NCBI RefSeq assembly: GCF_027587175.1
Contig: NZ_JAPCID010000017.1
Location: forward strand, 1 to 64,000
Origin: Solirubrobacter deserti
Lineage (GTDB): Bacteria > Actinomycetota > Thermoleophilia > Solirubrobacterales > Solirubrobacteraceae
Length of the DNA stretch: 64,000 bases
Reading direction: 5' to 3'
The position numbers and the translations under genes are program-made. Positions 1 through 64,000 of this stretch are shown here, piece after piece (positions within the stretch are counted from its first letter, which is position 1; every line of letters begins with the position of its first letter). The notes under the pieces were generated by a model. That model had not been told where the DNA came from. It saw only the letters and a list, made by a program, of their open reading frames with translations, and searched no databases.

Positions 1-120
1 GTCTCGACCGGGGCCTCGGCGGCCGGCTCGGGCGTGGGCGCGGTCTCGACCGGGGCCTCGGCGGCCGGCTCGGGCGTGGGCGCGGTCTCGACCGGGGCCT
101 CGGCGACCGGCTCAGGCACC
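1..120 (-). repeat. 42-bp tandem repeat coding a 14-residue Ala/Pro/Glu/Thr repeat
   Basis: Bases 1-42 and 43-84 are identical. A third, shortened and diverged copy follows at 85-120 and a weaker one after it. On the minus strand each unit reads roughly PEPAAEAPVETAPT, so the array extends the flexible tail of the M23 peptidase. Perfect identity of neighbouring units suggests recent duplication or slippage. The array continues off the left edge, so copy number is unknown. Confidence 0.9.
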
Positions 121-1661
121 GTCTCGACGGGGGCCTCGGCGACCGGCGCGGCCTCGGACGGCGCGGCGGCCTCGACGGCCGCGGCCGGCTCCGTCGCGGC
201 CGGATCCGTCGTGGCGGCGGGGTCCGTGGCCGGCGCGGTCGTGGCGGCCGGGTCCGTCGCCGGGGCCGTGGCGGGGGCGCCGTAGGCCGGGGTGGTGGCC
301 GTGTCCGTCACGGCCAGCGCGGACGGGGCGGTGGCGGCGGCCTGGGCGGCGGGCGTGCTGGCCTCGGCTTCGGCGGCCCAGGCGGCGGCGAGCGTGGCCT
401 CGACCTGGGCGGAAGTGGCAGGGGTCGCTTCGCCCCAGGCGGCCTCGGAGCCGGCCTGGTTGACGGCGAGCTGGGCGTTCGTGGACTTGCCGGCCTTGGG
501 GGCGGCGCCGGCGATCGTCTTGGAGCCGTTCAGGTAGTTGTCGGGGTTGACGGCCTTGCCGTTCTCGCGGACCTCGAAGTGGAGGTGCGGCCCGGTGGAG
601 CGGCCGGTCGAGCCGACCTTGCCGATGACGTCGCCGACGTGGACGTAGGTGCCGACCTTGGTGTCCACGGTCGAGAGGTGGGCGTAGCACGTGCTGACGC
701 CGCCCTCATGCTCGATGCAGACGAGGTTGCCGTAGCCGCCGTTGTCCCAGCCGGCCTTGGTCACGGTGCCGCACTGGGCGGCGCGGACGGCGGTGCCGGT
801 CGGCGCGGAGATGTCTTTGCCGGCGTGGGCGTGCGAGCCGCGGTCCTCGCCGAACGCGCCGGTCGCCGTGCCCGCGACGGGCGTCGCGATCCGGCCCGCG
901 CCGCAGCCGGCGCCCTGGCTGACCGGCGCGGGAGCCGGGGCGGGGGCGTTGACGGCCTGCGTGTTGGTGATCGCGTTGCGGTTGGTCTCGGGATCGGTCG
1001 AGGTGGCCGGGGTGGTCGAGCGCGGCGTCGTGGCCGCCTTCTTCTTCGTGCCCGACTTCTTCTTGACCGCCGGCTTGGTCGCCTCGGCCGGAGCGACCTC
1101 CACCTCGCCGGCGGGAGCCTCGGCCCCGCCGCCGCGGTGCTTGATCGTCACCGACGTCGACCCGTCCTTGCCCACGTAGGACACCTGCGAGCGGAACATC
1201 GCCGCCCACGTCTTGGCGTCCACCTGCCCCGTCACAGGCAGCCCGGCGCGGGACTGGAAGCGCTCGACGCCGCCCCGGGTGACCGGCCCGAAGATCCCGT
1301 CGTCGTCCACGCCGACGGCCTGCTGCACGGCCGCGACGGCCGCGCCCGTGTCCCCGTACTCGACCAGCGCGCCCGAGGGGAGCGCGATCGCGGAGCGCTG
1401 CGTGTCAGCCGTCTTGGTGGCCACCGCGCGTGGACCCCCAGCCGACGCGACGGCCGCGAACGGTGCGGCGACCGGCCCGGCGGCCATCGACGCCGTCACG
1501 GCCACGGCGGCGCTCTTGCGCCGCATGGCGTGCTTGCGCGCCGCCTCCGTGATCTCGCGCCGGTGCACGGAGCGCCGCAGCGACCGTGCCCACAGCTCCG
1601 CGTCGCTCAGATCGCGGTTACGGGATGATTCATACGGGAACGACAACTCGTGAGCCGACAA
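1..1661 (-). CDS. Exported M23 (LytM-type) cell-wall endopeptidase with peptidoglycan-binding domain, C-terminus outside window
   Basis: Probable secreted cell-wall hydrolase cutting peptide cross-bridges. Reading leftwards: an Arg-rich cytoplasmic stretch of about 48 residues, a hydrophobic Ala/Val segment (about 50-74) acting as signal or anchor, a PG_binding_1 domain (about 99-155, with DDGIFGPVT and TGQVDAKTW), a Lys/Thr/Ala/Pro linker, then a peptidase M23 domain (about 265-370). The zinc motifs HxxxD (HAGKD, about residue 280) and HLHFEV (about 357) are both present. After it comes an Ala/Pro/Glu/Thr tail with 14-residue repeats that continues past base 1. The start is a TTG, chosen because AAGGAG lies 6 nt upstream and the frame has no better-placed ATG. 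A c-di-AMP riboswitch sits directly upstream, a known arrangement for actinobacterial wall hydrolases. At least 553 codons are visible; the stop is outside the window. Confidence 0.9.
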   Translation of the reverse strand, partial: MSAHELSFPYESSRNRDLSDAELWARSLRRSVHRREITEAARKHAMRRKSAAVAVTASMAAGPVAAPFAAVASAGGPRAVATKTADTQRSAIALPSGALVEYGDTGAAVAAVQQAVGVDDDGIFGPVTRGGVERFQSRAGLPVTGQVDAKTWAAMFRSQVSYVGKDGSTSVTIKHRGGGAEAPAGEVEVAPAEATKPAVKKKSGTKKKAATTPRSTTPATSTDPETNRNAITNTQAVNAPAPAPAPVSQGAGCGAGRIATPVAGTATGAFGEDRGSHAHAGKDISAPTGTAVRAAQCGTVTKAGWDNGGYGNLVCIEHEGGVSTCYAHLSTVDTKVGTYVHVGDVIGKVGSTGRSTGPHLHFEVRENGKAVNPDNYLNGSKTIAGAAPKAGKSTNAQLAVNQAGSEAAWGEATPATSAQVEATLAAAWAAEAEASTPAAQAAATAPSALAVTDTATTPAYGAPATAPATDPAATTAPATDPAATTDPAATEPAAAVEAAAPSEAAPVAEAPVETVPEPVAEAPVETAPTPEPAAEAPVETAPTPEPAAEAPVE

Positions 1662-1677
1662 CTCTCACTCCTTAGGG

Positions 1678-1832
1678 CCTCGTGCCTACGGGGTTAGCTG
1701 TCGGGCTCGCGCAAAGGCCTGCGCTACGCCGCCAAGCAGGCGGCGATTCGCCCCAGTCGGCCTGACCAAAGCCGCAACACTGGGTCCCCCGTTCCTCCCG
1801 TCCAGGGGACGGAAGAACTCGGCGTTACTCGA
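1678..1832 (-). promoter_or_regulatory. c-di-AMP riboswitch (ydaO/yuaA motif) leader of the M23 peptidase
   Basis: Read on the minus strand, the leader carries the signature blocks of the ydaO/yuaA class in order: GCCGAGTTCTTCC (1811-1823), a GTCCCCTGGACGGG hairpin, GGGGGACCCA (1781-1790), GGGGCGAATC (1745-1754), a GCCGCC...GGCGGC-type hairpin, and GACAGCTAACCCCGTAGGC (1684-1702). The AAGGAG ribosome binding site and TTG start of the peptidase follow within about 10-20 nt. This class binds cyclic di-AMP and in known cases turns downstream expression off; in actinobacteria it commonly precedes resuscitation-promoting and cell-wall hydrolase genes. I see no clear intrinsic terminator, so control at translation or Rho-dependent termination is possible. 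Confidence 0.9.
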
Positions 1833-1884
1833 TTTCTGGCCGGGAAGCCTACACGAAGCCCGAGCGGACTTCTGTAAACCTGAG

Positions 1885-3405
1885 TTACTCGGCCGGAATC
1901 GTCACGTTTCGGCCGGACGACTTCGCCGCCGCCAGCGCTTCCTGGGCACGGGCGATCAGCAGCTCGGCCGGCTCCTCGCCGTCCCAGCGCGCCACTCCCG
2001 CCGAAGCCGTCTGCCCGCGCGGCGTCGCGCCGCGCACGCGGTCCACGACCTCGACCGCCTCGCTCAGCCCGCAGCTCGGCAGCACCAGCGCGAACTCGAC
2101 GCCGTCCAGCCGCGCCAGCACGTCCACCTCGCGCAGCTCCGAACGCCAGCGCGCCGCCGTCTCCTTGACGAGCCGGTCGCCCTCGCCCTCGCCGCGCATC
2201 ATGTTGAACGCGCTCATGTGGTCGAGATCGAGCACGGCCACCGAGACCGGCGTGTCGCCGCGACGGGCGCGCGCGAGCTCCCGCGGCAGCTCCTCGTCGA
2301 ACACGCGCCGGGTCACGAGCCCGGTCAACGCGTCCGTCAGAGCCAGGGCCGCGACCCGCGCCCGCAGGCCCGCGTGCTCGATCGCGATCGCCGCCTGGGC
2401 CGCGACCAGCTTGAGCATCCCGCCCGACGCCTCGGGCAGCTTGTCGAGCGGCCGCTGCCAGATCACGATCAGCACCCCGCAGACGTCCCCGTCGCGCAGC
2501 ACCGGCTCGAACACGGCGGACCGAGCCGACGTCGCCTCCACCAGCGGCGCGGCCAGCGCCGGATGGTTGCGGGCGTCGGCGACGAAGTAGGCCTCCTTGG
2601 CGGTGAACGCCTTGCCGCCCCCGGAGCCGTCGCCACGCGGTTGGATCGTCACGGGCTGCACGTTCGCGCCGGCCATCGCCGTGGACGCGAAGTCGCGGCC
2701 CGACGGCTCCAGCAGGAACGCGACCGGCGCGTCCATGACCTCGCAGGCCGCCTCGCAGATCGCCTGGCGGGCATCGTCACCCGCCGCGAGCGCCTTGGCC
2801 ACCCGGCCGATCGCACCCATTCCCTTGGCCTGATCTCGAAGCATGTCGTTGAACCTGCGCAAATCTCGTGCGTTGGACTCTCGTTCAAGCTCGCCCGCCA
2901 GCACCCGGGCCAGCATCACGAACAGCTGCTCGTCGGCAGCTACAAAGGCATTGCGGCGACGGGACACCGCCGCCAAGGACCCGACCCGCGTCCCGTCGGA
3001 GAGCTCCAGCGGCACACCGACGTAGGACCGCGCCCCGGTGCGCTGGCGCATCGCCAGCCCCGCGTACTCCTCGACGCCGCCGACGTCACCCGTCAACCGC
3101 GGCCCACGGCCCTCGGCCATGTGCGAGCAGAACGCGTCGCCCAGGGGCAGCGCCTGATTCGAGCGCAGTCCGTAGTCTGCGCCCCGGCGTACATCCACGA
3201 TCCGGTGGATGAACTGGCCCCGGTCCAGGTGCGCCATGAACACCGCGGCATCGGGCACGTGGCGCTCGAGCAGGTCGAGCACGGAGCGCGTCGCGTCCGC
3301 GAACGAGCGGTAGGTCGTCGAGGTGGCCGCCGCGGCAGCCTGAATCGCGCTCACATCCACGTCCGACATCATCGACAAAGGAACGCCGTTCCCATAGCCG
3401 GTCAT
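1885..3405 (-). CDS. GAF-GAF-GGDEF protein with degenerate GGDEF signature
   Basis: A cytoplasmic signalling protein of about 506 residues. Two GAF-like sensor domains (about 20-175 and 190-340) precede a diguanylate-cyclase-type domain (about 345-506), recognisable from LTDALTGL, VLDLDHM, FALVLP and a closing AKSSGRN. The active-site signature normally GGDEF reads DGVEF (in ARLDGVEFALVLP), and the usual FNDxxGHxxGD reads FNMMRGEGEGD. The first Gly and the metal-binding acidic residue are therefore lost and cyclase activity is doubtful; a GTP-binding or pseudo-enzyme role is likelier. The frame is open further upstream, but that would run into the divergent hydrolase gene starting at 3413, so ATG 3405 is used. 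ATG 3369 and a GTG at 3426, which has GGAGG upstream, are alternatives. Confidence 0.8.
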   Translation of the reverse strand: MTGYGNGVPLSMMSDVDVSAIQAAAAATSTTYRSFADATRSVLDLLERHVPDAAVFMAHLDRGQFIHRIVDVRRGADYGLRSNQALPLGDAFCSHMAEGRGPRLTGDVGGVEEYAGLAMRQRTGARSYVGVPLELSDGTRVGSLAAVSRRRNAFVAADEQLFVMLARVLAGELERESNARDLRRFNDMLRDQAKGMGAIGRVAKALAAGDDARQAICEAACEVMDAPVAFLLEPSGRDFASTAMAGANVQPVTIQPRGDGSGGGKAFTAKEAYFVADARNHPALAAPLVEATSARSAVFEPVLRDGDVCGVLIVIWQRPLDKLPEASGGMLKLVAAQAAIAIEHAGLRARVAALALTDALTGLVTRRVFDEELPRELARARRGDTPVSVAVLDLDHMSAFNMMRGEGEGDRLVKETAARWRSELREVDVLARLDGVEFALVLPSCGLSEAVEVVDRVRGATPRGQTASAGVARWDGEEPAELLIARAQEALAAAKSSGRNVTIPAE

Positions 3406-3412
3406 TTGTCCA

Positions 3413-4198
3413 ATGAAACTCGCCACGTTCATTCCTCCAGGCGGCACCTCGGGTCTCACGGGTGAGGTTCGCGGCAGCCGCATCGTGACCTTCACCACCG
3501 GCGCGTCGCTGCTCGAAACCCTCCAGGACGCCGACCGCGCCCCCGCCACCGGCCCCGACCACGCGCTCAGCGAGGTCTCGCTGCTGGCGCCGATCCCCCG
3601 CCCGCCCGCGATCTTCTGCGTCGGCCGCAACTACGCCGAGCACATCGCCGAGCTCGGGTCTGAGCGGCCCGAGAAGCCGCTGATCTTCCTCAAGCTGCCG
3701 CTCTCCAGCGCGGCGCCCAACCAGCTGGTCTCACCGCCCGCGGCCACGCAGGCGCTCGACTACGAGGCCGAGCTCGTGCTCGTCATCGGCGACGAGAACC
3801 AGATCATCGGCTACGCCGTCGCCAACGACCTCTCCGCGCGCGACCTCCAGCGCTCGGAGAAGCAGTGGGCGCGCGCCAAAGCGTTCGACGGCTCCTGCCC
3901 GTGGGGCCCGTGGATCACGACCGCGGACGAGATCCCCGACGCCCTCGGCCTGCGGATCACGACCCACGTCAACGACGAGATCCGTCAGGACGGCAACACG
4001 CGGGCGATGATCTTCAACCCGCGCGAGATCGTCGACTTCATCGCCGAGACGTGCACCCTCGAGCCCGGCGCGATCGTGCTGACGGGCACGCCGAGCGGCG
4101 TCGGCGAGGCGTTCGATCCGCCTCGCTACCTGCAGCCCGGCGACAAGGTCCGCTGCGAGATCGAAGCCCTAGGCGTGATCGAGCACTCAGTGCTGTGA
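3413..4198 (+). CDS. Fumarylacetoacetate hydrolase (FAH) family protein
   Basis: 261 residues of the FAH superfamily, metal-dependent enzymes that hydrolyse or isomerise C-C bonds in diketo acids, as in aromatic-ring catabolism (2-hydroxyhepta-2,4-dienedioate isomerase type) or oxaloacetate tautomerisation. The N-terminal part ([11 protein letters not shown]) matches the small domain. The core has VGRNYAEH (about 65), the acidic metal ligands in [12 protein letters not shown] (about 120), NDLSARDLQ (about 143), and the C-terminal LTGTPSGVG (about 222). No Shine-Dalgarno is visible before the ATG, so the mRNA may be leaderless; the start is 8 bp from the divergent GAF gene. Its last 12 bases overlap the convergent clpP. 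The neighbours do not define the substrate. Confidence 0.88.
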
Positions 4199-4768
4199 GA
4201 TGACCCGGTCGATGAGGCCGTACTCCGCGGCCTCATCCGCCTTGAAGAAGCGGTCGCGCTCCATGTCGCGGTGCACCTGCTCCTCGGGCTGCCCCGTGTG
4301 CTTGGCGTAGATCTCGTCGATCCGCTTGCGCGTCTTGATGATCTCTCGCGCGTGGATCTCGATGTCCGTGGACTGGCCCTCGAACCCGGCGCTCGGCTGA
4401 TGGATGAGGATGCGCGAGTTCGGCAGCGAGAACCGCTTGCCCTTCGCGCCGCCGGCCAACAGCAACGACCCCATCGACATCGCGATCCCGACGCACATCG
4501 TCGCCACGTCGGGCTTGATGAAGTTCATCGTGTCGTAGATCGCAAGGCCCGCGTAGATCGACCCGCCCGGCGAGTTGATGTACAGCGAGATGTCCTTGTC
4601 GGGGTCCTGAGACTCCAGGTGGAGCATCTGGGCGACGATCAGATTGGCGATCTGGTCGTCGACGGGCTGGCCGAGGAAGATGATCCGCTCGTTCAGCAGC
4701 CGCGAGAAGATGTCGAACTCGCGCTCGCCGCGGGCGGTGCGCTCGATGACCATGGGGACGAGAGGCAT
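4187..4768 (-). CDS. clpP: ATP-dependent Clp protease proteolytic subunit
   Basis: 193 residues, the usual ClpP length. The catalytic triad is visible: Ser in [14 protein letters not shown] (about 97), His in NSRILIHQP (about 122), and Asp in the [13 protein letters not shown] region (about 171). [20 protein letters not shown] is a typical N-terminus, and LYINSPGGS carries the oxyanion-hole region. ClpP assembles as a double ring working with ClpX/ClpC unfoldases in the cytoplasm. Actinobacteria usually carry two clpP genes beside clpX; here neither clpX nor a second clpP is adjacent, so this is a solitary copy. It lies 19 bp after the response regulator gene and could be read with it and the CorC-like gene. 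Confidence 0.96.
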
Positions 4769-4787
4769 TACGCCCCACGATAGTGCG

Positions 4788-5378
4788 CTAGACGGCGTGG
4801 GGGCGCGCCGGGCGTAGCCGCGCCAGCAGGCGCTCGATCCGCCGCGCCAGCTTGCGCGGGTTCAGCCGCAGCGTCGCCGCGACCTCGGAGGGCTCCGTCC
4901 GGTCCACGAGCATCGCCAGCAGCGCGAGGTCCTCGGGCTCCACACGGTGCGCGGCGGCGTCCATCGCGGCGCGGTCCAGCGCCGGCAGCGCGGTGCCGCC
5001 GCGGCCCACGGCACGCAGCGCGGCGTACAGCACCTCGGCGTCGGCCTCCTTGGAGACCAGGCCGTCGGCGCCCGCGACGCGGGCGGTCACGACGAGCGTC
5101 GGGTCCTCGAAGGCGGCGTAGAGCACGACGCGCGGCGCGGGGTCGAGCGCGCGCAGCTTGCGGACCAGGCCGAGGTCACCGGCATCGAGCAGCACGACGT
5201 CCGGGCGCTGGCGCTCGACGAGCTCCAGTCCGTCCTTGGCTCCCAGGGCCACACCCACCGGAACCAGGCCCGGCTCGGTGCGCAGCATCATCGCGAGTCC
5301 GGCGCGAACGGCCGGCTGCGGATCGATGACCACGATGCGCGTCATGTCCGGAAGCATTTCTAAGCCGAATGAACTCAC
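4788..5378 (-). CDS. Response regulator with receiver domain and divergent C-terminal helical domain
   Basis: 196 residues. The N-terminal receiver domain (about 12-125) has the acidic pocket residue in RIVVIDPQP, the phospho-acceptor Asp in DVVLLDAG (about 62) and the conserved Lys in LVSKE (about 111). The C-terminal 60 residues ([40 protein letters not shown]) sit where NarL-type regulators carry a LuxR helix-turn-helix and keep its helical pattern, but not the usual consensus. The GTG start follows one base after the TAG of the CorC-like gene, suggesting translational coupling; ATG 5345 is an alternative start. No histidine kinase is adjacent. Confidence 0.8.
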
Positions 5379-5379
5379 C

Positions 5380-6615
5380 CTAAAGGGAGGCTCGGAGCTT
5401 GGTGATACGCAGGCCGTCGACGTCCTCGATCCGGAGCGTCACGCCGTCGAAGGCGGCCTCGTCGCCCGGCTGGGGGCGCCGCCCGAGCGCGTCGAAGACC
5501 AACCCGGCGAGCGTGCGCGGTCCCTCCTGGGGAAGCTCGGTGCCCAGTTCCTCATTGAAGTCGTCGATGCTCATGGACCCGGACACCTCGACGGTACGGT
5601 CGTCGATGCGCTCGAGCTCGTTGTTGGGGAGGTCGAACTCGTCCTCGATCTCGCCCACGATCTCCTCGAGCACGTCGTGCACGGTCACGATCCCGGCCGT
5701 CGAGCCGTACTCGTCGACCACGACGGCCATCGCCTGCCGGCCCTCGCGCATCTCGCGCAGCAGCGCGCCGAGGTCCTTGGTCTCCGGCACGATCGGCGGC
5801 TGGCGCGCCAGGGCGCCCACCAGCTCCCCGCGCGAGGCGAGCAGGTCACGGAAATGCACGACGCCGACCAGGTGGTCCAGCGACTCGCGGCCGACCGGGT
5901 AGCGCGAGTGCCCGTGCTCGACGACCAGCCCGAGTGCCTCGTCGCCGGTCAGCGACGCCTCGATCCACACCACGTCCGGCTGCGGGACCATCACGTCCCG
6001 CACCTCGCTGCTGGCGAAGTCGAAGACGTTGTGGAGCATCTCTTCCTGGGCGCGCGGGATCACGCCCTGGCCCTCGGCCTCATCGACGAGCGCGCGCAGC
6101 TCGTCGGCGGATTGGATCGACTCGCCGGCCATCACCTCGGTGATCCCGAACGGCCGCAGCAGGTAGCTCGCGGTGCCCTGCAACACCCACACCACCGGCC
6201 GCAGCACGCGCGCGAGCAGCTCGATCGGGCGCGCCACCAGTGACGCCAGCAGTTCGGCCTTCTCCAGGGTCAGCGCCTTGGGCACGAGCTCGCCGAGCAC
6301 GACGCTGAGGTAGGTGACGACGCTGAACGCGATCAGGAACGCCAGCCATGACGGCACGGCGTCGCCGAGCAGGTTGCGGATCGCGGTCTCGCCGACGATG
6401 CCGCTGAGCACCCCGATCGCCGTGATCCCGACCTGCACCGTGGAGATCACCCGCACGGGGTCCTCCATCAACCGCAGCGCCGCCTGCGCCCCCTTGCCGG
6501 TGCGCTGGCGCAGCGCCGAGCGGCGTGCGGTGACGATCGAGTACTCGCCGACCACGAAGAAGGCGTTGCCGGCGATCAGCGCCAGCAACGCGAGCATGCG
6601 TAAGAGATCGTCCAC
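5380..6615 (-). CDS. CNNM/CorC (hemolysin C-like) membrane protein with CBS domains
   Basis: 411 residues. An N-terminal DUF21/CNNM membrane domain (about 1-170) with roughly three to four hydrophobic segments and the conserved GELVPKALTLEKAE motif is followed by a CBS pair (about 205-325, including DVMVPQPDV and VVVDEYGSTAGIVTVHDVLEE) and a C-terminal CorC/HlyC transporter-associated domain (about 340-410). Members of this family are linked to Mg2+ or Co2+ export; older names call them hemolysins without good evidence. The start is 35 bp from the divergent pgsA start. It forms a likely minus-strand unit with the response regulator and possibly clpP. Confidence 0.92.
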   Translation of the reverse strand: MDDLLRMLALLALIAGNAFFVVGEYSIVTARRSALRQRTGKGAQAALRLMEDPVRVISTVQVGITAIGVLSGIVGETAIRNLLGDAVPSWLAFLIAFSVVTYLSVVLGELVPKALTLEKAELLASLVARPIELLARVLRPVVWVLQGTASYLLRPFGITEVMAGESIQSADELRALVDEAEGQGVIPRAQEEMLHNVFDFASSEVRDVMVPQPDVVWIEASLTGDEALGLVVEHGHSRYPVGRESLDHLVGVVHFRDLLASRGELVGALARQPPIVPETKDLGALLREMREGRQAMAVVVDEYGSTAGIVTVHDVLEEIVGEIEDEFDLPNNELERIDDRTVEVSGSMSIDDFNEELGTELPQEGPRTLAGLVFDALGRRPQPGDEAAFDGVTLRIEDVDGLRITKLRASL

Positions 6616-6650
6616 GTGGTTCGGCTACCCAGGCTAACGTTCAGCCCCGG

Positions 6651-7205
6651 TTGTTCGAGCTCAATGTCCCGAACGTCCTGACGCTTCTGCGCATCCTGCT
6701 GGTGCCCGTGCTCGTCGCGGCGCTCGTGCAGGAGGGCGGGGGGTTGGACGGAGTCGCCGCTGCGGTGTTCGCATTCGCGTCGTTCACGGACGCCCTCGAC
6801 GGCTGGATCGCCCGCCGCCAGAAGAGCATCACGACGTTCGGCAAGCTGATGGACCCGCTGGCGGACAAGCTCCTGGTCACGGCCGCGCTGGTGAGCCTGG
6901 TCTCCCTGGACCGGGTCAGCGCCTGGGTGGCGATGGTGATCATCGCGCGCGAGTTCGCGGTGACCGGGCTGCGGCAGCTGGCGATGGAGCACGGCGAGGT
7001 CATCCCCGCGAGCATCTGGGGCAAGATCAAGACCGCCTTCCAGGTCGCGATGGTGATGGTGCTGATCCTCGTCGACGGCTCGCCCTTGTGGGTCGACGGT
7101 CTCGTGTGGGTGACGACGATCATCACCGTCATCTCCGGCGCGGACTACTTCTTCGGCTTCAGGACGCTCGTGCAGGCCCGCCAGGCCCGTCGCGCTCCAA
7201 GCTGA
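6651..7205 (+). CDS. pgsA: CDP-diacylglycerol-glycerol-3-phosphate 3-phosphatidyltransferase
   Basis: 184 residues, an integral membrane CDP-alcohol phosphatidyltransferase making phosphatidylglycerol phosphate. The family signature D-x2-DG-x2-AR-x8-G-x3-D-x3-D is intact in DALDGWIARRQ...GKLMDPLADK (about 45-72). The N-terminal NVPNVLTLLRILLVPVL is typical of PgsA. The first codon appears to be TTG because no ATG or GTG precedes NVPN in frame; no clear Shine-Dalgarno is visible. The 3' end overlaps the convergent hypothetical gene by 47 bp, which is unusually deep for this window. Confidence 0.93.
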   Translation: MFELNVPNVLTLLRILLVPVLVAALVQEGGGLDGVAAAVFAFASFTDALDGWIARRQKSITTFGKLMDPLADKLLVTAALVSLVSLDRVSAWVAMVIIAREFAVTGLRQLAMEHGEVIPASIWGKIKTAFQVAMVMVLILVDGSPLWVDGLVWVTTIITVISGADYFFGFRTLVQARQARRAPS

Positions 7206-8277
7206 GCTCCTCCTCCTTGAACGGGACGTCGTCCACGCGCAGCGGGCCGACGTCGGCGAGCCCGTCGCAGACGACGCCGCGGAAGAACGTGTCCAGCCAC
7301 GCGCACGCGCCGGTCGGCGCCCACGCGCTCCACGAGCGCGCGAAGCGGGCGGCGAAGCCGACGCGCACGAGGGCGAGCAGCACCCAGGTCGTCTCGATGT
7401 CGGACGACAGCGTCAGCGCGTCGACGGCCTGCGCGAGCCCCATCCGCTCGCGCTCGCCGAAGTCGTCGAGCAGGAACGGGAGCGCGGCCGTCCAGGTGAT
7501 GTGCGGCTGGTCGCGGAAGTAGCCGTCGTGCAGGAACTTCGCCGCGACGGCGTCGCGCAGGTCGCCGCCGCCGAGCGAGCGCACCATGCCCCAGTGCCAG
7601 ACGGCCTGGTCGAGCCGGGTGGGGACGGCGCTAAACCCGCCGCGCGCGAGCACCGCGTCCAGCGCCGCCTCCCGCGCGGCGAACAGCGACACCTGGTGGT
7701 GCTCGCCGAGCTCGATCGCGGGCGTGTACGGGTCGCCGGCGCCGTCCCAGACCGCGAGCCGGGCCTCGGCGCCGCTCAGCGCGCGCATCCAGCGCAGCTC
7801 CCGCAGCTTGAGCGCGAGCGGGCCCGGCCCGTCGGCGTACAGCGCGAACCATTGGGCCGCGTAGCGCTCGGCCAGCGCGGCCGAGTCCGTGGTCAGCCGC
7901 GGCGCGTGGCGCGCCAGCCAGGCCGCGAACGGCCGCTCGTCCAGCGAAGCGCCGAGCGGGGACCCGCCGCGCAGCGGGATCCGCAGGCCGGTCGCGGGCC
8001 CGCCCTCGACCTTCACGCGCCCCGATCCCTCGTAGGACCAGTCCGCGCACAGCACGTCGCCGCGGATGCCGCGGCGCTCGTGCAGCCGCAGCGCGTCCGT
8101 GAGCGCATACACGGTCTCCGTGAGGTCGGGGTCCCAGCGGTGCGCGACCACGCGCGGCTCCACCGGGACGCCGTCCACGAGGAACGTCACGCGCGAGCGC
8201 GAGAACCCGGGGACGAGCCCCGGGTCGATGCTCACCCCCGGCCCGACGAGATCAGTGCGCGCCGTCGAGCCACTCAC
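7159..8277 (-). CDS. Conserved-looking protein of unknown function
   Basis: 372 residues, soluble, no signal peptide. I do not recognise the family. It is Trp- and Arg-rich, with PHITWTAALPFLLDDFGERERMG and a long helical middle; the C-terminus ends in a short acidic/basic tail. The GTG start used here overlaps the folE2 stop by 26 bp; a second in-frame GTG at 8235 would leave a short gap and is equally possible. Codon use is normal for the window, so it is probably a real gene in an operon with folE2 and the upstream esterase. Confidence 0.65.
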   Translation of the reverse strand: MSGSTARTDLVGPGVSIDPGLVPGFSRSRVTFLVDGVPVEPRVVAHRWDPDLTETVYALTDALRLHERRGIRGDVLCADWSYEGSGRVKVEGGPATGLRIPLRGGSPLGASLDERPFAAWLARHAPRLTTDSAALAERYAAQWFALYADGPGPLALKLRELRWMRALSGAEARLAVWDGAGDPYTPAIELGEHHQVSLFAAREAALDAVLARGGFSAVPTRLDQAVWHWGMVRSLGGGDLRDAVAAKFLHDGYFRDQPHITWTAALPFLLDDFGERERMGLAQAVDALTLSSDIETTWVLLALVRVGFAARFARSWSAWAPTGACAWLDTFFRGVVCDGLADVGPLRVDDVPFKEEELSLERDGPGGPARAS

Positions 8278-9235
8278 GGAGCGACACGTGGTGCGACGAG
8301 TGGTCGCCCGTGGCGATCTCGTTGCGCAGCTCGCCCATGAGCCCGAAGCGCTCGGCGGTGACGTTGTGCTGGTGGATCGTCTCCAGGTTCTCCTGGCGGG
8401 CCGAGACGAAGTGCCGGTCGCTGAGGTCGCCGAAGCGCTCGACGGTCCCGCGGATCATCTCGCGCACGCAGTCCTCGACGAAGCGCGGCCGGCGGTGCGC
8501 CTTCTCCACCACGGCGCCCTCGTCGGAGCGCTTCATCAGCTCGTAGATCTCCGAGGACATCGACTCCTCGACGATCTGGACGAGCCACTGGGCGTCGATG
8601 TCGGTGTCGCAGTCCTCGGGGCAGCCGATGTGCAGCGTGCCGAGCCCGCGCTGGTTGTGGGTCGCGACCGGCACGGCCTCGAAGATGCGCGCGATCTCGT
8701 CGTCGGAGAAGCCGTCCTCGAGCAGGCGCTCGTGGGAGCGGGCCTGGACGGCGGTCTGCGCGCACGGGCACGCGGTCATCCCCTGGGCGCGGACGCCGAT
8801 CAGCCGGCGCGTGCCGGCCCCACTGGCGACGGCGGCGCCGAGCAGCGAGTAGATCTCCTGGGTCTGGATGCCGGAGACTGGGGCCGGCTTGTGCTCGGGA
8901 TAGCGCGCCTCGATGTGGACCTCGGCGCGCAGGGCTTCCTGGCGGTCGCGGACCTTCTCTGCGATGTGCGCGGCGAGCGTCTCGGCGCGGAAGGCGGCCT
9001 CACCGAGCACGACCTCCCCGATGGCGTCGTTGACGACCTCCTCGAAGCGGCTCATGTGCGCACCTTTCTGATGCGGGCCGAGGTCGACGAAGCAGTCCAG
9101 TTTCGCGTAGAAGAGCTGTTCGGCGCCGTTCGCAGCGATGCGGATGACCTTCTCGACGTTGGTCACGCCCACGCGCGAGAGGGAGAGCGAGAGCGTCGGA
9201 GCCTGGCTCTGAACGTCCTCGAAAGGCAGAGTCAT
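8252..9235 (-). CDS. folE2: GTP cyclohydrolase FolE2 (type IB)
   Basis: 327 residues of the FolE2/MptA family, which opens GTP to 7,8-dihydroneopterin triphosphate, the first step of folate synthesis. Recognisable blocks: GVTNVEKVIRI near the N-terminus, LGPHQKGAHMSRF (about 52-64), the metal-ligand Cys region GMTACPCAQ (about 150), VPVATHNQRGLG (about 187) and the C-terminal LETIHQHNVTAERFG. FolE2 can use metals other than zinc, so it often substitutes for FolE under zinc limitation. No Zur site or folate operon is visible, and no second cyclohydrolase lies in the window. Confidence 0.93.
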   Translation of the reverse strand: MTLPFEDVQSQAPTLSLSLSRVGVTNVEKVIRIAANGAEQLFYAKLDCFVDLGPHQKGAHMSRFEEVVNDAIGEVVLGEAAFRAETLAAHIAEKVRDRQEALRAEVHIEARYPEHKPAPVSGIQTQEIYSLLGAAVASGAGTRRLIGVRAQGMTACPCAQTAVQARSHERLLEDGFSDDEIARIFEAVPVATHNQRGLGTLHIGCPEDCDTDIDAQWLVQIVEESMSSEIYELMKRSDEGAVVEKAHRRPRFVEDCVREMIRGTVERFGDLSDRHFVSARQENLETIHQHNVTAERFGLMGELRNEIATGDHSSHHVSLREWLDGAH

Positions 9236-9253
9236 GACACCCAGCGTACGGGT

Positions 9254-9889
9254 TCAGCGTGCGAGCCAGGCGAAGGCGGCGTCCGCGAGCGCGGGCGGGA
9301 CGACGTGCCCGCCGTCGAACTCCTCGTAGCGGACGTCGTAGTCGGCGCCGTGCAGCCGCCACGCGACCCGTCGACCGCAGCGGTCGATCGGCAGCACCCG
9401 GTCCTCGGTCCCGTGCGTGATGAGCACCTTGGGCCACCCGACCGCTGAGCCGCCCGTCGCGAAGCCGGGCGAGAACGCGATCAAGTGCGTCGCGAGGTCG
9501 CCGTTGCGCAGGCCCAGCGACAGCGCATAGGAGGCACCGTCGGAGAAGCCGGCGAGGGCGATCCGCGCCGGGTCGACGGCGAACGAGGCGAACACGTGCG
9601 CGAGGGCTGAGTCGATGGTCGCGACGTCCGGGCCGAAGTCACGCTCGATCATGTCCCACGTCCGGCCGGCCGACTGCGGCGCGAGGACCGCGACCTGGTG
9701 CGCTTCGGCGGCCTCGCGGACGAGCTGGAGCGCGCTCGCGGCCGAGCCGCCGGCGCCGTGCAGCATCACCGCCAGCGCCGTCGGGGAGGGAGCGTCGGCC
9801 GGTACGTGCACGAGCGTTCCGGGCGGCAGCGGAGCCGGTCCGAGCGCGGCGTCGGGGCGCGCGTGCAATCGGGCCAGGGCGGCACTCAC
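9254..9889 (-). CDS. Alpha/beta-hydrolase (carboxylesterase/phospholipase type)
   Basis: 211 residues, a single alpha/beta-hydrolase domain with no signal peptide. VMLHGAGGSA (about 41) carries the oxyanion region, GFSDGASYAL (about 115) the nucleophile elbow with Ser, THGTEDRVLP (about 160) the acidic residue and EFDGGHVVPP (about 190) the catalytic His. The layout matches small serine esterases of the YpfH/phospholipase-carboxylesterase group. It ends 18 bp before the folE2 start on the same strand; no functional link with folate synthesis is evident. Confidence 0.85.
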   Translation of the reverse strand: MSAALARLHARPDAALGPAPLPPGTLVHVPADAPSPTALAVMLHGAGGSAASALQLVREAAEAHQVAVLAPQSAGRTWDMIERDFGPDVATIDSALAHVFASFAVDPARIALAGFSDGASYALSLGLRNGDLATHLIAFSPGFATGGSAVGWPKVLITHGTEDRVLPIDRCGRRVAWRLHGADYDVRYEEFDGGHVVPPALADAAFAWLAR

Positions 9890-10175
9890 GGAACTGGGCT
9901 ACCCCGGTCCGGGGATGCCCGCGGGTCCTGAAGCTGACGCGGTTCGGGCGTATACCGACAAACCTGGACGAATGGACCAAGGTTTTGCCAAAGACAGACC
10001 ACGTATCCCGTGCTACAAAGCCGGGACGGCGCAGACAGGTTCCCCAGGATCACAAGGGGTAAACCACGAACTCGGCGCCCATTGCGACAACTCGTCGCGG
10101 ACAGACGGATAGGCACGGATGGGAGCGGCCCCGGGGGCGGGGATCGCTCAAGTTACGTCCCGAAGGACTAGAGGG

Positions 10176-11306
10176 TTGGGCACCAAGACCGACGCATTGC
10201 TGGTGGACGAGGCTCCGATCAGCGAGATCGACGAGCTGAAGCCGCTCATCGCCGAAGGCCAGGAACGGGGGATCCTGACCGTCGAGCAGATCGCCACTTC
10301 ACTGGAAGAGGTGGAGGTCACCAAGGAGCAGATCGCAGAGCTTCACGCGTACCTGCTGGACCAGGGGATCGAGATCGTCACGGCCGATGGCAAGCCGGTG
10401 ACCAACTCGGAGCCCGAGGCGCGCCGGGAGAAGGATGCTCCCGAGGGTGCCCGCAAGCCCGAGATCGACCTCACGGTCGAGCCCAGCCTGGATTCGCTGC
10501 GGCTCTACCTGCGCTCGATCGGCAAGGTGCAGTTGCTCACGGCCGACCGCGAGGTCGAGCTGGCGCGGCGCATCGAGCGCGGCGACCTCGTCGCCAAGCA
10601 GGAGATGGTCGAGGCCAACCTGCGCCTCGTCGTCTCGATCGCCAAGGGCTATCTCGGCCGCGGCCTGTCGTTCCTGGACCTGATCCAGGAGGGCTCGCTG
10701 GGCCTCATCCGCGCGGTGGAGAAGTTCGACTACCGCCGCGGCTACAAGTTCTCGACGTACGCCACCTGGTGGATCCGTCAGGCCGTCACGCGCGCGATCG
10801 CGGACAAGGGCCGGACCATCCGCATCCCGGTGCACATGGTCGAGAAGCTCAACAAGGTGGTGCACGTCGAGCGCCAGCTCGTCCAGCAGCTCGGCCGCGA
10901 GCCGCTGCCGGAGGAGATCGCGAACGAGCTGGAATGCTCGGTGCGCGAGGTGCGCGACATCCTGCGCATGGCCCAGCAGCCCGTCTCGCTCGAGAAGCCG
11001 ATCGGCGAGGAAGAGGAATCCGAGCTGGGCGACTTCGTCGAGGACGAGGCCGCCGAGTCGCCCTTCGAGGTGGCCTCGGAGAACCTGCGCAAGGAGAACG
11101 TGCGGCGGGCGCTGGACGCGCTTCCGCAGCGCGAGCGCGAAGTCATCGAGATGCGCTTCGGCCTCACCGGCGCGCGTCCGTACACGCTGGAGGAGGTCGG
11201 GCGGGCGTTCAACGTCACGCGCGAGCGCATCCGGCAGATCGAGAACCACACGCTCAAGAAGCTCGAGTCGCTCCCCGAGGCCCAGCGCCTCCGCGACGCG
11301 ACCTGA
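10176..11306 (+). CDS. rpoD: Principal RNA polymerase sigma factor (RpoD/SigA)
   Basis: 376 residues in this reading. Acidic N-terminal region 1.1 (about 1-75), region 1.2 ([19 protein letters not shown]), the highly conserved region 2 ([37 protein letters not shown]), region 3, and region 4 ending in [20 protein letters not shown]. This is the housekeeping factor that recruits RNA polymerase to most promoters. The TTG start is preferred because AAGGA lies 8 nt upstream and the protein then begins [21 protein letters not shown]; an in-frame ATG at 10119 without a clear ribosome binding site would add 19 residues. The 286 bp upstream hold no other gene; the promoter is not obvious. Confidence 0.95.
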
Positions 11307-11317
11307 CCGTGGTCTGG

Positions 11318-11340
11318 GCCGCGGCGTCCTACGCCGCGGC
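11318..11340. terminator. Hairpin between sigma factor and convergent NTF2-like gene
   Basis: GCCGCGGCG, a TCCTA loop, and CGCCGCGGC form a perfect 9-bp stem just after the rpoD stop, overlapping the last codons of the convergent gene. There is no T-run on either side, so it could serve as a bidirectional pause or terminator in this high-GC genome; activity is inferred. Confidence 0.5.
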
Positions 11341-11961
11341 TCGCACCGCCACCGCCTTCGAGTCGAAGCTGACCGCGCGGACCAGCCGGCGGCGCTCGAA
11401 CAGATACACCGACCACACCTCGCCCGCGCCGGTGAAGTGCACGAGCACGTGCTCGCCGATGGACTCGACTCGCACGGGCTGCGGCACCGGCCCGCCCGGC
11501 GGCCGCTCGGCCAGGAACGCCCGCAGCTCATGCGTCCCGCGCAGCACGCGGCCCTCGGCGATGCGCGGGATCCACTCGACGTCGTCCGGGATCAGCTCGG
11601 CGAGCGCGTCCACACCGCCGCGCACGTACGCCGCGCACAGATCCCGCACGTAGGCCACGTTGTCGGCGGTCTCCTTGTCGCGCCGCGCGCCGTCGGCGAG
11701 CGCGCGCCCGCAGCGGGCGCAGCGGAACCCGACGACGCTCGCCGCCCCGTCCCAGCGGCAGTCCCACACCAGCCCGAGCCGGCGGATGATCACGTCGTAG
11801 CCGACGGCGACGTCCTCGCCGAAGCGCTCGCGATAGAGGTCCAGCAGCGCCGCCGAGGTCAGGACCGCGTGGTGGGTCCGGCGGGTCGTGTCGTCGAACG
11901 CCGGGTCGGGCCCGCTCACGACGGCCCACGGGGGATACGCAGCGTCCGACCTTCGCGCCAT
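11329..11961 (-). CDS. NTF2-like/SnoaL-type protein with N-terminal Cys-pair segment
   Basis: 210 residues. The C-terminal half (about 100-210), with AYVRGGVDALAELIPDDVEWIP and a cone-shaped alpha/beta pattern, resembles SnoaL/nuclear-transport-factor-2 folds, which bind small molecules or act as isomerases and hydrolases. The N-terminal half contains CRWDGAASVVGFRCARCGRAL, three cysteines that may form a partial zinc site. It follows parA by 13 bp on the same strand and probably belongs to the CYTH-CHAD/parA transcript. No catalytic role can be assigned. Confidence 0.65.
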   Translation of the reverse strand: MARRSDAAYPPWAVVSGPDPAFDDTTRRTHHAVLTSAALLDLYRERFGEDVAVGYDVIIRRLGLVWDCRWDGAASVVGFRCARCGRALADGARRDKETADNVAYVRDLCAAYVRGGVDALAELIPDDVEWIPRIAEGRVLRGTHELRAFLAERPPGGPVPQPVRVESIGEHVLVHFTGAGEVWSVYLFERRRLVRAVSFDSKAVAVRAAA

Positions 11962-11974
11962 CGCTGGAAAAAGG

Positions 11975-12694
11975 CTAGAGCCGCTCGCGGATCTCCGTCC
12001 ACAAGTCGGCGTATGCGCGCGCGGCCCGGCTGCGCGGCGCGAAGTCGACCAGCGCGGCCCGTTCAGCGCCCATGCGCTCGACGTCCGCCGAATTCGGGAT
12101 CACCGTCTCGAGCACGTCGTGCTCGCGCCCCAGCTCCTCCATCAGCTCGCGGTGCAGCTTCTTGCGCCGGTCGGCCATCGAGAAGAAGCCGAGCACCTTG
12201 GCGTCGCTGTTGAGCACCTCGTGCAGCTGGTCGAGCGTCCGCGAGCTGAGCGTCGCCGGGATGATCGGGACCAGCAGCGCGTCGGCCGCCTCGAAGACGT
12301 TCTCGGACACGAGGCTGATGCTCGGCGGACAGTCGAGGAAGACGTAGCGGTACTCGCTGAGCGGCTTGATGACGCGGTCGAGGCGGTTGGTCTTGGCGCC
12401 GTCGAGCGCCAGGTCCATGTGGCGGTAGGAGAAGTCCGCGGGCAGCAGGTCCAGGCCCTCGGTGTCGGTGCCCTTGATCTGGCCGTCGGCGTCCGTCTTG
12501 CCGCGCACGAGCTTCGCGCCGCCGCCCTTGATCTTGGGCTTGACGCGGAACAGGTACGTGCTCGCGCCCTGGGGATCGAGGTCCCACAGCAGCGTCTGGT
12601 CGCCGCCGTGGGCGGCGAGCGTCGCGAGGTTGACCGCGGCCGACGTCTTGCCGACGCCGCCCTTGATGTTGTACGTCGCCAGGACCTGGCTCAC
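11975..12694 (-). CDS. ParA/Soj-family ATPase, coupled to CYTH-CHAD gene
   Basis: 239 residues of the ParA/MinD superfamily. The deviant Walker A is NIKGGVGKTSAAVNLA (about 8-23), Walker A' is LLWDLDPQGASTYLF, and Walker B is YVFLDCPPS (about 120). These ATPases form nucleotide-dependent dimers on DNA or membrane and position plasmids, chromosomes or other cargo. The GTG start overlaps the TGA of the CYTH-CHAD gene (GTGA) with AAGGAG 8 nt upstream, so translation is coupled. There is no ParB-like gene or parS-like cluster nearby, so this is an orphan ParA. The coupling suggests that its cargo may involve the CHAD protein (inference). Confidence 0.9.
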   Translation of the reverse strand: MSQVLATYNIKGGVGKTSAAVNLATLAAHGGDQTLLWDLDPQGASTYLFRVKPKIKGGGAKLVRGKTDADGQIKGTDTEGLDLLPADFSYRHMDLALDGAKTNRLDRVIKPLSEYRYVFLDCPPSISLVSENVFEAADALLVPIIPATLSSRTLDQLHEVLNSDAKVLGFFSMADRRKKLHRELMEELGREHDVLETVIPNSADVERMGAERAALVDFAPRSRAARAYADLWTEIRERL

Positions 12695-14166
12695 CCGAAG
12701 TGCTCCTTGACGACGTCGCGCTGCGCCTTCGACGCGAAGACCGCGAACCGGTCGGCGAACTCGGCCCGCGCCGCGATCTCCTCCTGCATGAAGCGCTCGA
12801 TCAGCACGCCCATGGCCATCAGCGTGAACGGATGCCCCTTGACCGCAGGCGCCAGGTCGCGCAGCGCGTTGGCCTGCACCTCGCGGTCCTGGAAGCGGCC
12901 GAGCTGGTCCTGCAGGCCCTTGAGCGTCTTCACGAACGGCTTGACGATCTCCGGCGGGTACAGGCTGGCGAAGAACTCGAGCAGGTAGCGCAGCTCCTTG
13001 CCGACCTTGCGCAACTCGTGCAGGTCGTAGGCGGGCGAGTCGTCGTCGATCGCCCGGCCCATCTTGACCATCTTGCGGTAGACCCGCGTGATCCGGTGCG
13101 ACGCGAGGTCGGAGACCGTGCGGTCGGACGGGCGGCGGCTCGTGACGAACTCGTTCCACTCGGCGAGCGCGTCGCCCGTGCGCTGCGCGCGCAGGGCCCG
13201 GCGCGTGGCCGTGAGCGCCTTGACCCGGCGCTGTTCGAGCACGTCGCGCAGCGGGTCCAGGTCGGCGCGCATCTTCTCCGGCAGCGAGTCGCGCAGCTCG
13301 GGGAAGTCGAGCAGGTAGACGTCGAGGTCGCGCAGGTCGCCGGTCACGGCCTGCAGGCGCTTGAACTCGTCGCGGAAGTGCTGCAGGCGCTCGGGGTAGA
13401 CGCCCTTGAACTGGCGCTGCAGGCTGCGCGTGCGGCGGATGGCGACGCGCAGGTCGTGCAGGAACTCGGAGTCGACGTCGTCGAGCGTGCCGGGCAGGTT
13501 GAGGTCGATCACCTCGAGCAGGCGGCCGAATACAGTCGCCGCGGCGAGGCTGGCGGGCTCGTCCGGGTCCAGCGTGAGCGCGAGCTTGGAGCTCGTGCCC
13601 GCGGGGTCGCCGCCGGCGGCCGCGATCGCCTCGTCGACGAGCGGGACCGTCGCCTCCGGCAGCGCGAGCGTCTCGGCCAGCGTGGCGCGGACGCGCTCGA
13701 TCTCGGCCTCGTAGCCGCGCACCGCGGTGGCGGTGACGCGCCCGCGGGTGCCGTTGTCGGCGGTGGTCAGCTCCAGCCGGACCACCGTCTTGGCGTCCCC
13801 GTTGAGCACGGCGAGCGGCAGCCGGTGGGTGCGGACCTTCGCCACCGGCAGCAGCGCGCGCATCTCCATCTCGGGTGCGAGCCGGGCGCGCAGCGCCTCG
13901 GGCAGGTCGCGGTCGAACAGGCGCTTGGCGGCGGGTGCGGCGGCGCTGGCGAGCGTCGCGCCGGTCTCCCGGTCGAGCAGGACCAGCTCCGTGCCGCTGT
14001 GGCGCAGCGTCAAACCGGCCGCGTGCAGGCGGCCGTCGAACGTGTCGTAGAAGGTCGTCGTCCCGCTCGTCGCGCGGTCCGCGCGCACGTCGAGATGCTC
14101 GGCCAGCGAGGCCTTCGCCGAGGGCAGGTCGGCCCCCTCCGGTAACACGTGAGTAACAACTTCCAT
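12691..14166 (-). CDS. CYTH-CHAD domain protein (polyphosphate-associated)
   Basis: 491 residues. The N-terminal 200 residues resemble a CYTH/triphosphate-tunnel domain (TFYDTFDGRLHAAGLTLR, later VRLELTTADNGTRGR), but the hallmark ExExK near the N-terminus is missing (MEVVTHVLPEG), so catalysis is doubtful. The C-terminal 270 residues form a CHAD domain, a helical domain with conserved His and basic residues (VDSEFLHDLRVAIRRTRSLQ, DLHELRKVGKELRYLLEFF) that binds polyphosphate; CHAD proteins are found on polyphosphate granules. Start at ATG 14166; a longer open frame upstream has no coding character. Its stop overlaps the parA start. Confidence 0.9.
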   Translation of the reverse strand: MEVVTHVLPEGADLPSAKASLAEHLDVRADRATSGTTTFYDTFDGRLHAAGLTLRHSGTELVLLDRETGATLASAAAPAAKRLFDRDLPEALRARLAPEMEMRALLPVAKVRTHRLPLAVLNGDAKTVVRLELTTADNGTRGRVTATAVRGYEAEIERVRATLAETLALPEATVPLVDEAIAAAGGDPAGTSSKLALTLDPDEPASLAAATVFGRLLEVIDLNLPGTLDDVDSEFLHDLRVAIRRTRSLQRQFKGVYPERLQHFRDEFKRLQAVTGDLRDLDVYLLDFPELRDSLPEKMRADLDPLRDVLEQRRVKALTATRRALRAQRTGDALAEWNEFVTSRRPSDRTVSDLASHRITRVYRKMVKMGRAIDDDSPAYDLHELRKVGKELRYLLEFFASLYPPEIVKPFVKTLKGLQDQLGRFQDREVQANALRDLAPAVKGHPFTLMAMGVLIERFMQEEIAARAEFADRFAVFASKAQRDVVKEHFG

Positions 14167-14380
14167 CGGACGCGGCAGTCTCGCAGAACCGGCGTTAACA
14201 TTCCCAAGTGCGGCGATTTCTCTCTCGCCGGACTCCCTGAGCCGCCGTCCACACCGGTCGCCTACGCGGGAGCAAAGGGGATCCTTGTCCTCGGGATGAA
14301 CAGTTGTCGTGATCCGCGTTCCCGCACCCGGCGGGCGCTGCGTCGTGTGGAGGCCGGCGCCGGCCGTCCGGAGACCGATC

Positions 14381-15553
14381 ATGACCGCTCGCAAGCACTT
14401 CAAGCAGCTCGTCCGCGACCGCATGGCGCGCACCGGCGAGGCCTACACCGTGGCCCGCCGGCACGTCGAGGCCGGGGCGCCCGTCCACTGGGAGCTCCGC
14501 GGCGGCGTCGAGGGTGAGACGGCCGCGTTCGCCAACGTCCTCGCGAACCTCGGCGTCGAGCACGACGGCGCGCCGTTGAGCGAGGCGATGATCCTGGGGA
14601 TCGGCGGCGGGCTCGGGGCCGGCTACATCCTGTGGGAGTTCGACGCGTGGGGTTACCGCGCGCTGACGCTCGGCTTCCGGCGCCAGTGGCAGTACCCCGC
14701 CCGCTGGGCGTCCGGGCTGGCCGAGCGGCTCGGGCTGCAGGCGGTGCTGCACGAGACGGGCGGGCGCAAGGCCGCGGCGGCGGCGCTCGACGCCCAGCTG
14801 GAGCAGGGACTGCCGGCGATCGCGTGGATCGACCCGTACCAGCTCGGGCACCGCGGGCTGCCGGAGAGCCGCGACGGGTTCGGCGGCTCACCGGTGGTGG
14901 TCTACGGGCGCTCGGGCGACTCGTACCTGATCGACGACCGCTCGACCGAGCGCGAGGTCGTCAGCGCGGAGCGCGTCGCGGACGCGCGGGCGCGCGTGAG
15001 CTCCTACAAGCACCGGCTGATCACGATCGACCCCGCGCGCGTCGACGTGGGCGACCTGCGCGCCGCGATCGAGGAGGGCCTGCGCCTGCAGGTCGAGCAT
15101 CTGAGCGAGAAGTCGGACTCGTTCTCGCTGCCGGCCTGGCGCAAGTGGGCGCGGATGATCACCGACACGCGCCACAAGAAGGGCTGGCCGACGGTGTTCG
15201 CCGACGGCCGCGGCACCGCGAGCGCGCGCGGCTCGATCTACGCGGGCGCGTCCGGCGGCGCGCATCTGCGCGGGCTCTACGCCGACTTCCTCGACGAGGC
15301 GAGCGCGCTGCTCGGCCGCGAGCTGCCGTCGGCCCCGTGGCGCGAGGCCGCGGCGCGCTGGGAGGCGATCGTCGACGCCGCGCTGGAGCCGGGCGACGAG
15401 CTGCGCGAGCTCATCGACCGCGAGGACCCGGCGCGCTGGAGCGTGCAGGCCGAGCGCGACGTGGCGGGCGAGATGCCGCCGCTCGCCGACGAGGTGACCG
15501 CGATGTACGAGGCCGAGGTGGCCGCGCTGGACCGGCTGAGGGCCGCGCTCTGA
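14381..15553 (+). CDS. BtrH-N domain/DUF4872 protein, probable pseudo-enzyme
   Basis: 390 residues. A short helical N-terminus (HFKQLVRDRMARTGEAYTVARRHV) precedes a BtrH-N-type papain-like fold (about 45-215, with the family signature LSEAMILGIGGGLGAGY) and a DUF4872-like helical C-terminus. BtrH transfers an acyl side chain from a carrier protein in butirosin synthesis. Here the segment that usually holds the nucleophilic Cys reads GETAAFANVLANLG, and the usual His-containing strand reads GGSPVVVYG, so both catalytic residues seem absent. GGAG sits 7 nt before the ATG. The gene stands alone before a strong hairpin; no antibiotic cluster is nearby. Confidence 0.75.
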   Translation: MTARKHFKQLVRDRMARTGEAYTVARRHVEAGAPVHWELRGGVEGETAAFANVLANLGVEHDGAPLSEAMILGIGGGLGAGYILWEFDAWGYRALTLGFRRQWQYPARWASGLAERLGLQAVLHETGGRKAAAAALDAQLEQGLPAIAWIDPYQLGHRGLPESRDGFGGSPVVVYGRSGDSYLIDDRSTEREVVSAERVADARARVSSYKHRLITIDPARVDVGDLRAAIEEGLRLQVEHLSEKSDSFSLPAWRKWARMITDTRHKKGWPTVFADGRGTASARGSIYAGASGGAHLRGLYADFLDEASALLGRELPSAPWREAAARWEAIVDAALEPGDELRELIDREDPARWSVQAERDVAGEMPPLADEVTAMYEAEVAALDRLRAAL

Positions 15554-15560
15554 CGCGTGC

Positions 15561-15599
15561 GTGGCGGGTTGAGCCGCGTCACAGGGCTCAACCCGCCAC
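15561..15599. terminator. Bidirectional terminator hairpin, perfect 15-bp stem
   Basis: GTGGCGGGTTGAGCC (15561-15575) and GGCTCAACCCGCCAC (15585-15599) are exact inverted repeats around a 9-nt loop. The element lies precisely between two convergent genes, 8 bp after one stop and 1 bp before the other, so it most likely ends transcription from both sides. Confidence 0.85.
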
Positions 15600-15992
15600 C
15601 TACCCGCGTTTGAGCTCGATCTCGGCGTGGCCGGACGCGCCGCTGTCCTCCTGCCAGCTCAGCTTCGCGCGCTCGGCGCGCGAGCCCGGCGGCAGGGGCA
15701 GCGCGTACCGCATCGTCCGCGCGCCCGGCAGCGCGTACGGCGCGCTGCCGACCTTCTCGCCGAGCTCGATCGTCATCACGCCGCGGCAGCCGCCGGCGGC
15801 CGGGCAGACGAGGTCGAGCATCGCCATCTCACCGCGCACGCGCACCTCACGCTCGAGCAGCCGCGGCGCGGTCGCACCCGTCTGCTCGTTCGCGTCGGCC
15901 ATCACCGCCATGCCCATCTCGTGTGCCGAGCTCAACAACGAGTACGCGCCGAGCCCCACCAGGAGCAAGGCGACGAGGACAACCCATCTCAT
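15600..15992 (-). CDS. Small exported or membrane-anchored protein of unknown function
   Basis: 130 residues. The N-terminus MRWVVLVALLLVGLGAYSLL is one hydrophobic segment followed by Ser-Ser-Ala, either an uncleaved anchor or a signal peptide. The remainder is a compact domain predicted to lie outside the membrane, with two Cys residues (DLVCPAAGGCRG, about 62-70) that could form a disulfide. The C-terminal half is beta-rich (GHAEIELKRG). I do not recognise the family. It is separated by 19 bp from the nuclease-like gene upstream on the same strand. Confidence 0.7.
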   Translation of the reverse strand: MRWVVLVALLLVGLGAYSLLSSAHEMGMAVMADANEQTGATAPRLLEREVRVRGEMAMLDLVCPAAGGCRGVMTIELGEKVGSAPYALPGARTMRYALPLPPGSRAERAKLSWQEDSGASGHAEIELKRG

Positions 15993-16011
15993 GCCCGCCA
16001 GTCTGGACTGC

Positions 16012-16713
16012 TCAGGCGTCCCTTCCCATTCCGTTCGTCCTGGGGTCCAGGCCCCAACCGTGCAGTGGCGCCCGCCCGCGCTTGCCCGCGTCGGCGAAGA
16101 CCTCGAGCGCGCGGCAGCACGCGGCGGCCTTCTGCGCCAGCGGCAGCGGCACCTTCATGGCCGCGGCGAGCTCGCGCGTGGTGAACGGCGCCTGGAGCTC
16201 CGGCAGCAGGGTGGCGAGATCCGCCGGGCCGCGCAGCTCGACGCGCTCGAGCACCTCGCGCAGGACGCGCTGTCCGGGGTCGCGCAGGTAGCGGCGGCCA
16301 CGGACGGGCGCCGGCGCGCGCACGTGGTCCTCGCGGCACAGCAGGACCTCGATCGTCAGGTGCGGGTGGCTGAGCAGCGTGGGGAAGGAGACGAGCCCTT
16401 CGAAGATCGTCGCCGCGCCCGGCTTCTTCGGTGAGGGCCGCGTCGAGAGCACTTCGCCGTGTTCGTCCACCCGCACGATCCGTCGCTCCGTCGGGACGGG
16501 GTGCACGATCCGCATGCGATGGCGATCCAGCAGCGCGTCCAGCTTCGTTCGCAGCGCGGAGAAACCGCCCGTCTGGACCTCGACGAGTTCCCCGTCCGCC
16601 CGCACGAGGTCGATCACGAAGCCGTCCACCCGGACCTCGAACGCGTCGCCGGGCGCGGCCAGACGCCGCTTGAGCTCGCGGTGGAGCGGACCTTCGCGCA
16701 GCTCGCCGATCAC
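16012..16713 (-). CDS. Unknown protein with PD-(D/E)xK-like nuclease motif
   Basis: 233 residues from a GTG start. The N-terminal portion holds FEVRVDGFVIDLVRADGELV followed by EVQTGGFSALRTKLDALLDRHRMRIVHP; the spacing D...ExQ with neighbouring basic residues resembles PD-(D/E)xK nuclease folds that bind metal. The C-terminal half is helical with LTTLLPEL/TTRELAAAMKVPLPLAQKAAACC, a winged-helix-like pattern. No partner methylase or restriction gene is present. The frame is open further upstream into the LacI promoter, but the coding pattern ends near 16713. Function unknown; the nuclease link is inference from motif appearance. Confidence 0.6.
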   Translation of the reverse strand: MIGELREGPLHRELKRRLAAPGDAFEVRVDGFVIDLVRADGELVEVQTGGFSALRTKLDALLDRHRMRIVHPVPTERRIVRVDEHGEVLSTRPSPKKPGAATIFEGLVSFPTLLSHPHLTIEVLLCREDHVRAPAPVRGRRYLRDPGQRVLREVLERVELRGPADLATLLPELQAPFTTRELAAAMKVPLPLAQKAAACCRALEVFADAGKRGRAPLHGWGLDPRTNGMGRDA

Positions 16714-16740
16714 GCCGTCCAGTTTCGCGCAGAAAGTTCC

Positions 16741-16769
16741 TTGACCTTTGCTCGGACTCCGTGCATACT
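16741..16769 (+). promoter_or_regulatory. Promoter of the LacI-family regulator
   Basis: TTGACC (16741-16746) and CATACT (16764-16769) are separated by 17 bp, matching the housekeeping -35 and -10 spacing. The expected transcription start is near 16776, immediately before the operator, so regulator binding would block its own transcription. Confidence 0.65.
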
Positions 16770-16776
16770 GCCGCCC

Positions 16777-16798
16777 ACGGTTTCCGAAACCGTTTTTG
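16777..16798. promoter_or_regulatory. LacI-type operator at the regulator gene (autoregulation)
   Basis: ACGGTTTCCGAAACCGT (16777-16793) is a perfect interrupted palindrome. It overlaps AAACCGTTTTTG (16787-16798), whose AAA-C-CG-T-TTT core has the central CpG typical of LacI-family operators. The same 12-mer recurs at 17888-17899 before the transport operon. The site lies between promoter and start codon. Confidence 0.75.
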
Positions 16799-16801
16799 GA
16801 G

Positions 16802-17833
16802 ATGGAGGAGAGAGTCACTATCCGCGAGCTCGCGCGGCGGTCCGGCGTGTCGGTCGGCACCGTATCGCGAGCCCTCAACGGCTACGCCGACGTGCGTCCC
16901 GAGACGCGCGAGCGCATCATGCGCCTCGCGTCCGAGCTCGACTACACGCCGGCCGCCGCGGCGCGCTCGCTGGTCACCCAGCGCTCGCACGTCATCGGCG
17001 TGTTCATGGAGACGGGCGAGGGTCATCCGGATCTCCAGCACCCCTTCTTCCACGAGGTCCTCGGTGGTCTCAAGCAGCGCGTCGGCCGTGAGGGCTTCGA
17101 CCTGTTGCTGTTCGCCTCCGAGCGCCCCGGCGGCGGCTACGGCCCGCACGACTACCTCAAGCGGGCCCGCCACCACAACGTCGATGGCTGCGCGCTGATC
17201 GGGCTCGACCCCGACGACGACGAGGTCCGCCGGCTCGTGCGCGGGGAGATCCCGTGCGTCGCGATCGACATGCAGCTCGAGGGCCCGCGCACCGAGGTCG
17301 TGATGAGCGACAACGAGGCCGGCGCGGCCGCCGCCGTGCGCCATCTGCACGAGCTGGGCCACCGCCGGATCGCGACGGTCACCGGCATGATCGACTCGCG
17401 CCCGGGCGTGGACCGGCTGCGCGGATACCGCGCCGCGATCCAGGCGCTCGGGCTCGCCTACCGTGACGAGTACGTGCGGTACGGCGACTTCTACGCGGAG
17501 TCCGCGCGCGAGCAGACCGCTCAGCTGCTCGCCCTCGACGAGCCCCCGACCGCGATCTTCGCCGCCGCCGACATGATGGCCATCGGCGCCATCCGGGCCG
17601 CCGCCGAAGCCGGCGTGCGCGTGCCCGAGCAGCTTTCCATCGTCGGGTTCGACGACATCCAGCTCGCCCCTCACGTGAACCCGCCCCTCACCACGCTGCG
17701 CCAGGACAAGCTCGGCCTCGGCGCAGCGGCCGGCGACGCCCTCGTGGCGCGCATCGCCGGCGACCCGGACCGCCCCTCGCTCCGGACGCTCCCCGTCGAG
17801 CTGGTCGTACGCGGTTCCACCGCGGCTCCTTAG
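16802..17833 (+). CDS. LacI-family transcriptional repressor of the beta-glucoside operon
   Basis: 343 residues. The N-terminal helix-turn-helix reads TIRELARRSGVSVGTVSRAL (about 5-24) with the hinge helix AARSLVTQRS, then a periplasmic-binding-like effector domain (about 60-340) ending SIVGFDDIQLAPHVNPPLTTLRQ. LacI regulators of this layout bind operators without sugar and release on induction. ATG 16802 is used because it starts the HTH sensibly; upstream codons have no coding pattern. The gene is 96 bp upstream of the binding-protein gene on the same strand, and matching operators precede both, so it is very probably the local regulator. The inducer is likely cellobiose or a related beta-glucoside. 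Confidence 0.93.
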   Translation: MEERVTIRELARRSGVSVGTVSRALNGYADVRPETRERIMRLASELDYTPAAAARSLVTQRSHVIGVFMETGEGHPDLQHPFFHEVLGGLKQRVGREGFDLLLFASERPGGGYGPHDYLKRARHHNVDGCALIGLDPDDDEVRRLVRGEIPCVAIDMQLEGPRTEVVMSDNEAGAAAAVRHLHELGHRRIATVTGMIDSRPGVDRLRGYRAAIQALGLAYRDEYVRYGDFYAESAREQTAQLLALDEPPTAIFAAADMMAIGAIRAAAEAGVRVPEQLSIVGFDDIQLAPHVNPPLTTLRQDKLGLGAAAGDALVARIAGDPDRPSLRTLPVELVVRGSTAAP

Positions 17834-17885
17834 GAGGCTCCACCCAACCCCGCGGCCGCCCCGGCCGCTTTCGTTCGCGCCGTAC

Positions 17886-17899
17886 CAAAACCGTTTTTG
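17886..17899. promoter_or_regulatory. LacI-type operator before the sugar transport operon
   Basis: CAAAACCGTTTTTG is a near-perfect palindrome with a central CpG and shares the 12-mer AAACCGTTTTTG with the site at the regulator gene. It lies 30 bp before the start of the binding-protein gene, the expected place for repression of the whole operon. Confidence 0.8.
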
Positions 17900-17929
17900 T
17901 CAGCATCGCAATGGAGGAGGGAGAACCCC

Positions 17930-19285
17930 ATGCCGAAGAGGCTTGCGGTCGCCGTGGCGGCGACCGCGCTCGCGCTCGCCGCGTGCGGCGGCGAGGACAA
18001 CAGCAGCACGGACAACACCAAGGCCGCGCAGGGAGAAGCGCTGCAGAAGGGCGTCACGTTGACGCTGTGGACGATGCCCAACTCGCCGCAGCCGAAGGAG
18101 GACCTGCAGAAGATGGTCGCCCCCTTCACGGCCAAGACGGGCGTGAAGGTCGACGTGCAGGAGGTCGGCTGGGACGTCCAGTTCGACCGCATCCGCAACG
18201 CAGCCGTCGCCGGCGAGGGCCCCGACATCACGCAGGCCGGCACGACCCAGGTGCCGTTCTTCGCCGCGCTCGGCGGGTTCATGGACCTGAGCGACCGCGT
18301 CGAGGAGATCGGCGGCAAGGCGGCCTACGCCGAGGGCATCTGGAACACCACGCAGGTGCAGGGCCAGGAGGGCACGTGGGCCGTGCCGTGGTTCACGGAG
18401 GCGCGCTCGATCTACTACCGCAAGGACGTGCTCGAGAAGGCCGGCGTCGATCCGGCCACGGCGTTCCAGGACCTGGACTCCTTCAAGGCCACGCTGCAGG
18501 CCATCAAGGACAAGGTGCCGGACATCGAGCCGTTCGGCGCGCCCGGCAAGAAGGCCTACGACCTCGTGCACCAGGTCATGCCGTTCGTGTGGGACAACGG
18601 CGGTGCGGAGCTGTCCGCGGACGCCAAGCAGTCGACGATCAACTCGCCCGAGTCGCAGGCGGGCGTGGAGTTCATGGGCGACCTGATCACGTCCGGCCTG
18701 TTCGACAAGTCCCAGCTCGAGCGTGACGGCACGCAGGTCGAGAACCAGTTCAAGGGCGGCCGGCTCGCGGTCTGGATCGGCGGTCCGTGGGTGCTCGGCT
18801 CGATCGATCGGGCCGAGGACGACACGTGGTCCGAGGAGGCGCGCGCCAACGTCGGCGTGGCCCCGATGCCGACCGGCCCGGGCGGCAAGGCCTACACGTT
18901 CGTCGGCGGCTCGGACCTGATGGTGTTCAAGAACACCAAGTACCCGAACGAGGCGTGGGCGCTGGTGAAGTTCCTCAGCTCCGACCAGACCCAGATCGAC
19001 TACGCGAAGCTCCTCGGCATGTTCCCGGCGCGGCTGGATCCCCAGCAGCAGGTCGGCGACAGCTCCGAGAACCACAAGGCGTTCTTCCAGGCCATCCAAT
19101 CCGGGCGCACCTACGCCCCGATCCCGCAGTGGGGCCAGATCGAGAACGCGTACAAGACGCGCTTCGGGAACATTCTCGACAGCGCGGCAGGCGTCGGCAC
19201 GGACTACAGCGCGGCGACCGTGAAGTCCCAGCTCGACGCCGCGGCGAAGGAGGCCGACGGGCTCTTGGCCCAGTCGGCGGGGTAG
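17930..19285 (+). CDS. Sugar ABC transporter substrate-binding lipoprotein
   Basis: 451 residues. The signal peptide MPKRLAVAVAATALALAACG ends in a lipobox (LAAC), so the mature protein is lipid-anchored outside the membrane. The rest is a type 1 extracellular solute-binding protein (LTLWTMPNSPQPKEDLQKMV near the start, WIGGPWVLG about 285). Such proteins deliver oligosaccharides to MalF/MalG-type permeases. Clear GGAGG-type purine run upstream of the ATG. First structural gene of the operon; the GH1 beta-glucosidase in the same operon indicates that the ligand is cellobiose or another beta-glucoside. Confidence 0.94.
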   Translation: MPKRLAVAVAATALALAACGGEDNSSTDNTKAAQGEALQKGVTLTLWTMPNSPQPKEDLQKMVAPFTAKTGVKVDVQEVGWDVQFDRIRNAAVAGEGPDITQAGTTQVPFFAALGGFMDLSDRVEEIGGKAAYAEGIWNTTQVQGQEGTWAVPWFTEARSIYYRKDVLEKAGVDPATAFQDLDSFKATLQAIKDKVPDIEPFGAPGKKAYDLVHQVMPFVWDNGGAELSADAKQSTINSPESQAGVEFMGDLITSGLFDKSQLERDGTQVENQFKGGRLAVWIGGPWVLGSIDRAEDDTWSEEARANVGVAPMPTGPGGKAYTFVGGSDLMVFKNTKYPNEAWALVKFLSSDQTQIDYAKLLGMFPARLDPQQQVGDSSENHKAFFQAIQSGRTYAPIPQWGQIENAYKTRFGNILDSAAGVGTDYSAATVKSQLDAAAKEADGLLAQSAG

Positions 19286-20274
19286 TGGCACCCACGACCC
19301 TCCAGCCGCCCCCCGAGGCCCGCTCCGCACGCGTTCTCCCCTCGCGTGCGGGGCGGCCTCGCCGCCCGCGCCGGCGCCGGAACTGGTTCGCCTACGGGCT
19401 GATCGCCCCCGCCGTCACGTTCATGGTGCTGGTGCACCTGATCCCCACGACGGGCGGGATCCTCCTCTCCTTCAAGCGGCTCAACACCTTCACGTTCTCG
19501 CGCCTCTTCGACGCCCCCTGGAGCGGGCTCGAGAACTACCGCGGCATCCTCTTCGACACCGCGAACCCGCTGCACGACGGCTTCTTCGGCGCCGTCCAGA
19601 ACACGTTCGTCTACACGTTCTGGACCGTCGGCGGCACGATCGTCGGCGGCCTGGCGATCGCGCTGCTGCTCAACCGGCCGATGCGCGGCCAGCGGCTCGT
19701 GCGCACGCTGATGCTCACCCCGTGGATCGTGCCGAGCTTCGTCGTCGCGGTGCTGTGGGGCTTCATGTGGCAGAGCGACGTCGGGATCGTCAACAAGATC
19801 CTGGTCGACTACACCGGGCTGCTCGGCGAGCGTCCGATCTGGCTGCTGGGCGAGAACTCGATGTGGGCGATCGTGATCCCGTCGATCTGGCGGGGGCTGC
19901 CGTTCGCGATGATCTTCTTCCTCGCCGGCCTGCAGGCGATGCCGCAGGAGCTCCACGAGGCCGCCGCGATCGACGGCGCCGGCCCGCTGCGGCGCTTCCG
20001 CTACATCACCCTGCCGCTGCTGCGGCCGCTGATCGCCGTGCAGCTGCTGTTCTGCGTGATCTACGCCGCGTACCAGTTCGCGATCCCGTACATCATGCTC
20101 GGCTCGAACCCGGGCCCGGACGCCGACCTGATGATGACGCTGATCGTCCGGCAGTCCTTCTCCAACAACCTGTTCGGCTTCGGCGCCGCGGCCTCGGTCC
20201 TGCTCACGCTCGCCATGTGCGTGTGGGTGGCCGTCTGGTACCGCGCGTTCAAGCGAGATCTGGAGGCGACATGA
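19285..20274 (+). CDS. Sugar ABC transporter permease (MalF type)
   Basis: 329 residues with about six membrane segments after a basic, Pro/Arg-rich N-terminus of some 30 residues. The cytoplasmic EAA loop that docks the ATPase is LHEAAAIDGAGPLRRFRYIT (about 230), matching the family consensus. The GTG start overlaps the TAG stop of the binding-protein gene by one base, indicating translational coupling. With the next permease it would form the heterodimeric channel of a CUT1-type carbohydrate importer. Confidence 0.93.
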   Translation: MAPTTLQPPPEARSARVLPSRAGRPRRPRRRRNWFAYGLIAPAVTFMVLVHLIPTTGGILLSFKRLNTFTFSRLFDAPWSGLENYRGILFDTANPLHDGFFGAVQNTFVYTFWTVGGTIVGGLAIALLLNRPMRGQRLVRTLMLTPWIVPSFVVAVLWGFMWQSDVGIVNKILVDYTGLLGERPIWLLGENSMWAIVIPSIWRGLPFAMIFFLAGLQAMPQELHEAAAIDGAGPLRRFRYITLPLLRPLIAVQLLFCVIYAAYQFAIPYIMLGSNPGPDADLMMTLIVRQSFSNNLFGFGAAASVLLTLAMCVWVAVWYRAFKRDLEAT

Positions 20275-21107
20275 GTGCTCGCTTGGTGAACCGGGGCCTG
20301 GATGCCCTGACGTGGCTCGTGCTGGCGTTGATGCTCTCGCCGATCCTGTGGCTGGTGCTGTCCTCGTTGCAGACGGACGGCCAGCTCTCCCGCGGGGCCT
20401 ATGACCTGCTGTCGCCGACGTTCGACGCGTTCACGCGCATGTGGCAGAGCGTCGACTTCGAGCGCTACCTGTTGAACTCGTTGATCATCTGCACGGCCGC
20501 GGCGTTGTGCGCGACGGCGTTCGCGGCGTGCGCCGGCTACGCGCTCGCGCGCTTCCAGTTCCGCGGCGGGAAGGCGCTCTCGCTCGGCGTGGTCGGCACG
20601 CAGCTGATCCCCGGCTCCCTGTTCCTGCTGCCCGTGTTCATGGGCTTCGTGTGGCTCAAGCAGAACACGCCGATCGCGCTGTTCGACACGCACCTCGGGA
20701 TGGTGCTGGTCTACACCGCGTTCTTCACGCCGGTGGCGATCTACTTCATGCGGTACTTCTTCATCGCGATCCCGCGGGATCTCGAGGAGGCCGCGATGGT
20801 CGACGGGTGCAACCGCTTCGGCGCGTTCGTGAAGATCGTGCTGCCCGCCGCGGCGCCCGGGCTGGTCGCCACGTTCGTGTACGCCTTCCTGTTCGCGTGG
20901 GACGAGCTGCTGTTCGTCGCCGCCTTGACGCAGGAGAACGCCGAGACGATCCCGATCGGCATCCGCAACTTCATCGGTAACTATCAGGAAAGGACGGCCC
21001 AGCTGATGGCGGCCGGTGTGGTTTCGACGTTGCCCGTTCTGATCGCGTTCTTCGCGACGCAGCGCTGGCTGGTGAAGGGCATCACCGCCGGGGCGGTGAA
21101 GGGATGA
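20271..21107 (+). CDS. Sugar ABC transporter permease (MalG type)
   Basis: 278 residues with about six membrane segments. The EAA loop reads LEEAAMVDGCNRFGAFVKIV (about 168), and NSLIICTAAALCATAFAACAGYALARF is the typical MalG-type helix pair. The ATG overlaps the previous stop (ATGA), and its own stop overlaps the beta-glucosidase start in the same way. Second membrane subunit of the importer. Confidence 0.94.
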   Translation: MSARLVNRGLDALTWLVLALMLSPILWLVLSSLQTDGQLSRGAYDLLSPTFDAFTRMWQSVDFERYLLNSLIICTAAALCATAFAACAGYALARFQFRGGKALSLGVVGTQLIPGSLFLLPVFMGFVWLKQNTPIALFDTHLGMVLVYTAFFTPVAIYFMRYFFIAIPRDLEEAAMVDGCNRFGAFVKIVLPAAAPGLVATFVYAFLFAWDELLFVAALTQENAETIPIGIRNFIGNYQERTAQLMAAGVVSTLPVLIAFFATQRWLVKGITAGAVKG

Positions 21108-22462
21108 CGGCGACCGCTCCCCAGCCGTGGCTTGCCGCGGCCGACGGACTGCCCGCCGGCTTCCGCTTCGGCGCGGCGACTGCCTCCTATCAGGTGGAAG
21201 GTGCCGCGCGCGAGGACGGCCGCGGCGAGTCCATCTGGGATCGGTTCAGCCACCTGCCCGGGAATGTGGTCAACGGCGACACCGGTGACGTCGCGTGCGA
21301 CCACTACCACCGGTGGACCGACGACCTGGACCTGATGGTGTCGCTCGGGCTGGAGTCCTACCGCTTCTCGATCGCCTGGCCGCGCGTGCAGCCGGACGGG
21401 CGCGGGCCGCTGAACGCCCGGGGCGTCGCCTGGTACCGGAGATTGGTGGAAGGGCTGCTGGAGCGCGGGATCGAGCCGGTCGCGACGCTCTACCACTGGG
21501 ACCTGCCGCAGGCGCGGCAGGAGGCCGGTGGCTGGGCCGTGCGGGACACCGCGCTGCGCTTCGCCGAGTACGCGGACTCGATGGCGTCCGTGCTCGGCGA
21601 CGTGGTCGAGGGCTGGATCACCCACAACGAGCCGTGGGTGGTGGCGTTCCTCGGCCACGCGCACGGGCGCAAGGCGCCCGGCATCCGCGACTGGCCGACG
21701 GCGCTGGCCGTGTCGCACAACCTGCTGCTCTCGCACGGGCTGGCGGTGGACGCGCTGCGCGCGCGGGTGCCGGACACGCCCGTCGGGATCACGCTCAACC
21801 TGAACCCCATGCGCGGGGAGCCGGAGGCCGCCGCGCTGATGGACGCGCACCAGAACCGCTGGTTCCTGGACCCCGTGCTGCGCGGGACGTACCCCGCCGA
21901 GATGATCGAGGCCTACGAGCGCGTCTTCGGCGCGCTGCCGGTCAATCCCGAGGACCTGGACGTGATCTCGCGCCCGATCGACTTCCTCGGCGTCAACTAC
22001 TACAACCCGACCTACGTGCGGGCGTCTTCGGAGGCGCCGCTGGGCGCTTCCACCTACGCGCCGCGCGGCGCGCTGACCGCGATGGGCTGGCCGGTCGACG
22101 CGAGCGGCTTGCACGAGCTGCTGGTCCGACTGCGCGCCGACTACGGCGACCTCGAGATCTGGATCACCGAGAACGGGGCCGCGTTCGACGACGAGAAGCT
22201 GGTCGACGGCGTGGTCGAGGACCCGTCGCGCGTGGCGTACCTCTCGTCCCATCTCGAGGCGTTGCGGCGCGCGGCGCGCGAGGGCGTGAACGTCAAGCGC
22301 TACCACGCGTGGTCGCTGCTGGACAACTTCGAGTGGGAGCACGGCTACGACAAGCGCTTCGGGATCGTGCGCGTCGACTACGAGACGCAGGAGCGGATTC
22401 TGAAGCGGAGCGCGCTCTGGTACCGGGATCACATCGCGGCGACGCGGGGAGGGGGTGCGTGA
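21104..22462 (+). CDS. GH1 beta-glucosidase
   Basis: 452 residues, full length for glycoside hydrolase family 1. The N-terminal FRFGAATASYQVEGA is diagnostic. The acid/base Glu is in WITHNEPWVV (about 172), the nucleophile Glu in WITENGAAF (about 355), and the aglycone-site WSLLDNFEWEHGY lies near 410. No signal peptide, so it acts in the cytoplasm on imported disaccharides, releasing glucose. ATGA overlaps on both sides put it inside the transporter operon, supporting a cellobiose or beta-glucoside uptake-and-cleavage pathway. Confidence 0.96.
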   Translation: MTATAPQPWLAAADGLPAGFRFGAATASYQVEGAAREDGRGESIWDRFSHLPGNVVNGDTGDVACDHYHRWTDDLDLMVSLGLESYRFSIAWPRVQPDGRGPLNARGVAWYRRLVEGLLERGIEPVATLYHWDLPQARQEAGGWAVRDTALRFAEYADSMASVLGDVVEGWITHNEPWVVAFLGHAHGRKAPGIRDWPTALAVSHNLLLSHGLAVDALRARVPDTPVGITLNLNPMRGEPEAAALMDAHQNRWFLDPVLRGTYPAEMIEAYERVFGALPVNPEDLDVISRPIDFLGVNYYNPTYVRASSEAPLGASTYAPRGALTAMGWPVDASGLHELLVRLRADYGDLEIWITENGAAFDDEKLVDGVVEDPSRVAYLSSHLEALRRAAREGVNVKRYHAWSLLDNFEWEHGYDKRFGIVRVDYETQERILKRSALWYRDHIAATRGGGA

Positions 22463-23580
22463 TGGCGTCGATCGCCTTTGAGGGCGTGTCCAAGGTCTTC
22501 GACGACGGCACGAGGGCCGTGGACGAGCTGGACCTGCAGATCCCCGACGGCGAGTTCACGATCCTCGTCGGCCCGTCCGGCTCGGGCAAGTCGACCGCGC
22601 TGCGGATGCTCGCGGGCCTGGAGGAGACGACGTCAGGCGAGATCTCGATCGGCTCCCGGGTCGTCACCGACGTGGCGCCGAAGGACCGCGACATCGCGAT
22701 GGTCTTCCAGTCCTACGCGCTGTACCCGCACATGAGCGTGGCCGAGAACATGGGCTTCGCGCTGAAGCTGCAGAAGGTGCCCAAGGACGACGTGCGCGCG
22801 CGCGTCGCCTCGGCCGCCTCCCGCCTCGGGATCGGCGAGCTGCTCGAGCGCCGGCCGAAGGCGCTGTCCGGCGGCCAGCGCCAGCGCGTGGCGCTGGGCC
22901 GCGCGATCGTCCGCTCGCCCGAGGCGTTCCTGATGGACGAGCCGTTGTCGAACCTGGACGCGAAGCTCCGGGTGGAGATGCGCGCGTACATCGCGCGGCT
23001 GCACCAGGAGCTCGGAACGACGACCCTGTACGTCACCCACGACCAGACCGAGGCCATGACCATGGGCGACCGGGTCGCGGTCATGCGCGACGGGCGCCTG
23101 GAGCAGGTCGACACGCCGCAGGCGTTGTACGAGCGGCCCGCGAACGTGTTCGTGGCCGGCTTCATCGGCTCCCCCGCGATGAACCTGCTGCGCGGCGTCG
23201 CCTCCGAGGCCGGGGTGATGCTCGGCACCCAACGGCTCGCGGTTCGCACGCCGCACCGCGGCGAGGTGATCGTCGGCATCCGGCCGGAGGCGCTCGAGCC
23301 GGCGGGTGAGGACGGCCCGGACGTGCTGTCGCTGCGCGTGGTGCTGAGCGAGATGCTGGGCAGCGACGTGCTCCTGCATCTGGAGGCCCCCACCTCGTCC
23401 GTGCTGACCGGCGACATGCTCGACACGCCGGACGAGGAGCTCGTCGACGACACGACGCGCTTCGTCGCGCGCGTCCCGCCGTCCTTCCGCGCGGACCCGG
23501 GGGTGCACGTGCACCTGCGCGTCGATCTCGACCGCGTCCACCTGTTCGACCCGGAAACGGAGCGGGTCATCCCGCGTTGA
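22462..23580 (+). CDS. Sugar ABC transporter ATPase (MsmX/UgpC type)
   Basis: 372 residues. Walker A GPSGSGKST (about 37-45), Q-loop VFQSYALYPHMSV (about 80), signature LSGGQRQRVALGRA (about 135), Walker B AFLMDEPLSNLD (about 155), H-loop VTHDQTEAMTMGD (about 192), and a C-terminal TOBE-like regulatory domain (about 240-372). It powers the two permeases. Many actinobacteria share one unlinked MsiK-type ATPase among sugar importers, so a dedicated ATPase in the operon is notable. The ATG overlaps the GH1 stop. Confidence 0.95.
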   Translation: MASIAFEGVSKVFDDGTRAVDELDLQIPDGEFTILVGPSGSGKSTALRMLAGLEETTSGEISIGSRVVTDVAPKDRDIAMVFQSYALYPHMSVAENMGFALKLQKVPKDDVRARVASAASRLGIGELLERRPKALSGGQRQRVALGRAIVRSPEAFLMDEPLSNLDAKLRVEMRAYIARLHQELGTTTLYVTHDQTEAMTMGDRVAVMRDGRLEQVDTPQALYERPANVFVAGFIGSPAMNLLRGVASEAGVMLGTQRLAVRTPHRGEVIVGIRPEALEPAGEDGPDVLSLRVVLSEMLGSDVLLHLEAPTSSVLTGDMLDTPDEELVDDTTRFVARVPPSFRADPGVHVHLRVDLDRVHLFDPETERVIPR

Positions 23581-23680
23581 CGACCGTCGGTCGAACCGGA
23601 TTCGGCCCGCATGTCCATGTTCGTCCGCACAACATGCTCACAGAATGCCCCTCGGCAACGAGGGACGGGGGGCGTTCAGT

Positions 23681-25300
23681 ATGCAGGAGGGCATGAAGCG
23701 TCGGGATTTCCTGACGCGGGTGGGGCTCGTCGGCGGAGCGGGCGCGATGTACGGGACGATGGATGCGCTCGGGCTCATCGCGTCTCCGACCAACGCGCCG
23801 GCCGCCTGGGCCGGTGAGCAGGCGGCCTGGCGACCGCCGCACAAGGCCGACTTCGACTACGCCGGTCACCACGGCCGGCCCAGCGTGGTCGTGCTCGGCG
23901 CCGGCGTGGCCGGGCTCGTCACGGCCTACGAGCTCGGCAAGGCCGGGTACCGCTGCACCGTGCTCGAGGCGCGCGGGCGGCCCGGCGGCCGCAACTGGAC
24001 CGTGCGCGGCGGGACGGAGGAGACCGAGATCGGCGGCGTCCGCCAGCGCGCGGACTTCAGCAAGGGCCAGTACCTGAACGCCGGCCCCGCGCGCATCGCC
24101 GGCCACATGGTGACGCTCGACTACTGCCGCGAGCTCGGCGTGCCGATCGAGGTCTTCACGAACGCCAACGCCGACGCCTACTACTACAACGAAGGCGTCG
24201 GCCCGCTCAGCGGCAAGCCGATCCGCCACCGCACCGGCAAGGCGGACATGTACGGCTACGTGTCCGAGCTGCTCGCCAAGGCGACCGATCAGGGCGCGCT
24301 CGACGGGCGCCTGAACGAGGCCGACCAGGCGCGGCTGATCAGCTTCCTGCGCTCGTTCGGCGCGATCAACGCCCAGAACGCGTACACGGGCGGCTCGCGG
24401 CGCGGGTACTCCGTCGAGCCGGGCGCCGGAACCGAGGCCGGCACGCCGCTGGGACCGCCCTTCGCGCTGGAGGAGCTGCTGCAGAGCCAGATCGGCAACA
24501 ACTTCTCGTTCGAGTTCGGCTGGGATCAGGCGATGCTGATGTTCCAGCCCGTCGGCGGCATGGACCGGATCCCGTACGCGCTGGCCGAGGCCGTCCGGCG
24601 GACGGGCGGCCGGATCGTCTCCGACGCGCCGGTCGTCGAGGTGCTCAACGTGGGCGGCGGGGTCCGCGTCGCCTACCGCGACGGCTGGCGCACGCGCGTG
24701 GCCGAGGGCGACTTCGCCGTCTGCACGATCCCGCCGCAGGTCATGAAGGGCGTCGCCAGCAACCTCGCGCCGGCGACCAAGGACGCGCTCGCCTACGCCG
24801 TCGGCGTCGCGACGGGCAAGATCGGGCTCGAGTACAAGCGCCGCTTCTGGGAGGAAGACGAGCAGATCTTCGGCGGCATCACCAACACCAACATGGACCT
24901 GTCCACGATCTGGTACCCGTCCTACGGCTACCTCGGGGACCGCGGGCTCGTCGTCGGCTACTACAACTTCGGCGCCAACGCGGTGTCCTACGGCGACGCG
25001 CCGTTGCCCGAGCGGTTGTCGCGCGCGCTCGCGCAGGGCCGCAAGATCCACGGTGACGCCTACGCGCGCGAGCTGCGCACGTCCTTCTCGGTGGCCTGGC
25101 AGAAGATCCGCTACAGCGAGGGCGGCTGGGTCTCCTGGCCATCGCGCACCAGCGGCCAGTACACCCGGTTGCTCGAGCCCGACGGCAACGTCTACTTCGC
25201 CGGCGACCACCTCAGCTACTACATCGCCTGGCAGTCAGGCGCGATCGAGTCGGCCCGCAAGGTCGTCATGCAGATCCACGACCGAGTCAGGAGCGCCTGA
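23681..25300 (+). CDS. Tat-exported FAD-dependent amine oxidase (L-amino-acid oxidase type)
   Basis: About 539 residues. The N-terminus has a twin-arginine signal (MKRRDFLTRVGLVGGAGAMYG), so the folded flavoprotein is exported. A dinucleotide-binding motif VVVLGAGVAGLVTAYELGKAG (split by one residue here) lies near 69, a GRPGGRNWT motif near 98, and the C-terminal FAD segment NVYFAGDHLSYYIAWQSGA near 500. These enzymes oxidise L-amino acids or amines to imines with release of H2O2. Start at ATG 23681, with a G-run 8 nt upstream; ATG 23693 directly before KRRDF is an alternative. Its stop overlaps the start of an exported Rid protein, which would act on imine products. Confidence 0.88.
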   Translation: MQEGMKRRDFLTRVGLVGGAGAMYGTMDALGLIASPTNAPAAWAGEQAAWRPPHKADFDYAGHHGRPSVVVLGAGVAGLVTAYELGKAGYRCTVLEARGRPGGRNWTVRGGTEETEIGGVRQRADFSKGQYLNAGPARIAGHMVTLDYCRELGVPIEVFTNANADAYYYNEGVGPLSGKPIRHRTGKADMYGYVSELLAKATDQGALDGRLNEADQARLISFLRSFGAINAQNAYTGGSRRGYSVEPGAGTEAGTPLGPPFALEELLQSQIGNNFSFEFGWDQAMLMFQPVGGMDRIPYALAEAVRRTGGRIVSDAPVVEVLNVGGGVRVAYRDGWRTRVAEGDFAVCTIPPQVMKGVASNLAPATKDALAYAVGVATGKIGLEYKRRFWEEDEQIFGGITNTNMDLSTIWYPSYGYLGDRGLVVGYYNFGANAVSYGDAPLPERLSRALAQGRKIHGDAYARELRTSFSVAWQKIRYSEGGWVSWPSRTSGQYTRLLEPDGNVYFAGDHLSYYIAWQSGAIESARKVVMQIHDRVRSA

Positions 25301-26010
25301 TGAACCTGCATCGCGCGGCCGTGCTGGCGGTGGCGTTCGTGCTGGTGTTCGCGGGCGGCGTGGCCGCCTCCGGGCGCCTGGCCCCGGGCTGGGACTTCTC
25401 GAAGTTCCCGCCGCGCCCGGACTCGCCCCCGACTCGCCCGGACCAGGCCATCCACAACATCGACACGTCCGTGCCCGACCCGTTCATCGCCAGCGGCGTG
25501 AGCGTGGGCGACGGCGTCGAGCTCTACTACTCGAGCGGGATCGGCCCGGGCGCGCTGAACCCGGCCGCGCCGAACGGCACGCCCGAGCGGTACGTCGACC
25601 CCGCGCACTTCCCCGGCGGCGTCCTCTCACCCGGCGTCACGATCACCGAGGCCCAGGGCATGAACGCGCTCGCGCGGATCGCCGACAACCTCGCGTCGGT
25701 CGGCCTGACGATGCGCGACGTGCTGACCCTGCGCGTGTATATGGACAACGCTCCGGGCTCAAACACGATGGACTTCGCGGGCTTCAACCGCGCCTACCGC
25801 CAGTTCTTCGCCAACGTCAATTTGCACACGGGCGCCGTGATCCCACAGCGTCGCGGTACGGGCGAACCCGCGCCGCCGCTGGTGGTCAACCCGGTACGGC
25901 CCTCGCGCACGGCGCTGGAAGTCGCGGGCCTGCCGGTCGCGGGGTGGCTCGTCGAGATCGAGGCGGTCGCGAAGCGGCCCTCGGACAAACGGGGCCGTCA
26001 CGACGATTGA
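25300..26010 (+). CDS. Exported RidA/YjgF-family protein
   Basis: 236 residues. A classical signal peptide (RAAVLAVAFVLVFAGGVAASG) is followed by a Rid-fold domain longer than cytosolic RidA (about 130). LARIADNLASVGLTMRDVLTLRVYM is the conserved helix-strand, and PSRTALEVAGLPVAGWLVEI holds the Arg that binds the substrate carboxylate in active RidA proteins. Rid proteins hydrolyse reactive enamines/imines to keto acids and ammonia. The start overlaps the stop of the exported amine oxidase by one base, so the two are made together and likely act outside the membrane on the same substrate. An extracytoplasmic Rid is unusual. Confidence 0.82.
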   Translation: MNLHRAAVLAVAFVLVFAGGVAASGRLAPGWDFSKFPPRPDSPPTRPDQAIHNIDTSVPDPFIASGVSVGDGVELYYSSGIGPGALNPAAPNGTPERYVDPAHFPGGVLSPGVTITEAQGMNALARIADNLASVGLTMRDVLTLRVYMDNAPGSNTMDFAGFNRAYRQFFANVNLHTGAVIPQRRGTGEPAPPLVVNPVRPSRTALEVAGLPVAGWLVEIEAVAKRPSDKRGRHDD

Positions 26011-26034
26011 GGGTCGCTAAACTAGCCGCCGCCC

Positions 26035-26116
<82 letters not shown>

Positions 26117-26123
26117 TCTGAAG

Positions 26124-26148
26124 GTCCGGCGCGTCTTTCGTGCCGGAC
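26124..26148 (+). terminator. Hairpin after tRNA-Tyr
   Basis: GTCCGGCGCG and CGTGCCGGAC pair over ten positions (one G-T) around a TCTTT loop, 8 nt after the tRNA 3' end. No T-run follows. A plausible terminator or 3' processing boundary. Confidence 0.55.
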
Positions 26149-26199
26149 ATCGTGTTTCGGGGGCGTTTGGCGATCACCCGTCGTGCGCATCCTCAGCGC

Positions 26200-26295
26200 G
26201 TGACGGCCACTGTCATCGACGTAATCGAGCGGGTGCTCGGCCCGCTCGACCCGCAGTTGATCGACCGAGCCGAGAGGCTACGATCGACGAGCTGA
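26200..26295 (+). pseudogene. Detached N-terminal fragment of the downstream unknown gene (apparent frameshift)
   Basis: GTG-initiated 31-residue reading (VTATVIDVIERVLGPLDPQL then IDRAERLRSTS) that stops at 26293-26295. The other frame, open across the same place, continues smoothly as TIDELSALDAEYRQYAKAFE into the gene beginning at 26418 but has no ATG/GTG/TTG before that point. The two parts read like one helical N-terminus broken by a one-base shift near 26270-26285. No slippery heptamer is evident, so a mutation or sequencing error is more likely than programmed frameshifting. Confidence 0.5.
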
Positions 26296-26417
26296 GCGCA
26301 CTCGACGCCGAGTACCGGCAGTACGCGAAGGCGTTCGAATCACGGTGCGCGCCGCCGGATGAGTTCTGGCCCGCCGCCCGCTCGCTGGTCCGCAACAACT
26401 TCAGGCGGGACCGCGAG

Positions 26418-27245
26418 GTGGCGGAAGCGGCGCTGCAGCGCGTGCTGAGGCAGCTGCTGTACGCGCACGGCGCGTACGGCAACGACTCGTTGGGTCGCAT
26501 CCTGAGCAGGGCGCTGAATCCCAAGTACGTCGCGGGATCGGGAACGCCACGCTGGCTGGCGTGCGACTCCGACAAGGCATGGCTGACCAACTACCTGGAG
26601 ACGCTCGCCTACCTGCGTCCTCTCATCGAGGCGGGGATTCTCGTCCTTGTCCCGCGCGCCGTCGAGATGCTGCCCGGTCCGATGGGACAGGTGGTGTCCG
26701 AGGACGCCGGAACGCATCCGGACTCGGTCGCGTGTGCCATCGAGTGGGCTCTGGGTCGCGCGGCACGCGCGGACTACGAGCGGTGGCAGGCGCTCGAATC
26801 CGGGCAGCGAGGAACGTACTCCCACGGCGTCACGGAAAGTCGGATGTTCCAACCCTTCGGCTCGGTCCTCGACAAGTTGCTCGCCGTGGAGGCCGGCGAG
26901 CCGGGGGACCTCGTGGTGGAGAGCCACGAGGAGGACATCGCGCTGCAGTGGCTGGTCGCGCAGAGCGTCGCCTCGCCGCCGGGTCGGGATTCGAGCAACG
27001 CGGCGGCGTTGAATCGCCTCGCCCTCCCCGGGCTCGCTCGGGTCGGAGCCGAAGACGTGCTGGCTCTCCGAGGGCAGGACGCCTGGGTCGACTACCGCCT
27101 TGCCCTCAGCCGCGGTCTCGATCGCGTGCGTGGCGAATCCCCGGAGGACATGGCGCGGGTCCTGCGGGAGGAGGTGCAGTCGATCCAGCGATCCGCCGCG
27201 CGGACCTCCAAGACGAGCAAGCTCGTGAGGCGCAGAGCAAGGTGA
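26418..27245 (+). CDS. Unrecognised protein next to tRNA-Tyr, probably truncated at its N-terminus by a frameshift
   Basis: 275 residues from the first usable start (GTG); coding character extends at least 135 bp further upstream in the same frame without a start codon, through EYRQYAKAFESRCAPPDEFW. The protein is soluble, with no signal or membrane segment, an N-terminal helical region, a Trp/Tyr-rich middle (TPRWLACDSDKAWLTNYLE) and a basic C-terminus (SKTSKLVRRRAR). I do not recognise the family. Third codon positions look less GC-biased than in neighbours (for example GAA, AGT, CAA), and it lies directly behind a tRNA gene, a common site of acquired DNA. Its stop overlaps a 62-residue ORF (GTGA). 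Confidence 0.6.
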   Translation: MAEAALQRVLRQLLYAHGAYGNDSLGRILSRALNPKYVAGSGTPRWLACDSDKAWLTNYLETLAYLRPLIEAGILVLVPRAVEMLPGPMGQVVSEDAGTHPDSVACAIEWALGRAARADYERWQALESGQRGTYSHGVTESRMFQPFGSVLDKLLAVEAGEPGDLVVESHEEDIALQWLVAQSVASPPGRDSSNAAALNRLALPGLARVGAEDVLALRGQDAWVDYRLALSRGLDRVRGESPEDMARVLREEVQSIQRSAARTSKTSKLVRRRAR

Positions 27246-27430
27246 AAGCCGACGTCGGGATGGTGTTGCGGCAGCGTACGCGGGCTGGTTGGCGGCGAAA
27301 CACGGCGGGTGCGTTGATCGGGCTCGGGGGGGTCACCGCCAAGACGGCGACGGATTTGACCCGCGCGTGGCTCAAGGCGCGCAGCGCCGACGACCCCGCC
27401 GCGGCGCGCTGCTACGGGATCTTCACGTGA
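27242..27430 (+). CDS. Small basic protein of 62 residues, coupled to the upstream unknown gene
   Basis: The GTG overlaps the upstream stop (GTGA), so it would be translated by coupling. The sequence starts KADVGMVLRQRTRAGWRRN, has a short hydrophobic patch (TAGALIGLGGVTAKTATDLT) and ends RCYGIFT. The composition is basic and similar to the preceding gene's tail. No family recognised. Existence is supported only by the overlap and an uninterrupted frame. Confidence 0.45.
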   Translation: MKADVGMVLRQRTRAGWRRNTAGALIGLGGVTAKTATDLTRAWLKARSADDPAAARCYGIFT

Positions 27431-27557
27431 CCAGTTGTCCCTTGCGTCAAGCGACGCAGTCGAGCCGCCGAGCCGGCAGCGCGCGGAGCATCAGCGCGCA
27501 CTGTGGCGGGCGCGTCGCGCGTTAGTCGCGCTCACGCTGAGGGGACCTCGTCGTCTG

Positions 27558-28313
27558 ATGAGCGACCGGTGGGTGCCCGCACTGTTGCGCCCGCGGCCGT
27601 CCGGGCCGGCCGCGCGGGTGGTGGCGTGGCTGCCGGCGTGGCCGCCGGCGGCGGTGTTCGTGGTCGCGCTGCTCGCCGGCTTCGTCGCGTTCGCCGCGGT
27701 CTCGGTGCTGCTCGGGACGCTGGTCACCGAGGTGGTGTTGGGCAGCGGCGGTATCCGGGATGCAGACGAGGGCGTGGTCGACGAGCTCGCCGCCGGGCGC
27801 ACGCCGCTGCTCGACGACGTCTCGTCCGTGGTGTCGTGGATCGGCGGCGGTCCGGCACTGGCCTCGCTGGCGGGGCTGGTCGCGCTCGTGGCCGCCGTGC
27901 GCCGCAACTGGCTGATCGCCGTGTTCGTCGCGTGCCTGCTGCCGGTCGAGACGGCGGCGTACCGGCTGACGCTGAACCTGGTCGCGCGCGACCGGCCCGG
28001 GGTCGAACGGCTCGACGGCCTGCCTCTGGGCGGCAGCTACCCGTCCGGGCACAGCGCCGCCTCGGTCGCGGTCTACGCGGGCCTGATGCTGCTCGTGATT
28101 CCGGCGGTGCGGAGCCGCCACACGCGGGCGATCGCCTGGACGATCGCCGTCGCGGTGCCGATGCTGGTCGCGCTCTCCCGCCTGTACCGGGGGATGCACC
28201 ATCCGCTGGACGTGGTCGGTGGGGTGGTCGTCGGCCTCGGCACGCTGACCGTCGTCGTCTTCGCGTGCCGAGCCGCCGCATCCGTCACGCGGCCACGGCC
28301 TGCGGATCGCTGA
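27558..28313 (+). CDS. PAP2-family membrane phosphatase
   Basis: 251 residues with five to six hydrophobic segments. Two of the three acid-phosphatase motifs are complete: GSYPSGHSAAS (about 155) and SRLYRGMHHPLDVVGG (about 202), containing the catalytic His residues. The first motif KxxxxxxRP reads LNLVARDRP, so the RP pair is kept but the Lys is Leu. Such enzymes dephosphorylate undecaprenyl pyrophosphate or phosphatidic-acid-type lipids at the membrane. ATG 27558 gives a normal N-terminus; the upstream 127 bp after the small ORF hold no gene. Confidence 0.85.
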   Translation: MSDRWVPALLRPRPSGPAARVVAWLPAWPPAAVFVVALLAGFVAFAAVSVLLGTLVTEVVLGSGGIRDADEGVVDELAAGRTPLLDDVSSVVSWIGGGPALASLAGLVALVAAVRRNWLIAVFVACLLPVETAAYRLTLNLVARDRPGVERLDGLPLGGSYPSGHSAASVAVYAGLMLLVIPAVRSRHTRAIAWTIAVAVPMLVALSRLYRGMHHPLDVVGGVVVGLGTLTVVVFACRAAASVTRPRPADR

Positions 28314-28400
28314 CGGTCTTCACATCCCGCGGCGCGACCAGCGCGCAGACGATCGCGGCCAGCGCGGCGAACCCCGCCGCGACCAGCAGCGCGACCTGGT
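28285..28400 (-). pseudogene. Possible remnant: C-terminal end of a multi-pass transporter
   Basis: On the minus strand a frame with no start codon reads VGVHQVALLVAAGFAALAAI, then VCALVAPRDVKTVSDPQAVAA and a stop at 28285-28287. This resembles the last helix and tail of a 14-helix (DHA2-type) MFS transporter. The stop overlaps the end of the PAP2 gene. Upstream the frame runs into a sequence that reads better on the other strand, suggesting a deletion junction near 28400. Short, so tentative. Confidence 0.35.
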
Positions 28401-28503
28401 GGACGCCGACGCGCAGTCGCTCGGGCCGGACGAGCAGCGCGTCGTCGCGAACTACCTGCAGCGCGTTATCGAGGCGATGGGGCGCCCGCGGGACGTCACC
28501 TGA
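28399..28503 (+). pseudogene. Possible remnant: C-terminal end of a MarR-like regulator
   Basis: The plus-strand frame reads VDADAQSLGPDEQRVVANYL followed by QRVIEAMGRPRDVT and a stop at 28501-28503. The acidic-then-helical pattern resembles the end of a MarR regulator (D/E-R-x2-L helix after the wing). Nothing recognisable as a MarR N-terminus lies upstream. Next to the transporter-like fragment it suggests that an old MarR/efflux pair was deleted in its middle. Tentative. Confidence 0.3.
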
Positions 28504-29914
28504 GCGCGCTGCGGCGCAGCTTGCCGCTGACCGTGCGCGGCAGCGCGTCGACGAAGTCGACCCGCCGGGGGTACTTGTACGGCGCCGTGATGCCCTTGAC
28601 GTGCTCCTGCAGCTCGCGCGCGAGATCCGGCCCAGCGGCGAACCCGTCGCGCAGGACGACGACCGCGCGGACGATGCTGCCCCGCTCGGAGTCGGGCGCC
28701 GCGACGGCCGCCGCGTCGGCGACGGCGGGATGCTCGAGCAGCGCGGACTCGACCTCGAACGGGCCGATCCGGTAGCCGGCGGAGACGATCACGTCGTCCG
28801 CTCGCCCCTCGAAGTACAGGTAGCCGTCCTCGTCGGCGTGCACGCGGTCGCCCGTGCGCCACGGCCCGACGGGCGCCGGGTGGTCGTGGTAGCCGAGGAA
28901 GAAGGTCGGCACCGTGCTCGGGTCGAGCACCAGCTCGCCGTCCTCGATCCAGCAGCGCACGCCCGGGAGCGGCCGGCCCATGCTGCCGGGGCGCGCCGGG
29001 ACGCCGGCCGGCATCGCCGTGATCTGGCCGGTCTCGGTCTGGCCGTAGCCGTCGCGGATCTCGACGCCGGTCGTCTCGCTCCAGACGCGCAGGATCTCGG
29101 GGTTGAGCGCCTCACCGGCGGCGAGGCAGCTGCGCAGCGTCGGCGTGGGCCGCAGCGCGTCGCGCTTGACGATCACGCGGTACTCGGTCGGCGCCATGCA
29201 CAGCACGTCGACGCGCTCCTCGGCGAGCAGGTGCATGCGCTCCTGCGCGTCGAAGCGCCCGTCGTGCAGGACGGCGGCGGCGCCCTGCAGCCACGGGGCG
29301 ATGAACGCGTTGCGGGCCGACTTCGACCAGCCGGAGGCGGCGGTGCACCAGACGCGGTCGCCCGAGCGGACGTCCATCCAGTGCCGGCCCTGCAGGCGCT
29401 GCCCCCACAGGTAGCGGTGTGCGTGCACGACGCACTTCGGCAGGCCGCTGGTGCCGGACGTGAACGTCATCAGCGCCGGCTCGTCCAGGCCGGTCGCGAC
29501 GACCGCCGGAGCGGCGTCGGTGTGCTCGGGCAGCTCGTCCGTCCACAGAACCGGGCAGTCGACCCGCGCGGCCTCGAGCTCCGCCCGGTTGCGCGGGTCG
29601 GCGACCACGGCGCAGACCGGCACCGTGCCCAGGCGCTGGCGTAGGTCCTTCGCGCGCAGCTGCTCGTTGCACGGCAGGACGACGTACCCCTGCCGGAACG
29701 CGGCCAGCATCGTGAACACCCACGCCGGGCGGTTGCCGATCAACGTCAGCACGACGTCGCCGCCCCGCAGGCCGAGGTCGTCGAGCGCGCGGGCGAGCGC
29801 CTCGACCCGCTCGCGCACCTGCGGGAACGTCCACTCGCGACGCTCGCCGGAGCGGGTTCGCTCGATCAGCGCGAGCCCGTCCGCCTGCAGGATGCGGGCC
29901 GCGAAATTGCTCAT
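28496..29914 (-). CDS. AMP-forming acyl-CoA ligase (benzoate-CoA-ligase-like)
   Basis: 472 residues, an adenylate-forming enzyme that would activate a carboxylic acid to its CoA thioester. The ATP-binding P-loop is MTFTSGTSGLPKCVVHAH (about 155-172), the A5 motif DGYGQTETGQ (about 295), A7 WRTGDRVHADEDGYLYFEGR (about 365), and the catalytic Lys lies in RTVSGKLRRS at the C-terminus. It is shorter than typical 520-residue relatives, mostly at the N-terminus. The ATG overlaps the stop of the ThDP beta-subunit gene, so it is the third gene of a coupled set and probably acts on the product or substrate of that decarboxylase. Confidence 0.9.
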   Translation of the reverse strand: MSNFAARILQADGLALIERTRSGERREWTFPQVRERVEALARALDDLGLRGGDVVLTLIGNRPAWVFTMLAAFRQGYVVLPCNEQLRAKDLRQRLGTVPVCAVVADPRNRAELEAARVDCPVLWTDELPEHTDAAPAVVATGLDEPALMTFTSGTSGLPKCVVHAHRYLWGQRLQGRHWMDVRSGDRVWCTAASGWSKSARNAFIAPWLQGAAAVLHDGRFDAQERMHLLAEERVDVLCMAPTEYRVIVKRDALRPTPTLRSCLAAGEALNPEILRVWSETTGVEIRDGYGQTETGQITAMPAGVPARPGSMGRPLPGVRCWIEDGELVLDPSTVPTFFLGYHDHPAPVGPWRTGDRVHADEDGYLYFEGRADDVIVSAGYRIGPFEVESALLEHPAVADAAAVAAPDSERGSIVRAVVVLRDGFAAGPDLARELQEHVKGITAPYKYPRRVDFVDALPRTVSGKLRRSALR

Positions 29915-30462
29915 CGCGCGGTCGCGGCCGCCTCGAAGCGCCAGCGCACCACGGGCGCGTCGACGAACGGCGACGGGCCGGGCCAGGCGCGGTCCTCGTA
30001 GCGGACCTCCAGCAGGCCCGGGCGCGGCAGGTTCGCCACGTGCTCGGCGACCTCGTCGGCGGTCCGCGCGGTCGCCGTGTGCAGGCCGAGCGCCGCGGCG
30101 ACGCCGGCGAAGACGTCCGGGACGCCGAGCGCCTGGCCGCCCGTGATCGAGTAGTGGCCGTCGACGAGCACGATCGCGAGCAGGTTGCGCGGCGCGAGCC
30201 CCGCCAGCGACCACAGCGAGCCGGCGCCCATCAAGGTCTCCCCGTCGCCGAGCAGGGCGAGCACGGTGCGGTCGGGTCGCTTCTCGGCCACGCCGAGCGC
30301 CGCCGCGAGCGCGGTGCCCATGGAGCCGCCCATGTACAGGTGCGGGCCGTCGTCGCTGGCCGCGCGCAGCGCTGAAGTGGCGGTGCCGAGCGAGGAGACC
30401 GCGAGCGCGTCGGGCGCCGCCTCGAGGATTGCGCGGACGATGTCGGTCGGGTTCAGGCTCAC
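29911..30462 (-). CDS. ThDP-dependent decarboxylase, beta subunit (sulfopyruvate/phosphonopyruvate decarboxylase-like)
   Basis: 183 residues of the thiamine-diphosphate-binding C-terminal type. The ThDP motif begins LALLGDGETLMG (about 67) and ends IVLVDGHYSITGG (about 97-109), where the family usually has ND/NN. MGGSMGTALAAALGVA (about 45) is the conserved glycine-rich approach to the cofactor. Relatives are ComE of coenzyme M synthesis and phosphonopyruvate decarboxylase, both acting on pyruvate bearing an acidic 3-substituent. The GTG overlaps the stop of the alpha-subunit gene. Confidence 0.85.
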   Translation of the reverse strand: MSLNPTDIVRAILEAAPDALAVSSLGTATSALRAASDDGPHLYMGGSMGTALAAALGVAEKRPDRTVLALLGDGETLMGAGSLWSLAGLAPRNLLAIVLVDGHYSITGGQALGVPDVFAGVAAALGLHTATARTADEVAEHVANLPRPGLLEVRYEDRAWPGPSPFVDAPVVRWRFEAAATAR

Positions 30463-30962
30463 AGCTCCAGCTCCGCCTCGAGGAGGATCGGGGCGAGCAC
30501 GCGCGCGCCCTCGGCGACCGCCACCGCCCCCTTGACGATCCTGGCCGCGTCGTCGGGGTCGCGCAACGGGAAGGCCTGGACGCCGAGCGCATCCAGCGTC
30601 GCGACCGTCGTGCGGCCGAGCGGCATCTGCGCCGGGTTGCGCTCGCCCAGCGTGCCGCGCATCGAGAGGACGACGGGAAACGCGAGGCCGTAGGGGATGA
30701 CGAGCGAGCCGATGGCGTTGAGCGAATTGCCCAGGCCCGAGCACTGCGCCAGCACGACGGGCAGCCCGCCGGCGGCGCGGTACCCCGCGGCGTAGCCGAA
30801 GCACTCCTCCTCGCGGGTCAGCGTGCGCAGCGGGACGCCGCGCTCGGCGAGGCGGCGGCCGATCGGCGCCAGGCGCTTGTCGGGAACCCAGGCCGCCACT
30901 TCGACGCCCGCCTCGAGCAGGGCGTCGGCCAGCGTCTGCTGCCATGTCGGTGACGTGAGCAC
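30459..30962 (-). CDS. ThDP-dependent decarboxylase, alpha subunit (ComD-like)
   Basis: 167 residues matching the N-terminal (pyrimidine-binding) domain of two-subunit ThDP decarboxylases. TREEECFGYAAGYRAAGG (about 49-66) holds the Glu that activates the cofactor, and AQCSGLGNSLNAIGSL (about 72-87) is typical of ComD/phosphonopyruvate decarboxylase proteins. The two coupled genes would give a heteromeric 2-oxoacid decarboxylase yielding an aldehyde. The start (GTG 30962) lies close to the divergent regulator, with a palindrome in between. Substrate unknown; no coenzyme M, phosphonate or taurine genes are seen. Confidence 0.85.
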   Translation of the reverse strand: MLTSPTWQQTLADALLEAGVEVAAWVPDKRLAPIGRRLAERGVPLRTLTREEECFGYAAGYRAAGGLPVVLAQCSGLGNSLNAIGSLVIPYGLAFPVVLSMRGTLGERNPAQMPLGRTTVATLDALGVQAFPLRDPDDAARIVKGAVAVAEGARVLAPILLEAELEL

Positions 30963-30966
30963 TTAT

Positions 30967-30977
30967 TGGTCATACCA
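30967..30977. promoter_or_regulatory. FadR/GntR-type operator at the divergent promoter
   Basis: TGGTCATACCA is a 4-3-4 palindrome of the TGGTnnnACCA class bound by FadR-subfamily GntR regulators. It lies between the ThDP alpha-subunit start and the GntR gene. Its reverse complement shares TGGTATGACC with a second site at 31715-31725. Confidence 0.7.
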
Positions 30978-31010
30978 CAAATGGCCCAAAGCTGGTACAA
31001 CCTCGACGTG

Positions 31011-31748
31011 ATGAGCGAGACCCGTGCCTCGCGGTCGTTCGACGACGTCGTCGAGCAGCTGCGCGAAGCGATCTACTCGGGACGAATCCGCCCGGGGCAG
31101 CGGCTGCCGGTCGAGCGTCAGCTGTCCGAGGAGCTCGGCGTCGGCCGGCCGACCCTGCGCGAGGCGCTGCGGGCGCTGGAGGCGGTCGGGCTGATCGAGG
31201 TCCGCCCGGGCAAGGGCGGCGGCTCCTACGCGGCCGCGCCGCCGGCCTCGACGGTCGGTGAGGCGCTCGCCGCGGTCGTCAACCTGCGCGGCGCCTCGCT
31301 CGAGGACCTGGCCGAGTACCGGCTCGACTTCGAGAGCGAGAACGCGGCGTGGGCGGCGCGCCGCGCGAACGCCGATGACATCGCCGAGCTGCGCGCGCTC
31401 GTCAGCGAGGCCAAGGCGGCCGCCGGGGACCCTGAGACGCTCGCGGCGGTCGTGGAGGTCGACGTTCGCTGGCACGAGGCGCTCGCCCGCGCCACCAAGA
31501 ACCGGCTGCGGATCGGGATCGCGCTCGGCATCCACGAGGCGGTGCTGCGGCGCCACCGGGCGGCGACCCGGCCGCATACGGTGGAGCTCGTGCCCACGGT
31601 CCCCGGCGACATGGCGGCGATCACCCAGGCCGTGGCGGACGGCGACGCCGAGGCCGCCCGGCGCCTGATGCGCGCGCACCTGGAGAGCTGGAACCGGCGC
31701 GGGCTCGGAGATATTGGTATGACCGAAGCGGTGGAGCACGCGCAATGA
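31011..31748 (+). CDS. FadR-subfamily GntR transcriptional regulator
   Basis: 245 residues. The winged-helix N-terminus reads RIRPGQRLPVERQLSEELGV then GRPTLREALRALEAVGLIEV (about 25-65). The C-terminal FCD domain has the metal-binding pattern Asp/His in DVRWHEALARATKN (about 145-158), a further His in ATRPHTVELVP, and RLMRAHLESW (about 220). FCD regulators sense small carboxylates. ATG 31011 begins a normal N-terminus; no strong Shine-Dalgarno. It sits between the decarboxylase/ligase genes and hyuA, whose start overlaps its stop, and is the probable regulator of both arms. Confidence 0.92.
   Translation: MSETRASRSFDDVVEQLREAIYSGRIRPGQRLPVERQLSEELGVGRPTLREALRALEAVGLIEVRPGKGGGSYAAAPPASTVGEALAAVVNLRGASLEDLAEYRLDFESENAAWAARRANADDIAELRALVSEAKAAAGDPETLAAVVEVDVRWHEALARATKNRLRIGIALGIHEAVLRRHRAATRPHTVELVPTVPGDMAAITQAVADGDAEAARRLMRAHLESWNRRGLGDIGMTEAVEHAQ
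31715..31725. promoter_or_regulatory. Second operator-like site, just upstream of hyuA
   Basis: TGGTATGACCG has the palindromic core GGTATGACC and shares the 10-mer TGGTATGACC with the reverse complement of the site at 30967-30977. It lies inside the last codons of the GntR gene, 20 bp before the hyuA start, where binding could act on an internal promoter or as an auxiliary looping site. Confidence 0.5.
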
Positions 31749-33784
31749 GAGCAGGAGTCGACATCGGAGGGACGTTCACGGACCTCTGCATCGCCGGCCC
31801 GGACGGGATCGTCGCGATCGGCAAGGCGCTCGGCACGCCCGCGGCACCCGCCGACAGCGTCGAGACGGTGCTGCGCGACGCGCTCGAAGACCAGCCGTTC
31901 GACGGCGGCGACCTCACGCGGGTGGTCCACGCGACGACGCTGGTGACGAACGCGCTGATCGAGCGCAAGGGCGCGAAGATCGCGCTGCTGGCCACGGCTG
32001 GGTTCCGCGACGTGATCGAGCTCGCGCGCGAGCGGCGGCCCGACATCTACCGGCTCGACGTCTGGCGTCCCGACCCGCTCGTCCCGCGGCACCTGCGCTT
32101 CGACGTCCCGGAGCGCACGCTCGCCGACGGCACCGTCGAGCTCGAGGTCGACGTCGAGGACGTCGCGGCGCTGGCGGCCGAGCTGGCCGAGCGCGGCGTG
32201 GAGGCGGTTGCCATCTGCTTCCTGCACAGCTTCACCAACCCCGCCAACGAGCGCGCCGCGCGCGACGCCGTCCGGCGCGCCGCGCCCGACCTGCGCGTCG
32301 CCCTCTCCAGCGACATCGCGCCGGAGATCCGCGAGTACGAGCGCACCCAGACGACCGCGGCGAGCGTGTTCGTGCAGGACCGCGTCGTGCGCTATCTCGA
32401 CGACCTGGAGGCGCGGCTGAGCGCGCTCGGCGCCGGCGACCGCCTGCGCGTGATGCTCTCCAACGGCGGCGTGGCCACCGCGCGCGACGCGGCCGACCGC
32501 CCGATCCGGATGCTCGAGTCCGGGCCGGCCGCCGGCGCGCTGGCCGCCGCCCGCTTCGCCGCCTTCAACGGCTTCCGCGACCTGATGTCGTTCGACATGG
32601 GCGGCACGACGGCCAAGCTGTGCCTGATCGAGGACGGCCGCCCGCTCGTCACGCACGAGTTCGAGGCCGCGCGCACCGACCGCTTCACGCGCGGGTCGGG
32701 GCTGCCGATCAAGACGCCGACGATCGACATGATCGAGATCGGGGTGGGCGGCGGGTCGCTCGCGCACGTCGACACGCTCGGGCTGCTGGCCTGCGGACCG
32801 CAGTCCGCGGGCGCCGATCCCGGACCCGCGTGCTACGGCGGCGGAGGCACCCGGCCGACGGTCACGGACGCCGACCTCGTGCTCGGCTATCTGGACGCCG
32901 GGTTCTTCCTCGGCGGCGAGATGGCGCTGGACGTCGAGGCCGCGCGCACCGCGATCAAGACCCACATCGCCGACCCGCTCGGCCTGAGCGTCGAGGAGGC
33001 GGCGTGGGGCATCCACCGCCTCGTCAACGAGGACATGGCGAGCGCCGCGCGCGTGCACGCCGCCGAGCGCGGCCACGACGCGACCGGGCTGCCGCTGTTC
33101 GCGTTCGGCGGGGCCGGCCCGGTGCACGCGTTCGGCGTCGGCGCCGCACTCGGCACCACCACCGTGATCGTGCCCGCCGCCGCGGGAGTGATGAGCAGCG
33201 TCGGCGTGCTCGCCGCGCCGCTCGCGACCGACGGGGTGCGCAGCAAGCTCGAGCCGGTCGACGAGAGCACGCTCGAGCGCGCCGAGCCGCTGTTCGCCGA
33301 GCTGGAGGCCCAGGGCGCGGAGATCCTGTCCTCCTCCGGCCTCGCCGACGAGGACATCACGCACGAGCGCTCGATCGACATGCGCTACGTCGGCCAGGGC
33401 TTCGAGGTGACGGTGCCGATCGCGCCGGGCGAGGACCTGCGGGCGGCGTTCGAGGCCGCGTACGTCCGCGCGCACGGCCGCACGGGGCCGGACGTGCCGA
33501 TCGAGGCCATCAGCTGGCGCGTGCTCAGCCGCGGGCCGGACCCGGACCTGCGGCTCGTGGCCGCCCCCGCCGGTGACGGCGACGCCCGCAAGGGCACGCG
33601 CGACGTGTGGTTCGAGGACGGCTACCGCGAGACGCCGATCTTCGACCGCTACCGGATGGCGGTCGGCACGCAGGTGGAGGGCCCCGCGATCGTCGAGGAG
33701 CGCGAGTCCACCACCGTCGTCGGCCCGGGCGCGACCGCCCGGGTCGCCGAGGACGGCAGCCTGATCATCGAGGGGGACGCATGA
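31745..33784 (+). CDS. hyuA: Hydantoinase/oxoprolinase family subunit A
   Basis: 679 residues. The ATPase-type N-terminus RAGVDIGGTFTDLCIAG, the VHATTLVTNALIERKG block (about 60-75), IREYERTQTTAASVFVQ (about 198), the SFDMGGTTAKLCLI phosphate loop (about 282) and GGGSLAHVD (about 335) identify the HyuA family. Members hydrolyse N-methylhydantoins or 5-oxoproline with ATP, and relatives are subunits of acetone and acetophenone carboxylases. It works with HyuB, encoded 77 bp downstream across a 27-codon ORF. Coupled to the GntR stop (ATGA). The substrate cannot be told from sequence. Confidence 0.93.
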   Translation: MRAGVDIGGTFTDLCIAGPDGIVAIGKALGTPAAPADSVETVLRDALEDQPFDGGDLTRVVHATTLVTNALIERKGAKIALLATAGFRDVIELARERRPDIYRLDVWRPDPLVPRHLRFDVPERTLADGTVELEVDVEDVAALAAELAERGVEAVAICFLHSFTNPANERAARDAVRRAAPDLRVALSSDIAPEIREYERTQTTAASVFVQDRVVRYLDDLEARLSALGAGDRLRVMLSNGGVATARDAADRPIRMLESGPAAGALAAARFAAFNGFRDLMSFDMGGTTAKLCLIEDGRPLVTHEFEAARTDRFTRGSGLPIKTPTIDMIEIGVGGGSLAHVDTLGLLACGPQSAGADPGPACYGGGGTRPTVTDADLVLGYLDAGFFLGGEMALDVEAARTAIKTHIADPLGLSVEEAAWGIHRLVNEDMASAARVHAAERGHDATGLPLFAFGGAGPVHAFGVGAALGTTTVIVPAAAGVMSSVGVLAAPLATDGVRSKLEPVDESTLERAEPLFAELEAQGAEILSSSGLADEDITHERSIDMRYVGQGFEVTVPIAPGEDLRAAFEAAYVRAHGRTGPDVPIEAISWRVLSRGPDPDLRLVAAPAGDGDARKGTRDVWFEDGYRETPIFDRYRMAVGTQVEGPAIVEERESTTVVGPGATARVAEDGSLIIEGDA

Positions 33785-33864
33785 CTCGCGCTGGGCGCTC
33801 GCATGCTTCGGCGAGAACTCGCCTGGCGGCTCGCTCCCGCGTGGCGCGGAAGGAGCGGATGTGA
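33781..33864 (+). CDS. 27-codon Arg-rich ORF bridging hyuA and hyuB
   Basis: ATG 33781 overlaps the hyuA stop (ATGA) and its own TGA at 33862-33864 overlaps the hyuB GTG start. The peptide begins MTRAGRSHASARTRLAARSR and has about eight Arg. An uninterrupted frame with overlaps at both ends is exactly what is needed to carry ribosomes from hyuA to hyuB; AAGGAG, 5 nt before the hyuB start, lies inside it. Whether the peptide itself has a function is unknown. Confidence 0.5.
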   Translation: MTRAGRSHASARTRLAARSRVARKERM

Positions 33865-35528
33865 CACTGGACCCCGTCACCGTCGGGATCGCCGCGGGCC
33901 GGCTGACGTCGATCCTGGACGAGCAGCAGGCGACGCTCGTGCGGACCGCCTTCAGCACGATCGTGCGCGAGTCCGAGGACCTCGCGTGTGGCGTGTTCGA
34001 CCGCGCGGGCCGGATGCTCGGCCAGTCGCACAGCGGGACGCCGGGGCACATCAACGCCATGGCCACGGGCCTCGAGCACGTCGTCAACGCCTACCCGGCC
34101 GACACGCTCGACCCCGGCGACGTGCTGATCACCAACGACCCGTGGATGACCGCGGGCCAGATCAACGACCTGACCGTCGTCACGCCCGTCTTCCGGGGCG
34201 AGCGGACGGTGGGCTTCTTCGCCTCCACCTGCCATGCGCCGGACATCGGCGGGCGGCTGCTCTCGGCGGAGGCGTCCGACGTCTTCGAGGAAGGGCTGCG
34301 GCTGCCGATCCTCAAGCTCGCCCGCGGCGGCGAGATGAACGAGGACCTGCTGGCGCTGATCCGCGCCAACGTGCGCACGCCGCGCGAGACCGTCGGCGAC
34401 CTCTACGCGCAGATGGCCGCCAACGACGTCGGCGCCCGCTCGCTGCTGCGCTGCCTCGACGATCTGGGGCTGGAGGACCTCGAGGCGGTCGGCGCCGAGA
34501 TCCGCCGGCGGTCCGAGGACGCGATGCGCGCGGCGATCGCCAAGCTCCCCGACGGGCGCTACGAGGCCACCGGGTACAGCGACGGGTTCGGCGAGCGGAT
34601 CGTGCTGCAGCTCGCGGCGATCATCGACGGCGACGAGATCACGCTCGACTTCGCGGGCTCCTCGCCGCAGAGCGAGCACGGCATCAACGTCGTCCTCAAC
34701 TACACCCACGCCTACGCGTCCTTCGCGCTCAAGGCGGCGGTCGCGCCGGGCGTCCCGCACAACGACGGCTCGTTCACGCCGGTGCACGTGACCGCGCCGG
34801 AGGGGTCGATCCTCAACTGCCGCCCGCCCGCGCCGGTCGCCTCCCGGCACGCCGTCGGCCACTTCCTGCCGGGCGTCGTGCTGGCGGCGCTCGCGCCCGT
34901 GCTCGAGCGCCACGCCGCGGGCAGCTCCGACGCGCTCTGGATCACGGTCTGGAGCCCGTTCAACCTCACGCTGTTCCAGTCCGGGGGCGCCGGGGCGTGG
35001 AGCGGGCGCGACGGGCGCAACAGCAGCGGCTTCCCGTCCGCGGTGGCCTCGGTCCCGACCGAGGTGTTCGAGCTGTCGGCGCCGGTCGTGCAGCGGGAGC
35101 GCTCGCTGCGCACCGATTCGGGCGGCGCGGGCCGGTGGCGGGGCGGGCTCGGCCAGACGTCGATCATGAGCCTGCGCGAAGGCGACGCGTGGCGCGTGTC
35201 GGCGCTCGGGGACCGCACGACGGTCCCCGCGCCCGGTGCCGACGGCGGCCACGACGGCGCGGTCGGCGAGATCACCGTCGACGGCTCCGCGCTGCCGACC
35301 AAGCGCCTCACCTCGCTCGCGCCCGACGCGCACGTGCGCCTCGACCTGCCGGGCGGCGGCGGCGTGGGTGACCCGCGGGAGCGCGACCCGCAGGCCGTGC
35401 TGCGCGACGTCGTCGACGGCTACGTCAGCGTCGAGGCCGCCAAGACGCTCTACGGCGTCACCGTCCGGCAAACCCGTGAGGGCCGTGTGCTGGGGCCCGA
35501 GGACTTCGAGATCGAGGAGAACGCATGA
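33861..35528 (+). CDS. hyuB: Hydantoinase/oxoprolinase family subunit B
   Basis: 555 residues of the HyuB family, the catalytic partner of HyuA. Conserved blocks: GIAAGRLTSILDEQQATLVRTAFS in two parts at the N-terminus, DRAGRMLGQSHSGTPGHI (about 50-67), VLITNDPWMTAGQINDLTVV, and GGAGRWRGGLGQ (about 427). The GTG start has AAGGAG 5 nt upstream. It is followed by an ATGA overlap with the SDR gene, so hyuA, hyuB, the SDR and the FAD oxidoreductase form one operon. Confidence 0.93.
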   Translation: MTLDPVTVGIAAGRLTSILDEQQATLVRTAFSTIVRESEDLACGVFDRAGRMLGQSHSGTPGHINAMATGLEHVVNAYPADTLDPGDVLITNDPWMTAGQINDLTVVTPVFRGERTVGFFASTCHAPDIGGRLLSAEASDVFEEGLRLPILKLARGGEMNEDLLALIRANVRTPRETVGDLYAQMAANDVGARSLLRCLDDLGLEDLEAVGAEIRRRSEDAMRAAIAKLPDGRYEATGYSDGFGERIVLQLAAIIDGDEITLDFAGSSPQSEHGINVVLNYTHAYASFALKAAVAPGVPHNDGSFTPVHVTAPEGSILNCRPPAPVASRHAVGHFLPGVVLAALAPVLERHAAGSSDALWITVWSPFNLTLFQSGGAGAWSGRDGRNSSGFPSAVASVPTEVFELSAPVVQRERSLRTDSGGAGRWRGGLGQTSIMSLREGDAWRVSALGDRTTVPAPGADGGHDGAVGEITVDGSALPTKRLTSLAPDAHVRLDLPGGGGVGDPRERDPQAVLRDVVDGYVSVEAAKTLYGVTVRQTREGRVLGPEDFEIEENA

Positions 35529-36319
35529 GCAAGTTGGCCGGCAAGGTCGCGGTGATCACCGGTTCGGGGCGTGCCATCGGCGCCGCGATCGCGATCCGCT
35601 ACGCGCAGGAGGGCGCAAAGGTGGTCGTGGCCGACATCAACGGCGACAACGCGAGCTCGGTCGCGGAGCGCATCAAGGCCGAGGGCGGCGAGGCGATCGC
35701 GGTCACGATGGACGTCTCCGACCCCGCGCAGGTCGACGCGCTCGTCGCCACCGCGGTCGACACGTTCGGCGGCCTGCACGTGATGCTCAACAACGCCGGG
35801 CGCGTGCGCGACGCCGTCAAGCACGTCTTCGAGGCCGACATCGAGTTCTTCGACTCGGTGATCGCCGCCAACCTGCGCGGCCACTACCTGTGCGCGGTCG
35901 CGGCCGCGCGCCACATGGCCCGCAACGGCGGCGGCGTGATCATCAACACCTCCTCGGGCGGCGCGACCCGCGCGCACCGCGGCATGACCGCCTACGACGC
36001 CTCCAAGGGCGGCATCGAGGCGCTCACCCGCGCGCTCGCGCTGGACCTGGCGCCGTACGGCATCCGCGTCTGCTGCCTCGTGCCCGGCTTCATCGCCCCC
36101 GACGACGCGCCGCAGGAGGCGCTGGACCGCAGCGCCGCGACGGTCCCGCTCCAGCGCGCCGGGCGCTCGGAGGACATGGCCGGCCCCGCCGTCTTCCTCG
36201 CCTCCGACGACGCCGCCTACGTCACGGGCAGCAAGGTGGTCGTCGACGGCGGCGTGCTGTTCCAGCAGCGCTCGCCCGAGGTCGAGACCTTCCCCGTCGA
36301 GAACTTCCCGAAGGTCTGA
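35525..36319 (+). CDS. Short-chain dehydrogenase/reductase
   Basis: 264 residues, classical SDR. Cofactor-binding TGSGRAIG (about 13-20), an acidic residue after the second strand (VVADIN) favouring NAD, the NNAG motif (about 88), catalytic Ser in INTSSGGA (about 142) and YDASK (about 155-159). The C-terminus has an unusual extension ending EVETFPVENFPKV after the standard VDGG. It probably oxidises an alcohol or reduces a ketone in the pathway coded by this operon; coupled to hyuB by overlap. Confidence 0.92.
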   Translation: MSKLAGKVAVITGSGRAIGAAIAIRYAQEGAKVVVADINGDNASSVAERIKAEGGEAIAVTMDVSDPAQVDALVATAVDTFGGLHVMLNNAGRVRDAVKHVFEADIEFFDSVIAANLRGHYLCAVAAARHMARNGGGVIINTSSGGATRAHRGMTAYDASKGGIEALTRALALDLAPYGIRVCCLVPGFIAPDDAPQEALDRSAATVPLQRAGRSEDMAGPAVFLASDDAAYVTGSKVVVDGGVLFQQRSPEVETFPVENFPKV

Positions 36320-36323
36320 CGCC

Positions 36324-37487
36324 ATGGCCCGGCCTCGCGCTCCGCTGCCGTCCGGTGCCGACGTCGTCGTCGTGGGCGGCGGCGTGGTCGGCGCCAGCGC
36401 CGCGTTCCACCTCGCGGAGGCGGGCGCGGAGGTCGTGCTGCTCGAGCGCGACCAACTCGCGGGCGGGTCCACGTCGAAGGCCGCCGGCGGGCTGCGCGCG
36501 CAGTTCTCCGACGCGCTCAACATCCAGATCGCCAAGCGCAGCCTGGAGGCGTGCAAGGCGTTCGGGGAGCGGCCGGGCTGGGAGATCGACTTCGAGGAGA
36601 TCGGCTACCTGTTCGTGCTCACCACCGAGGCCGAGGTGGAGGCGTTCGGGCGCAGTGTGGCGCTGCAGAACGAGCTCGGCGTGCCGTCCCGGATCGTCGG
36701 CCCGGAGGAGGCGCTGGAGCTCTGCCCGCTGCTCACCGGACAGGACATCCTGGCCGCCAGCTACTGCCCGACCGACGCCCACGCCACGCCCGAGGCGGTC
36801 GTGCAGGGCTACGCGTTCGGCGCGCGCGAGCACGGCGCGCACCTCGCCGTCGCCACGCCGGTCGAGGGCATCGACGTGGTCGACGGGACGATCACGGGCG
36901 TGCGCACGCCGCACGGGAACGTCACCACCGGCACCGTGATCTGCGCGGCCGGGGCCTGGTCGCGCGCGTGCGGCGCGTTGGCCGGGGTGCACCTCGACGT
37001 CACCCCCTTGCGCCGCCAGGTGCTGTTCACCGCCCCGCTGCCCGACCTGCCGGCCAAACTCCCGCTGACGATCGACTTCGCGTCCGGCTTCTACTTCCAC
37101 CGCGAGGGTCGCGGGCTGCTGATGGGGATGGGCGATCCGGACGAGCTGCCGGGCTTCTCGACCGAGCGCACCGACGACTGGATCCCGGCGCTGCTGGAAG
37201 TCGCCGAGCGGCGCGTGCCGGCGATCGTCTCCGCGCCGATCCAGGGCGGCTGGGCCGGGCTCTACGACATGAGCCCGGACCACAACGCGATGATCGGCGA
37301 GGCCGAGGACGTCTCGCGCTTCCTGTACGCGACCGGGTTCTCCGGCCACGGGTTCCTGCAAGGGCCCGCGACGGGCGAGATCCTGCGCGACCTCGTGCTC
37401 GGGCGCGAGCCGTTCGTGGACGTCGCGCCGCTGAGCGCCAAGCGCTTCGAGCGCGGCGAGCTCGCGCCGGAGCTGCACATCGTCTGA
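36324..37487 (+). CDS. FAD-dependent oxidoreductase (DAO family, sarcosine-oxidase beta-like)
   Basis: 387 residues. The N-terminal FAD motif is VVVVGGGVVGASAAFHLAEA (about 14-33) followed by the acidic LLERD, and GSTSKAAGGLRAQFSD (about 48). C-terminal residues SPDHNAMIGEAEDV and GFSGHGFLQGPATGEILRDL are typical of glycine/sarcosine oxidase and dimethylglycine dehydrogenase-like flavoproteins, which oxidise secondary amines or N-methyl amino acids. No signal peptide. Last gene of the hyu operon; together with a hydantoinase it would fit breakdown of an N-substituted amino acid, though this is inference. Confidence 0.9.
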   Translation: MARPRAPLPSGADVVVVGGGVVGASAAFHLAEAGAEVVLLERDQLAGGSTSKAAGGLRAQFSDALNIQIAKRSLEACKAFGERPGWEIDFEEIGYLFVLTTEAEVEAFGRSVALQNELGVPSRIVGPEEALELCPLLTGQDILAASYCPTDAHATPEAVVQGYAFGAREHGAHLAVATPVEGIDVVDGTITGVRTPHGNVTTGTVICAAGAWSRACGALAGVHLDVTPLRRQVLFTAPLPDLPAKLPLTIDFASGFYFHREGRGLLMGMGDPDELPGFSTERTDDWIPALLEVAERRVPAIVSAPIQGGWAGLYDMSPDHNAMIGEAEDVSRFLYATGFSGHGFLQGPATGEILRDLVLGREPFVDVAPLSAKRFERGELAPELHIV

Positions 37488-37500
37488 GCCACCGGTGCGC

Positions 37501-38004
37501 CTACGAGGCGTGCCTGCGGCGGCGCGGTGCGGCCGAGCGGGGCGGGATCGCGCGCATGTGGTCGCGCACCGGCTCCAGCAGCGCGGCGAGCGCCTTGACG
37601 TCGGCGCCCGAGAGCGGCTCGAACAGCAGCTGCTGGACGATCTCGATGTGGCCGGGGAACACCCGCGCGAGCCGCTCGCGGCCGGCGTCGGTGATGGTGA
37701 CCGTGGTGCCGCGCTCGTCGTCTTCGGCCTGTGCGCGGGTGACCAGGCCCGCCTTCTCGAGCAGGCCGGCCTGGTAGGTCAGCGCGCTGCGGCTGTAGAC
37801 GACGCCGTCGGCGAGGTCGGTCATGCGGTGGCTGCCCGTGGGCGCGTCGCCGAGACGGGCCAGCAGCTGGAACTGGACGTAGCTGAGGTCGCCGGCCTCG
37901 CGCAGCTGCTGCTCGACGGCGTGGCGCAGCAGGCTCGTCACCTCGATCAGCGCGAAGTAGGCGCCGAGCTGGACGGGGTCGAGGGACGGTGGCGGATCGG
38001 GCAT
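37501..38004 (-). CDS. MarR-family transcriptional regulator
   Basis: 167 residues. Helical dimer N-terminus, winged HTH (about 50-105: HRMTDLADGVVYSRSALTYQ and a wing with DERGTTVTITDAGRERL), and a helical C-terminus ending in a basic RSAAPRRRRHAS tail. MarR proteins repress until a ligand or oxidant binds. Divergent from the quinone oxidoreductase gene; two identical palindromes occupy the shared promoter region, indicating that it controls itself and that gene. Confidence 0.93.
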   Translation of the reverse strand: MPDPPPSLDPVQLGAYFALIEVTSLLRHAVEQQLREAGDLSYVQFQLLARLGDAPTGSHRMTDLADGVVYSRSALTYQAGLLEKAGLVTRAQAEDDERGTTVTITDAGRERLARVFPGHIEIVQQLLFEPLSGADVKALAALLEPVRDHMRAIPPRSAAPRRRRHAS

Positions 38005-38019
38005 GCCCAGAAGTCTACT

Positions 38020-38037
38020 TGCTTCAAATTCGAAGCA
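38020..38037. promoter_or_regulatory. MarR operator, copy 1
   Basis: TGCTTCAAATTCGAAGCA, palindromic at 16 of 18 positions, lies 15 bp upstream of the marR start. An identical 18-mer follows at 38058-38075; centres are 38 bp apart. Confidence 0.85.
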
Positions 38038-38057
38038 GTGCTACGGTGGTCGACAGA

Positions 38058-38075
38058 TGCTTCAAATTCGAAGCA
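38058..38075. promoter_or_regulatory. MarR operator, copy 2
   Basis: A second exact copy of TGCTTCAAATTCGAAGCA, 28 bp before the oxidoreductase start. Two identical sites in a 99-bp divergent promoter region strongly suggest dual repression by the adjacent MarR. Confidence 0.85.
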
Positions 38076-38103
38076 CACACCGAACACAGAAGCGAGGCGC
38101 GAC

Positions 38104-39045
38104 ATGAAGGCAGTGCGATTCCACGAGTACGGCGACGCCGATGTCCTCCGTTACGAGGACGTCGAGCAGCCGGTCCCCGGCGCCGGCGAGGTGCGGATCC
38201 GCGTCGCGGGCACGTCGTTCAACGGCGTCGACGCGAACATCCGCGCCGGCAACATGCGCGGCCCGATCCCGGTGGAGCTGCCGCACACGCCGGGCATCGA
38301 CGTCGCCGGCACGGTCGACGCGGTCGGCGAGGGCGTGACCCAGGTCAAGGTCGGCGACGACGTCGTCGGCTTCCTGCCGATGAACGCGCCGGGCGCGTCG
38401 GCCGAGTACGTCCTGGCGCCGGCCGAGATCCTGGCGCCGGCGCCGGCGAGCCTCCCGCTGGCCGACGCGGCGGCGCTGCCGGTGGTCGGCCTCACGGCGT
38501 GGCAGGCGCTGTTCGAGCACGGCGGGCTCACCTCCGGGCAGCGCGTGCTCATCAACGGCGCCGGCGGTGCGGTCGGCGGCTACGCCGTGCAGCTGGCCAA
38601 GCGGGGCGGCGCGCACGTGATCGCCACGGCCAGCGCGCGCAGCCGGGACCGGGTCACGGCGGCGCGCGCCGACGAGGTGATCGACCACACCGGCACGGAC
38701 GTGACCGCGGCGGTGACCGAGCCGGTCGACGTCCTGCTCAACCTGGCGCCGATCGACCCGGAGCAGTTCGCCGCGCTGGCCGGCCGAGTCCGCGACGGCG
38801 GCGTCGTCGTCAGCACGACGGTCTGGATGCGGGCGCCCGCCGACGAGGCCCGCGGTGTGCGCGGCGTCGACGTCTTCGTCCGCAGCGACGCCGCGCTGCT
38901 CGCCCGCCTGGTCGAGCTGATCGACGGCGGCGAGCTGCGGGTCGAGGTCGCCCAGCGGGTGCCGCTGGCCGAGCTGCCCGCGCTGCACGCGCAGGCGGCC
39001 GCGGGCGAGCTGCCCAGCGGCAAGGTCGTCGTCCAGGTGAGCTAG
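38104..39045 (+). CDS. NADPH:quinone oxidoreductase-like MDR protein
   Basis: 313 residues of the zinc-independent medium-chain dehydrogenase/reductase type (quinone oxidoreductase, Qor). N-terminal MKAVRFHEYGDADVLRYEDV is characteristic; the cofactor-binding segment VLINGAGGAVGGYAVQLAKR lies near 150-168. No zinc-ligand Cys cluster. These enzymes reduce quinones or enones with NADPH and are often MarR-controlled, matching the twin operators upstream. Its stop overlaps the end of the convergent terC by 4 bp. Confidence 0.92.
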   Translation: MKAVRFHEYGDADVLRYEDVEQPVPGAGEVRIRVAGTSFNGVDANIRAGNMRGPIPVELPHTPGIDVAGTVDAVGEGVTQVKVGDDVVGFLPMNAPGASAEYVLAPAEILAPAPASLPLADAAALPVVGLTAWQALFEHGGLTSGQRVLINGAGGAVGGYAVQLAKRGGAHVIATASARSRDRVTAARADEVIDHTGTDVTAAVTEPVDVLLNLAPIDPEQFAALAGRVRDGGVVVSTTVWMRAPADEARGVRGVDVFVRSDAALLARLVELIDGGELRVEVAQRVPLAELPALHAQAAAGELPSGKVVVQVS

Positions 39046-40238
39046 GCGGCCATGGCGTTCTGCTCGGCGTGCTCGGCGTGGGCACGCCGCAGCAGACCCA
39101 TCAGCTCCTGCTCCTCACGGATGCGCTTGCGGTACTTCTCGGGCAGCGCCTTGAGCTCGTTCTCCTCGGCGCACAGCGCGGCGAAGATCCGCTCGCGGTG
39201 CGCGTGGTCGGTCTCGATCTCGATGTACTCCTTGGCGTGGCGGCGGGCGGCGGCGATCGTGTTCTGCGCCCGCCCCCACGGACTCAGCAGCGACGCGATC
39301 ACGGTGATGACCAGCACGCCGAGGATCACGGTGAGCGAGAGCCCGGTGCTGATCTCGGTGACGTCGACGTGCTCGCCGTTGTTGATGAACGGCACGTTGT
39401 TCTCGTGCAGGGCGTGCAGGATGAGCTTGACGCCGATGAAGCCGAGGATCGCAGCGAGGCCATAGCCGAGGTAGACCAGGCGGTCGAGCAGGCCGTCGAT
39501 CAGGAAGTACAGCTGGCGCAGGCCCAGCAGCGAGAAGGCGGTCGCGGTGAACACGATGAACGTGTTCTGCGTGAGGCCGAAGATCGCCGGGATCGAGTCC
39601 AGCGCGAACAGGATGTCGGTGCCGCCGATCGCGACCATGACCAGCAGCATCGGGGTCAGCACGCGCTTGCCGTTCTCGACCGTGAACAGCTTGTCGCCGT
39701 CGAACTCCTTGGTGGTCGGGAACAGGCGGCGGGCGAGCCGGACGACGATGTTCTCGCCCGAGTGGCTGTCCGAGCCGCTCGGGCGCAGCATGTTGCCCGC
39801 GGTGATGAGCAGGATCAGCCCGAACAGGTAGAAGACCCAGGCGAACGAGTTCAGCAGCGCGGCGCCGAGGAAGATGAACCCGGTGCGCGCGATCAGCGAG
39901 AACACGATGCCGAACAGCAGGACCTTCTGCTGGTCCGCGCGGGGCACCGCGAAGCTCGACATGATGATCAGGAAGACGAACAGGTTGTCGACCGAGAGCG
40001 CCTTCTCGGTCACGTAGCCCGCGAAGTACTCGGTGCCCATGGTCGTGTCGCCGAGGACCATCACGCCGACGCCGAACAGCAGCGCGATCCCGATGTAGAG
40101 GGCCGACCAGGTGCCGGCCTCCCGCAGCGTTGGCACGTGCGCCTTGCGCACGTGGAAGATGAAGTCGAACGCGAGCAGGCCGGCGATGCCGACCAGGGTC
40201 AGGGCCCAGACGAGAGGAGAGACGTCCACGGTCGGCAT
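39042..40238 (-). CDS. TerC/Alx-family membrane protein
   Basis: 398 residues with about nine hydrophobic segments. The family signature with acidic intramembrane residues is visible: VTEKALSVDNLFVFLIIMSS (about 78-97), GTDILFALDSIPAIFG (about 205-220). The last 90 residues are a charged, helical cytoplasmic tail (HAKEYIEIETDHAHRERIF), longer than in minimal TerC. Members are tied to Mn2+ export and to tellurite resistance or alkaline response (Alx). No ter operon or yybP-ykoY riboswitch is seen upstream. Confidence 0.92.
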   Translation of the reverse strand: MPTVDVSPLVWALTLVGIAGLLAFDFIFHVRKAHVPTLREAGTWSALYIGIALLFGVGVMVLGDTTMGTEYFAGYVTEKALSVDNLFVFLIIMSSFAVPRADQQKVLLFGIVFSLIARTGFIFLGAALLNSFAWVFYLFGLILLITAGNMLRPSGSDSHSGENIVVRLARRLFPTTKEFDGDKLFTVENGKRVLTPMLLVMVAIGGTDILFALDSIPAIFGLTQNTFIVFTATAFSLLGLRQLYFLIDGLLDRLVYLGYGLAAILGFIGVKLILHALHENNVPFINNGEHVDVTEISTGLSLTVILGVLVITVIASLLSPWGRAQNTIAAARRHAKEYIEIETDHAHRERIFAALCAEENELKALPEKYRKRIREEQELMGLLRRAHAEHAEQNAMAA

Positions 40239-40274
40239 GCTCGCAGTTCCGCGCCGCGAGGCCGACCGTGGGGT

Positions 40275-40619
40275 CTACACGCTGCCCGTCCAGTCGAAGA
40301 GATCGCGCGGCACGCCGGTCAACGCGAGCAGACGGGTCACAGCGGGCGACCCGTCGACGAGCACCATTGTCCAGCCCTCGGCCCGCGCGGCGCGGGACGT
40401 GCGGACCAGCCAGGCGAGTCCCGTCGACCCGATGACCTCGACCCGGTGCAGGTCGAGGACGATCTCCATCCAGGAGACGCCGCGCAGCTCGCGGACGGCC
40501 GCGTCGAGATCGTCGATCGTGGCGACGTCGATCTCGCCGCCCACCGTGACGACGACACGGCTGCGGTCGGGCCGGACGCTCAGCGCGAGCGACGGCCGAC
40601 GTAGGGTGGAGGACAACAC
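40275..40619 (-). CDS. STAS-domain protein (anti-sigma factor antagonist-like)
   Basis: 114 residues, a single STAS domain as in SpoIIAA/RsbV. VVVTVGGEIDVATIDDLDAA is the N-terminal strand-helix, and the phosphorylation loop reads VEVIGSTGLAWL, where the usual D-S-S-G is G-S-T-G: the phosphorylatable Ser is kept but the preceding Asp is Gly. Such proteins release sigma factors from anti-sigma kinases. No kinase or sigma gene is adjacent, so it is an orphan. The GTG start has GGGAG close upstream. Confidence 0.8.
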   Translation of the reverse strand: MLSSTLRRPSLALSVRPDRSRVVVTVGGEIDVATIDDLDAAVRELRGVSWMEIVLDLHRVEVIGSTGLAWLVRTSRAARAEGWTMVLVDGSPAVTRLLALTGVPRDLFDWTGSV

Positions 40620-40822
40620 GGCTCCCTTCTCTCGGACAGGACGTTCGGGAGCGACTGCAAGGCCAAGGGAACCGCTCGAGGTACAGCGTAGGGTGGGCGC
40701 GCGCTCGCGCCGGAACGATGATCAGCGCGCTGACCGTGACGACGCGCGGGTCGGCCGTCCGCCTGCGCGCCCACCGCGGCCGACGCGTTCGACCGCGAGT
40801 CCGTCCGCGTAGGGTGAAGCGA

Positions 40823-43371
<2,549 letters not shown>

Positions 43372-43383
<12 letters not shown>

Positions 43384-44562
43384 GCGCCGCCGGGTGCCCG
43401 CGAGCGTGATCGCGCACGCCACCGCGGCGAGCACGCCGTAGCCGAGCGCGACGTGGAACAGGCTCGCGCTGCGTGACAATTGGCCCGCGACGAAGTTCGG
43501 CAGCGCCGCGCCCGAGTAGGAGATGAGGTAGATCGCCGACAGCAGGCCGGCGCGCTCGGCGGCGGTCGCCCGGCTGAGCAGCGCGCGCATCGACGCGGCG
43601 AAGGCGGCGCCCTGCGCGATGCCGGCGACCGCGCTCGCGACCAGGAACCCGGCCACCGCGCCGGCGCTGAGCGAGGCGAGCGCGCCGATCACCGCCAGCA
43701 CGAACACGACCATCCCGGCGCGCTGGCTCGTCTCCGGCAGCGCGCGGCCGGCGCAGGCGGCGCCCACCGCGGCCGGCGCGTTGAAGGACGCGAACACCGC
43801 GGCGGCGACGAACGGGCTGGCGGTGCCCAGCTCGTCCGCGGTCACCGACGGGCCGAACGCCTGGTAGAAGCCGCCGAAGGCCCAGGTCGCAACGAAGATC
43901 GAGCACGCGACGGGCAGCAGCGGGCGCGCGCGGGACGGGACGGCCACGCGCGGGCGCAGGGAGGCGAGCAGCCCCGGCACGCGGGCCACGGTCTCCCGGC
44001 TCGCGACGATGAGCACCGCGCACACGGCGAGGGCGACGACGAGCAGCTCGTAGACGAGCGTGCGCGGTGCCGGGCCGTACTCCGCCAATGCGCCGGAGCC
44101 GAGGGCGCCGATGGTCAGGCCGGCCATCGGCGAAGCGGTGGTTACCACGCTGCCCAGCCAGCCGGGGGACCGCGGTGCGCTGTCGACCACGAAGGCCGCG
44201 ATCGCGCTCGAGGCCAGCCCGCAACCGAACCCCTGCAGCGCGCGGCCCGCGATCAGCGGCAGGACGCTGTGGACGTCGGTCAGCACGAGCGTCCCGGCCG
44301 CCGCCAGCGCGAGCGCGACCAGCGCGGCCGGGCGGCGTCCCACGTGGTCGGACACGCGCCCGAACACCAGCAGCGCGACGATCACGGCGAGAAAGTACGC
44401 GACCGCGGTCATCGCCAGGTCGGCGTGCGTCAGGCCGTCCGCGCGCCGGTAGTACTCATACAGCGGGATCGCCGCCGCCGACGCGGCGAACACGACCACC
44501 AGCGACGCGGCCGCGCCGGCGAACCCGACGCGCGCACGCACCCCGTCCAGACGAGCTCCCAC
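43372..44562 (-). CDS. MFS transporter, probable efflux
   Basis: 396 residues with about twelve hydrophobic segments. The loop 2-3 signature is LLVFGRVSDHVGRRPAALVA (about 62-81), and GRALQGFGCGLASSAIAAFV (about 103) is the motif-C-like glycine-rich helix of exporters. The GTG start sits after a GGAGG that is rather close; a second in-frame GTG lies a few codons later. It is convergent with tetR, so regulation by that gene would need a separate promoter. Substrate unknown. Confidence 0.87.
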
Positions 44563-44740
44563 CGCCTCCAGGCTACGGCGACGGGAGTTCCGCGAGCGTC
44601 TGGCGCAGGTGGCCGGCCAGGTCGCCCGACCGCCCAGACCTGACGAGCTCTTATACGACGCGCCCGAAGGATGGGGGTTCCTCTGATGCGAACCCGCCCC
44701 GCGCTCGTGTAGATCTCTCTGCGGTCGATGAGGAGGGCGC

Positions 44741-45589
44741 GTGGGTGAGACGAACGGGCGGCTGCGCTCAGCCGCCGTGACGGCCACGGCCCTCGCGGGC
44801 GGCGGCCGGTCGCCGCTGCTCTCGGAGGAGCGGCGGCGGCTGATCGCGGAGCAGCTGCAGGCGGCGGGCGCAGTGACGATCACCGAGGTGCAGGCGCGCT
44901 TCGGGGTGTCGCCGATGACGGCACGGCGGGACCTGACGGTCCTGGCGGAGCGCGGCGTCGCGCGGCGCACGCACGGCGGCGCGGTGCTGCCGTCGCTCGC
45001 GGCGACCGAGAACTCGTTCGCGCAGCGGCTGCGCGACGCGCCGGAAGCCAAGACGCGGCTGGCGGAGGCGGCGTTCGCGCTGCTCACGCCGGGCGAGACG
45101 GTGTTCCTGGACGCGTCCTCGACCACGTACTTCCTCGCGCGGCTGATCGCCCAGCGGGCGCTGCCGCTGCGGGTGATCACCAACAGCCTGCCCGTGCTGC
45201 AGGAGCTGTCCGGGGCCGAGCAGGCCGAGGTGATCGCGATCGGCGGCACGTTCCGACGCCTGACGTGCTCCTACGTCGGGCCGGCGGCGGTCCGGGCGGC
45301 GCGCGACCACTTCGCCGACCGGCTGCTCATGAGCATCACCGGCATCACGGCGACCGGGGTGATGACCGACGCCGACGTGCTCGAGGCCGAGATCAAGCGA
45401 ACGATGCTGGCCCAGGCCGAGCAGTCCGTGCTCCTGCTCGACGACTCCAAGCTCAGCGCGCGCGGGCGCCAGGCCGTGGCGCCGGTGGCGCGCGTCTCGC
45501 TCGTGCTCGTGGACGGGCTCGCGCGCACGGACGCGGCGCGGCTGAGCGACCTCGGCGCGCTCGTGCTGGGGACGCGTCAGTCGCTGTGA
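44741..45589 (+). CDS. DeoR/GlpR-family transcriptional regulator
   Basis: 282 residues. A 25-residue variable N-terminus precedes the DeoR winged helix (EERRRLIAEQLQAAGAVTIT then EVQARFGVSPMTARRDLTVL, about 29-68, with RRTHGGAV). The C-terminal sugar-phosphate sensor domain (about 95-265) has VFLDASSTTYFLAR and LLDDSKLSARGRQAVAPV. AGGAGG lies a few bases before the GTG. No sugar catabolic gene is adjacent, so the target is unknown. The 178 bp upstream to the MFS gene show no gene. Confidence 0.92.
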   Translation: MGETNGRLRSAAVTATALAGGGRSPLLSEERRRLIAEQLQAAGAVTITEVQARFGVSPMTARRDLTVLAERGVARRTHGGAVLPSLAATENSFAQRLRDAPEAKTRLAEAAFALLTPGETVFLDASSTTYFLARLIAQRALPLRVITNSLPVLQELSGAEQAEVIAIGGTFRRLTCSYVGPAAVRAARDHFADRLLMSITGITATGVMTDADVLEAEIKRTMLAQAEQSVLLLDDSKLSARGRQAVAPVARVSLVLVDGLARTDAARLSDLGALVLGTRQSL

Positions 45590-45594
45590 ACACG

Positions 45595-45626
45595 CTTGCC
45601 GCGTGCGGTTCGTCAACCGTCGCAAG
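45595..45626. terminator. Hairpin between convergent deoR-like and LuxR genes
   Basis: CTTGC...CGGTT, a CGTC loop, and AACCG...GCAAG give a two-part stem with an internal loop, 6 bp after the deoR-like stop and 31 bp before the convergent luxR stop. Plausible as a bidirectional terminator, weaker than the one at 15561. Confidence 0.4.
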
Positions 45627-45656
45627 GCGGAGCCGGACGGGGAGCGGCGGCGCTCG

Positions 45657-48338
45657 TCAGGCGAGGAGGGCGCGCAGCTCGCCGCGTGAAGTCACCCCGA
45701 GCTTGGGGAAGACGCGGTACAGGTGCGAGCCGACCGTGCGGTGCGAGAGGTAGAGCGTCGCGCCGATCTCGCGGTTGCTGAGGCCGTCGGCCGCCAGCCG
45801 GGCGATCTGCAGCTCCTGCGGTGTGAGCAGCTGCGACGCGTCGACCGGGCCGGCGTGCACGGACTCGCCGGCGGCCCGCAGCTCCTGGCGGGCGCGCTCC
45901 GCGAACGCCGTCATCCCGAGCGCCTGGAACGTCTCCCGCGCCCCGCGCAGCAGCGGGCGCGCTTCGTTGGTGCGCCGCCGGCGGTGCAGCCGCGCGCCGT
46001 GGGCGAGCTGGACGCGGGCGCGCAACGCGGGGAGGCCGGCGCACGCGGGCAGGGCCGCTTCGGCGGGCGCGTCTTCGTCGGCGAGCAGCGCGGCGTAGGC
46101 GGTCGCGGCGTGCAGGTGCGCGCTCGCGGCGGCCGCGCAGCCGAAGCGGACGATCGCGGCGAGCGCGTCGCGGTCGCCGGCGCGGTGCGCCGCTTCCGCG
46201 GCGTCGGCGACGACCCAGCGCGCGACGAACGCGCTGTGCCACGGCTGCGCGGGGTCGAGAATGGCGGTGAAGTGGACGAGCGCCTCGTCGGGGCGTTCGG
46301 CCGCCAGGTGCGCGGTGGCACGGGCCAGCTCCACGAGCGCGCGCATGCCGTCCGCGGCACCCGGCGGGAGCAGGGCGAGAGCCGCTTCGGCGAGCTCCGC
46401 GCCGCGCTCGGGGTCGCCGCGCAGGGCGGTCAGCGTGGCCTGGGCGGCCGTGGCCGAGACGGTCCACAGCGGCTGGGCCGTCTCGCGTGAGATCGCGGCG
46501 GCCTCGGTCGCCGCGGCCAGCGCCGCGCCCCAGTCGCCGGCGTAGACACCGCTCCAGGCGCGGCCGGCCAGCGCGGGGGCGAGCAGCCCGTAGCGGCCGC
46601 GCGCTCGCAGCCGCTCGATCGCGCGGTCGGCGATCACGACGCCGCGGTCGAACTCGCCGACCACGGCGGCCGAGACCGCGGCCAGGCGCAGCAGCTCGCT
46701 GGGGACGGCCTCCAGGTCCAGCGTGCGCAGCGCGTCGGCGACTTGCGCGCGGCTTCCCACCGGGTCGACGAGCGACTCCACGATGGTCCGCACGAGCGCC
46801 CCGGAGGCAAGCGTCCGGGCCAGCGCGACGATGCGCGCGCGGGTGGCGGCCGGGACGTCCGCCCACCAGCATCGGAACGCGACGGTCAGCAGCGCCTGGC
46901 CGCCGCGGACTGCGTCCCCCGCGGCCAGCAGCCCCTCGGTGCGCTCGAGGTAGACCTCGAACCACGCCGGGCTCGGCGCCTGCACGCGGGCGGCGTCGTG
47001 CAGCCAGCGCCGGCGCGCCTGGTCGGCCGGCCCGAGCGGGAGCAGGTCGGCGTCGGACAGCAGCTGCTCGACGAGGTCGCCGCGGCCGACCTCCAGCGCG
47101 ATCTCCGCCGCGTCCAGCAGCCGGCCGCCGCGCCGGATCGGGTCCGAGGTGAGCGTGCCCGCGCGGCCGAGCGTCTCGGCGGCGCTGATGACCGACCCGC
47201 GCGCGATCGCCGACCGGGCGAGCGTCGCGAGCTCGTCCGCGAGCGCGTCGTCGGGGGCCTCGACGCCGGCGACGCGGTGCCAGATCGCGCGCCCGGGTGA
47301 CGCGGCGAGGGTGTCGGCCAGCGCGGCGTGGACGGCGCGCCGGAGGCCGTCGGTGGCGCGCTGCGCGACCGCGGTGCGCACGAGCGGATGCGCGAACGCG
47401 ACGCGCAGCTCGTCGACCTCCAGCAGGCCCGCTTCGACCGCCGGGGTGAAGGCGGCGAGCGTGATCGGCTCCCCGGCGACCTCGCGCGCGGCCGCGAGCA
47501 CCTCGTCGAGCGCGGCCGGATCGCTGAGCGCCGCGACGAGCAGCGCGACGCGGGTGGTCGGCGGCAGGTCGGCGACGCGGGCGGAGAACGTCCGCTCCAG
47601 CCGGGTGGTGAGCGGCAGCCAGGCCGGGAGCGCCGGTTGGCCGACGCCGCGCGCCGCCTCCGACAGCAGCTCGACCAGCCCCAGCGGGTTGCCCGCCGCC
47701 TGCTCGAAGATCTGCCGCCGGACGGCCGGTGCGAGCGCCGGGTCGAGCGCGTGCAGCAGCGCGTCGGCGGCCTCGGGCGTGAGCGGCTGCAGCCGCCGCA
47801 TCGGCAGGCCGGCGCCGCGGATGCTGCGCGGGATCTCCTCGCGCGAGGTGATCAGCATGGCCACGGCGTCGGCTTCGATCCGCCGCGCGACGAACGCGAG
47901 CACCTCGCACGTCGGCGCGTCGACCCAGTGGGCGTCCTCGGCGACGACCACCACGGGGGAATGCTCGGCGACGTCGCCAAGCAGCGTCAGCAGCGCGAGG
48001 CCGGCGCGGTAGGCATCGACGGGGCCTTCGTCGGCGCCGAGCGCCGCCTCCAGCGCGGACCGCTGGGGACCGGGCAGCCGCGCGAGCTCCCCCAGCACCG
48101 GCCACACGAGCTGGTGCAGGCCTGAGTACGGGAACGCCGCATCGGTGCGGACGCCGGTCGTGGTCAGCACGGTCGAGCCCAGCTCCCGGGCGTGCCGGAT
48201 CGTCGCTTTCGCGAGCGTGCTCTTGCCGATGCCCGGCTCTCCGTGGAAGACGAGCGCGCCGCCCCGCTCCTGTGCTGACACGAGCAACTCGGTGATGAGC
48301 GCGAGCTCCGTCTCGCGACCGAGCAAACGGTCAGCCAT
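45657..48338 (-). CDS. Large LuxR regulator (LAL/MalT type) with AAA ATPase domain
   Basis: 893 residues. Walker A FHGEPGIGKST (about 33-43), Walker B-like VVVVAEDAHWVD (about 124-135), then a long helical, TPR-like middle and a C-terminal LuxR HTH (about 830-893: LLTPQELQIARLAADGLSNR then EIGATLYLSHRTVGSHLYRV). LAL proteins switch on target operons when an inducer and ATP bind. ATG 48338 is chosen because it starts with the normal ADRLLGRETEL; the frame is open upstream only as a shadow of the divergent gene. Only 22 bp separate it from the divergent LAL gene. Confidence 0.93.
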   Translation of the reverse strand: MADRLLGRETELALITELLVSAQERGGALVFHGEPGIGKSTLAKATIRHARELGSTVLTTTGVRTDAAFPYSGLHQLVWPVLGELARLPGPQRSALEAALGADEGPVDAYRAGLALLTLLGDVAEHSPVVVVAEDAHWVDAPTCEVLAFVARRIEADAVAMLITSREEIPRSIRGAGLPMRRLQPLTPEAADALLHALDPALAPAVRRQIFEQAAGNPLGLVELLSEAARGVGQPALPAWLPLTTRLERTFSARVADLPPTTRVALLVAALSDPAALDEVLAAAREVAGEPITLAAFTPAVEAGLLEVDELRVAFAHPLVRTAVAQRATDGLRRAVHAALADTLAASPGRAIWHRVAGVEAPDDALADELATLARSAIARGSVISAAETLGRAGTLTSDPIRRGGRLLDAAEIALEVGRGDLVEQLLSDADLLPLGPADQARRRWLHDAARVQAPSPAWFEVYLERTEGLLAAGDAVRGGQALLTVAFRCWWADVPAATRARIVALARTLASGALVRTIVESLVDPVGSRAQVADALRTLDLEAVPSELLRLAAVSAAVVGEFDRGVVIADRAIERLRARGRYGLLAPALAGRAWSGVYAGDWGAALAAATEAAAISRETAQPLWTVSATAAQATLTALRGDPERGAELAEAALALLPPGAADGMRALVELARATAHLAAERPDEALVHFTAILDPAQPWHSAFVARWVVADAAEAAHRAGDRDALAAIVRFGCAAAASAHLHAATAYAALLADEDAPAEAALPACAGLPALRARVQLAHGARLHRRRRTNEARPLLRGARETFQALGMTAFAERARQELRAAGESVHAGPVDASQLLTPQELQIARLAADGLSNREIGATLYLSHRTVGSHLYRVFPKLGVTSRGELRALLA

Positions 48339-48360
48339 CGAACCGGTAGATTCGCGCCCC

Positions 48361-51300
48361 GTGACAGGACGATTTCGCGGGCGCGACGACGAGCTGGCGG
48401 GCCTGTCCGGGTTGATCGCCGACGCGGTCGCCGGGCACGGTGCGGTCGTCGCGATCGAAGGCGTCGCGGGCATCGGCAAGTCGCGCCTGGTCTTCGAGGC
48501 CGTGGCCATCGCGCGCCGCAACGGCGTGCGCGTCGCGGCCGCGGCGGCGGCCTTCCCGGGCGAGCCGACGCCGCTCGGCGTCCTGCTGCGCGCACTCGGC
48601 GAGGTGATCGAGCCTGGCGAGCTCGACGCGCACCGCGGCCGTCCCGACGAGCGCCTGTGGGTGCTGCAGGAGCTCGAGGCCCGGCTCGAGGCGGCAGCTC
48701 TGGAGGCGCCGCTGCTGATCGCGCTCGACGACGTGCACTGGGCCGACCCGCAGAGCCTCGACGCCGTCGCGCGGCTCGCCGCCGCGCTGGCCGCGCTGCC
48801 GGTCGTCTGGCTCGTCGCCTACCGCCCCACGGAGCTGGACGGGCGGCTGGAGCAGCTGCGCGGCGACCGCATCCGCCTGCAGCCGCTCGCGCCCGAAGCG
48901 GTCGCCGCGATCGTGCGCGACACGGTGCGCGCGGAGCCCGGCCCGCGCCTGCTCAGCGGCGCGCACGGCACCGGCGGCAACCCGCACGCGCTCGCCGAGT
49001 TCCTCGCGGGCGCGCTCGAGGAGGACCTGCTGACCCGCGCCGACGGCACCGCCGAGCTGGCGTCCGCCGCGCTGCCCGCCCGCGTCCGCGACCACATGCG
49101 TGACCGCCTCGCCCGCTTGTCGCCGCCGGCCCGCGAGGTGGTGGAGGCCGCGGCCGTGCTCGGCCGGCGCAGCGAACCGGGCGCGGTGGCCGCGCTGGTC
49201 GGCGATGCGGAGGCGGTGGGGCGCGGCGAGGTCGCGGCGGCGGGCGGCCGCGAAGCGGTGGGCGGCGGCGATGCGGCCGGCCGCGACGCGGCGGACGGCG
49301 ACCACGGCCTCGTGGCGGGGGTCGACGGGCTCGCGGGGGGGGGTGTGGTGGGCGTCGGAGGCGAAGCGCACACGTTCGGGGAGGAGCTGGTGCAAGCAGC
49401 CGTGCTGGACACGCTCGACGGCGAGCGGCGCCGGGCGCTCGAGCGGCGTGCGGTGGACGTGATGCTCGCGCGCGGCGCGACGCCCGCCGCGGTCGGGTCG
49501 CGGCTCGCGGCGGCCGCCACGGCCGGGGGCGCGCGCGCCACCGCGCTCCTGCTCGACGCGGCGCGTGTGCTCGGGCCCTCCGACCCTGCCGGCGCGGCCG
49601 ATCTCAGCCGGCGCGGGTACGAGCTGTGCGCGGACGACGGTCCGTCCCGCGCCGGGCTCGCGGCCGAGACGACGCTGCTGCTCAACGCCGCCAACCGCGG
49701 GCACGAGGCGCGGGAGTTCGCGGCGACGACGCTGGACGGGTTGCTCTCGCCGGTCGACCAGGCCGAGCTGCTGCTGCAGGTGGCATGGATGTTCACCATC
49801 TCGCCCGCCGATCAGGTGGCAGCGGCCGAGCAAGGGCTCGCGCTCGACGGCATCCCGGACCCGTTGCGGGCGCGGCTGTACGCGGCGCTGATCGTCGGGC
49901 TCGGCACCGCGGGCCGCCCGGAGGACGCGGCCGACGTGCTGCCCGAGGCGCTCGCGGTCGGCCGGCGGGTCGGGGGCGCGCAGGCCGAGTACGACAACGC
50001 CACGGCCGAGGGCTTCGTGCTGATCGCGACGGGCCGCTACGCCGAGACGATGGAGCTGATCGAGGCCGGGACCGCCGCGGCGGCGGGCGACCCGATGAAG
50101 CTGTGGCTGTGGCAGCACTGGCGCAGTGACATCCTCGTGCTGCTCGACCGCATCGACGAGGCGATGCCGCTGCTCGTCCAGGAGGTGGCGAACGCGCTGC
50201 GCACGGGGCAGGCGTGGGACGCGCAGCTCTACGAGCAGCGCCGTGGCCGGCTGCTGTTCCTCACCGGCCAGACGCTGGAGGCCCTGGCCGTGCTGGAAGG
50301 GCTCTACGACGCGGGCGACGGCACCGACGTGCCGGGCCCCGACGCGACCGCGATCGTCGGCCTCGGCCGCGCCGCGATCCACGCCGGCGACAGCGAGCAG
50401 ACGCGCGTCGCCACGCAGCTCGCGCGCAAGATGCTGGGCGCGTCGGTGCCCGAGGTATGCCGCCAGGGCGCGCTGCTGCTCGCGCTGCTCGGCCTCGCCG
50501 AGGACGACGAGGACCAGCTTCGGGCCGGGCTCGGCGCGCTCACCGGCGACGGCGGCGCGCTGCACATGCCCACCGTGCTCGTCGACCCGGCGATCGGCCC
50601 GTATGTCGTGCGCGCGGCGCTGCGCGCGGACGACACGGCGCTCGCGCGGCGGGCCGTCGAGTGGCAGGAGCGCCTCGCGCGGCTGAACCCCGGCGTCGTC
50701 TCGATCGCGGGCGCGGTCCTGCACGCTCGCGCGCTCCTCCACGGCGCGCCGGTCCAGGCGCTCGCCGAAACCGTCGCCACCCTGCGCGAGAGCCCGCGCC
50801 CGCCGCTGCTCGCCTCCGCCGTCGAGGACCTGGGCGTCGCGCACGCCCGCGCGGGGGACGACACAGCCGCCATCGCCGCGCTCGACGAGGCCCTGCGGCT
50901 GTGGAGCGCGTTCGACTCGAGCTGGGACGCCGCGCGGGTGCGACGGCGCCTGCGCCGGCTCGGCGTCCAGCGCCGGCCCGCCGCCGGCGCCCGCACCGAC
51001 GGATGGGAGCAGCTGACCGAGTCCGAGATGGCGGTCGCGCGGCTGGTCGCGTCCGGACTCACCAACCGCGAGGCGGCCGGGCGGCTGTTCGTCTCCCCGC
51101 ACACGGTCAGCACGCACCTGCGGCGGGCGTTCGCCAAGCTCGGCATCCGCTCGCGGGTCGAGCTCGTGCACCTGGTGGCCGAGCAGTCGCCCGCGCTGCC
51201 GTGGGACAAGCTGACGCCGGCCGAGACCCGCGTGGCCGAGCTGGTCGCCGCTGGCCTGAGCAACCAGGCCGTCGCGCAGCGGCTCGTGGTCTCGACCAAC

Positions 51301-51402
51301 ACCGTCACCACGCACCTGCGGCGCATCTACGCGAAGCTCGGGGTCCGCACCCGCACGGAGCTCGCCGCCGCAAGATCGAATGGCCATCACGGCCGACCTT
51401 GA
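48361..51402 (+). CDS. Giant LuxR regulator with two tandem C-terminal LuxR HTH domains
   Basis: 1013 residues. Walker A EGVAGIGKSR (about 33-42), Walker B LLIALDDVHWAD (about 118-129), NTPase sensor region, then a Gly/Ala-rich low-complexity insert (about 279-340) containing a run of nine G at 49335-49343, a helical TPR-like middle, and two complete HTH domains: LTESEMAVARLVASGLTNRE... (about 885-945) and LTPAETRVAELVAAGLSNQA... (about 951-1005). One HTH is the rule, so the duplicate is unusual. The GTG start lies 22 bp from the divergent LAL gene; leaderless translation is likely. Target genes unknown. Confidence 0.92.
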   Translation: MTGRFRGRDDELAGLSGLIADAVAGHGAVVAIEGVAGIGKSRLVFEAVAIARRNGVRVAAAAAAFPGEPTPLGVLLRALGEVIEPGELDAHRGRPDERLWVLQELEARLEAAALEAPLLIALDDVHWADPQSLDAVARLAAALAALPVVWLVAYRPTELDGRLEQLRGDRIRLQPLAPEAVAAIVRDTVRAEPGPRLLSGAHGTGGNPHALAEFLAGALEEDLLTRADGTAELASAALPARVRDHMRDRLARLSPPAREVVEAAAVLGRRSEPGAVAALVGDAEAVGRGEVAAAGGREAVGGGDAAGRDAADGDHGLVAGVDGLAGGGVVGVGGEAHTFGEELVQAAVLDTLDGERRRALERRAVDVMLARGATPAAVGSRLAAAATAGGARATALLLDAARVLGPSDPAGAADLSRRGYELCADDGPSRAGLAAETTLLLNAANRGHEAREFAATTLDGLLSPVDQAELLLQVAWMFTISPADQVAAAEQGLALDGIPDPLRARLYAALIVGLGTAGRPEDAADVLPEALAVGRRVGGAQAEYDNATAEGFVLIATGRYAETMELIEAGTAAAAGDPMKLWLWQHWRSDILVLLDRIDEAMPLLVQEVANALRTGQAWDAQLYEQRRGRLLFLTGQTLEALAVLEGLYDAGDGTDVPGPDATAIVGLGRAAIHAGDSEQTRVATQLARKMLGASVPEVCRQGALLLALLGLAEDDEDQLRAGLGALTGDGGALHMPTVLVDPAIGPYVVRAALRADDTALARRAVEWQERLARLNPGVVSIAGAVLHARALLHGAPVQALAETVATLRESPRPPLLASAVEDLGVAHARAGDDTAAIAALDEALRLWSAFDSSWDAARVRRRLRRLGVQRRPAAGARTDGWEQLTESEMAVARLVASGLTNREAAGRLFVSPHTVSTHLRRAFAKLGIRSRVELVHLVAEQSPALPWDKLTPAETRVAELVAAGLSNQAVAQRLVVSTNTVTTHLRRIYAKLGVRTRTELAAARSNGHHGRP

Positions 51403-51477
51403 CGGCCCGGCGGCTCGGCGTCATCGCACGATCTGGTGACGTCGACGCCTCAGGCGGCGCGGTCAGCGCTTGAACAC

Positions 51478-51511
51478 GGTGGGCCGGGTCTGTCCAGGAG
51501 CCCGGCCCACC
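51478..51511. terminator. Terminator hairpin, perfect 11-bp stem
   Basis: GGTGGGCCGGG (51478-51488) and CCCGGCCCACC (51501-51511) pair exactly around a 12-nt loop. It lies 75 bp after the large luxR gene and before the convergent hxlR. The remaining bases between 51403 and 51641 show nothing else. Confidence 0.75.
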
Positions 51512-51641
51512 GCATCAATGCCCGTCGGCCGCCGCGGGAGGAGAGAGTTCGCGACGAGCGACGAGGACCATGATGTCCGCAAACGCTTGCGGCGACCATC
51601 GACCCGTGGTCGGTAATGAAGCGACCGGCGGTCGACTCGGA

Positions 51642-52136
51642 TCAGGAGAGCGGCGTGAGCAGCCGGTGCGGGCGCCGCAGCGCGACGCTGATCGGGTCCG
51701 TGCGGACGACGACCGGCGTCCCGCTGCCCGGCCGCGTCTCGATGTCCGTCGGTGGCGGCGCGGTGCCGCACGTCGGACAGGCGCCGTCGTGTGCGAGCTC
51801 GGTCCCGCAGGTGGCATGCGCGAACAGGCGGACGGGACCGTCGGCGACGAGGTGGCGCTCGCCCCACTGCATGAGCTGGTGGACGATCGGCCACAGCTCG
51901 CGGCCGGCGTCGGTGAGCGCGTAGGGATCGCGCTGCACGATGCCGGCCTCCGCAAGCCGCGCGAGGCGCTGCGTCAGGACCGCGCGCGGGATGTCCAGGT
52001 GCGCCTGCAGGTCCGTGAAGCGCGTCACGCCGAAGAACAGGTCACGGACGATCAGCAACGTCCAGCGCTCGCCGACGACCTCGAGGGAGCGGGCGAGCGC
52101 GCAGGCCTGGGTCTCGTACTCGCGGGGAAGGGCCAT
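51642..52136 (-). CDS. HxlR-family transcriptional regulator with C-terminal zinc-ribbon-like tail
   Basis: 164 residues. The HxlR winged helix occupies about 8-100 (CALARSLEVVGERWTLLIVR, FTDLQAHLDIPRAVLTQRLA, with the start-region Cys at residue 12). After it, HATCGTELAHDGACPTCG (about 106-123) places three Cys like a small metal-binding knuckle. HxlR proteins sense electrophiles or aldehydes through Cys. Divergent from an MFS transporter over an inverted repeat, so it likely controls that gene. Confidence 0.9.
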   Translation of the reverse strand: MALPREYETQACALARSLEVVGERWTLLIVRDLFFGVTRFTDLQAHLDIPRAVLTQRLARLAEAGIVQRDPYALTDAGRELWPIVHQLMQWGERHLVADGPVRLFAHATCGTELAHDGACPTCGTAPPPTDIETRPGSGTPVVVRTDPISVALRRPHRLLTPLS

Positions 52137-52154
52137 CGCGCAACCACCCTACCG

Positions 52155-52172
52155 GTTCAGTCAATGAACTGA
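52155..52172. promoter_or_regulatory. Inverted repeat between hxlR and the MFS gene
   Basis: GTTCA-GTCAA-TGAAC (52155-52169), with the overlapping TCAGT...ACTGA (52157-52172), gives dyad symmetry in the 49-bp gap, about 19 bp from the regulator start and 14 bp from the transporter start. Likely HxlR binding site. Confidence 0.6.
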
Positions 52173-52185
52173 TAGCGTCGCGGCC

Positions 52186-53406
52186 ATGTCCACGAGCCGG
52201 CCCTGGTGGCGCAGCCCGACCGTCATCGTCGTCGCGGGCTGTCTGATCGCGATCATCACGTTCGGCGTGCGGACGAGCTTCGGCTTGTTCACGGCGCCGC
52301 TGACCGACCTGCGCGGCTGGGACCGCGAGGCCTTCGCGCTCGCGATCGCGATCCAGAATCTGCTCTGGGGCCTCGGCCAGCCGTTCGCGGGCGCCGTTGC
52401 CGACCGCTACGGCGCCGGCCGTGTGCTCGCCACCGGCGGGCTCGTGTACGCGCTCGGCGTGGCGTTGATGGCGTTCAGCACGTCGCCGGGCGCGCTGACG
52501 GTGACGGGCGGCGTGCTCGTCGGCCTGGGCGTCGCGGGCGGCTCGTTCACGATCGTGATCGCCGCCTTCGCGCGGCTGGTCGAGCCGTCCCGGCGCTCGT
52601 GGGCGATGGGCCTCGCGACCGCCGCGGGCTCGATGGGCCAGTTCCTGTTCGCCCCGCTCGGCCAGGGCTTCATCGACGCCTACGGCGCGGAGACGGCGCT
52701 GATCCTGCTCTCGTGCACGTTGCTGGTGGTGCCGCTGCTGGCGCGCTCGCTGACCGGGCGCGGCGACGACGTCGACGAGCCGGGCTCCGAGCACCTGTCC
52801 GCGCGCGGGGCGCTCAGCGCCGCCGTCCGGCACCCGAGCTACCTGCTGCTCACCAGCGGCTTCTTCGTCTGCGGCTTCCACATCGCGTTCATCACCACGC
52901 ACCTGCCGCCGTACCTCACCGACCAAGGGCTGAGCAAGGGCCTGGCCGCCTGGTCGCTGTCGCTGATCGGCCTGTTCAACGTGATCGGGGCGTACTCGTC
53001 CGGCATCCTCGGCGGCCGCCACCCGCGCCGGCTGCTGCTGAGCGGGATCTACCTCGGGCGCGGCGTCGCCTTCGCGATCTTCCTGCTGATGCCGCCCACC
53101 ACGGGGAGCGTGCTGCTGTTCTCGGCGCTGATCGGGCTGCTGTGGCTCTCGACCGTGCCGCTCACCTCCGGCCTGGTGGCGCTGATGTTCGGGACGCGCC
53201 ACGTGGGCATGCTGTTCGGCGTGGTCTTCCTCTCGCACCAGGTCGGAGCGTTCATCGGCGCGCTGCTGGGCGGGACCATCTACGAGGCCAGCGGCAGCTA
53301 CGACGTGATGTGGATCATCTGCATCGCGCTGAGCGTCGCGGCGGCGCTCGTCCACCTCCCGATCCGCGAGCGCAGCGCGGGGGCGCTCGCACCGAGCGCG
53401 GCGTGA
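52186..53406 (+). CDS. MFS transporter (monocarboxylate/oxalate-formate-like)
   Basis: 406 residues with about twelve membrane segments. FGVRTSFGLFTAPLTDLRGW (about 27-46) and QNLLWGLGQPFAGAVADRYG (about 58-77) match the OFA/MCT-type group, transporters of small carboxylates. The middle loop (about 190-205) is short and acidic. No functional residues for a particular substrate can be named. Controlled probably by the divergent HxlR protein. Its stop overlaps a 47-residue membrane ORF. Confidence 0.88.
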   Translation: MSTSRPWWRSPTVIVVAGCLIAIITFGVRTSFGLFTAPLTDLRGWDREAFALAIAIQNLLWGLGQPFAGAVADRYGAGRVLATGGLVYALGVALMAFSTSPGALTVTGGVLVGLGVAGGSFTIVIAAFARLVEPSRRSWAMGLATAAGSMGQFLFAPLGQGFIDAYGAETALILLSCTLLVVPLLARSLTGRGDDVDEPGSEHLSARGALSAAVRHPSYLLLTSGFFVCGFHIAFITTHLPPYLTDQGLSKGLAAWSLSLIGLFNVIGAYSSGILGGRHPRRLLLSGIYLGRGVAFAIFLLMPPTTGSVLLFSALIGLLWLSTVPLTSGLVALMFGTRHVGMLFGVVFLSHQVGAFIGALLGGTIYEASGSYDVMWIICIALSVAAALVHLPIRERSAGALAPSAA

Positions 53407-53546
53407 CGCGCGAGCGCGTCATGTACCTGCTCGTCGGCCTGCTGCTGACCGGCGTGAGCTTCCTCGGCGTGCTCTACCAGGTGAACGAGTCGATGGGCGC
53501 CTCGGCTGACGGCTCGGTGCCGCAGCTGATGTGCCCGCTGCACTAG
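53403..53546 (+). CDS. 47-residue single-pass membrane microprotein coupled to the MFS transporter
   Basis: GTG 53403 overlaps the transporter stop (GTGA). The product has a basic start (VTRERV), one hydrophobic helix (MYLLVGLLLTGVSFLGVLY) and a polar tail ending PQLMCPLH. Small membrane proteins coupled to transporters can act as accessory subunits. Its stop overlaps the stop of the convergent gene. The clean helix and the coupling support a real gene. Confidence 0.6.
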   Translation: MTRERVMYLLVGLLLTGVSFLGVLYQVNESMGASADGSVPQLMCPLH

Positions 53547-54727
53547 TAGCGCCAGCGGATCAGCCGGTGGTCGGTGACCGCGACCAGCTCCCGCTCGGGC
53601 ACGTGCTGGTGGGTCGGGGCGAAGCCGTCGATCCGGTGCACGCGGGCGCCGTCCCGGACGTCCCACACCTCGAGGCCCGCGGGCGCAGCGGCGAACAAGC
53701 GCTCGCCGTCGCCGAAGAAGCGGCCGGCGGGGCCGGCGAACGCGGTGAGCTCGCTGCCGTCGGCGGCGTCGAACACCCGCGCCCCGTCGACCATCCAGTC
53801 CTCGTCCTCGCCGATGCCGCTGATCGCCACACGCTCGGCGTCGAGCCAGCACAGGCTGCGGTTCCAGTAGTGGGCGCGCCAGGCGAGCCGGCGCAGCTGC
53901 GGCTCGGCCTCGAGATCGACGTCCCACACGCTGGGCACGCCGTGCGGGTGCCATACCCAGCCGTCGTCGAGCACCCGCGCGCCGTCCGGGCTGACGAGCA
54001 GCCGGCCGTGGAAGTAGTCCAGCTGCGGGCGTCCGCCGGACATGAGCGCGTCACCGGTGTGCAGGTCGAGCGCTTCGAGCCGGTTCCAGCCCGTGCGGTG
54101 CAGGGCGACGGTCCGCCCTTGGTGCTCGACGAACGCGAACGAGAACGGGACGGTCTCGGCGTGGTAGTCGCCGCCGTCCAGCTCCGCGACGGATGCGCCC
54201 GAGCTGAGGTCGTAGACGCGGCCGACATGGCCGAAGTCGTGGACGATCGCGGCGAACGCGCCGTCACGGGAGGCGTGCAGGCGCGCCGTGAGCGCGTGGC
54301 CCGCCCACGGCTCGCGCGGCGGCTCGGCCGGCGGGCGCTCGACCACGCACACCGGCTCGACCGCCTCGCCGGTCAGCCGGAACAACGCGCCGTCGGTGCG
54401 CGCGATCAACCACCCGCCGCCGACCGACGCCAGGTCGAGCACCTCGTCCGCGGGCCACGGCAGCGGCGTCTCGCGCAAATCCACCTCGAACGGCTCGGGC
54501 CGCGCCTTGACCTCCGGCGCGCCGTATCCGCCGTCGAGGTCGGCCTCCTCCTGGATCCAGGCGCGTTGCTCGTCGGAGACGGAGACGAGCTCGACCGGCT
54601 GCCCCGCCCGGCTGCGCGCGGAGCAGCTGACGCACAGCCACTTGGCCTCCAGGCCCACGCCCGTGTACCAGCGGTGATAGGCGACGTCCGTCGGCGCCGC
54701 GGCGAGATGGGGACAGACGTCGGCCAC
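53543..54727 (-). CDS. Unknown protein, possible beta-propeller, N-terminal Cys cluster
   Basis: 394 residues. The N-terminus VADVCPHLAAAPTDVAYHRW and WLCVSCSARSR has Cys at about 5, 36 and 39 with a nearby His, a possible metal site. From about 95 on, repeated strands with Asp/Gly turns and GxxVWDV or GRVYDLSSG-like endings (SVWDVDLE, EVWDVRDG, RVFDAADG) suggest WD40-like blades, about six. No signal peptide. The GTG start is 25 bp from the divergent 2H gene. I do not recognise a named family. Confidence 0.65.
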   Translation of the reverse strand: MADVCPHLAAAPTDVAYHRWYTGVGLEAKWLCVSCSARSRAGQPVELVSVSDEQRAWIQEEADLDGGYGAPEVKARPEPFEVDLRETPLPWPADEVLDLASVGGGWLIARTDGALFRLTGEAVEPVCVVERPPAEPPREPWAGHALTARLHASRDGAFAAIVHDFGHVGRVYDLSSGASVAELDGGDYHAETVPFSFAFVEHQGRTVALHRTGWNRLEALDLHTGDALMSGGRPQLDYFHGRLLVSPDGARVLDDGWVWHPHGVPSVWDVDLEAEPQLRRLAWRAHYWNRSLCWLDAERVAISGIGEDEDWMVDGARVFDAADGSELTAFAGPAGRFFGDGERLFAAAPAGLEVWDVRDGARVHRIDGFAPTHQHVPERELVAVTDHRLIRWRY

Positions 54728-54752
54728 GGCCGCCGATGCTAGTCGTAGGCGG

Positions 54753-55268
54753 ATGGACGTCCGGCCGCTCGTGCTCACCGCCACCCTGCCGGCACCCGAG
54801 CAGGCCTGGCTGAACGCCTGGCGGGAGGCGTACTTCCCGCCCGAGCGCAACCACCTCGCCGCCCACCTGACGCTCTTCCACGCGCTGCCCGGGGCCGAGC
54901 GGGCGGCGATCGAGGCCGAGTTGGAGGCCGTCGCGGCGCGCACGCCGCCGCCCGCGGCGCGGGCCGACCGCCTGCGCTTCCTCGGGGCCGGCGTGGCGGT
55001 CGACATCCACGCGCCCGCGCTCGTGACGCTGCGGGCGGAGCTGGCCTCGGCGTGGGCGGGCCGGCTGACGCGCCAGGACGAGCAGCCGCTGCGTCCGCAC
55101 GTGACGGTCTGCAACAAGGTCACGCCCGAGCGCGCCCGCGCCGTCGAGCGCGAGCTGACCGCGCGCTTGGTGCCGCGCGCGTTCGCGCTCCCCGGCCTGG
55201 CGCTGTTCGAGTACGCGGGCGGCCCGTGGGTGCCGCTGCGCGCGTTCGAGTTCCGCGTCAGGGGCTGA
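54753..55268 (+). CDS. 2H phosphoesterase (2'-5' RNA ligase/LigT-like)
   Basis: 171 residues with the two HxTx motifs of the 2H superfamily, HLTLFH (about 38) and HVTVCNK (about 116), roughly 78 residues apart as usual. These enzymes open cyclic phosphates of RNA or nucleotides. The second half ends WVPLRAFEFRVRG. Single-domain, cytoplasmic. It overlaps the convergent hydrolase end by 11 bp. The native substrate is not predictable. Confidence 0.88.
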   Translation: MDVRPLVLTATLPAPEQAWLNAWREAYFPPERNHLAAHLTLFHALPGAERAAIEAELEAVAARTPPPAARADRLRFLGAGVAVDIHAPALVTLRAELASAWAGRLTRQDEQPLRPHVTVCNKVTPERARAVERELTARLVPRAFALPGLALFEYAGGPWVPLRAFEFRVRG

Positions 55269-56127
55269 GCAGCGGCCGCCAGTGGTCGGCGGTGAGCGTG
55301 GCGGGTGGCGTGTTCGCGCAGAACTCGGTCAGCACGGCGGCGAAGCGCTCGGGGTCGTGGTGATGAGGCATGTGGCCCGCGCCCTCGAACACCTCGAGCC
55401 GGCTTCCCGGCATCGCTTCGTGCGCGGCGTGGCCGTGCGCGATAGGGATGATCGAGTCGCGCTCGCCCCACACGATCAGCGTCGGGAGGACCGCCGCCAG
55501 ATGCAGCCGGTCGTTGGCGCTCACGCGCTGACCGCCCGTGTCGATGACCGCGCGCACCGTGTGCAGGAACGCGCTGCGCGAGCCCGCGCTGTCGAGCGAC
55601 GCGAAGCCCTTCGCCAGCACGCCGACGTCGCCCTTGGGCGCGAGGTGGCCCTGACGCAGCGCTGCAGCGATCCCGGAGCCGATCGTGCGCACGCCGCGCG
55701 AGGTCAGGACGGGCAGCACCCAGTCGGCGCCGGGAATCGTCGCGGCCCGCAGCAGCAGGTGCACCTCGCGGCCGAGCCCGCCGCTGGAGACGAGCACGAG
55801 CCGCTCGCAGCGCTCGGGGAACTGGTAGGCGAACTGCATCGCCACGCCTCCGCCGAGGGAATGGCCGACGACCGTGACCCGATCGTGACCGAGGGCGCTC
55901 AGCAGGTCGCGCACGCCGCTGGCGTGCGCGCCGAGCGAGTAGTCGCCGCGCGGGGTCGCGGAGTGGCCGTGGCCGAGCAGGTCCGGCGCGACGATGGTGA
56001 ACCGGCCGGCCAGCGCGTGCACGATCGGCTCCCACGTCTCCGACGAGTTCGTCACGCCGTGCAGCAGCAGCAGGACGGGCCCTTCACCGGCGGTGCGGTA
56101 GGTGACCGTATGCCCATGGACGGCCAT
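55258..56127 (-). CDS. Alpha/beta-hydrolase
   Basis: 289 residues. LLLLHGVTNSSETW (about 23-36) gives the oxyanion region, VVGHSLGGGVAM (about 91-102) the nucleophile Ser, WGERDSIIP (about 232) the acid and GAGHMPHHHDPERF (about 260) the His. The lid is small, as in haloalkane dehalogenase/epoxide hydrolase/esterase relatives; the residue after the oxyanion Gly is Val. The ATG follows GGGAG too closely for ideal spacing, so a GTG seven codons upstream is possible. Substrate unknown. Confidence 0.87.
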   Translation of the reverse strand: MAVHGHTVTYRTAGEGPVLLLLHGVTNSSETWEPIVHALAGRFTIVAPDLLGHGHSATPRGDYSLGAHASGVRDLLSALGHDRVTVVGHSLGGGVAMQFAYQFPERCERLVLVSSGGLGREVHLLLRAATIPGADWVLPVLTSRGVRTIGSGIAAALRQGHLAPKGDVGVLAKGFASLDSAGSRSAFLHTVRAVIDTGGQRVSANDRLHLAAVLPTLIVWGERDSIIPIAHGHAAHEAMPGSRLEVFEGAGHMPHHHDPERFAAVLTEFCANTPPATLTADHWRPLLSP

Positions 56128-56239
56128 CTCCCGGCACTCGAGCTCCACGCAGAGAAGTACACCCGGGCGGCAGGAGGTGACGCGGAGCCGTCGGACCCCG
56201 GACCGTGAGCGGGGTCTGCCCGCTAGCTTCGACGTCGAG

Positions 56240-56851
56240 ATGCGCGGGGCATGGCGGCTGATCACGCCGGGCCGGAGATACCACCCGCCGGTGGCGGCAG
56301 ACGATCCGGTGGCGCGCGAGCTGCGCGCGCTGGCCGAGCGCGACCGCGCCGCCGGGACGACGATCGGCGACTGGTCCCAGCAGGAGCGGGAGCGCTGGCT
56401 GAAGGGGTTCGCCGGCTGGCGGCTGGTGAGGGCCCACTACGACCCGGTGCGCCACCCGGAGAAGCTGGATGCTCCGCCCGCCTGGACGGACGAGCTCGTG
56501 CTGCTGCTCGTCGTGACGCTGGTGGCCGCGTACACCGACCGGCTTCCGGACGCCGCTTGGACGATGGTGGTCTTCGGCCCGCTCTGGCACGCGATGACGG
56601 CGCTCGAGGAGGCGGCGCGCCGGCGCAGCGCGCGGCGGCTCGGGCTGACGCCGGAGACCTTGCCGCGGGCCGCCACGGTCTCCGGCGCGGCGTTCTTGGT
56701 GCCGCTGACGTTGGGGCCGTGGACGTGGCGCAAGCTCCGTGGCGAGTCCACACGGCGCGACCGCCAGACGTGGGCGTTCTATCTGGCCGCGCGGGTCATC
56801 GCCGTCGTCAACGAGCGTCGCTCGTGGCGTCAGGCGACGCGCCCGCGGTGA
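56240..56851 (+). CDS. Membrane protein of unknown function
   Basis: About 203 residues. A charged N-terminal half (PVARELRALAERDRAAGTTI) is followed by two hydrophobic segments, ELVLLLVVTLVAAYTDRL (about 93) and a weaker one around TMVVFGPLWHAMTALEEAAR, and VSGAAFLVPLTLGPWTWRKL nearer the end. ATG 56240 is used; GTG 56291 is also possible. The 3' end overlaps the convergent marR by 44 bp. No family recognised. Confidence 0.6.
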   Translation: MRGAWRLITPGRRYHPPVAADDPVARELRALAERDRAAGTTIGDWSQQERERWLKGFAGWRLVRAHYDPVRHPEKLDAPPAWTDELVLLLVVTLVAAYTDRLPDAAWTMVVFGPLWHAMTALEEAARRRSARRLGLTPETLPRAATVSGAAFLVPLTLGPWTWRKLRGESTRRDRQTWAFYLAARVIAVVNERRSWRQATRPR

Positions 56852-57248
56852 GCCGCGCGAGCGCGGACAGCAGCGTCTCCCGCTCGTCCGCGCCGAGGAC
56901 GCTCAAGATCTCGTCCTCGACGCGCCGCACGTCCCGCTGGATGGCGGCGTGCTTGGCGCGGCCCTCCGGCGTGAGCTCGATCACCCGCGCGCGGCGGTCC
57001 GCGGGATCGGGCGCGCGGGAGATCAGGCCGTCGGCCTCCAGGCCGTCGAGGATCTTGATCAGCCGCGACTTGTCGTAGCCCATCGCCTCGGCGAGCGCGA
57101 GCTGCGTCGGCGCCGAGCCGCGCGCGAGCAGCGTGAGCGCCACGTAGGCCCACATGCTCACGCCGTGCGCCGCCAGCAGCGGCCGCTCGGCCTCCATCAT
57201 CCGCCGGGCGCCGCGGGCGAACAGCGCACCGAGATCCTCACGATCCAT
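56808..57248 (-). CDS. MarR-family transcriptional regulator
   Basis: 146 residues, full-length MarR. The recognition region is APTQLALAEAMGYDKSRLIK (about 47-66) and the wing DPADRRARVIELTPEGRA (about 81-98). Divergent from a SRPBCC-domain gene; TCGTA/TACGA repeats fill the 51-bp gap, suggesting autoregulation and control of that gene. Its coding end overlaps the membrane-protein gene. Confidence 0.92.
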   Translation of the reverse strand: MDREDLGALFARGARRMMEAERPLLAAHGVSMWAYVALTLLARGSAPTQLALAEAMGYDKSRLIKILDGLEADGLISRAPDPADRRARVIELTPEGRAKHAAIQRDVRRVEDEILSVLGADERETLLSALARLTAGASPDATSDAR

Positions 57249-57272
57249 GCGCTGAGAGTACGCGTGGACAAA

Positions 57273-57309
57273 TCGTATGTAACTGCTTATGATCTACGAA
57301 TGCATACGA
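57273..57309. promoter_or_regulatory. Repeated TCGTA/TACGA half-sites in the marR/SRPBCC promoter
   Basis: TCGTATG (57273-57279) and CATACGA (57303-57309) are exact inverted repeats, with a further TACGA at 57295-57299. The last arm lies within the first codons of the SRPBCC gene, so binding would block its expression. Confidence 0.55.
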
Positions 57310-57692
57310 ATCGGTCGGTCACCAGCTCGATCTCCATCCGCGCGACGCCGGAGGCGGTGCTGGATCTGGTGGGCGACGCGCACGCGCTGCCGCGCTGGGC
57401 GCCGGGCTTCGCCCGGTCGGTACGCGCGGCCGGCGAGCACTGGGTGGTCGACACGGGCGCCGGGGAAGCGCTCATCGACCTGCGCGTGTCACGCGAGCGC
57501 GGCACGGTGGACATCGTGTCGGTCGATCAGCCCGCACGTGCCGTCTTCACGCGCGTGCTCGCCAACGGCGAGGGCGCCGAGTACCTGTTCACCCAGTTCT
57601 TCCCCGAGTCGGTGAGCGAAGCCGACCTGCGGCGCCAGGTCGGCGTCGTCGAGGGCGAGCTGGAGACGGTCCGGCGCCTCGCCGAGGCCTGA
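57300..57692 (+). CDS. SRPBCC (START-like) domain protein
   Basis: 130 residues. SISIRATPEAVLDLVGDAHA (about 10-29) and LPRWAPGFARSVR are the typical start of polyketide-cyclase/SRPBCC proteins, which bind hydrophobic ligands in a deep cavity. The C-terminal helix ends VVEGELETVRRLAEA. ATG 57300; no Shine-Dalgarno, perhaps leaderless. Probably controlled by the divergent MarR, so it may take part in a response to a lipophilic compound (inference). Confidence 0.83.
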   Translation: MHTNRSVTSSISIRATPEAVLDLVGDAHALPRWAPGFARSVRAAGEHWVVDTGAGEALIDLRVSRERGTVDIVSVDQPARAVFTRVLANGEGAEYLFTQFFPESVSEADLRRQVGVVEGELETVRRLAEA

Positions 57693-57697
57693 GGCGG

Positions 57698-59125
57698 CTA
57701 CTCGAACAGCTGGCGGCCCTCTTCGATCAGCGTGATCACCGACAGCACGCCGAAGAACCCGGCGGAGAAGAGCAGGACCACGACGCGGGCGCCGCGCACG
57801 CGGATCGCCTCGGGCAGCGAGCGCCGGTTCATGATCAGCAGCAGGATCGAGTAGACGAACATCATCACGCCGCCGACGCAGGCCGAGATCACGAGCAGGA
57901 TCAGCGGCTGGTCGAGCCCGACGAGCAGGATCAGGCAGCCGATGATCACCAGGCCCCAGACGAGCCCGAAGTACAGGCGGCTCTCGCTGAGCCCCGAGTT
58001 GCGGAAGTAGTTGACCTTGAGCGTGTCGGCGGCGACGCGGCTCGTGTAGTCGACGATGCCCATCGACGCCGCGAGCAGCGAGAACGCGCCGATGCCCCAG
58101 AACAGCGGCCCCATCCACGAGCCCGCGAGCTCGTTGAGGCGGTTGCCCTCGACCTCGAGGAAGCTGATGTCGTCGGTCAGCCCTTCCTGGCCGAACACGG
58201 TCGAGTAGGCGAGCATCGACGTGAACGTGATCGTGATCACCGTGATGGCCACGAACGTGCACAGCTGCTCGAGGTTCGCGAACCGCCACCACGCGCGCCA
58301 GCGGGAGAGGTTGCGCTCGGTCGGCTCGAACACGAAGCCCGTGCTCGGCGCCGCCTCCTCCTGGCCCGTGACCGGGCTGACCAGGCGCGGGACGTACTTG
58401 CCCATGCCGAAGCCCTTGTCGCGGATCCAGTTCGACTGGCACAGGTTCTGCCCGCCGCCGGCGCCGGCGAAGGCGAGGGCGCCCAGCAGGACCGCGAAGT
58501 CGAGCTCGCCCGGGAACGTGCCGAAGCTCGTCACCACGTTGCTGACCTCGCCGGCGGCCTCGCCCGAGATGGCGGTGAAGGCCGCGACGCCGAAGAAGAT
58601 CACGATCAGCGCGACCTTGAGGAAGATCACGCGCTCGACCGCGTCATAGACGACCGGGGCGAGCGTCAGCGACAGGCCGACGAGGACGAGGATGCCGATC
58701 GCGATCGGCACGGGATCTCCGCCGCCGAACAGGTAGGTCATCAGCGTCGCCGAGCTCGTCGACCAGCCCGGCCACAGGTTCGCGAAGTAGATGAGGATCA
58801 CGAAGAACAGGCCCCAGTGCCGCCAGAGGCGGCTGAAGCCGGTCAGCGCCGTCTCGCCGGTCGCGAGCGTGTAGCGCTCGATCTCCATGTTCAGGAAGAA
58901 CTGGACGATCACGCCCACGAACGCGGCCCACAGGAACACGAGGCCGACCTGCGAGGAGATGTACGGCCACAGGATGAACTCGCCGGACGCGAGGCCGACG
59001 CCGGCGCCGACGACGCCCGGGCCGATGATCCGCCACATCGACTTCGGCGGCTCGGGCAGCTCGCGGACCTCGACCTCGGGCAGGTGCGCGCTGGCGGGCG
59101 GGGAGGTGAAGGCGCGATCGCTCAT
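57698..59125 (-). CDS. Nramp-fold transporter lacking canonical metal-site motifs
   Basis: 475 residues with about eleven to twelve hydrophobic segments and the general Nramp layout (IGPGVVGAGVGLASGEFILW in helix 1, then a QFFLNMEIERYTLATGET helix 3). Canonical Nramp has DPGN in helix 1 and MPH in helix 6; here these read ASGE and an AGAGGGQNLCQSN stretch, so the Asp, Asn and Met metal ligands are missing. A long loop (about 255-290) precedes helix 7. It may carry another substrate or use different ligands. ATG 59125; convergent with the SRPBCC gene. Confidence 0.8.
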   Translation of the reverse strand: MSDRAFTSPPASAHLPEVEVRELPEPPKSMWRIIGPGVVGAGVGLASGEFILWPYISSQVGLVFLWAAFVGVIVQFFLNMEIERYTLATGETALTGFSRLWRHWGLFFVILIYFANLWPGWSTSSATLMTYLFGGGDPVPIAIGILVLVGLSLTLAPVVYDAVERVIFLKVALIVIFFGVAAFTAISGEAAGEVSNVVTSFGTFPGELDFAVLLGALAFAGAGGGQNLCQSNWIRDKGFGMGKYVPRLVSPVTGQEEAAPSTGFVFEPTERNLSRWRAWWRFANLEQLCTFVAITVITITFTSMLAYSTVFGQEGLTDDISFLEVEGNRLNELAGSWMGPLFWGIGAFSLLAASMGIVDYTSRVAADTLKVNYFRNSGLSESRLYFGLVWGLVIIGCLILLVGLDQPLILLVISACVGGVMMFVYSILLLIMNRRSLPEAIRVRGARVVVLLFSAGFFGVLSVITLIEEGRQLFE

Positions 59126-59144
59126 CGCCTTCGCATACCCGGGA

Positions 59145-60224
59145 TCACGCAGAGAGAACGTCCATGAGGTCGAACGGCTCCGGGCGATCGAGCTGCGCGT
59201 AGCCGCACGTCTGCGGGTCGCGGTCCGGGCGCCAGCGCACGAACTGCGGCGGATGCCGGAAGCGCGCGCCCTCGAGGTAGTCGTAGCGGACCTCGACCAC
59301 CCGCTCGGGGCGCAGCGGCACGAACGACAGGTCCTTCTTCGGGTTCCAGCGGCTGCCGCCCTCCGGTGCGACGGCCAGCTCGGCGGCCCAGTGCCACGGG
59401 TGCTCGGCGAAGTCGACCACCAGCGGCTGGAGCTCGGCGAACAGCGCCCGCCGGCGGGCCATCGGGAACGCACCGATGACGCCGACCGAGGCGAGCCGGC
59501 CGTACTCGCTGCTCCAGGGCGAGGGCGGCGCGGCCTCGTCGATGTAGAGGCCGAGCAGCAGCGAGCCGATCGCGTCCTCGGCGCGCTTGTGCACGCGGTA
59601 GCCGGCGAGCACGCAGTCCGCGGTGCGCACGTGCTTGACCTTGGTCATCACGCGCTTGTCGGGCTGGTAGGTGAGGTCGGGATGCTTGGCGATCAGCCCG
59701 TCGAGCCCGGCGCCTTCGAAGCGCTCGAACCAGGCGTGCGCCGTGGCCTCGTCGGCCGTGATCGGGGTGACGTAGACCGGCGGCGCGGCGTCCGCCAGAG
59801 TCGCTTCCAGCCGCGCGCGGCGCTGCGCGAACGGCTCGCCGGTCAGGTCTTCGTCGCCGAGCGCGAGCAGGTCGAAGGCGATGAAGCTCGCCGGCGTCTC
59901 GCCCGCCAGGCGGGTGACGCGGCTCGCGGCGGGATGGATGCGCTGCTGCAGCGCCCAGAAGTCGAGCCCGCCCTCACCCGCGATCACGATCTCGCCGTCG
60001 ATGATCGCGCGCGACGGGAAGTTGGCCTTGACCGCCTCGACGATCTCCGGGAAGTAGCGCGTCATCGGCCGCTCCTTGCGGCTGCCGATCTCCACCTCGT
60101 CGCCGTCGCGGAACACGATCGAGCGGAAGCCGTCCCACTTGGGCTCGTAGAAGTGGCCCGGCGGGATCGTCGCCGCCGGCTTGGCGAGCATCGGCGCGAC
60201 GGGCGGCGTCAGCGGCAGCTGCAC
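59145..60224 (-). CDS. ligC: ATP-dependent DNA ligase (LigC type)
   Basis: 359 residues. The nucleotidyl-transfer Lys is in FYEPKWDGFR (about 25-34, motif I KxDG), motif III AIIDGEIVI (about 73), motif IV AGLDGLIAKH (about 172), motif V RVMTKVKHVR (about 189), followed by an OB-fold domain to the C-terminus. These short ligases act in repair rather than replication in actinobacteria. There is no Ku or LigD polymerase nearby. The GTG start follows immediately after the TAG of the small Arg-rich gene, so the two are coupled. Confidence 0.94.
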   Translation of the reverse strand: MQLPLTPPVAPMLAKPAATIPPGHFYEPKWDGFRSIVFRDGDEVEIGSRKERPMTRYFPEIVEAVKANFPSRAIIDGEIVIAGEGGLDFWALQQRIHPAASRVTRLAGETPASFIAFDLLALGDEDLTGEPFAQRRARLEATLADAAPPVYVTPITADEATAHAWFERFEGAGLDGLIAKHPDLTYQPDKRVMTKVKHVRTADCVLAGYRVHKRAEDAIGSLLLGLYIDEAAPPSPWSSEYGRLASVGVIGAFPMARRRALFAELQPLVVDFAEHPWHWAAELAVAPEGGSRWNPKKDLSFVPLRPERVVEVRYDYLEGARFRHPPQFVRWRPDRDPQTCGYAQLDRPEPFDLMDVLSA

Positions 60225-60623
60225 CTAGCGACGCCGATGACGGCGCAGCTGCTCGGCCTGAGCCCGCAGCGCCTGCGCATCCGAGCGGCGCTCGGCGGCG
60301 GCCTCGCGGGTCATCCACAAGTCCGCGCGCCGTATGTCGAGCACCATCCGGTGCATCGAGAGGCCGCTGAGGATCGCTCGGCGATGCGCGAGGATGCTCG
60401 GCGGGCCGTCCGGGGCACCGCGCATGGCCCGTGCCTGCTCTCGCAGAAGGGCGGCAGCCCGACGCGTCTCGGTCGTGCGCAGGCGCAGCTCCAGGACGCG
60501 GCGGGCGGGGCGGCCGGCGGCGAAATCGGCCGCGTCGGCGGTCTCGGCGGCGTCGGCCAGGCAGCGCAGCATGATCTCGCGGTCGAGCAGCGCGCGGGCG
60601 GGGAGCGGCTCGGTGACAGGCAC
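60225..60623 (-). CDS. Small helical Arg/Ala-rich protein upstream of ligC
   Basis: 132 residues from a GTG start, entirely helical by pattern and strongly basic (AQALRAQAEQLRRHRRR at the end, EAAAERRSDA, LRLRTTETRRAAALLREQA). No Cys cluster and no membrane segment. Family unknown. Being coupled to ligC (stop TAG directly followed by the ligase GTG), it could help bind DNA or the ligase, but there is no direct evidence. The open frame further upstream has no coding character. Confidence 0.6.
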   Translation of the reverse strand: MPVTEPLPARALLDREIMLRCLADAAETADAADFAAGRPARRVLELRLRTTETRRAAALLREQARAMRGAPDGPPSILAHRRAILSGLSMHRMVLDIRRADLWMTREAAAERRSDAQALRAQAEQLRRHRRR

Positions 60624-60682
60624 GTGACTGACGCTAGGACGGGCGCGCGTGCCGTTCAACCCGGGTGGGGAGGAATCGGACC

Positions 60683-61027
60683 ATGGCATCACAGCTGAGC
60701 GCCGAGCGCGCGGCCCGGAACGAATCAGTCTTCCGCAACGCGAACGAGCGGATCGAGCAGCGGCTCGGCGAGCTCTCGCTGCTCGACGGCCGCTCACCGT
60801 TCCTGTGCGAGTGCGAGGACCCGTTGTGTGCGAGCCCGGTGCGGCTCTCGGCGGAGGAGTACGAGGCGGTCCGCGCGCACCCGCAGCGCTTCATCGTCGT
60901 GCCGGGCCACGGTGCGGGTGAGGCCAAGGTCACGCGCTCCGAGGGGTACGACATCATCGAGAAGCACGGCGCCGAGGGCCGTGTGGCCGCGGACCTGGAT
61001 CCACGCCAAGGAGGAGCCGATGAGTGA
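60683..61027 (+). CDS. Small protein with CECxxxxC motif, paralogue 1
   Basis: 114 residues. An N-terminal helix (RAARNESVFRNANERIEQRL) leads to FLCECEDPLCASPVRLSAEE (about 49-68), three Cys spaced C-x-C-x5-C, then a helix with VRAHPQRFIVVPGH. The three Cys and nearby His could hold a metal. A GGAGG-type site precedes the ATG by about 9 nt. The downstream gene is a clear paralogue overlapping by 8 bp (ATGAGTGA). Family recurs in actinobacteria in my recollection, with no known function. Confidence 0.75.
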   Translation: MASQLSAERAARNESVFRNANERIEQRLGELSLLDGRSPFLCECEDPLCASPVRLSAEEYEAVRAHPQRFIVVPGHGAGEAKVTRSEGYDIIEKHGAEGRVAADLDPRQGGADE

Positions 61028-61322
61028 CCGCGCACGCCGGATCGCCGACAACGAGCGACGCTTCCGCGTCTTCAACGAGCAGGTGCGCGAAGTGGGGGCG
61101 CAGCTGCGGACCGCGCCCGCCTTCATGTGCGAGTGCGGGGACCCGCAGTGTCAGGCGGCCGTCACGCTCAGCGCCGAGGAGTACGCGCGCGTGCGAGCGG
61201 ACCCACGCTGGTTCGTCGTCCTGCCCGAGCACGAGCGGCTCGGCGTCGAACGCGTGGTCGCGTGCCACGACCACTTCCGGATCGTGGAGAAGATCGGCGA
61301 GGGCGCGAAGCTCGTCACGTGA
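61020..61322 (+). CDS. Small protein with CECxxxxC motif, paralogue 2
   Basis: 100 residues, same design as its neighbour: helix (RIADNERRFRVFNEQVREVG), then FMCECGDPQCQAAVTLSAEE (about 36-55), then EYARVRADPRWFVVLPEHER and a strand-rich end VACHDHFRIVEKIGEGA. The order and spacing of Cys (C-x-C-x5-C) are identical in both. AAGGAGGAG lies about 6 nt before the ATG. An overlapping tandem pair suggests that the two proteins act together, possibly as a heterodimer. Its end overlaps the ATP-grasp gene end by 8 bp. Confidence 0.75.
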   Translation: MSDRARRIADNERRFRVFNEQVREVGAQLRTAPAFMCECGDPQCQAAVTLSAEEYARVRADPRWFVVLPEHERLGVERVVACHDHFRIVEKIGEGAKLVT

Positions 61323-62535
61323 CCCACACGGCCTTGATGCCGCCGCCCGCGGACGTGTTGACGATCGCGGCGCGCGGGTCCGTCGGGTAGCGGCTGACGC
61401 CGCCGGGCGGGACGACCCAGCCGGCCGGGGTGCGGACGGCGAACGCCCGCAGGTCGACGGGCCGGAGCTCGAGCGCCGGGCCGGTCGGGTGCAGCGACAG
61501 CGGCAGGTAGCGCTGCGCGACCCAGCGGTGCGGCGCGCGCCGGAGCTCGGCGGTCACGGTGGCGATCGCCTCTGACGACGCGGCCGGGCCGACCACGACG
61601 CCGCGGCCGCCCGCGCCGTGGCTGGGCTTGAAGACGAGCTCGCGCGGGTCCAGCTCGAGGGCGTCGGGGCCGAGGAACGTCTCCGCGGTGGCGAGCCTCG
61701 GTGTCTCGCCGAGGAGGTCGCGGATGAGCGGCTCGGCGTCGGCGAGCAGCCGCTTGTCCTCGACGACGCCGCAGCCCGGGCGGTTGAGCACGCGGACCTC
61801 GCCCGCGAGCAGCGGCTCGAGCAGCCGGTCGCCGAGCGGGGTGCGGTGGCCGGCGTCGTCGAACACGCGGTCCTCGGCGGTGCGGTACCAGACCGTGCGC
61901 GGGAGCGGGTCGTGGGGCTCGAGCAGCGGGAGGCCGAGGAAGCGCGCGAGCCACGCGGTCTCCCAGCTCGGCGGGTCATTGGGCAGGATCGCGGCGTCCT
62001 CCCCGAGTGCCGCCTTCAGCGCATCACGCAAGGGCGCCGCCGTGTCGCGCGGCGCGTGCGCGACGTGCTCCCACAGGCGCGCGACCTCACGCGCGGCGGG
62101 CAGGGCGACGTGGCCCGGCGTGAGGACGTTGGCCTCGAGCAGGACGAACGCCCCGTCCGGGCCGCGCGCGACGTCGAAGCCGACGACCGCGAGCGGTGGC
62201 CCGGGCAGCTCGACGCCTTCGAGCAGGCGCTCGCGGTAGTGCGACGTGGCGGTCACGGGGTGCGCGCCCGGGCCGGCGAGCAGCAGCGCTTCCAGCAGGC
62301 GCGCGCGCTGTTCCAGGCCGGCCGCGAGCGGCTCCCACTCGGCCGCGGTGAGGATGCGCGGAAGGCCGTCCACCGGAAGCGGGCGCGCCTGGGCACCGCC
62401 GCCGATCGCGATGCTGGTGTCGTGCAGGCACGGGCCGTGCTCGGCGAACGCGTCCAGGGCGGGCGCGTAGGCGGCGCGAGGGGAGCCGTCGGGCGCGAAC
62501 GCCTCGTCGTAGGCGGCGGTGGCGAGCGCGGTCAC
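61315..62535 (-). CDS. Circularly permuted ATP-grasp protein, copy B
   Basis: 406 residues. LVFKPSHGAGGRGVVVGPAA (about 313-332) holds the ATP-binding Lys and Gly loop, PLAVVGFDVARGPDGAFVLL with EANVLTPGH (about 135-165) the metal-binding Glu/Asn placed before it, as in circularly permuted ATP-grasp enzymes; the C-terminus ends IVNTSAGGGIKAVWV. The catalytic outcome is ATP-dependent amide or ester bond formation. The GTG overlaps the stop of the related gene upstream. Shares the overall plan with copy A but is clearly diverged. Confidence 0.85.
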   Translation of the reverse strand: MTALATAAYDEAFAPDGSPRAAYAPALDAFAEHGPCLHDTSIAIGGGAQARPLPVDGLPRILTAAEWEPLAAGLEQRARLLEALLLAGPGAHPVTATSHYRERLLEGVELPGPPLAVVGFDVARGPDGAFVLLEANVLTPGHVALPAAREVARLWEHVAHAPRDTAAPLRDALKAALGEDAAILPNDPPSWETAWLARFLGLPLLEPHDPLPRTVWYRTAEDRVFDDAGHRTPLGDRLLEPLLAGEVRVLNRPGCGVVEDKRLLADAEPLIRDLLGETPRLATAETFLGPDALELDPRELVFKPSHGAGGRGVVVGPAASSEAIATVTAELRRAPHRWVAQRYLPLSLHPTGPALELRPVDLRAFAVRTPAGWVVPPGGVSRYPTDPRAAIVNTSAGGGIKAVWVT

Positions 62536-63812
62536 GCCGGGACCCAGGTGTCCTTGCCGCCGCCGCCCTGGGAGGCGTTGACGATCAGGTTGTCGCGCTC
62601 GAGCGCCACGCGCGTGAACGCGACCGGGAGGACGACGTGTCGCTCGCCGTCCCAGCAGGCGAACGGGCGCAGGTCGACGTGCCGCGGCTCCAGCCGCCCG
62701 CCGACCACCGTGGGGTGCGTGGAAAGCGCGACCGGCTCCTGCGCGATCCACTCGCCGGGGTCGCGTTCGACCGCGGCGCGGACCTCGTCCAGCTGGTCGC
62801 GCGTGGCGTGCGGGCCGATGCACACGCCGTAGCCGCCGGAGCCCGAACGCGGCTTGAGGACGAGCTCGTGCGCGCGCTCGAGCGTTGAGGCGGCGTCGAA
62901 GGTCGGTACCGAGCGCAGCAGCGGCTCCTCGCACAGGAAGAAGCGGATCACGTCCTCGACGTAGGGGAAGACGCGCTTGTCGTCGGCGATGCCCGCGCCG
63001 AACGCGTTCACGACGGCGAGCGTCCCGGCTTCGATGGGACCCAGCAGCGCGCGGCCGAGCGCGTTGAGCTCGCCGGCGTCGTCGCGCAGGCGTTCCTCGG
63101 ACGTGCGCCGCCACAGCACGTCGATGGCCCGACCGTCGGGGCCGATCAGACGATCGCGTTCGGTGCGGACGTCGTCGAGCTCGAGCAGCGGGACGCCGAG
63201 CAGCTCGGCGGTCGCACGCAGCTCCCACCGCAGCGCGCTCCGGCCCAGGTCGCCGAGCACCGCGACGTTCGGATCCGGCGCGGGCGACGCCGCCCGCAGC
63301 ATCCGCCACAGCGTCTCGCGCACGCGGGTGGCGAGCGCCTGCGGGTCGGGGCCGCCGTCGACGTGGCGTGCGACGAGTCGCCGCAGCGCGAGCGCGAACA
63401 GCACCATCGTCGGTGTGCGCACGTTGTCCTCGAGCACGACGAGCCGTCCCTCGCCGTCGCGCACGACGTCCGGGCCGGCGAAGCCGATGTACCGGTGCGG
63501 GACGGGCAGCGCGGGCTCGAGATAGCGGCTCGTCGCCAGCACGTCCGCGGGCACCACGCCGGCGTGGACCGCGTGGCGCCCGCCGTGCGCGTCCGCCGCG
63601 AACGCCTCCAGCGCCCGGACGCGCTGGACCATGCCCCGGCTGAGCGTCTCCCACTCGTCCACGGCGAACGCGCGCGGGACCGGGTCGACGTGGAACAGGT
63701 GCTCGTCGGGGCCGGCGCCGTGCACGATTCGCTCGCGGGCGACGTCGGCGCGGAGCGCTGCCGCCGCGGCGAGTGCCCGCCGCGGCTCGACGGCCGAGGG
63801 CTCGGCGATCAC
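62532..63812 (-). CDS. Circularly permuted ATP-grasp protein, copy A
   Basis: 426 residues. YIGFAGPDVVRDGEGRLVVL followed by EDNVRTPTM (about 108-138) holds the acidic metal ligands; ELVLKPRSGSGGYGVCIG (about 315-332) is the nucleotide loop; the C-terminus ends LIVNASQGGGGKDTWVP. The helical N-terminal 90 residues lack the signature of a characterised domain. These proteins usually occur with alpha-E and transglutaminase-like genes in putative peptide-forming operons; neither partner is seen inside the window. The GTG overlaps the upstream RimK-like gene. Confidence 0.86.
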   Translation of the reverse strand: MIAEPSAVEPRRALAAAAALRADVARERIVHGAGPDEHLFHVDPVPRAFAVDEWETLSRGMVQRVRALEAFAADAHGGRHAVHAGVVPADVLATSRYLEPALPVPHRYIGFAGPDVVRDGEGRLVVLEDNVRTPTMVLFALALRRLVARHVDGGPDPQALATRVRETLWRMLRAASPAPDPNVAVLGDLGRSALRWELRATAELLGVPLLELDDVRTERDRLIGPDGRAIDVLWRRTSEERLRDDAGELNALGRALLGPIEAGTLAVVNAFGAGIADDKRVFPYVEDVIRFFLCEEPLLRSVPTFDAASTLERAHELVLKPRSGSGGYGVCIGPHATRDQLDEVRAAVERDPGEWIAQEPVALSTHPTVVGGRLEPRHVDLRPFACWDGERHVVLPVAFTRVALERDNLIVNASQGGGGKDTWVPA

Positions 63813-64000
63813 GCGGCGACGCGGGCTCGTCGCAGGGCCGCGGCGGCGACGAACTCGCCCTGGGCGGGATCGGTGACGTCGAACCCGAACGGCGCGTTGG
63901 CTTCCAGCGCGAGCAGCCGCCCGTCCTCGGCGATCAGCACGTCCACGCCCATCAGGCCGCCGCCGAGCGTCTCGACCATCCGCTGCGCCAGCGCGGCCAT
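63809..64000 (-). CDS. RimK-like ATP-grasp ligase, C-terminal end only
   Basis: 63 visible codons of a gene that starts beyond base 64000. GGGLMGVDVLIAEDGRLLAL then EANAPFGFDV is the ending of RimK/glutathione-synthetase-type ATP-grasp enzymes, with the acidic and Asn metal ligands (E-x-N). The ATG coinciding with base 64000 is probably internal. Its stop overlaps the start of copy A, so three ATP-grasp enzymes are translated from one message. Confidence 0.75.
   Translation of the reverse strand: MAALAQRMVETLGGGLMGVDVLIAEDGRLLALEANAPFGFDVTDPAQGEFVAAAALRRARVAA

What the first reader, a model, noticed from the sequence alone, without database searches (positions are those of the whole stretch)
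11975..14166. Orphan ParA ATPase coupled to a CYTH-CHAD (polyphosphate-binding) protein
parA begins inside the stop of the CYTH-CHAD gene and no ParB or parS is present. CHAD domains bind polyphosphate granules, and orphan ParA ATPases are known to position cargos such as carboxysomes. Together this suggests a granule positioning or partition system. The CYTH half lacks ExExK, fitting a structural rather than enzymatic role.
Basis: partly seen in the sequence, partly recalled or inferred. Interest (0 to 1): 0.75.

Follow-up and report, generated by a model that had tools for sequence, protein, structure and literature searches.

The report
Conserved ParA–CHAD pair, likely polyphosphate-granule positioning
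A gene for a DNA-partition-type motor ATPase overlaps by four bases a gene for a polyphosphate-binding protein, and the same two-gene unit recurs in many bacterial phyla, which suggests that some bacteria use ATP to place their phosphate-storage granules.

Summary
parA (11975-12694, minus strand) starts inside the stop codon of a CYTH-like–CHAD gene (12691-14166), sharing GTGA; no ParB or parS lies near, and the ordinary parAB is on another contig. The pair is no local accident: 73 of 86 distinct ParA relatives have a CHAD gene directly upstream, in records titled as at least seven phylum-level groups, mostly with the identical overlap; no other neighbour is conserved. In 370 Gammaproteobacteria the two families co-occur in 38 genomes, 36 adjacent (P about 1e-28). 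The CHAD half matches C. tepidum CHAD and keeps nearly all its tested polyP-contact residues. The N-terminal half folds like a CYTH/TTM enzyme but is degenerate in all pairs examined; two ParA-less TTM-CHADs keep a recognisable CYTH. ParA keeps its ATPase motifs and carries a basic patch that canonical ParA lacks. Best reading: an ATP-driven polyP-granule positioning or partition module. Interaction and function are inferred. Against it: the CHAD protein lacks the basic disordered tail of known ParA partners. The adjacency was published for Acidithiobacillus without this interpretation.

The parts
11975..12694 (-). parA: Walker-type ParA/MinD-family ATPase, 239 aa, GTG start
12691..14166 (-). 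CYTH-like (degenerate TTM)-CHAD protein, 491 aa
12691..12694 (-). GTGA overlap: start codon of parA across the stop codon of the CHAD gene; 52 of 78 paired loci have the same -4 spacing
12859..13527 (-). CHAD domain (residues 214-436); polyP-contact residues H237, R240, R244, R279, R393, Y394, K413, K416 and R361/R364/K365 kept relative to CtCHAD
13612..14166 (-). N-terminal CYTH/TTM-like beta-barrel domain (about residues 1-185), no ExExK
12644..12664 (-). deviant Walker A KGGVGKT (ParA residues 11-17), invariant in the family
12527..12547 (-). first part of the clade-specific basic patch of ParA (R50, K52, K54, K56; the rest is K74 and R91)

Best explanation
The two genes encode a two-component positioning module. 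The CYTH-like–CHAD protein is the cargo adaptor: its CHAD domain coats or binds polyphosphate granules, and its degenerate, probably dead CYTH-like half may serve as a docking module for ParA. ParA in its ATP form would dimerise and bind the nucleoid non-specifically. The adaptor on the granule would stimulate ATP hydrolysis or release, so that granules are spread, or segregated to daughter cells, as McdAB does for carboxysomes. Shown here by computation: the pairing, its conservation, the fold and motif integrity, the retained polyP-contact residues and the loss of the CYTH motif. Inferred: physical interaction, ATPase stimulation, nucleoid binding, and granule positioning as the output.
For: 73 of 86 distinct ParA relatives have CHAD directly upstream, same strand; 55 of 78 paired loci overlap, 52 of them by exactly 4 nt. 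The next most common neighbour family occurs in only 9 of 80 loci. Gammaproteobacteria: 56 ParA and 48 CHAD genomes of 370, 38 with both, 36 adjacent, Fisher P 8e-29. Actinomycetota: all 9 genomes with a top-scoring CHAD have the ParA adjacent, of 297. ParA and CHAD distance matrices correlate (Mantel r 0.76, null maximum 0.17). The CHAD half matches polyP-bound CtCHAD structure 6qva and keeps all but one of its mutated polyP-contact residues. ParA keeps K11, K16, D38, D40 and D121 and the Soj/McdA fold. PPK1 or PPK2 genes lie within about 6 kb in five loci; Paracoccus has CHAD-ParA-CYTH-NUDIX; Acidithiobacillus has ppk-parA-CHAD (PMC6416229, PMC10892726). The own genome encodes PPK1 and PPX.
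Against: No interaction or localisation data exist. Known ParA partners are reported to use a positively charged, disordered N-terminus (PMC10241942); this family has a mean N-terminal-30 charge of about -1 and a fully ordered model. One of the two Soj DNA-binding arginines (B. subtilis R218, position from memory) is not conserved. Five Halomonadaceae records keep the ParA without this CHAD nearby, and seven Gammaproteobacteria with a good ParA score lack a CHAD hit.
Confidence: 0.58

Rival explanations
1. ParA is a regulator rather than a positioner: it senses ATP/ADP and controls polyP synthesis or breakdown, or the activity or oligomerisation of the TTM-CHAD protein and its partner enzymes.
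For: Other ATPases of this fold act as regulators (BcsQ and Soj-NrdR appear among the fold matches). Polyphosphate kinases and a separate CYTH with ExExK plus a NUDIX enzyme sit beside the pair in some genomes. The CHAD protein lacks a classical ParA-activating tail.
Against: In most loci the pair stands alone with no enzyme gene conserved beside it, and the TTM half of the paired protein has lost its catalytic motif, leaving no obvious enzyme to regulate.
Confidence: 0.22
2. Passive nucleoid tether: ParA fixes CHAD-coated polyP to DNA, much as AlgP is thought to in Pseudomonas, without ATP-driven movement.
For: AlgP shows that a DNA-binding protein alone can affect polyP granule spacing (PMC9239181, PMC13052382). 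ParA has a conserved basic patch.
Against: The catalytic ATPase residues are invariant across the family, which a passive tether would not need.
Confidence: 0.12
3. The pair is just co-transcribed and co-inherited, with unrelated functions.
For: Some genomes keep one gene without the other.
Against: The pair is conserved across records titled as seven or more phylum-level groups with all other neighbours scrambled, strong co-occurrence in two samples, and correlated distance matrices.
Confidence: 0.04

Closest known systems
McdAB carboxysome positioning (and ParC/PpfA chemotaxis-cluster positioning)
   Same: A ParA-fold ATPase without ParB/parS, paired with a gene for a protein that binds a cytoplasmic cargo.
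   Different: Cargo predicted to be polyP; the partner is an ordered TTM-CHAD protein, not one with a disordered basic N-terminus; no functional data.
CtCHAD (Chlorobium tepidum, PDB 6qva) and other phosins
   Same: Same long CHAD subfamily (E 2e-88 with the family profile; Foldseek E 4e-15) with conserved polyP-contact residues. The crystallised construct was residues 208-522, so the native protein too has an N-terminal part.
   Different: Whether C. tepidum has a ParA neighbour was not tested here.
E. coli YgiF (TTM-CHAD tripolyphosphatase)
   Same: Domain order TTM then CHAD; found by fold (5a60).
   Different: YgiF is an active enzyme with a short CHAD; the family here has a degenerate TTM and a long CHAD, and YgiF was not found by sequence profile.
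parA-CYTH/CHAD-ppk neighbourhood of Acidithiobacillus (PMC6416229, PMC10892726)
   Same: The same gene adjacency, already reported.
   Different: Those papers read it as cAMP signalling or copper resistance and did not propose positioning or show the breadth of the pair.

Membership tests
ParA/MinD-family ATPase | deviant Walker A with signature lysine, Walker A' and Walker B | tested here: met
   K11, K16, D38, D40, P41 and D121 invariant; fold of Soj and McdA
canonical ParABS chromosome or plasmid partition | adjacent parB and parS sites | tested here: not met
   no ParB on the contig, no parS in the window, separate parAB elsewhere in the genome
ParA/MinD cargo-positioning system | conserved genetic pairing with a cargo-binding partner | tested here: met
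   cargo binding itself is predicted from CHAD
ParA/MinD cargo-positioning system | partner with positively charged disordered N-terminus | tested here: not met
   ordered model; mean N-terminal charge about -1; feature as stated in PMC10241942
ParA/MinD cargo-positioning system | cargo mispositioned without the ATPase | not testable with these tools
   needs microscopy of a deletion strain
CHAD polyP-binding protein (phosin) | CHAD fold and conserved polyP-contact residues | tested here: met
   Pfam E 7e-53; 6qva E 4e-15; H237/R240/R244/R279/R393/Y394/K416 match residues mutated in PMC6537752
CHAD polyP-binding protein (phosin) | binds polyP or localises to granules | not testable with these tools
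   needs biochemistry or microscopy
active CYTH/TTM enzyme | ExExK and tunnel glutamates | tested here: not met
   no ExExK at strand 1 in 64 homologues by regex; no Pfam CYTH hit in 36 members, while ParA-less TTM-CHADs L152 and L153 do hit CYTH; tunnel glutamates judged from the alignment only

The most novel reading that the evidence does not exclude
A widespread, previously uninterpreted organelle-positioning system: a dedicated ParA clade with its own basic patch uses a dead TTM enzyme domain as its docking adaptor to move polyphosphate granules, giving the first ATP-driven granule partition machine for polyP.
Probability: 0.45. Interest if true: 0.88.

Novelty: new variant of a known kind. 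Interest (0 to 1): 0.72.

Why it matters
How bacteria place and inherit polyP granules is open: a 2025 review (PMC13052382) lists AlgP as the only named factor and gives ATP dependence as unknown. A conserved two-gene module with clear candidates for motor, adaptor and specificity residues makes that question directly testable in many phyla, and adds a possible cargo class to the ParA/MinD family.

Tried and rejected
Plasmid or chromosome partition locus: rejected (no ParB or parS; ordinary parAB elsewhere). Active CYTH enzyme: rejected on motif and profile. An 'SSKL' motif before CHAD as a universal ParA-activating finger: rejected, it is not conserved in many actinobacterial members. A conserved third gene: none found among neighbours of 90 aa or more; of small flanking ORFs the largest cluster spans 7 loci and overlaps the CHAD start in other frames; a small RHH gene precedes the pair in Paracoccus only. 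ParA relatives outside the clade (L140-L145): no shared partner recognised by Pfam. 'TTM domain tracks ParA': supported in Gammaproteobacteria (38 of 42 full-length proteins with ParA, counting the contig-split G681, against 0 of 6 short ones, P 2e-5) but not absolute, since L011 and L012 have a shortened N-terminus beside ParA, and many actinobacterial full-length TTM-CHADs lack ParA.

Full report
Observation. The two ORFs lie as described. The CYTH-like–CHAD gene runs 14166 to 12691 and parA runs 12694 to 11975, both on the minus strand, sharing the four bases GTGA. The only ParB genes of the assembly are on other contigs, where an ordinary parAB pair is found at C46, and the window holds no parS-like site.

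Conservation. Together with 12 loci from the own order these give 92 loci, 86 with distinct ParA sequences. CHAD lies directly upstream on the same strand in 78 loci, 73 of them distinct. The spacing is exactly -4 in 52 and overlapping in 55. Two of the exceptions are at contig ends; L036, L038, L041, L064, L077 and L093 have a CHAD hit elsewhere in the genome, and L096's genome has a second, paired ParA. L077's CHAD scores low against the paired-CHAD profile (161 bits). The Halomonadaceae records (L085, L105, L106, L107, L110; L106 and L107 have identical ParA) have at most a weak CHAD elsewhere. Record titles span Actinomycetota, Gammaproteobacteria, Acidobacteriota, SAR324, Planctomycetota, Desulfobulbaceae/Deltaproteobacteria and Dormiibacterota; many are MAG titles and were not verified. 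Alphaproteobacterial Paracoccus plasmids add another class. Outside the pair nothing is conserved.

Less biased samples. In 297 Actinomycetota genomes, 10 have this ParA above 300 bits and 9 have this CHAD above 380 bits; all 9 are among the 10 and adjacent (thresholds were set after seeing the score gaps). In 370 Gammaproteobacteria, 56 have the ParA and 48 the CHAD at E 1e-60, 38 both, 36 adjacent, P 8e-29. Relatedness of genomes inflates the significance. Weaker ParA relatives (under 300 bits) never co-occur with the CHAD in that sample. All paired ParAs fall in one clade with support 0.82, and ParA and CHAD distances correlate at r 0.76; part of that correlation is shared species history.

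CHAD half. The predicted structure (pLDDT 95) superposes on the polyP-bound C. tepidum CHAD. By alignment, the CtCHAD residues whose mutation weakened polyP binding (PMC6537752) are kept: H253, R256, R260, R296, R418 and Y419 correspond to H237, R240, R244, R279, R393 and Y394, invariant in the 36 members; R438 and K441 to K413 and K416; K386, K389 and K390 to R361, R364 and K365. Only R385 is lost (T360). The correspondence was counted by hand from the printed alignment.

CYTH half. Pfam finds CYTH in none of 36 members, but the fold search matches thiamine triphosphatase and other TTM enzymes. ExExK is absent at strand 1. Two TTM-CHADs without ParA (L152, L153) give clear CYTH hits. In Gammaproteobacteria, TTM-less CHADs of the subfamily have no ParA (0 of 6) while full-length ones nearly always do. 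This suggests, but does not show, that the degenerate TTM domain is the ParA-docking part.

ParA. The nucleotide-binding residues are invariant, and the model (pLDDT 88) matches Soj, ParA-ATP and McdA. A basic patch R50, K/R52, K/R54, K/R56, K/R74, R91 is invariant or nearly so in the 71 paired sequences and mostly absent from the canonical ParA of the same genome. R177 and K178 are also conserved; R177 aligns with a Soj DNA-binding arginine (B. subtilis R189; assignment from memory and the HMMER alignment), whereas the counterpart of R218 is not conserved.

Context. PPK1 or PPK2 genes lie within about 6 kb in five loci (L048, L056, L074, L099, L108). Paracoccus has an RHH-CHAD-ParA-CYTH-NUDIX string. 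A Thiodictyon plasmid carries a CHAD gene near pstABS, without ParA. The own genome has PPK1 and PPX. Literature: the parA–CYTH/CHAD–ppk adjacency is already printed for Acidithiobacillus (PMC6416229; PMC10892726); no paper found in the held library proposes ParA-driven polyP positioning. That library lacks most subscription journals and all bioRxiv preprints.

Mechanism. Most likely an McdAB-like positioning module with polyP granules as cargo. The main weakness is the lack of a classical ParA-activating tail on the CHAD protein, so interaction must use another surface, or a further partner exists.

Noticed in passing
L163:5789-5977 and L164:5675-5863: In Paracoccus a 62-aa ribbon-helix-helix-like protein with a basic N-terminus, weakly ParG-like (E 0.014), precedes the CHAD-ParA pair; it could be a true ParA activator there. 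Not found in the other loci searched.
   Followed up: partly
L085, L105, L106, L107, L110: Halomonadaceae keep the same ParA clade, including its basic patch, without the paired CHAD.
   Followed up: partly
window 11329-11961 (-): SnoaL-like gene 13 bases downstream of parA, possibly co-transcribed; no downstream neighbour is conserved across the family.
   Followed up: partly
window 14309-15553 (+): Divergent gene upstream of the pair with a BtrH_N domain, weakly similar to the acyltransferase DarH.
   Followed up: no
L162:70-6551: Thiodictyon plasmid pTs417 carries pstABS and a CHAD gene of this type without ParA beside it.
   Followed up: no
L096 and L112: One gammaproteobacterial genome (G128) has two ParAs of the clade, one alone and one paired with CHAD.
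   Followed up: no
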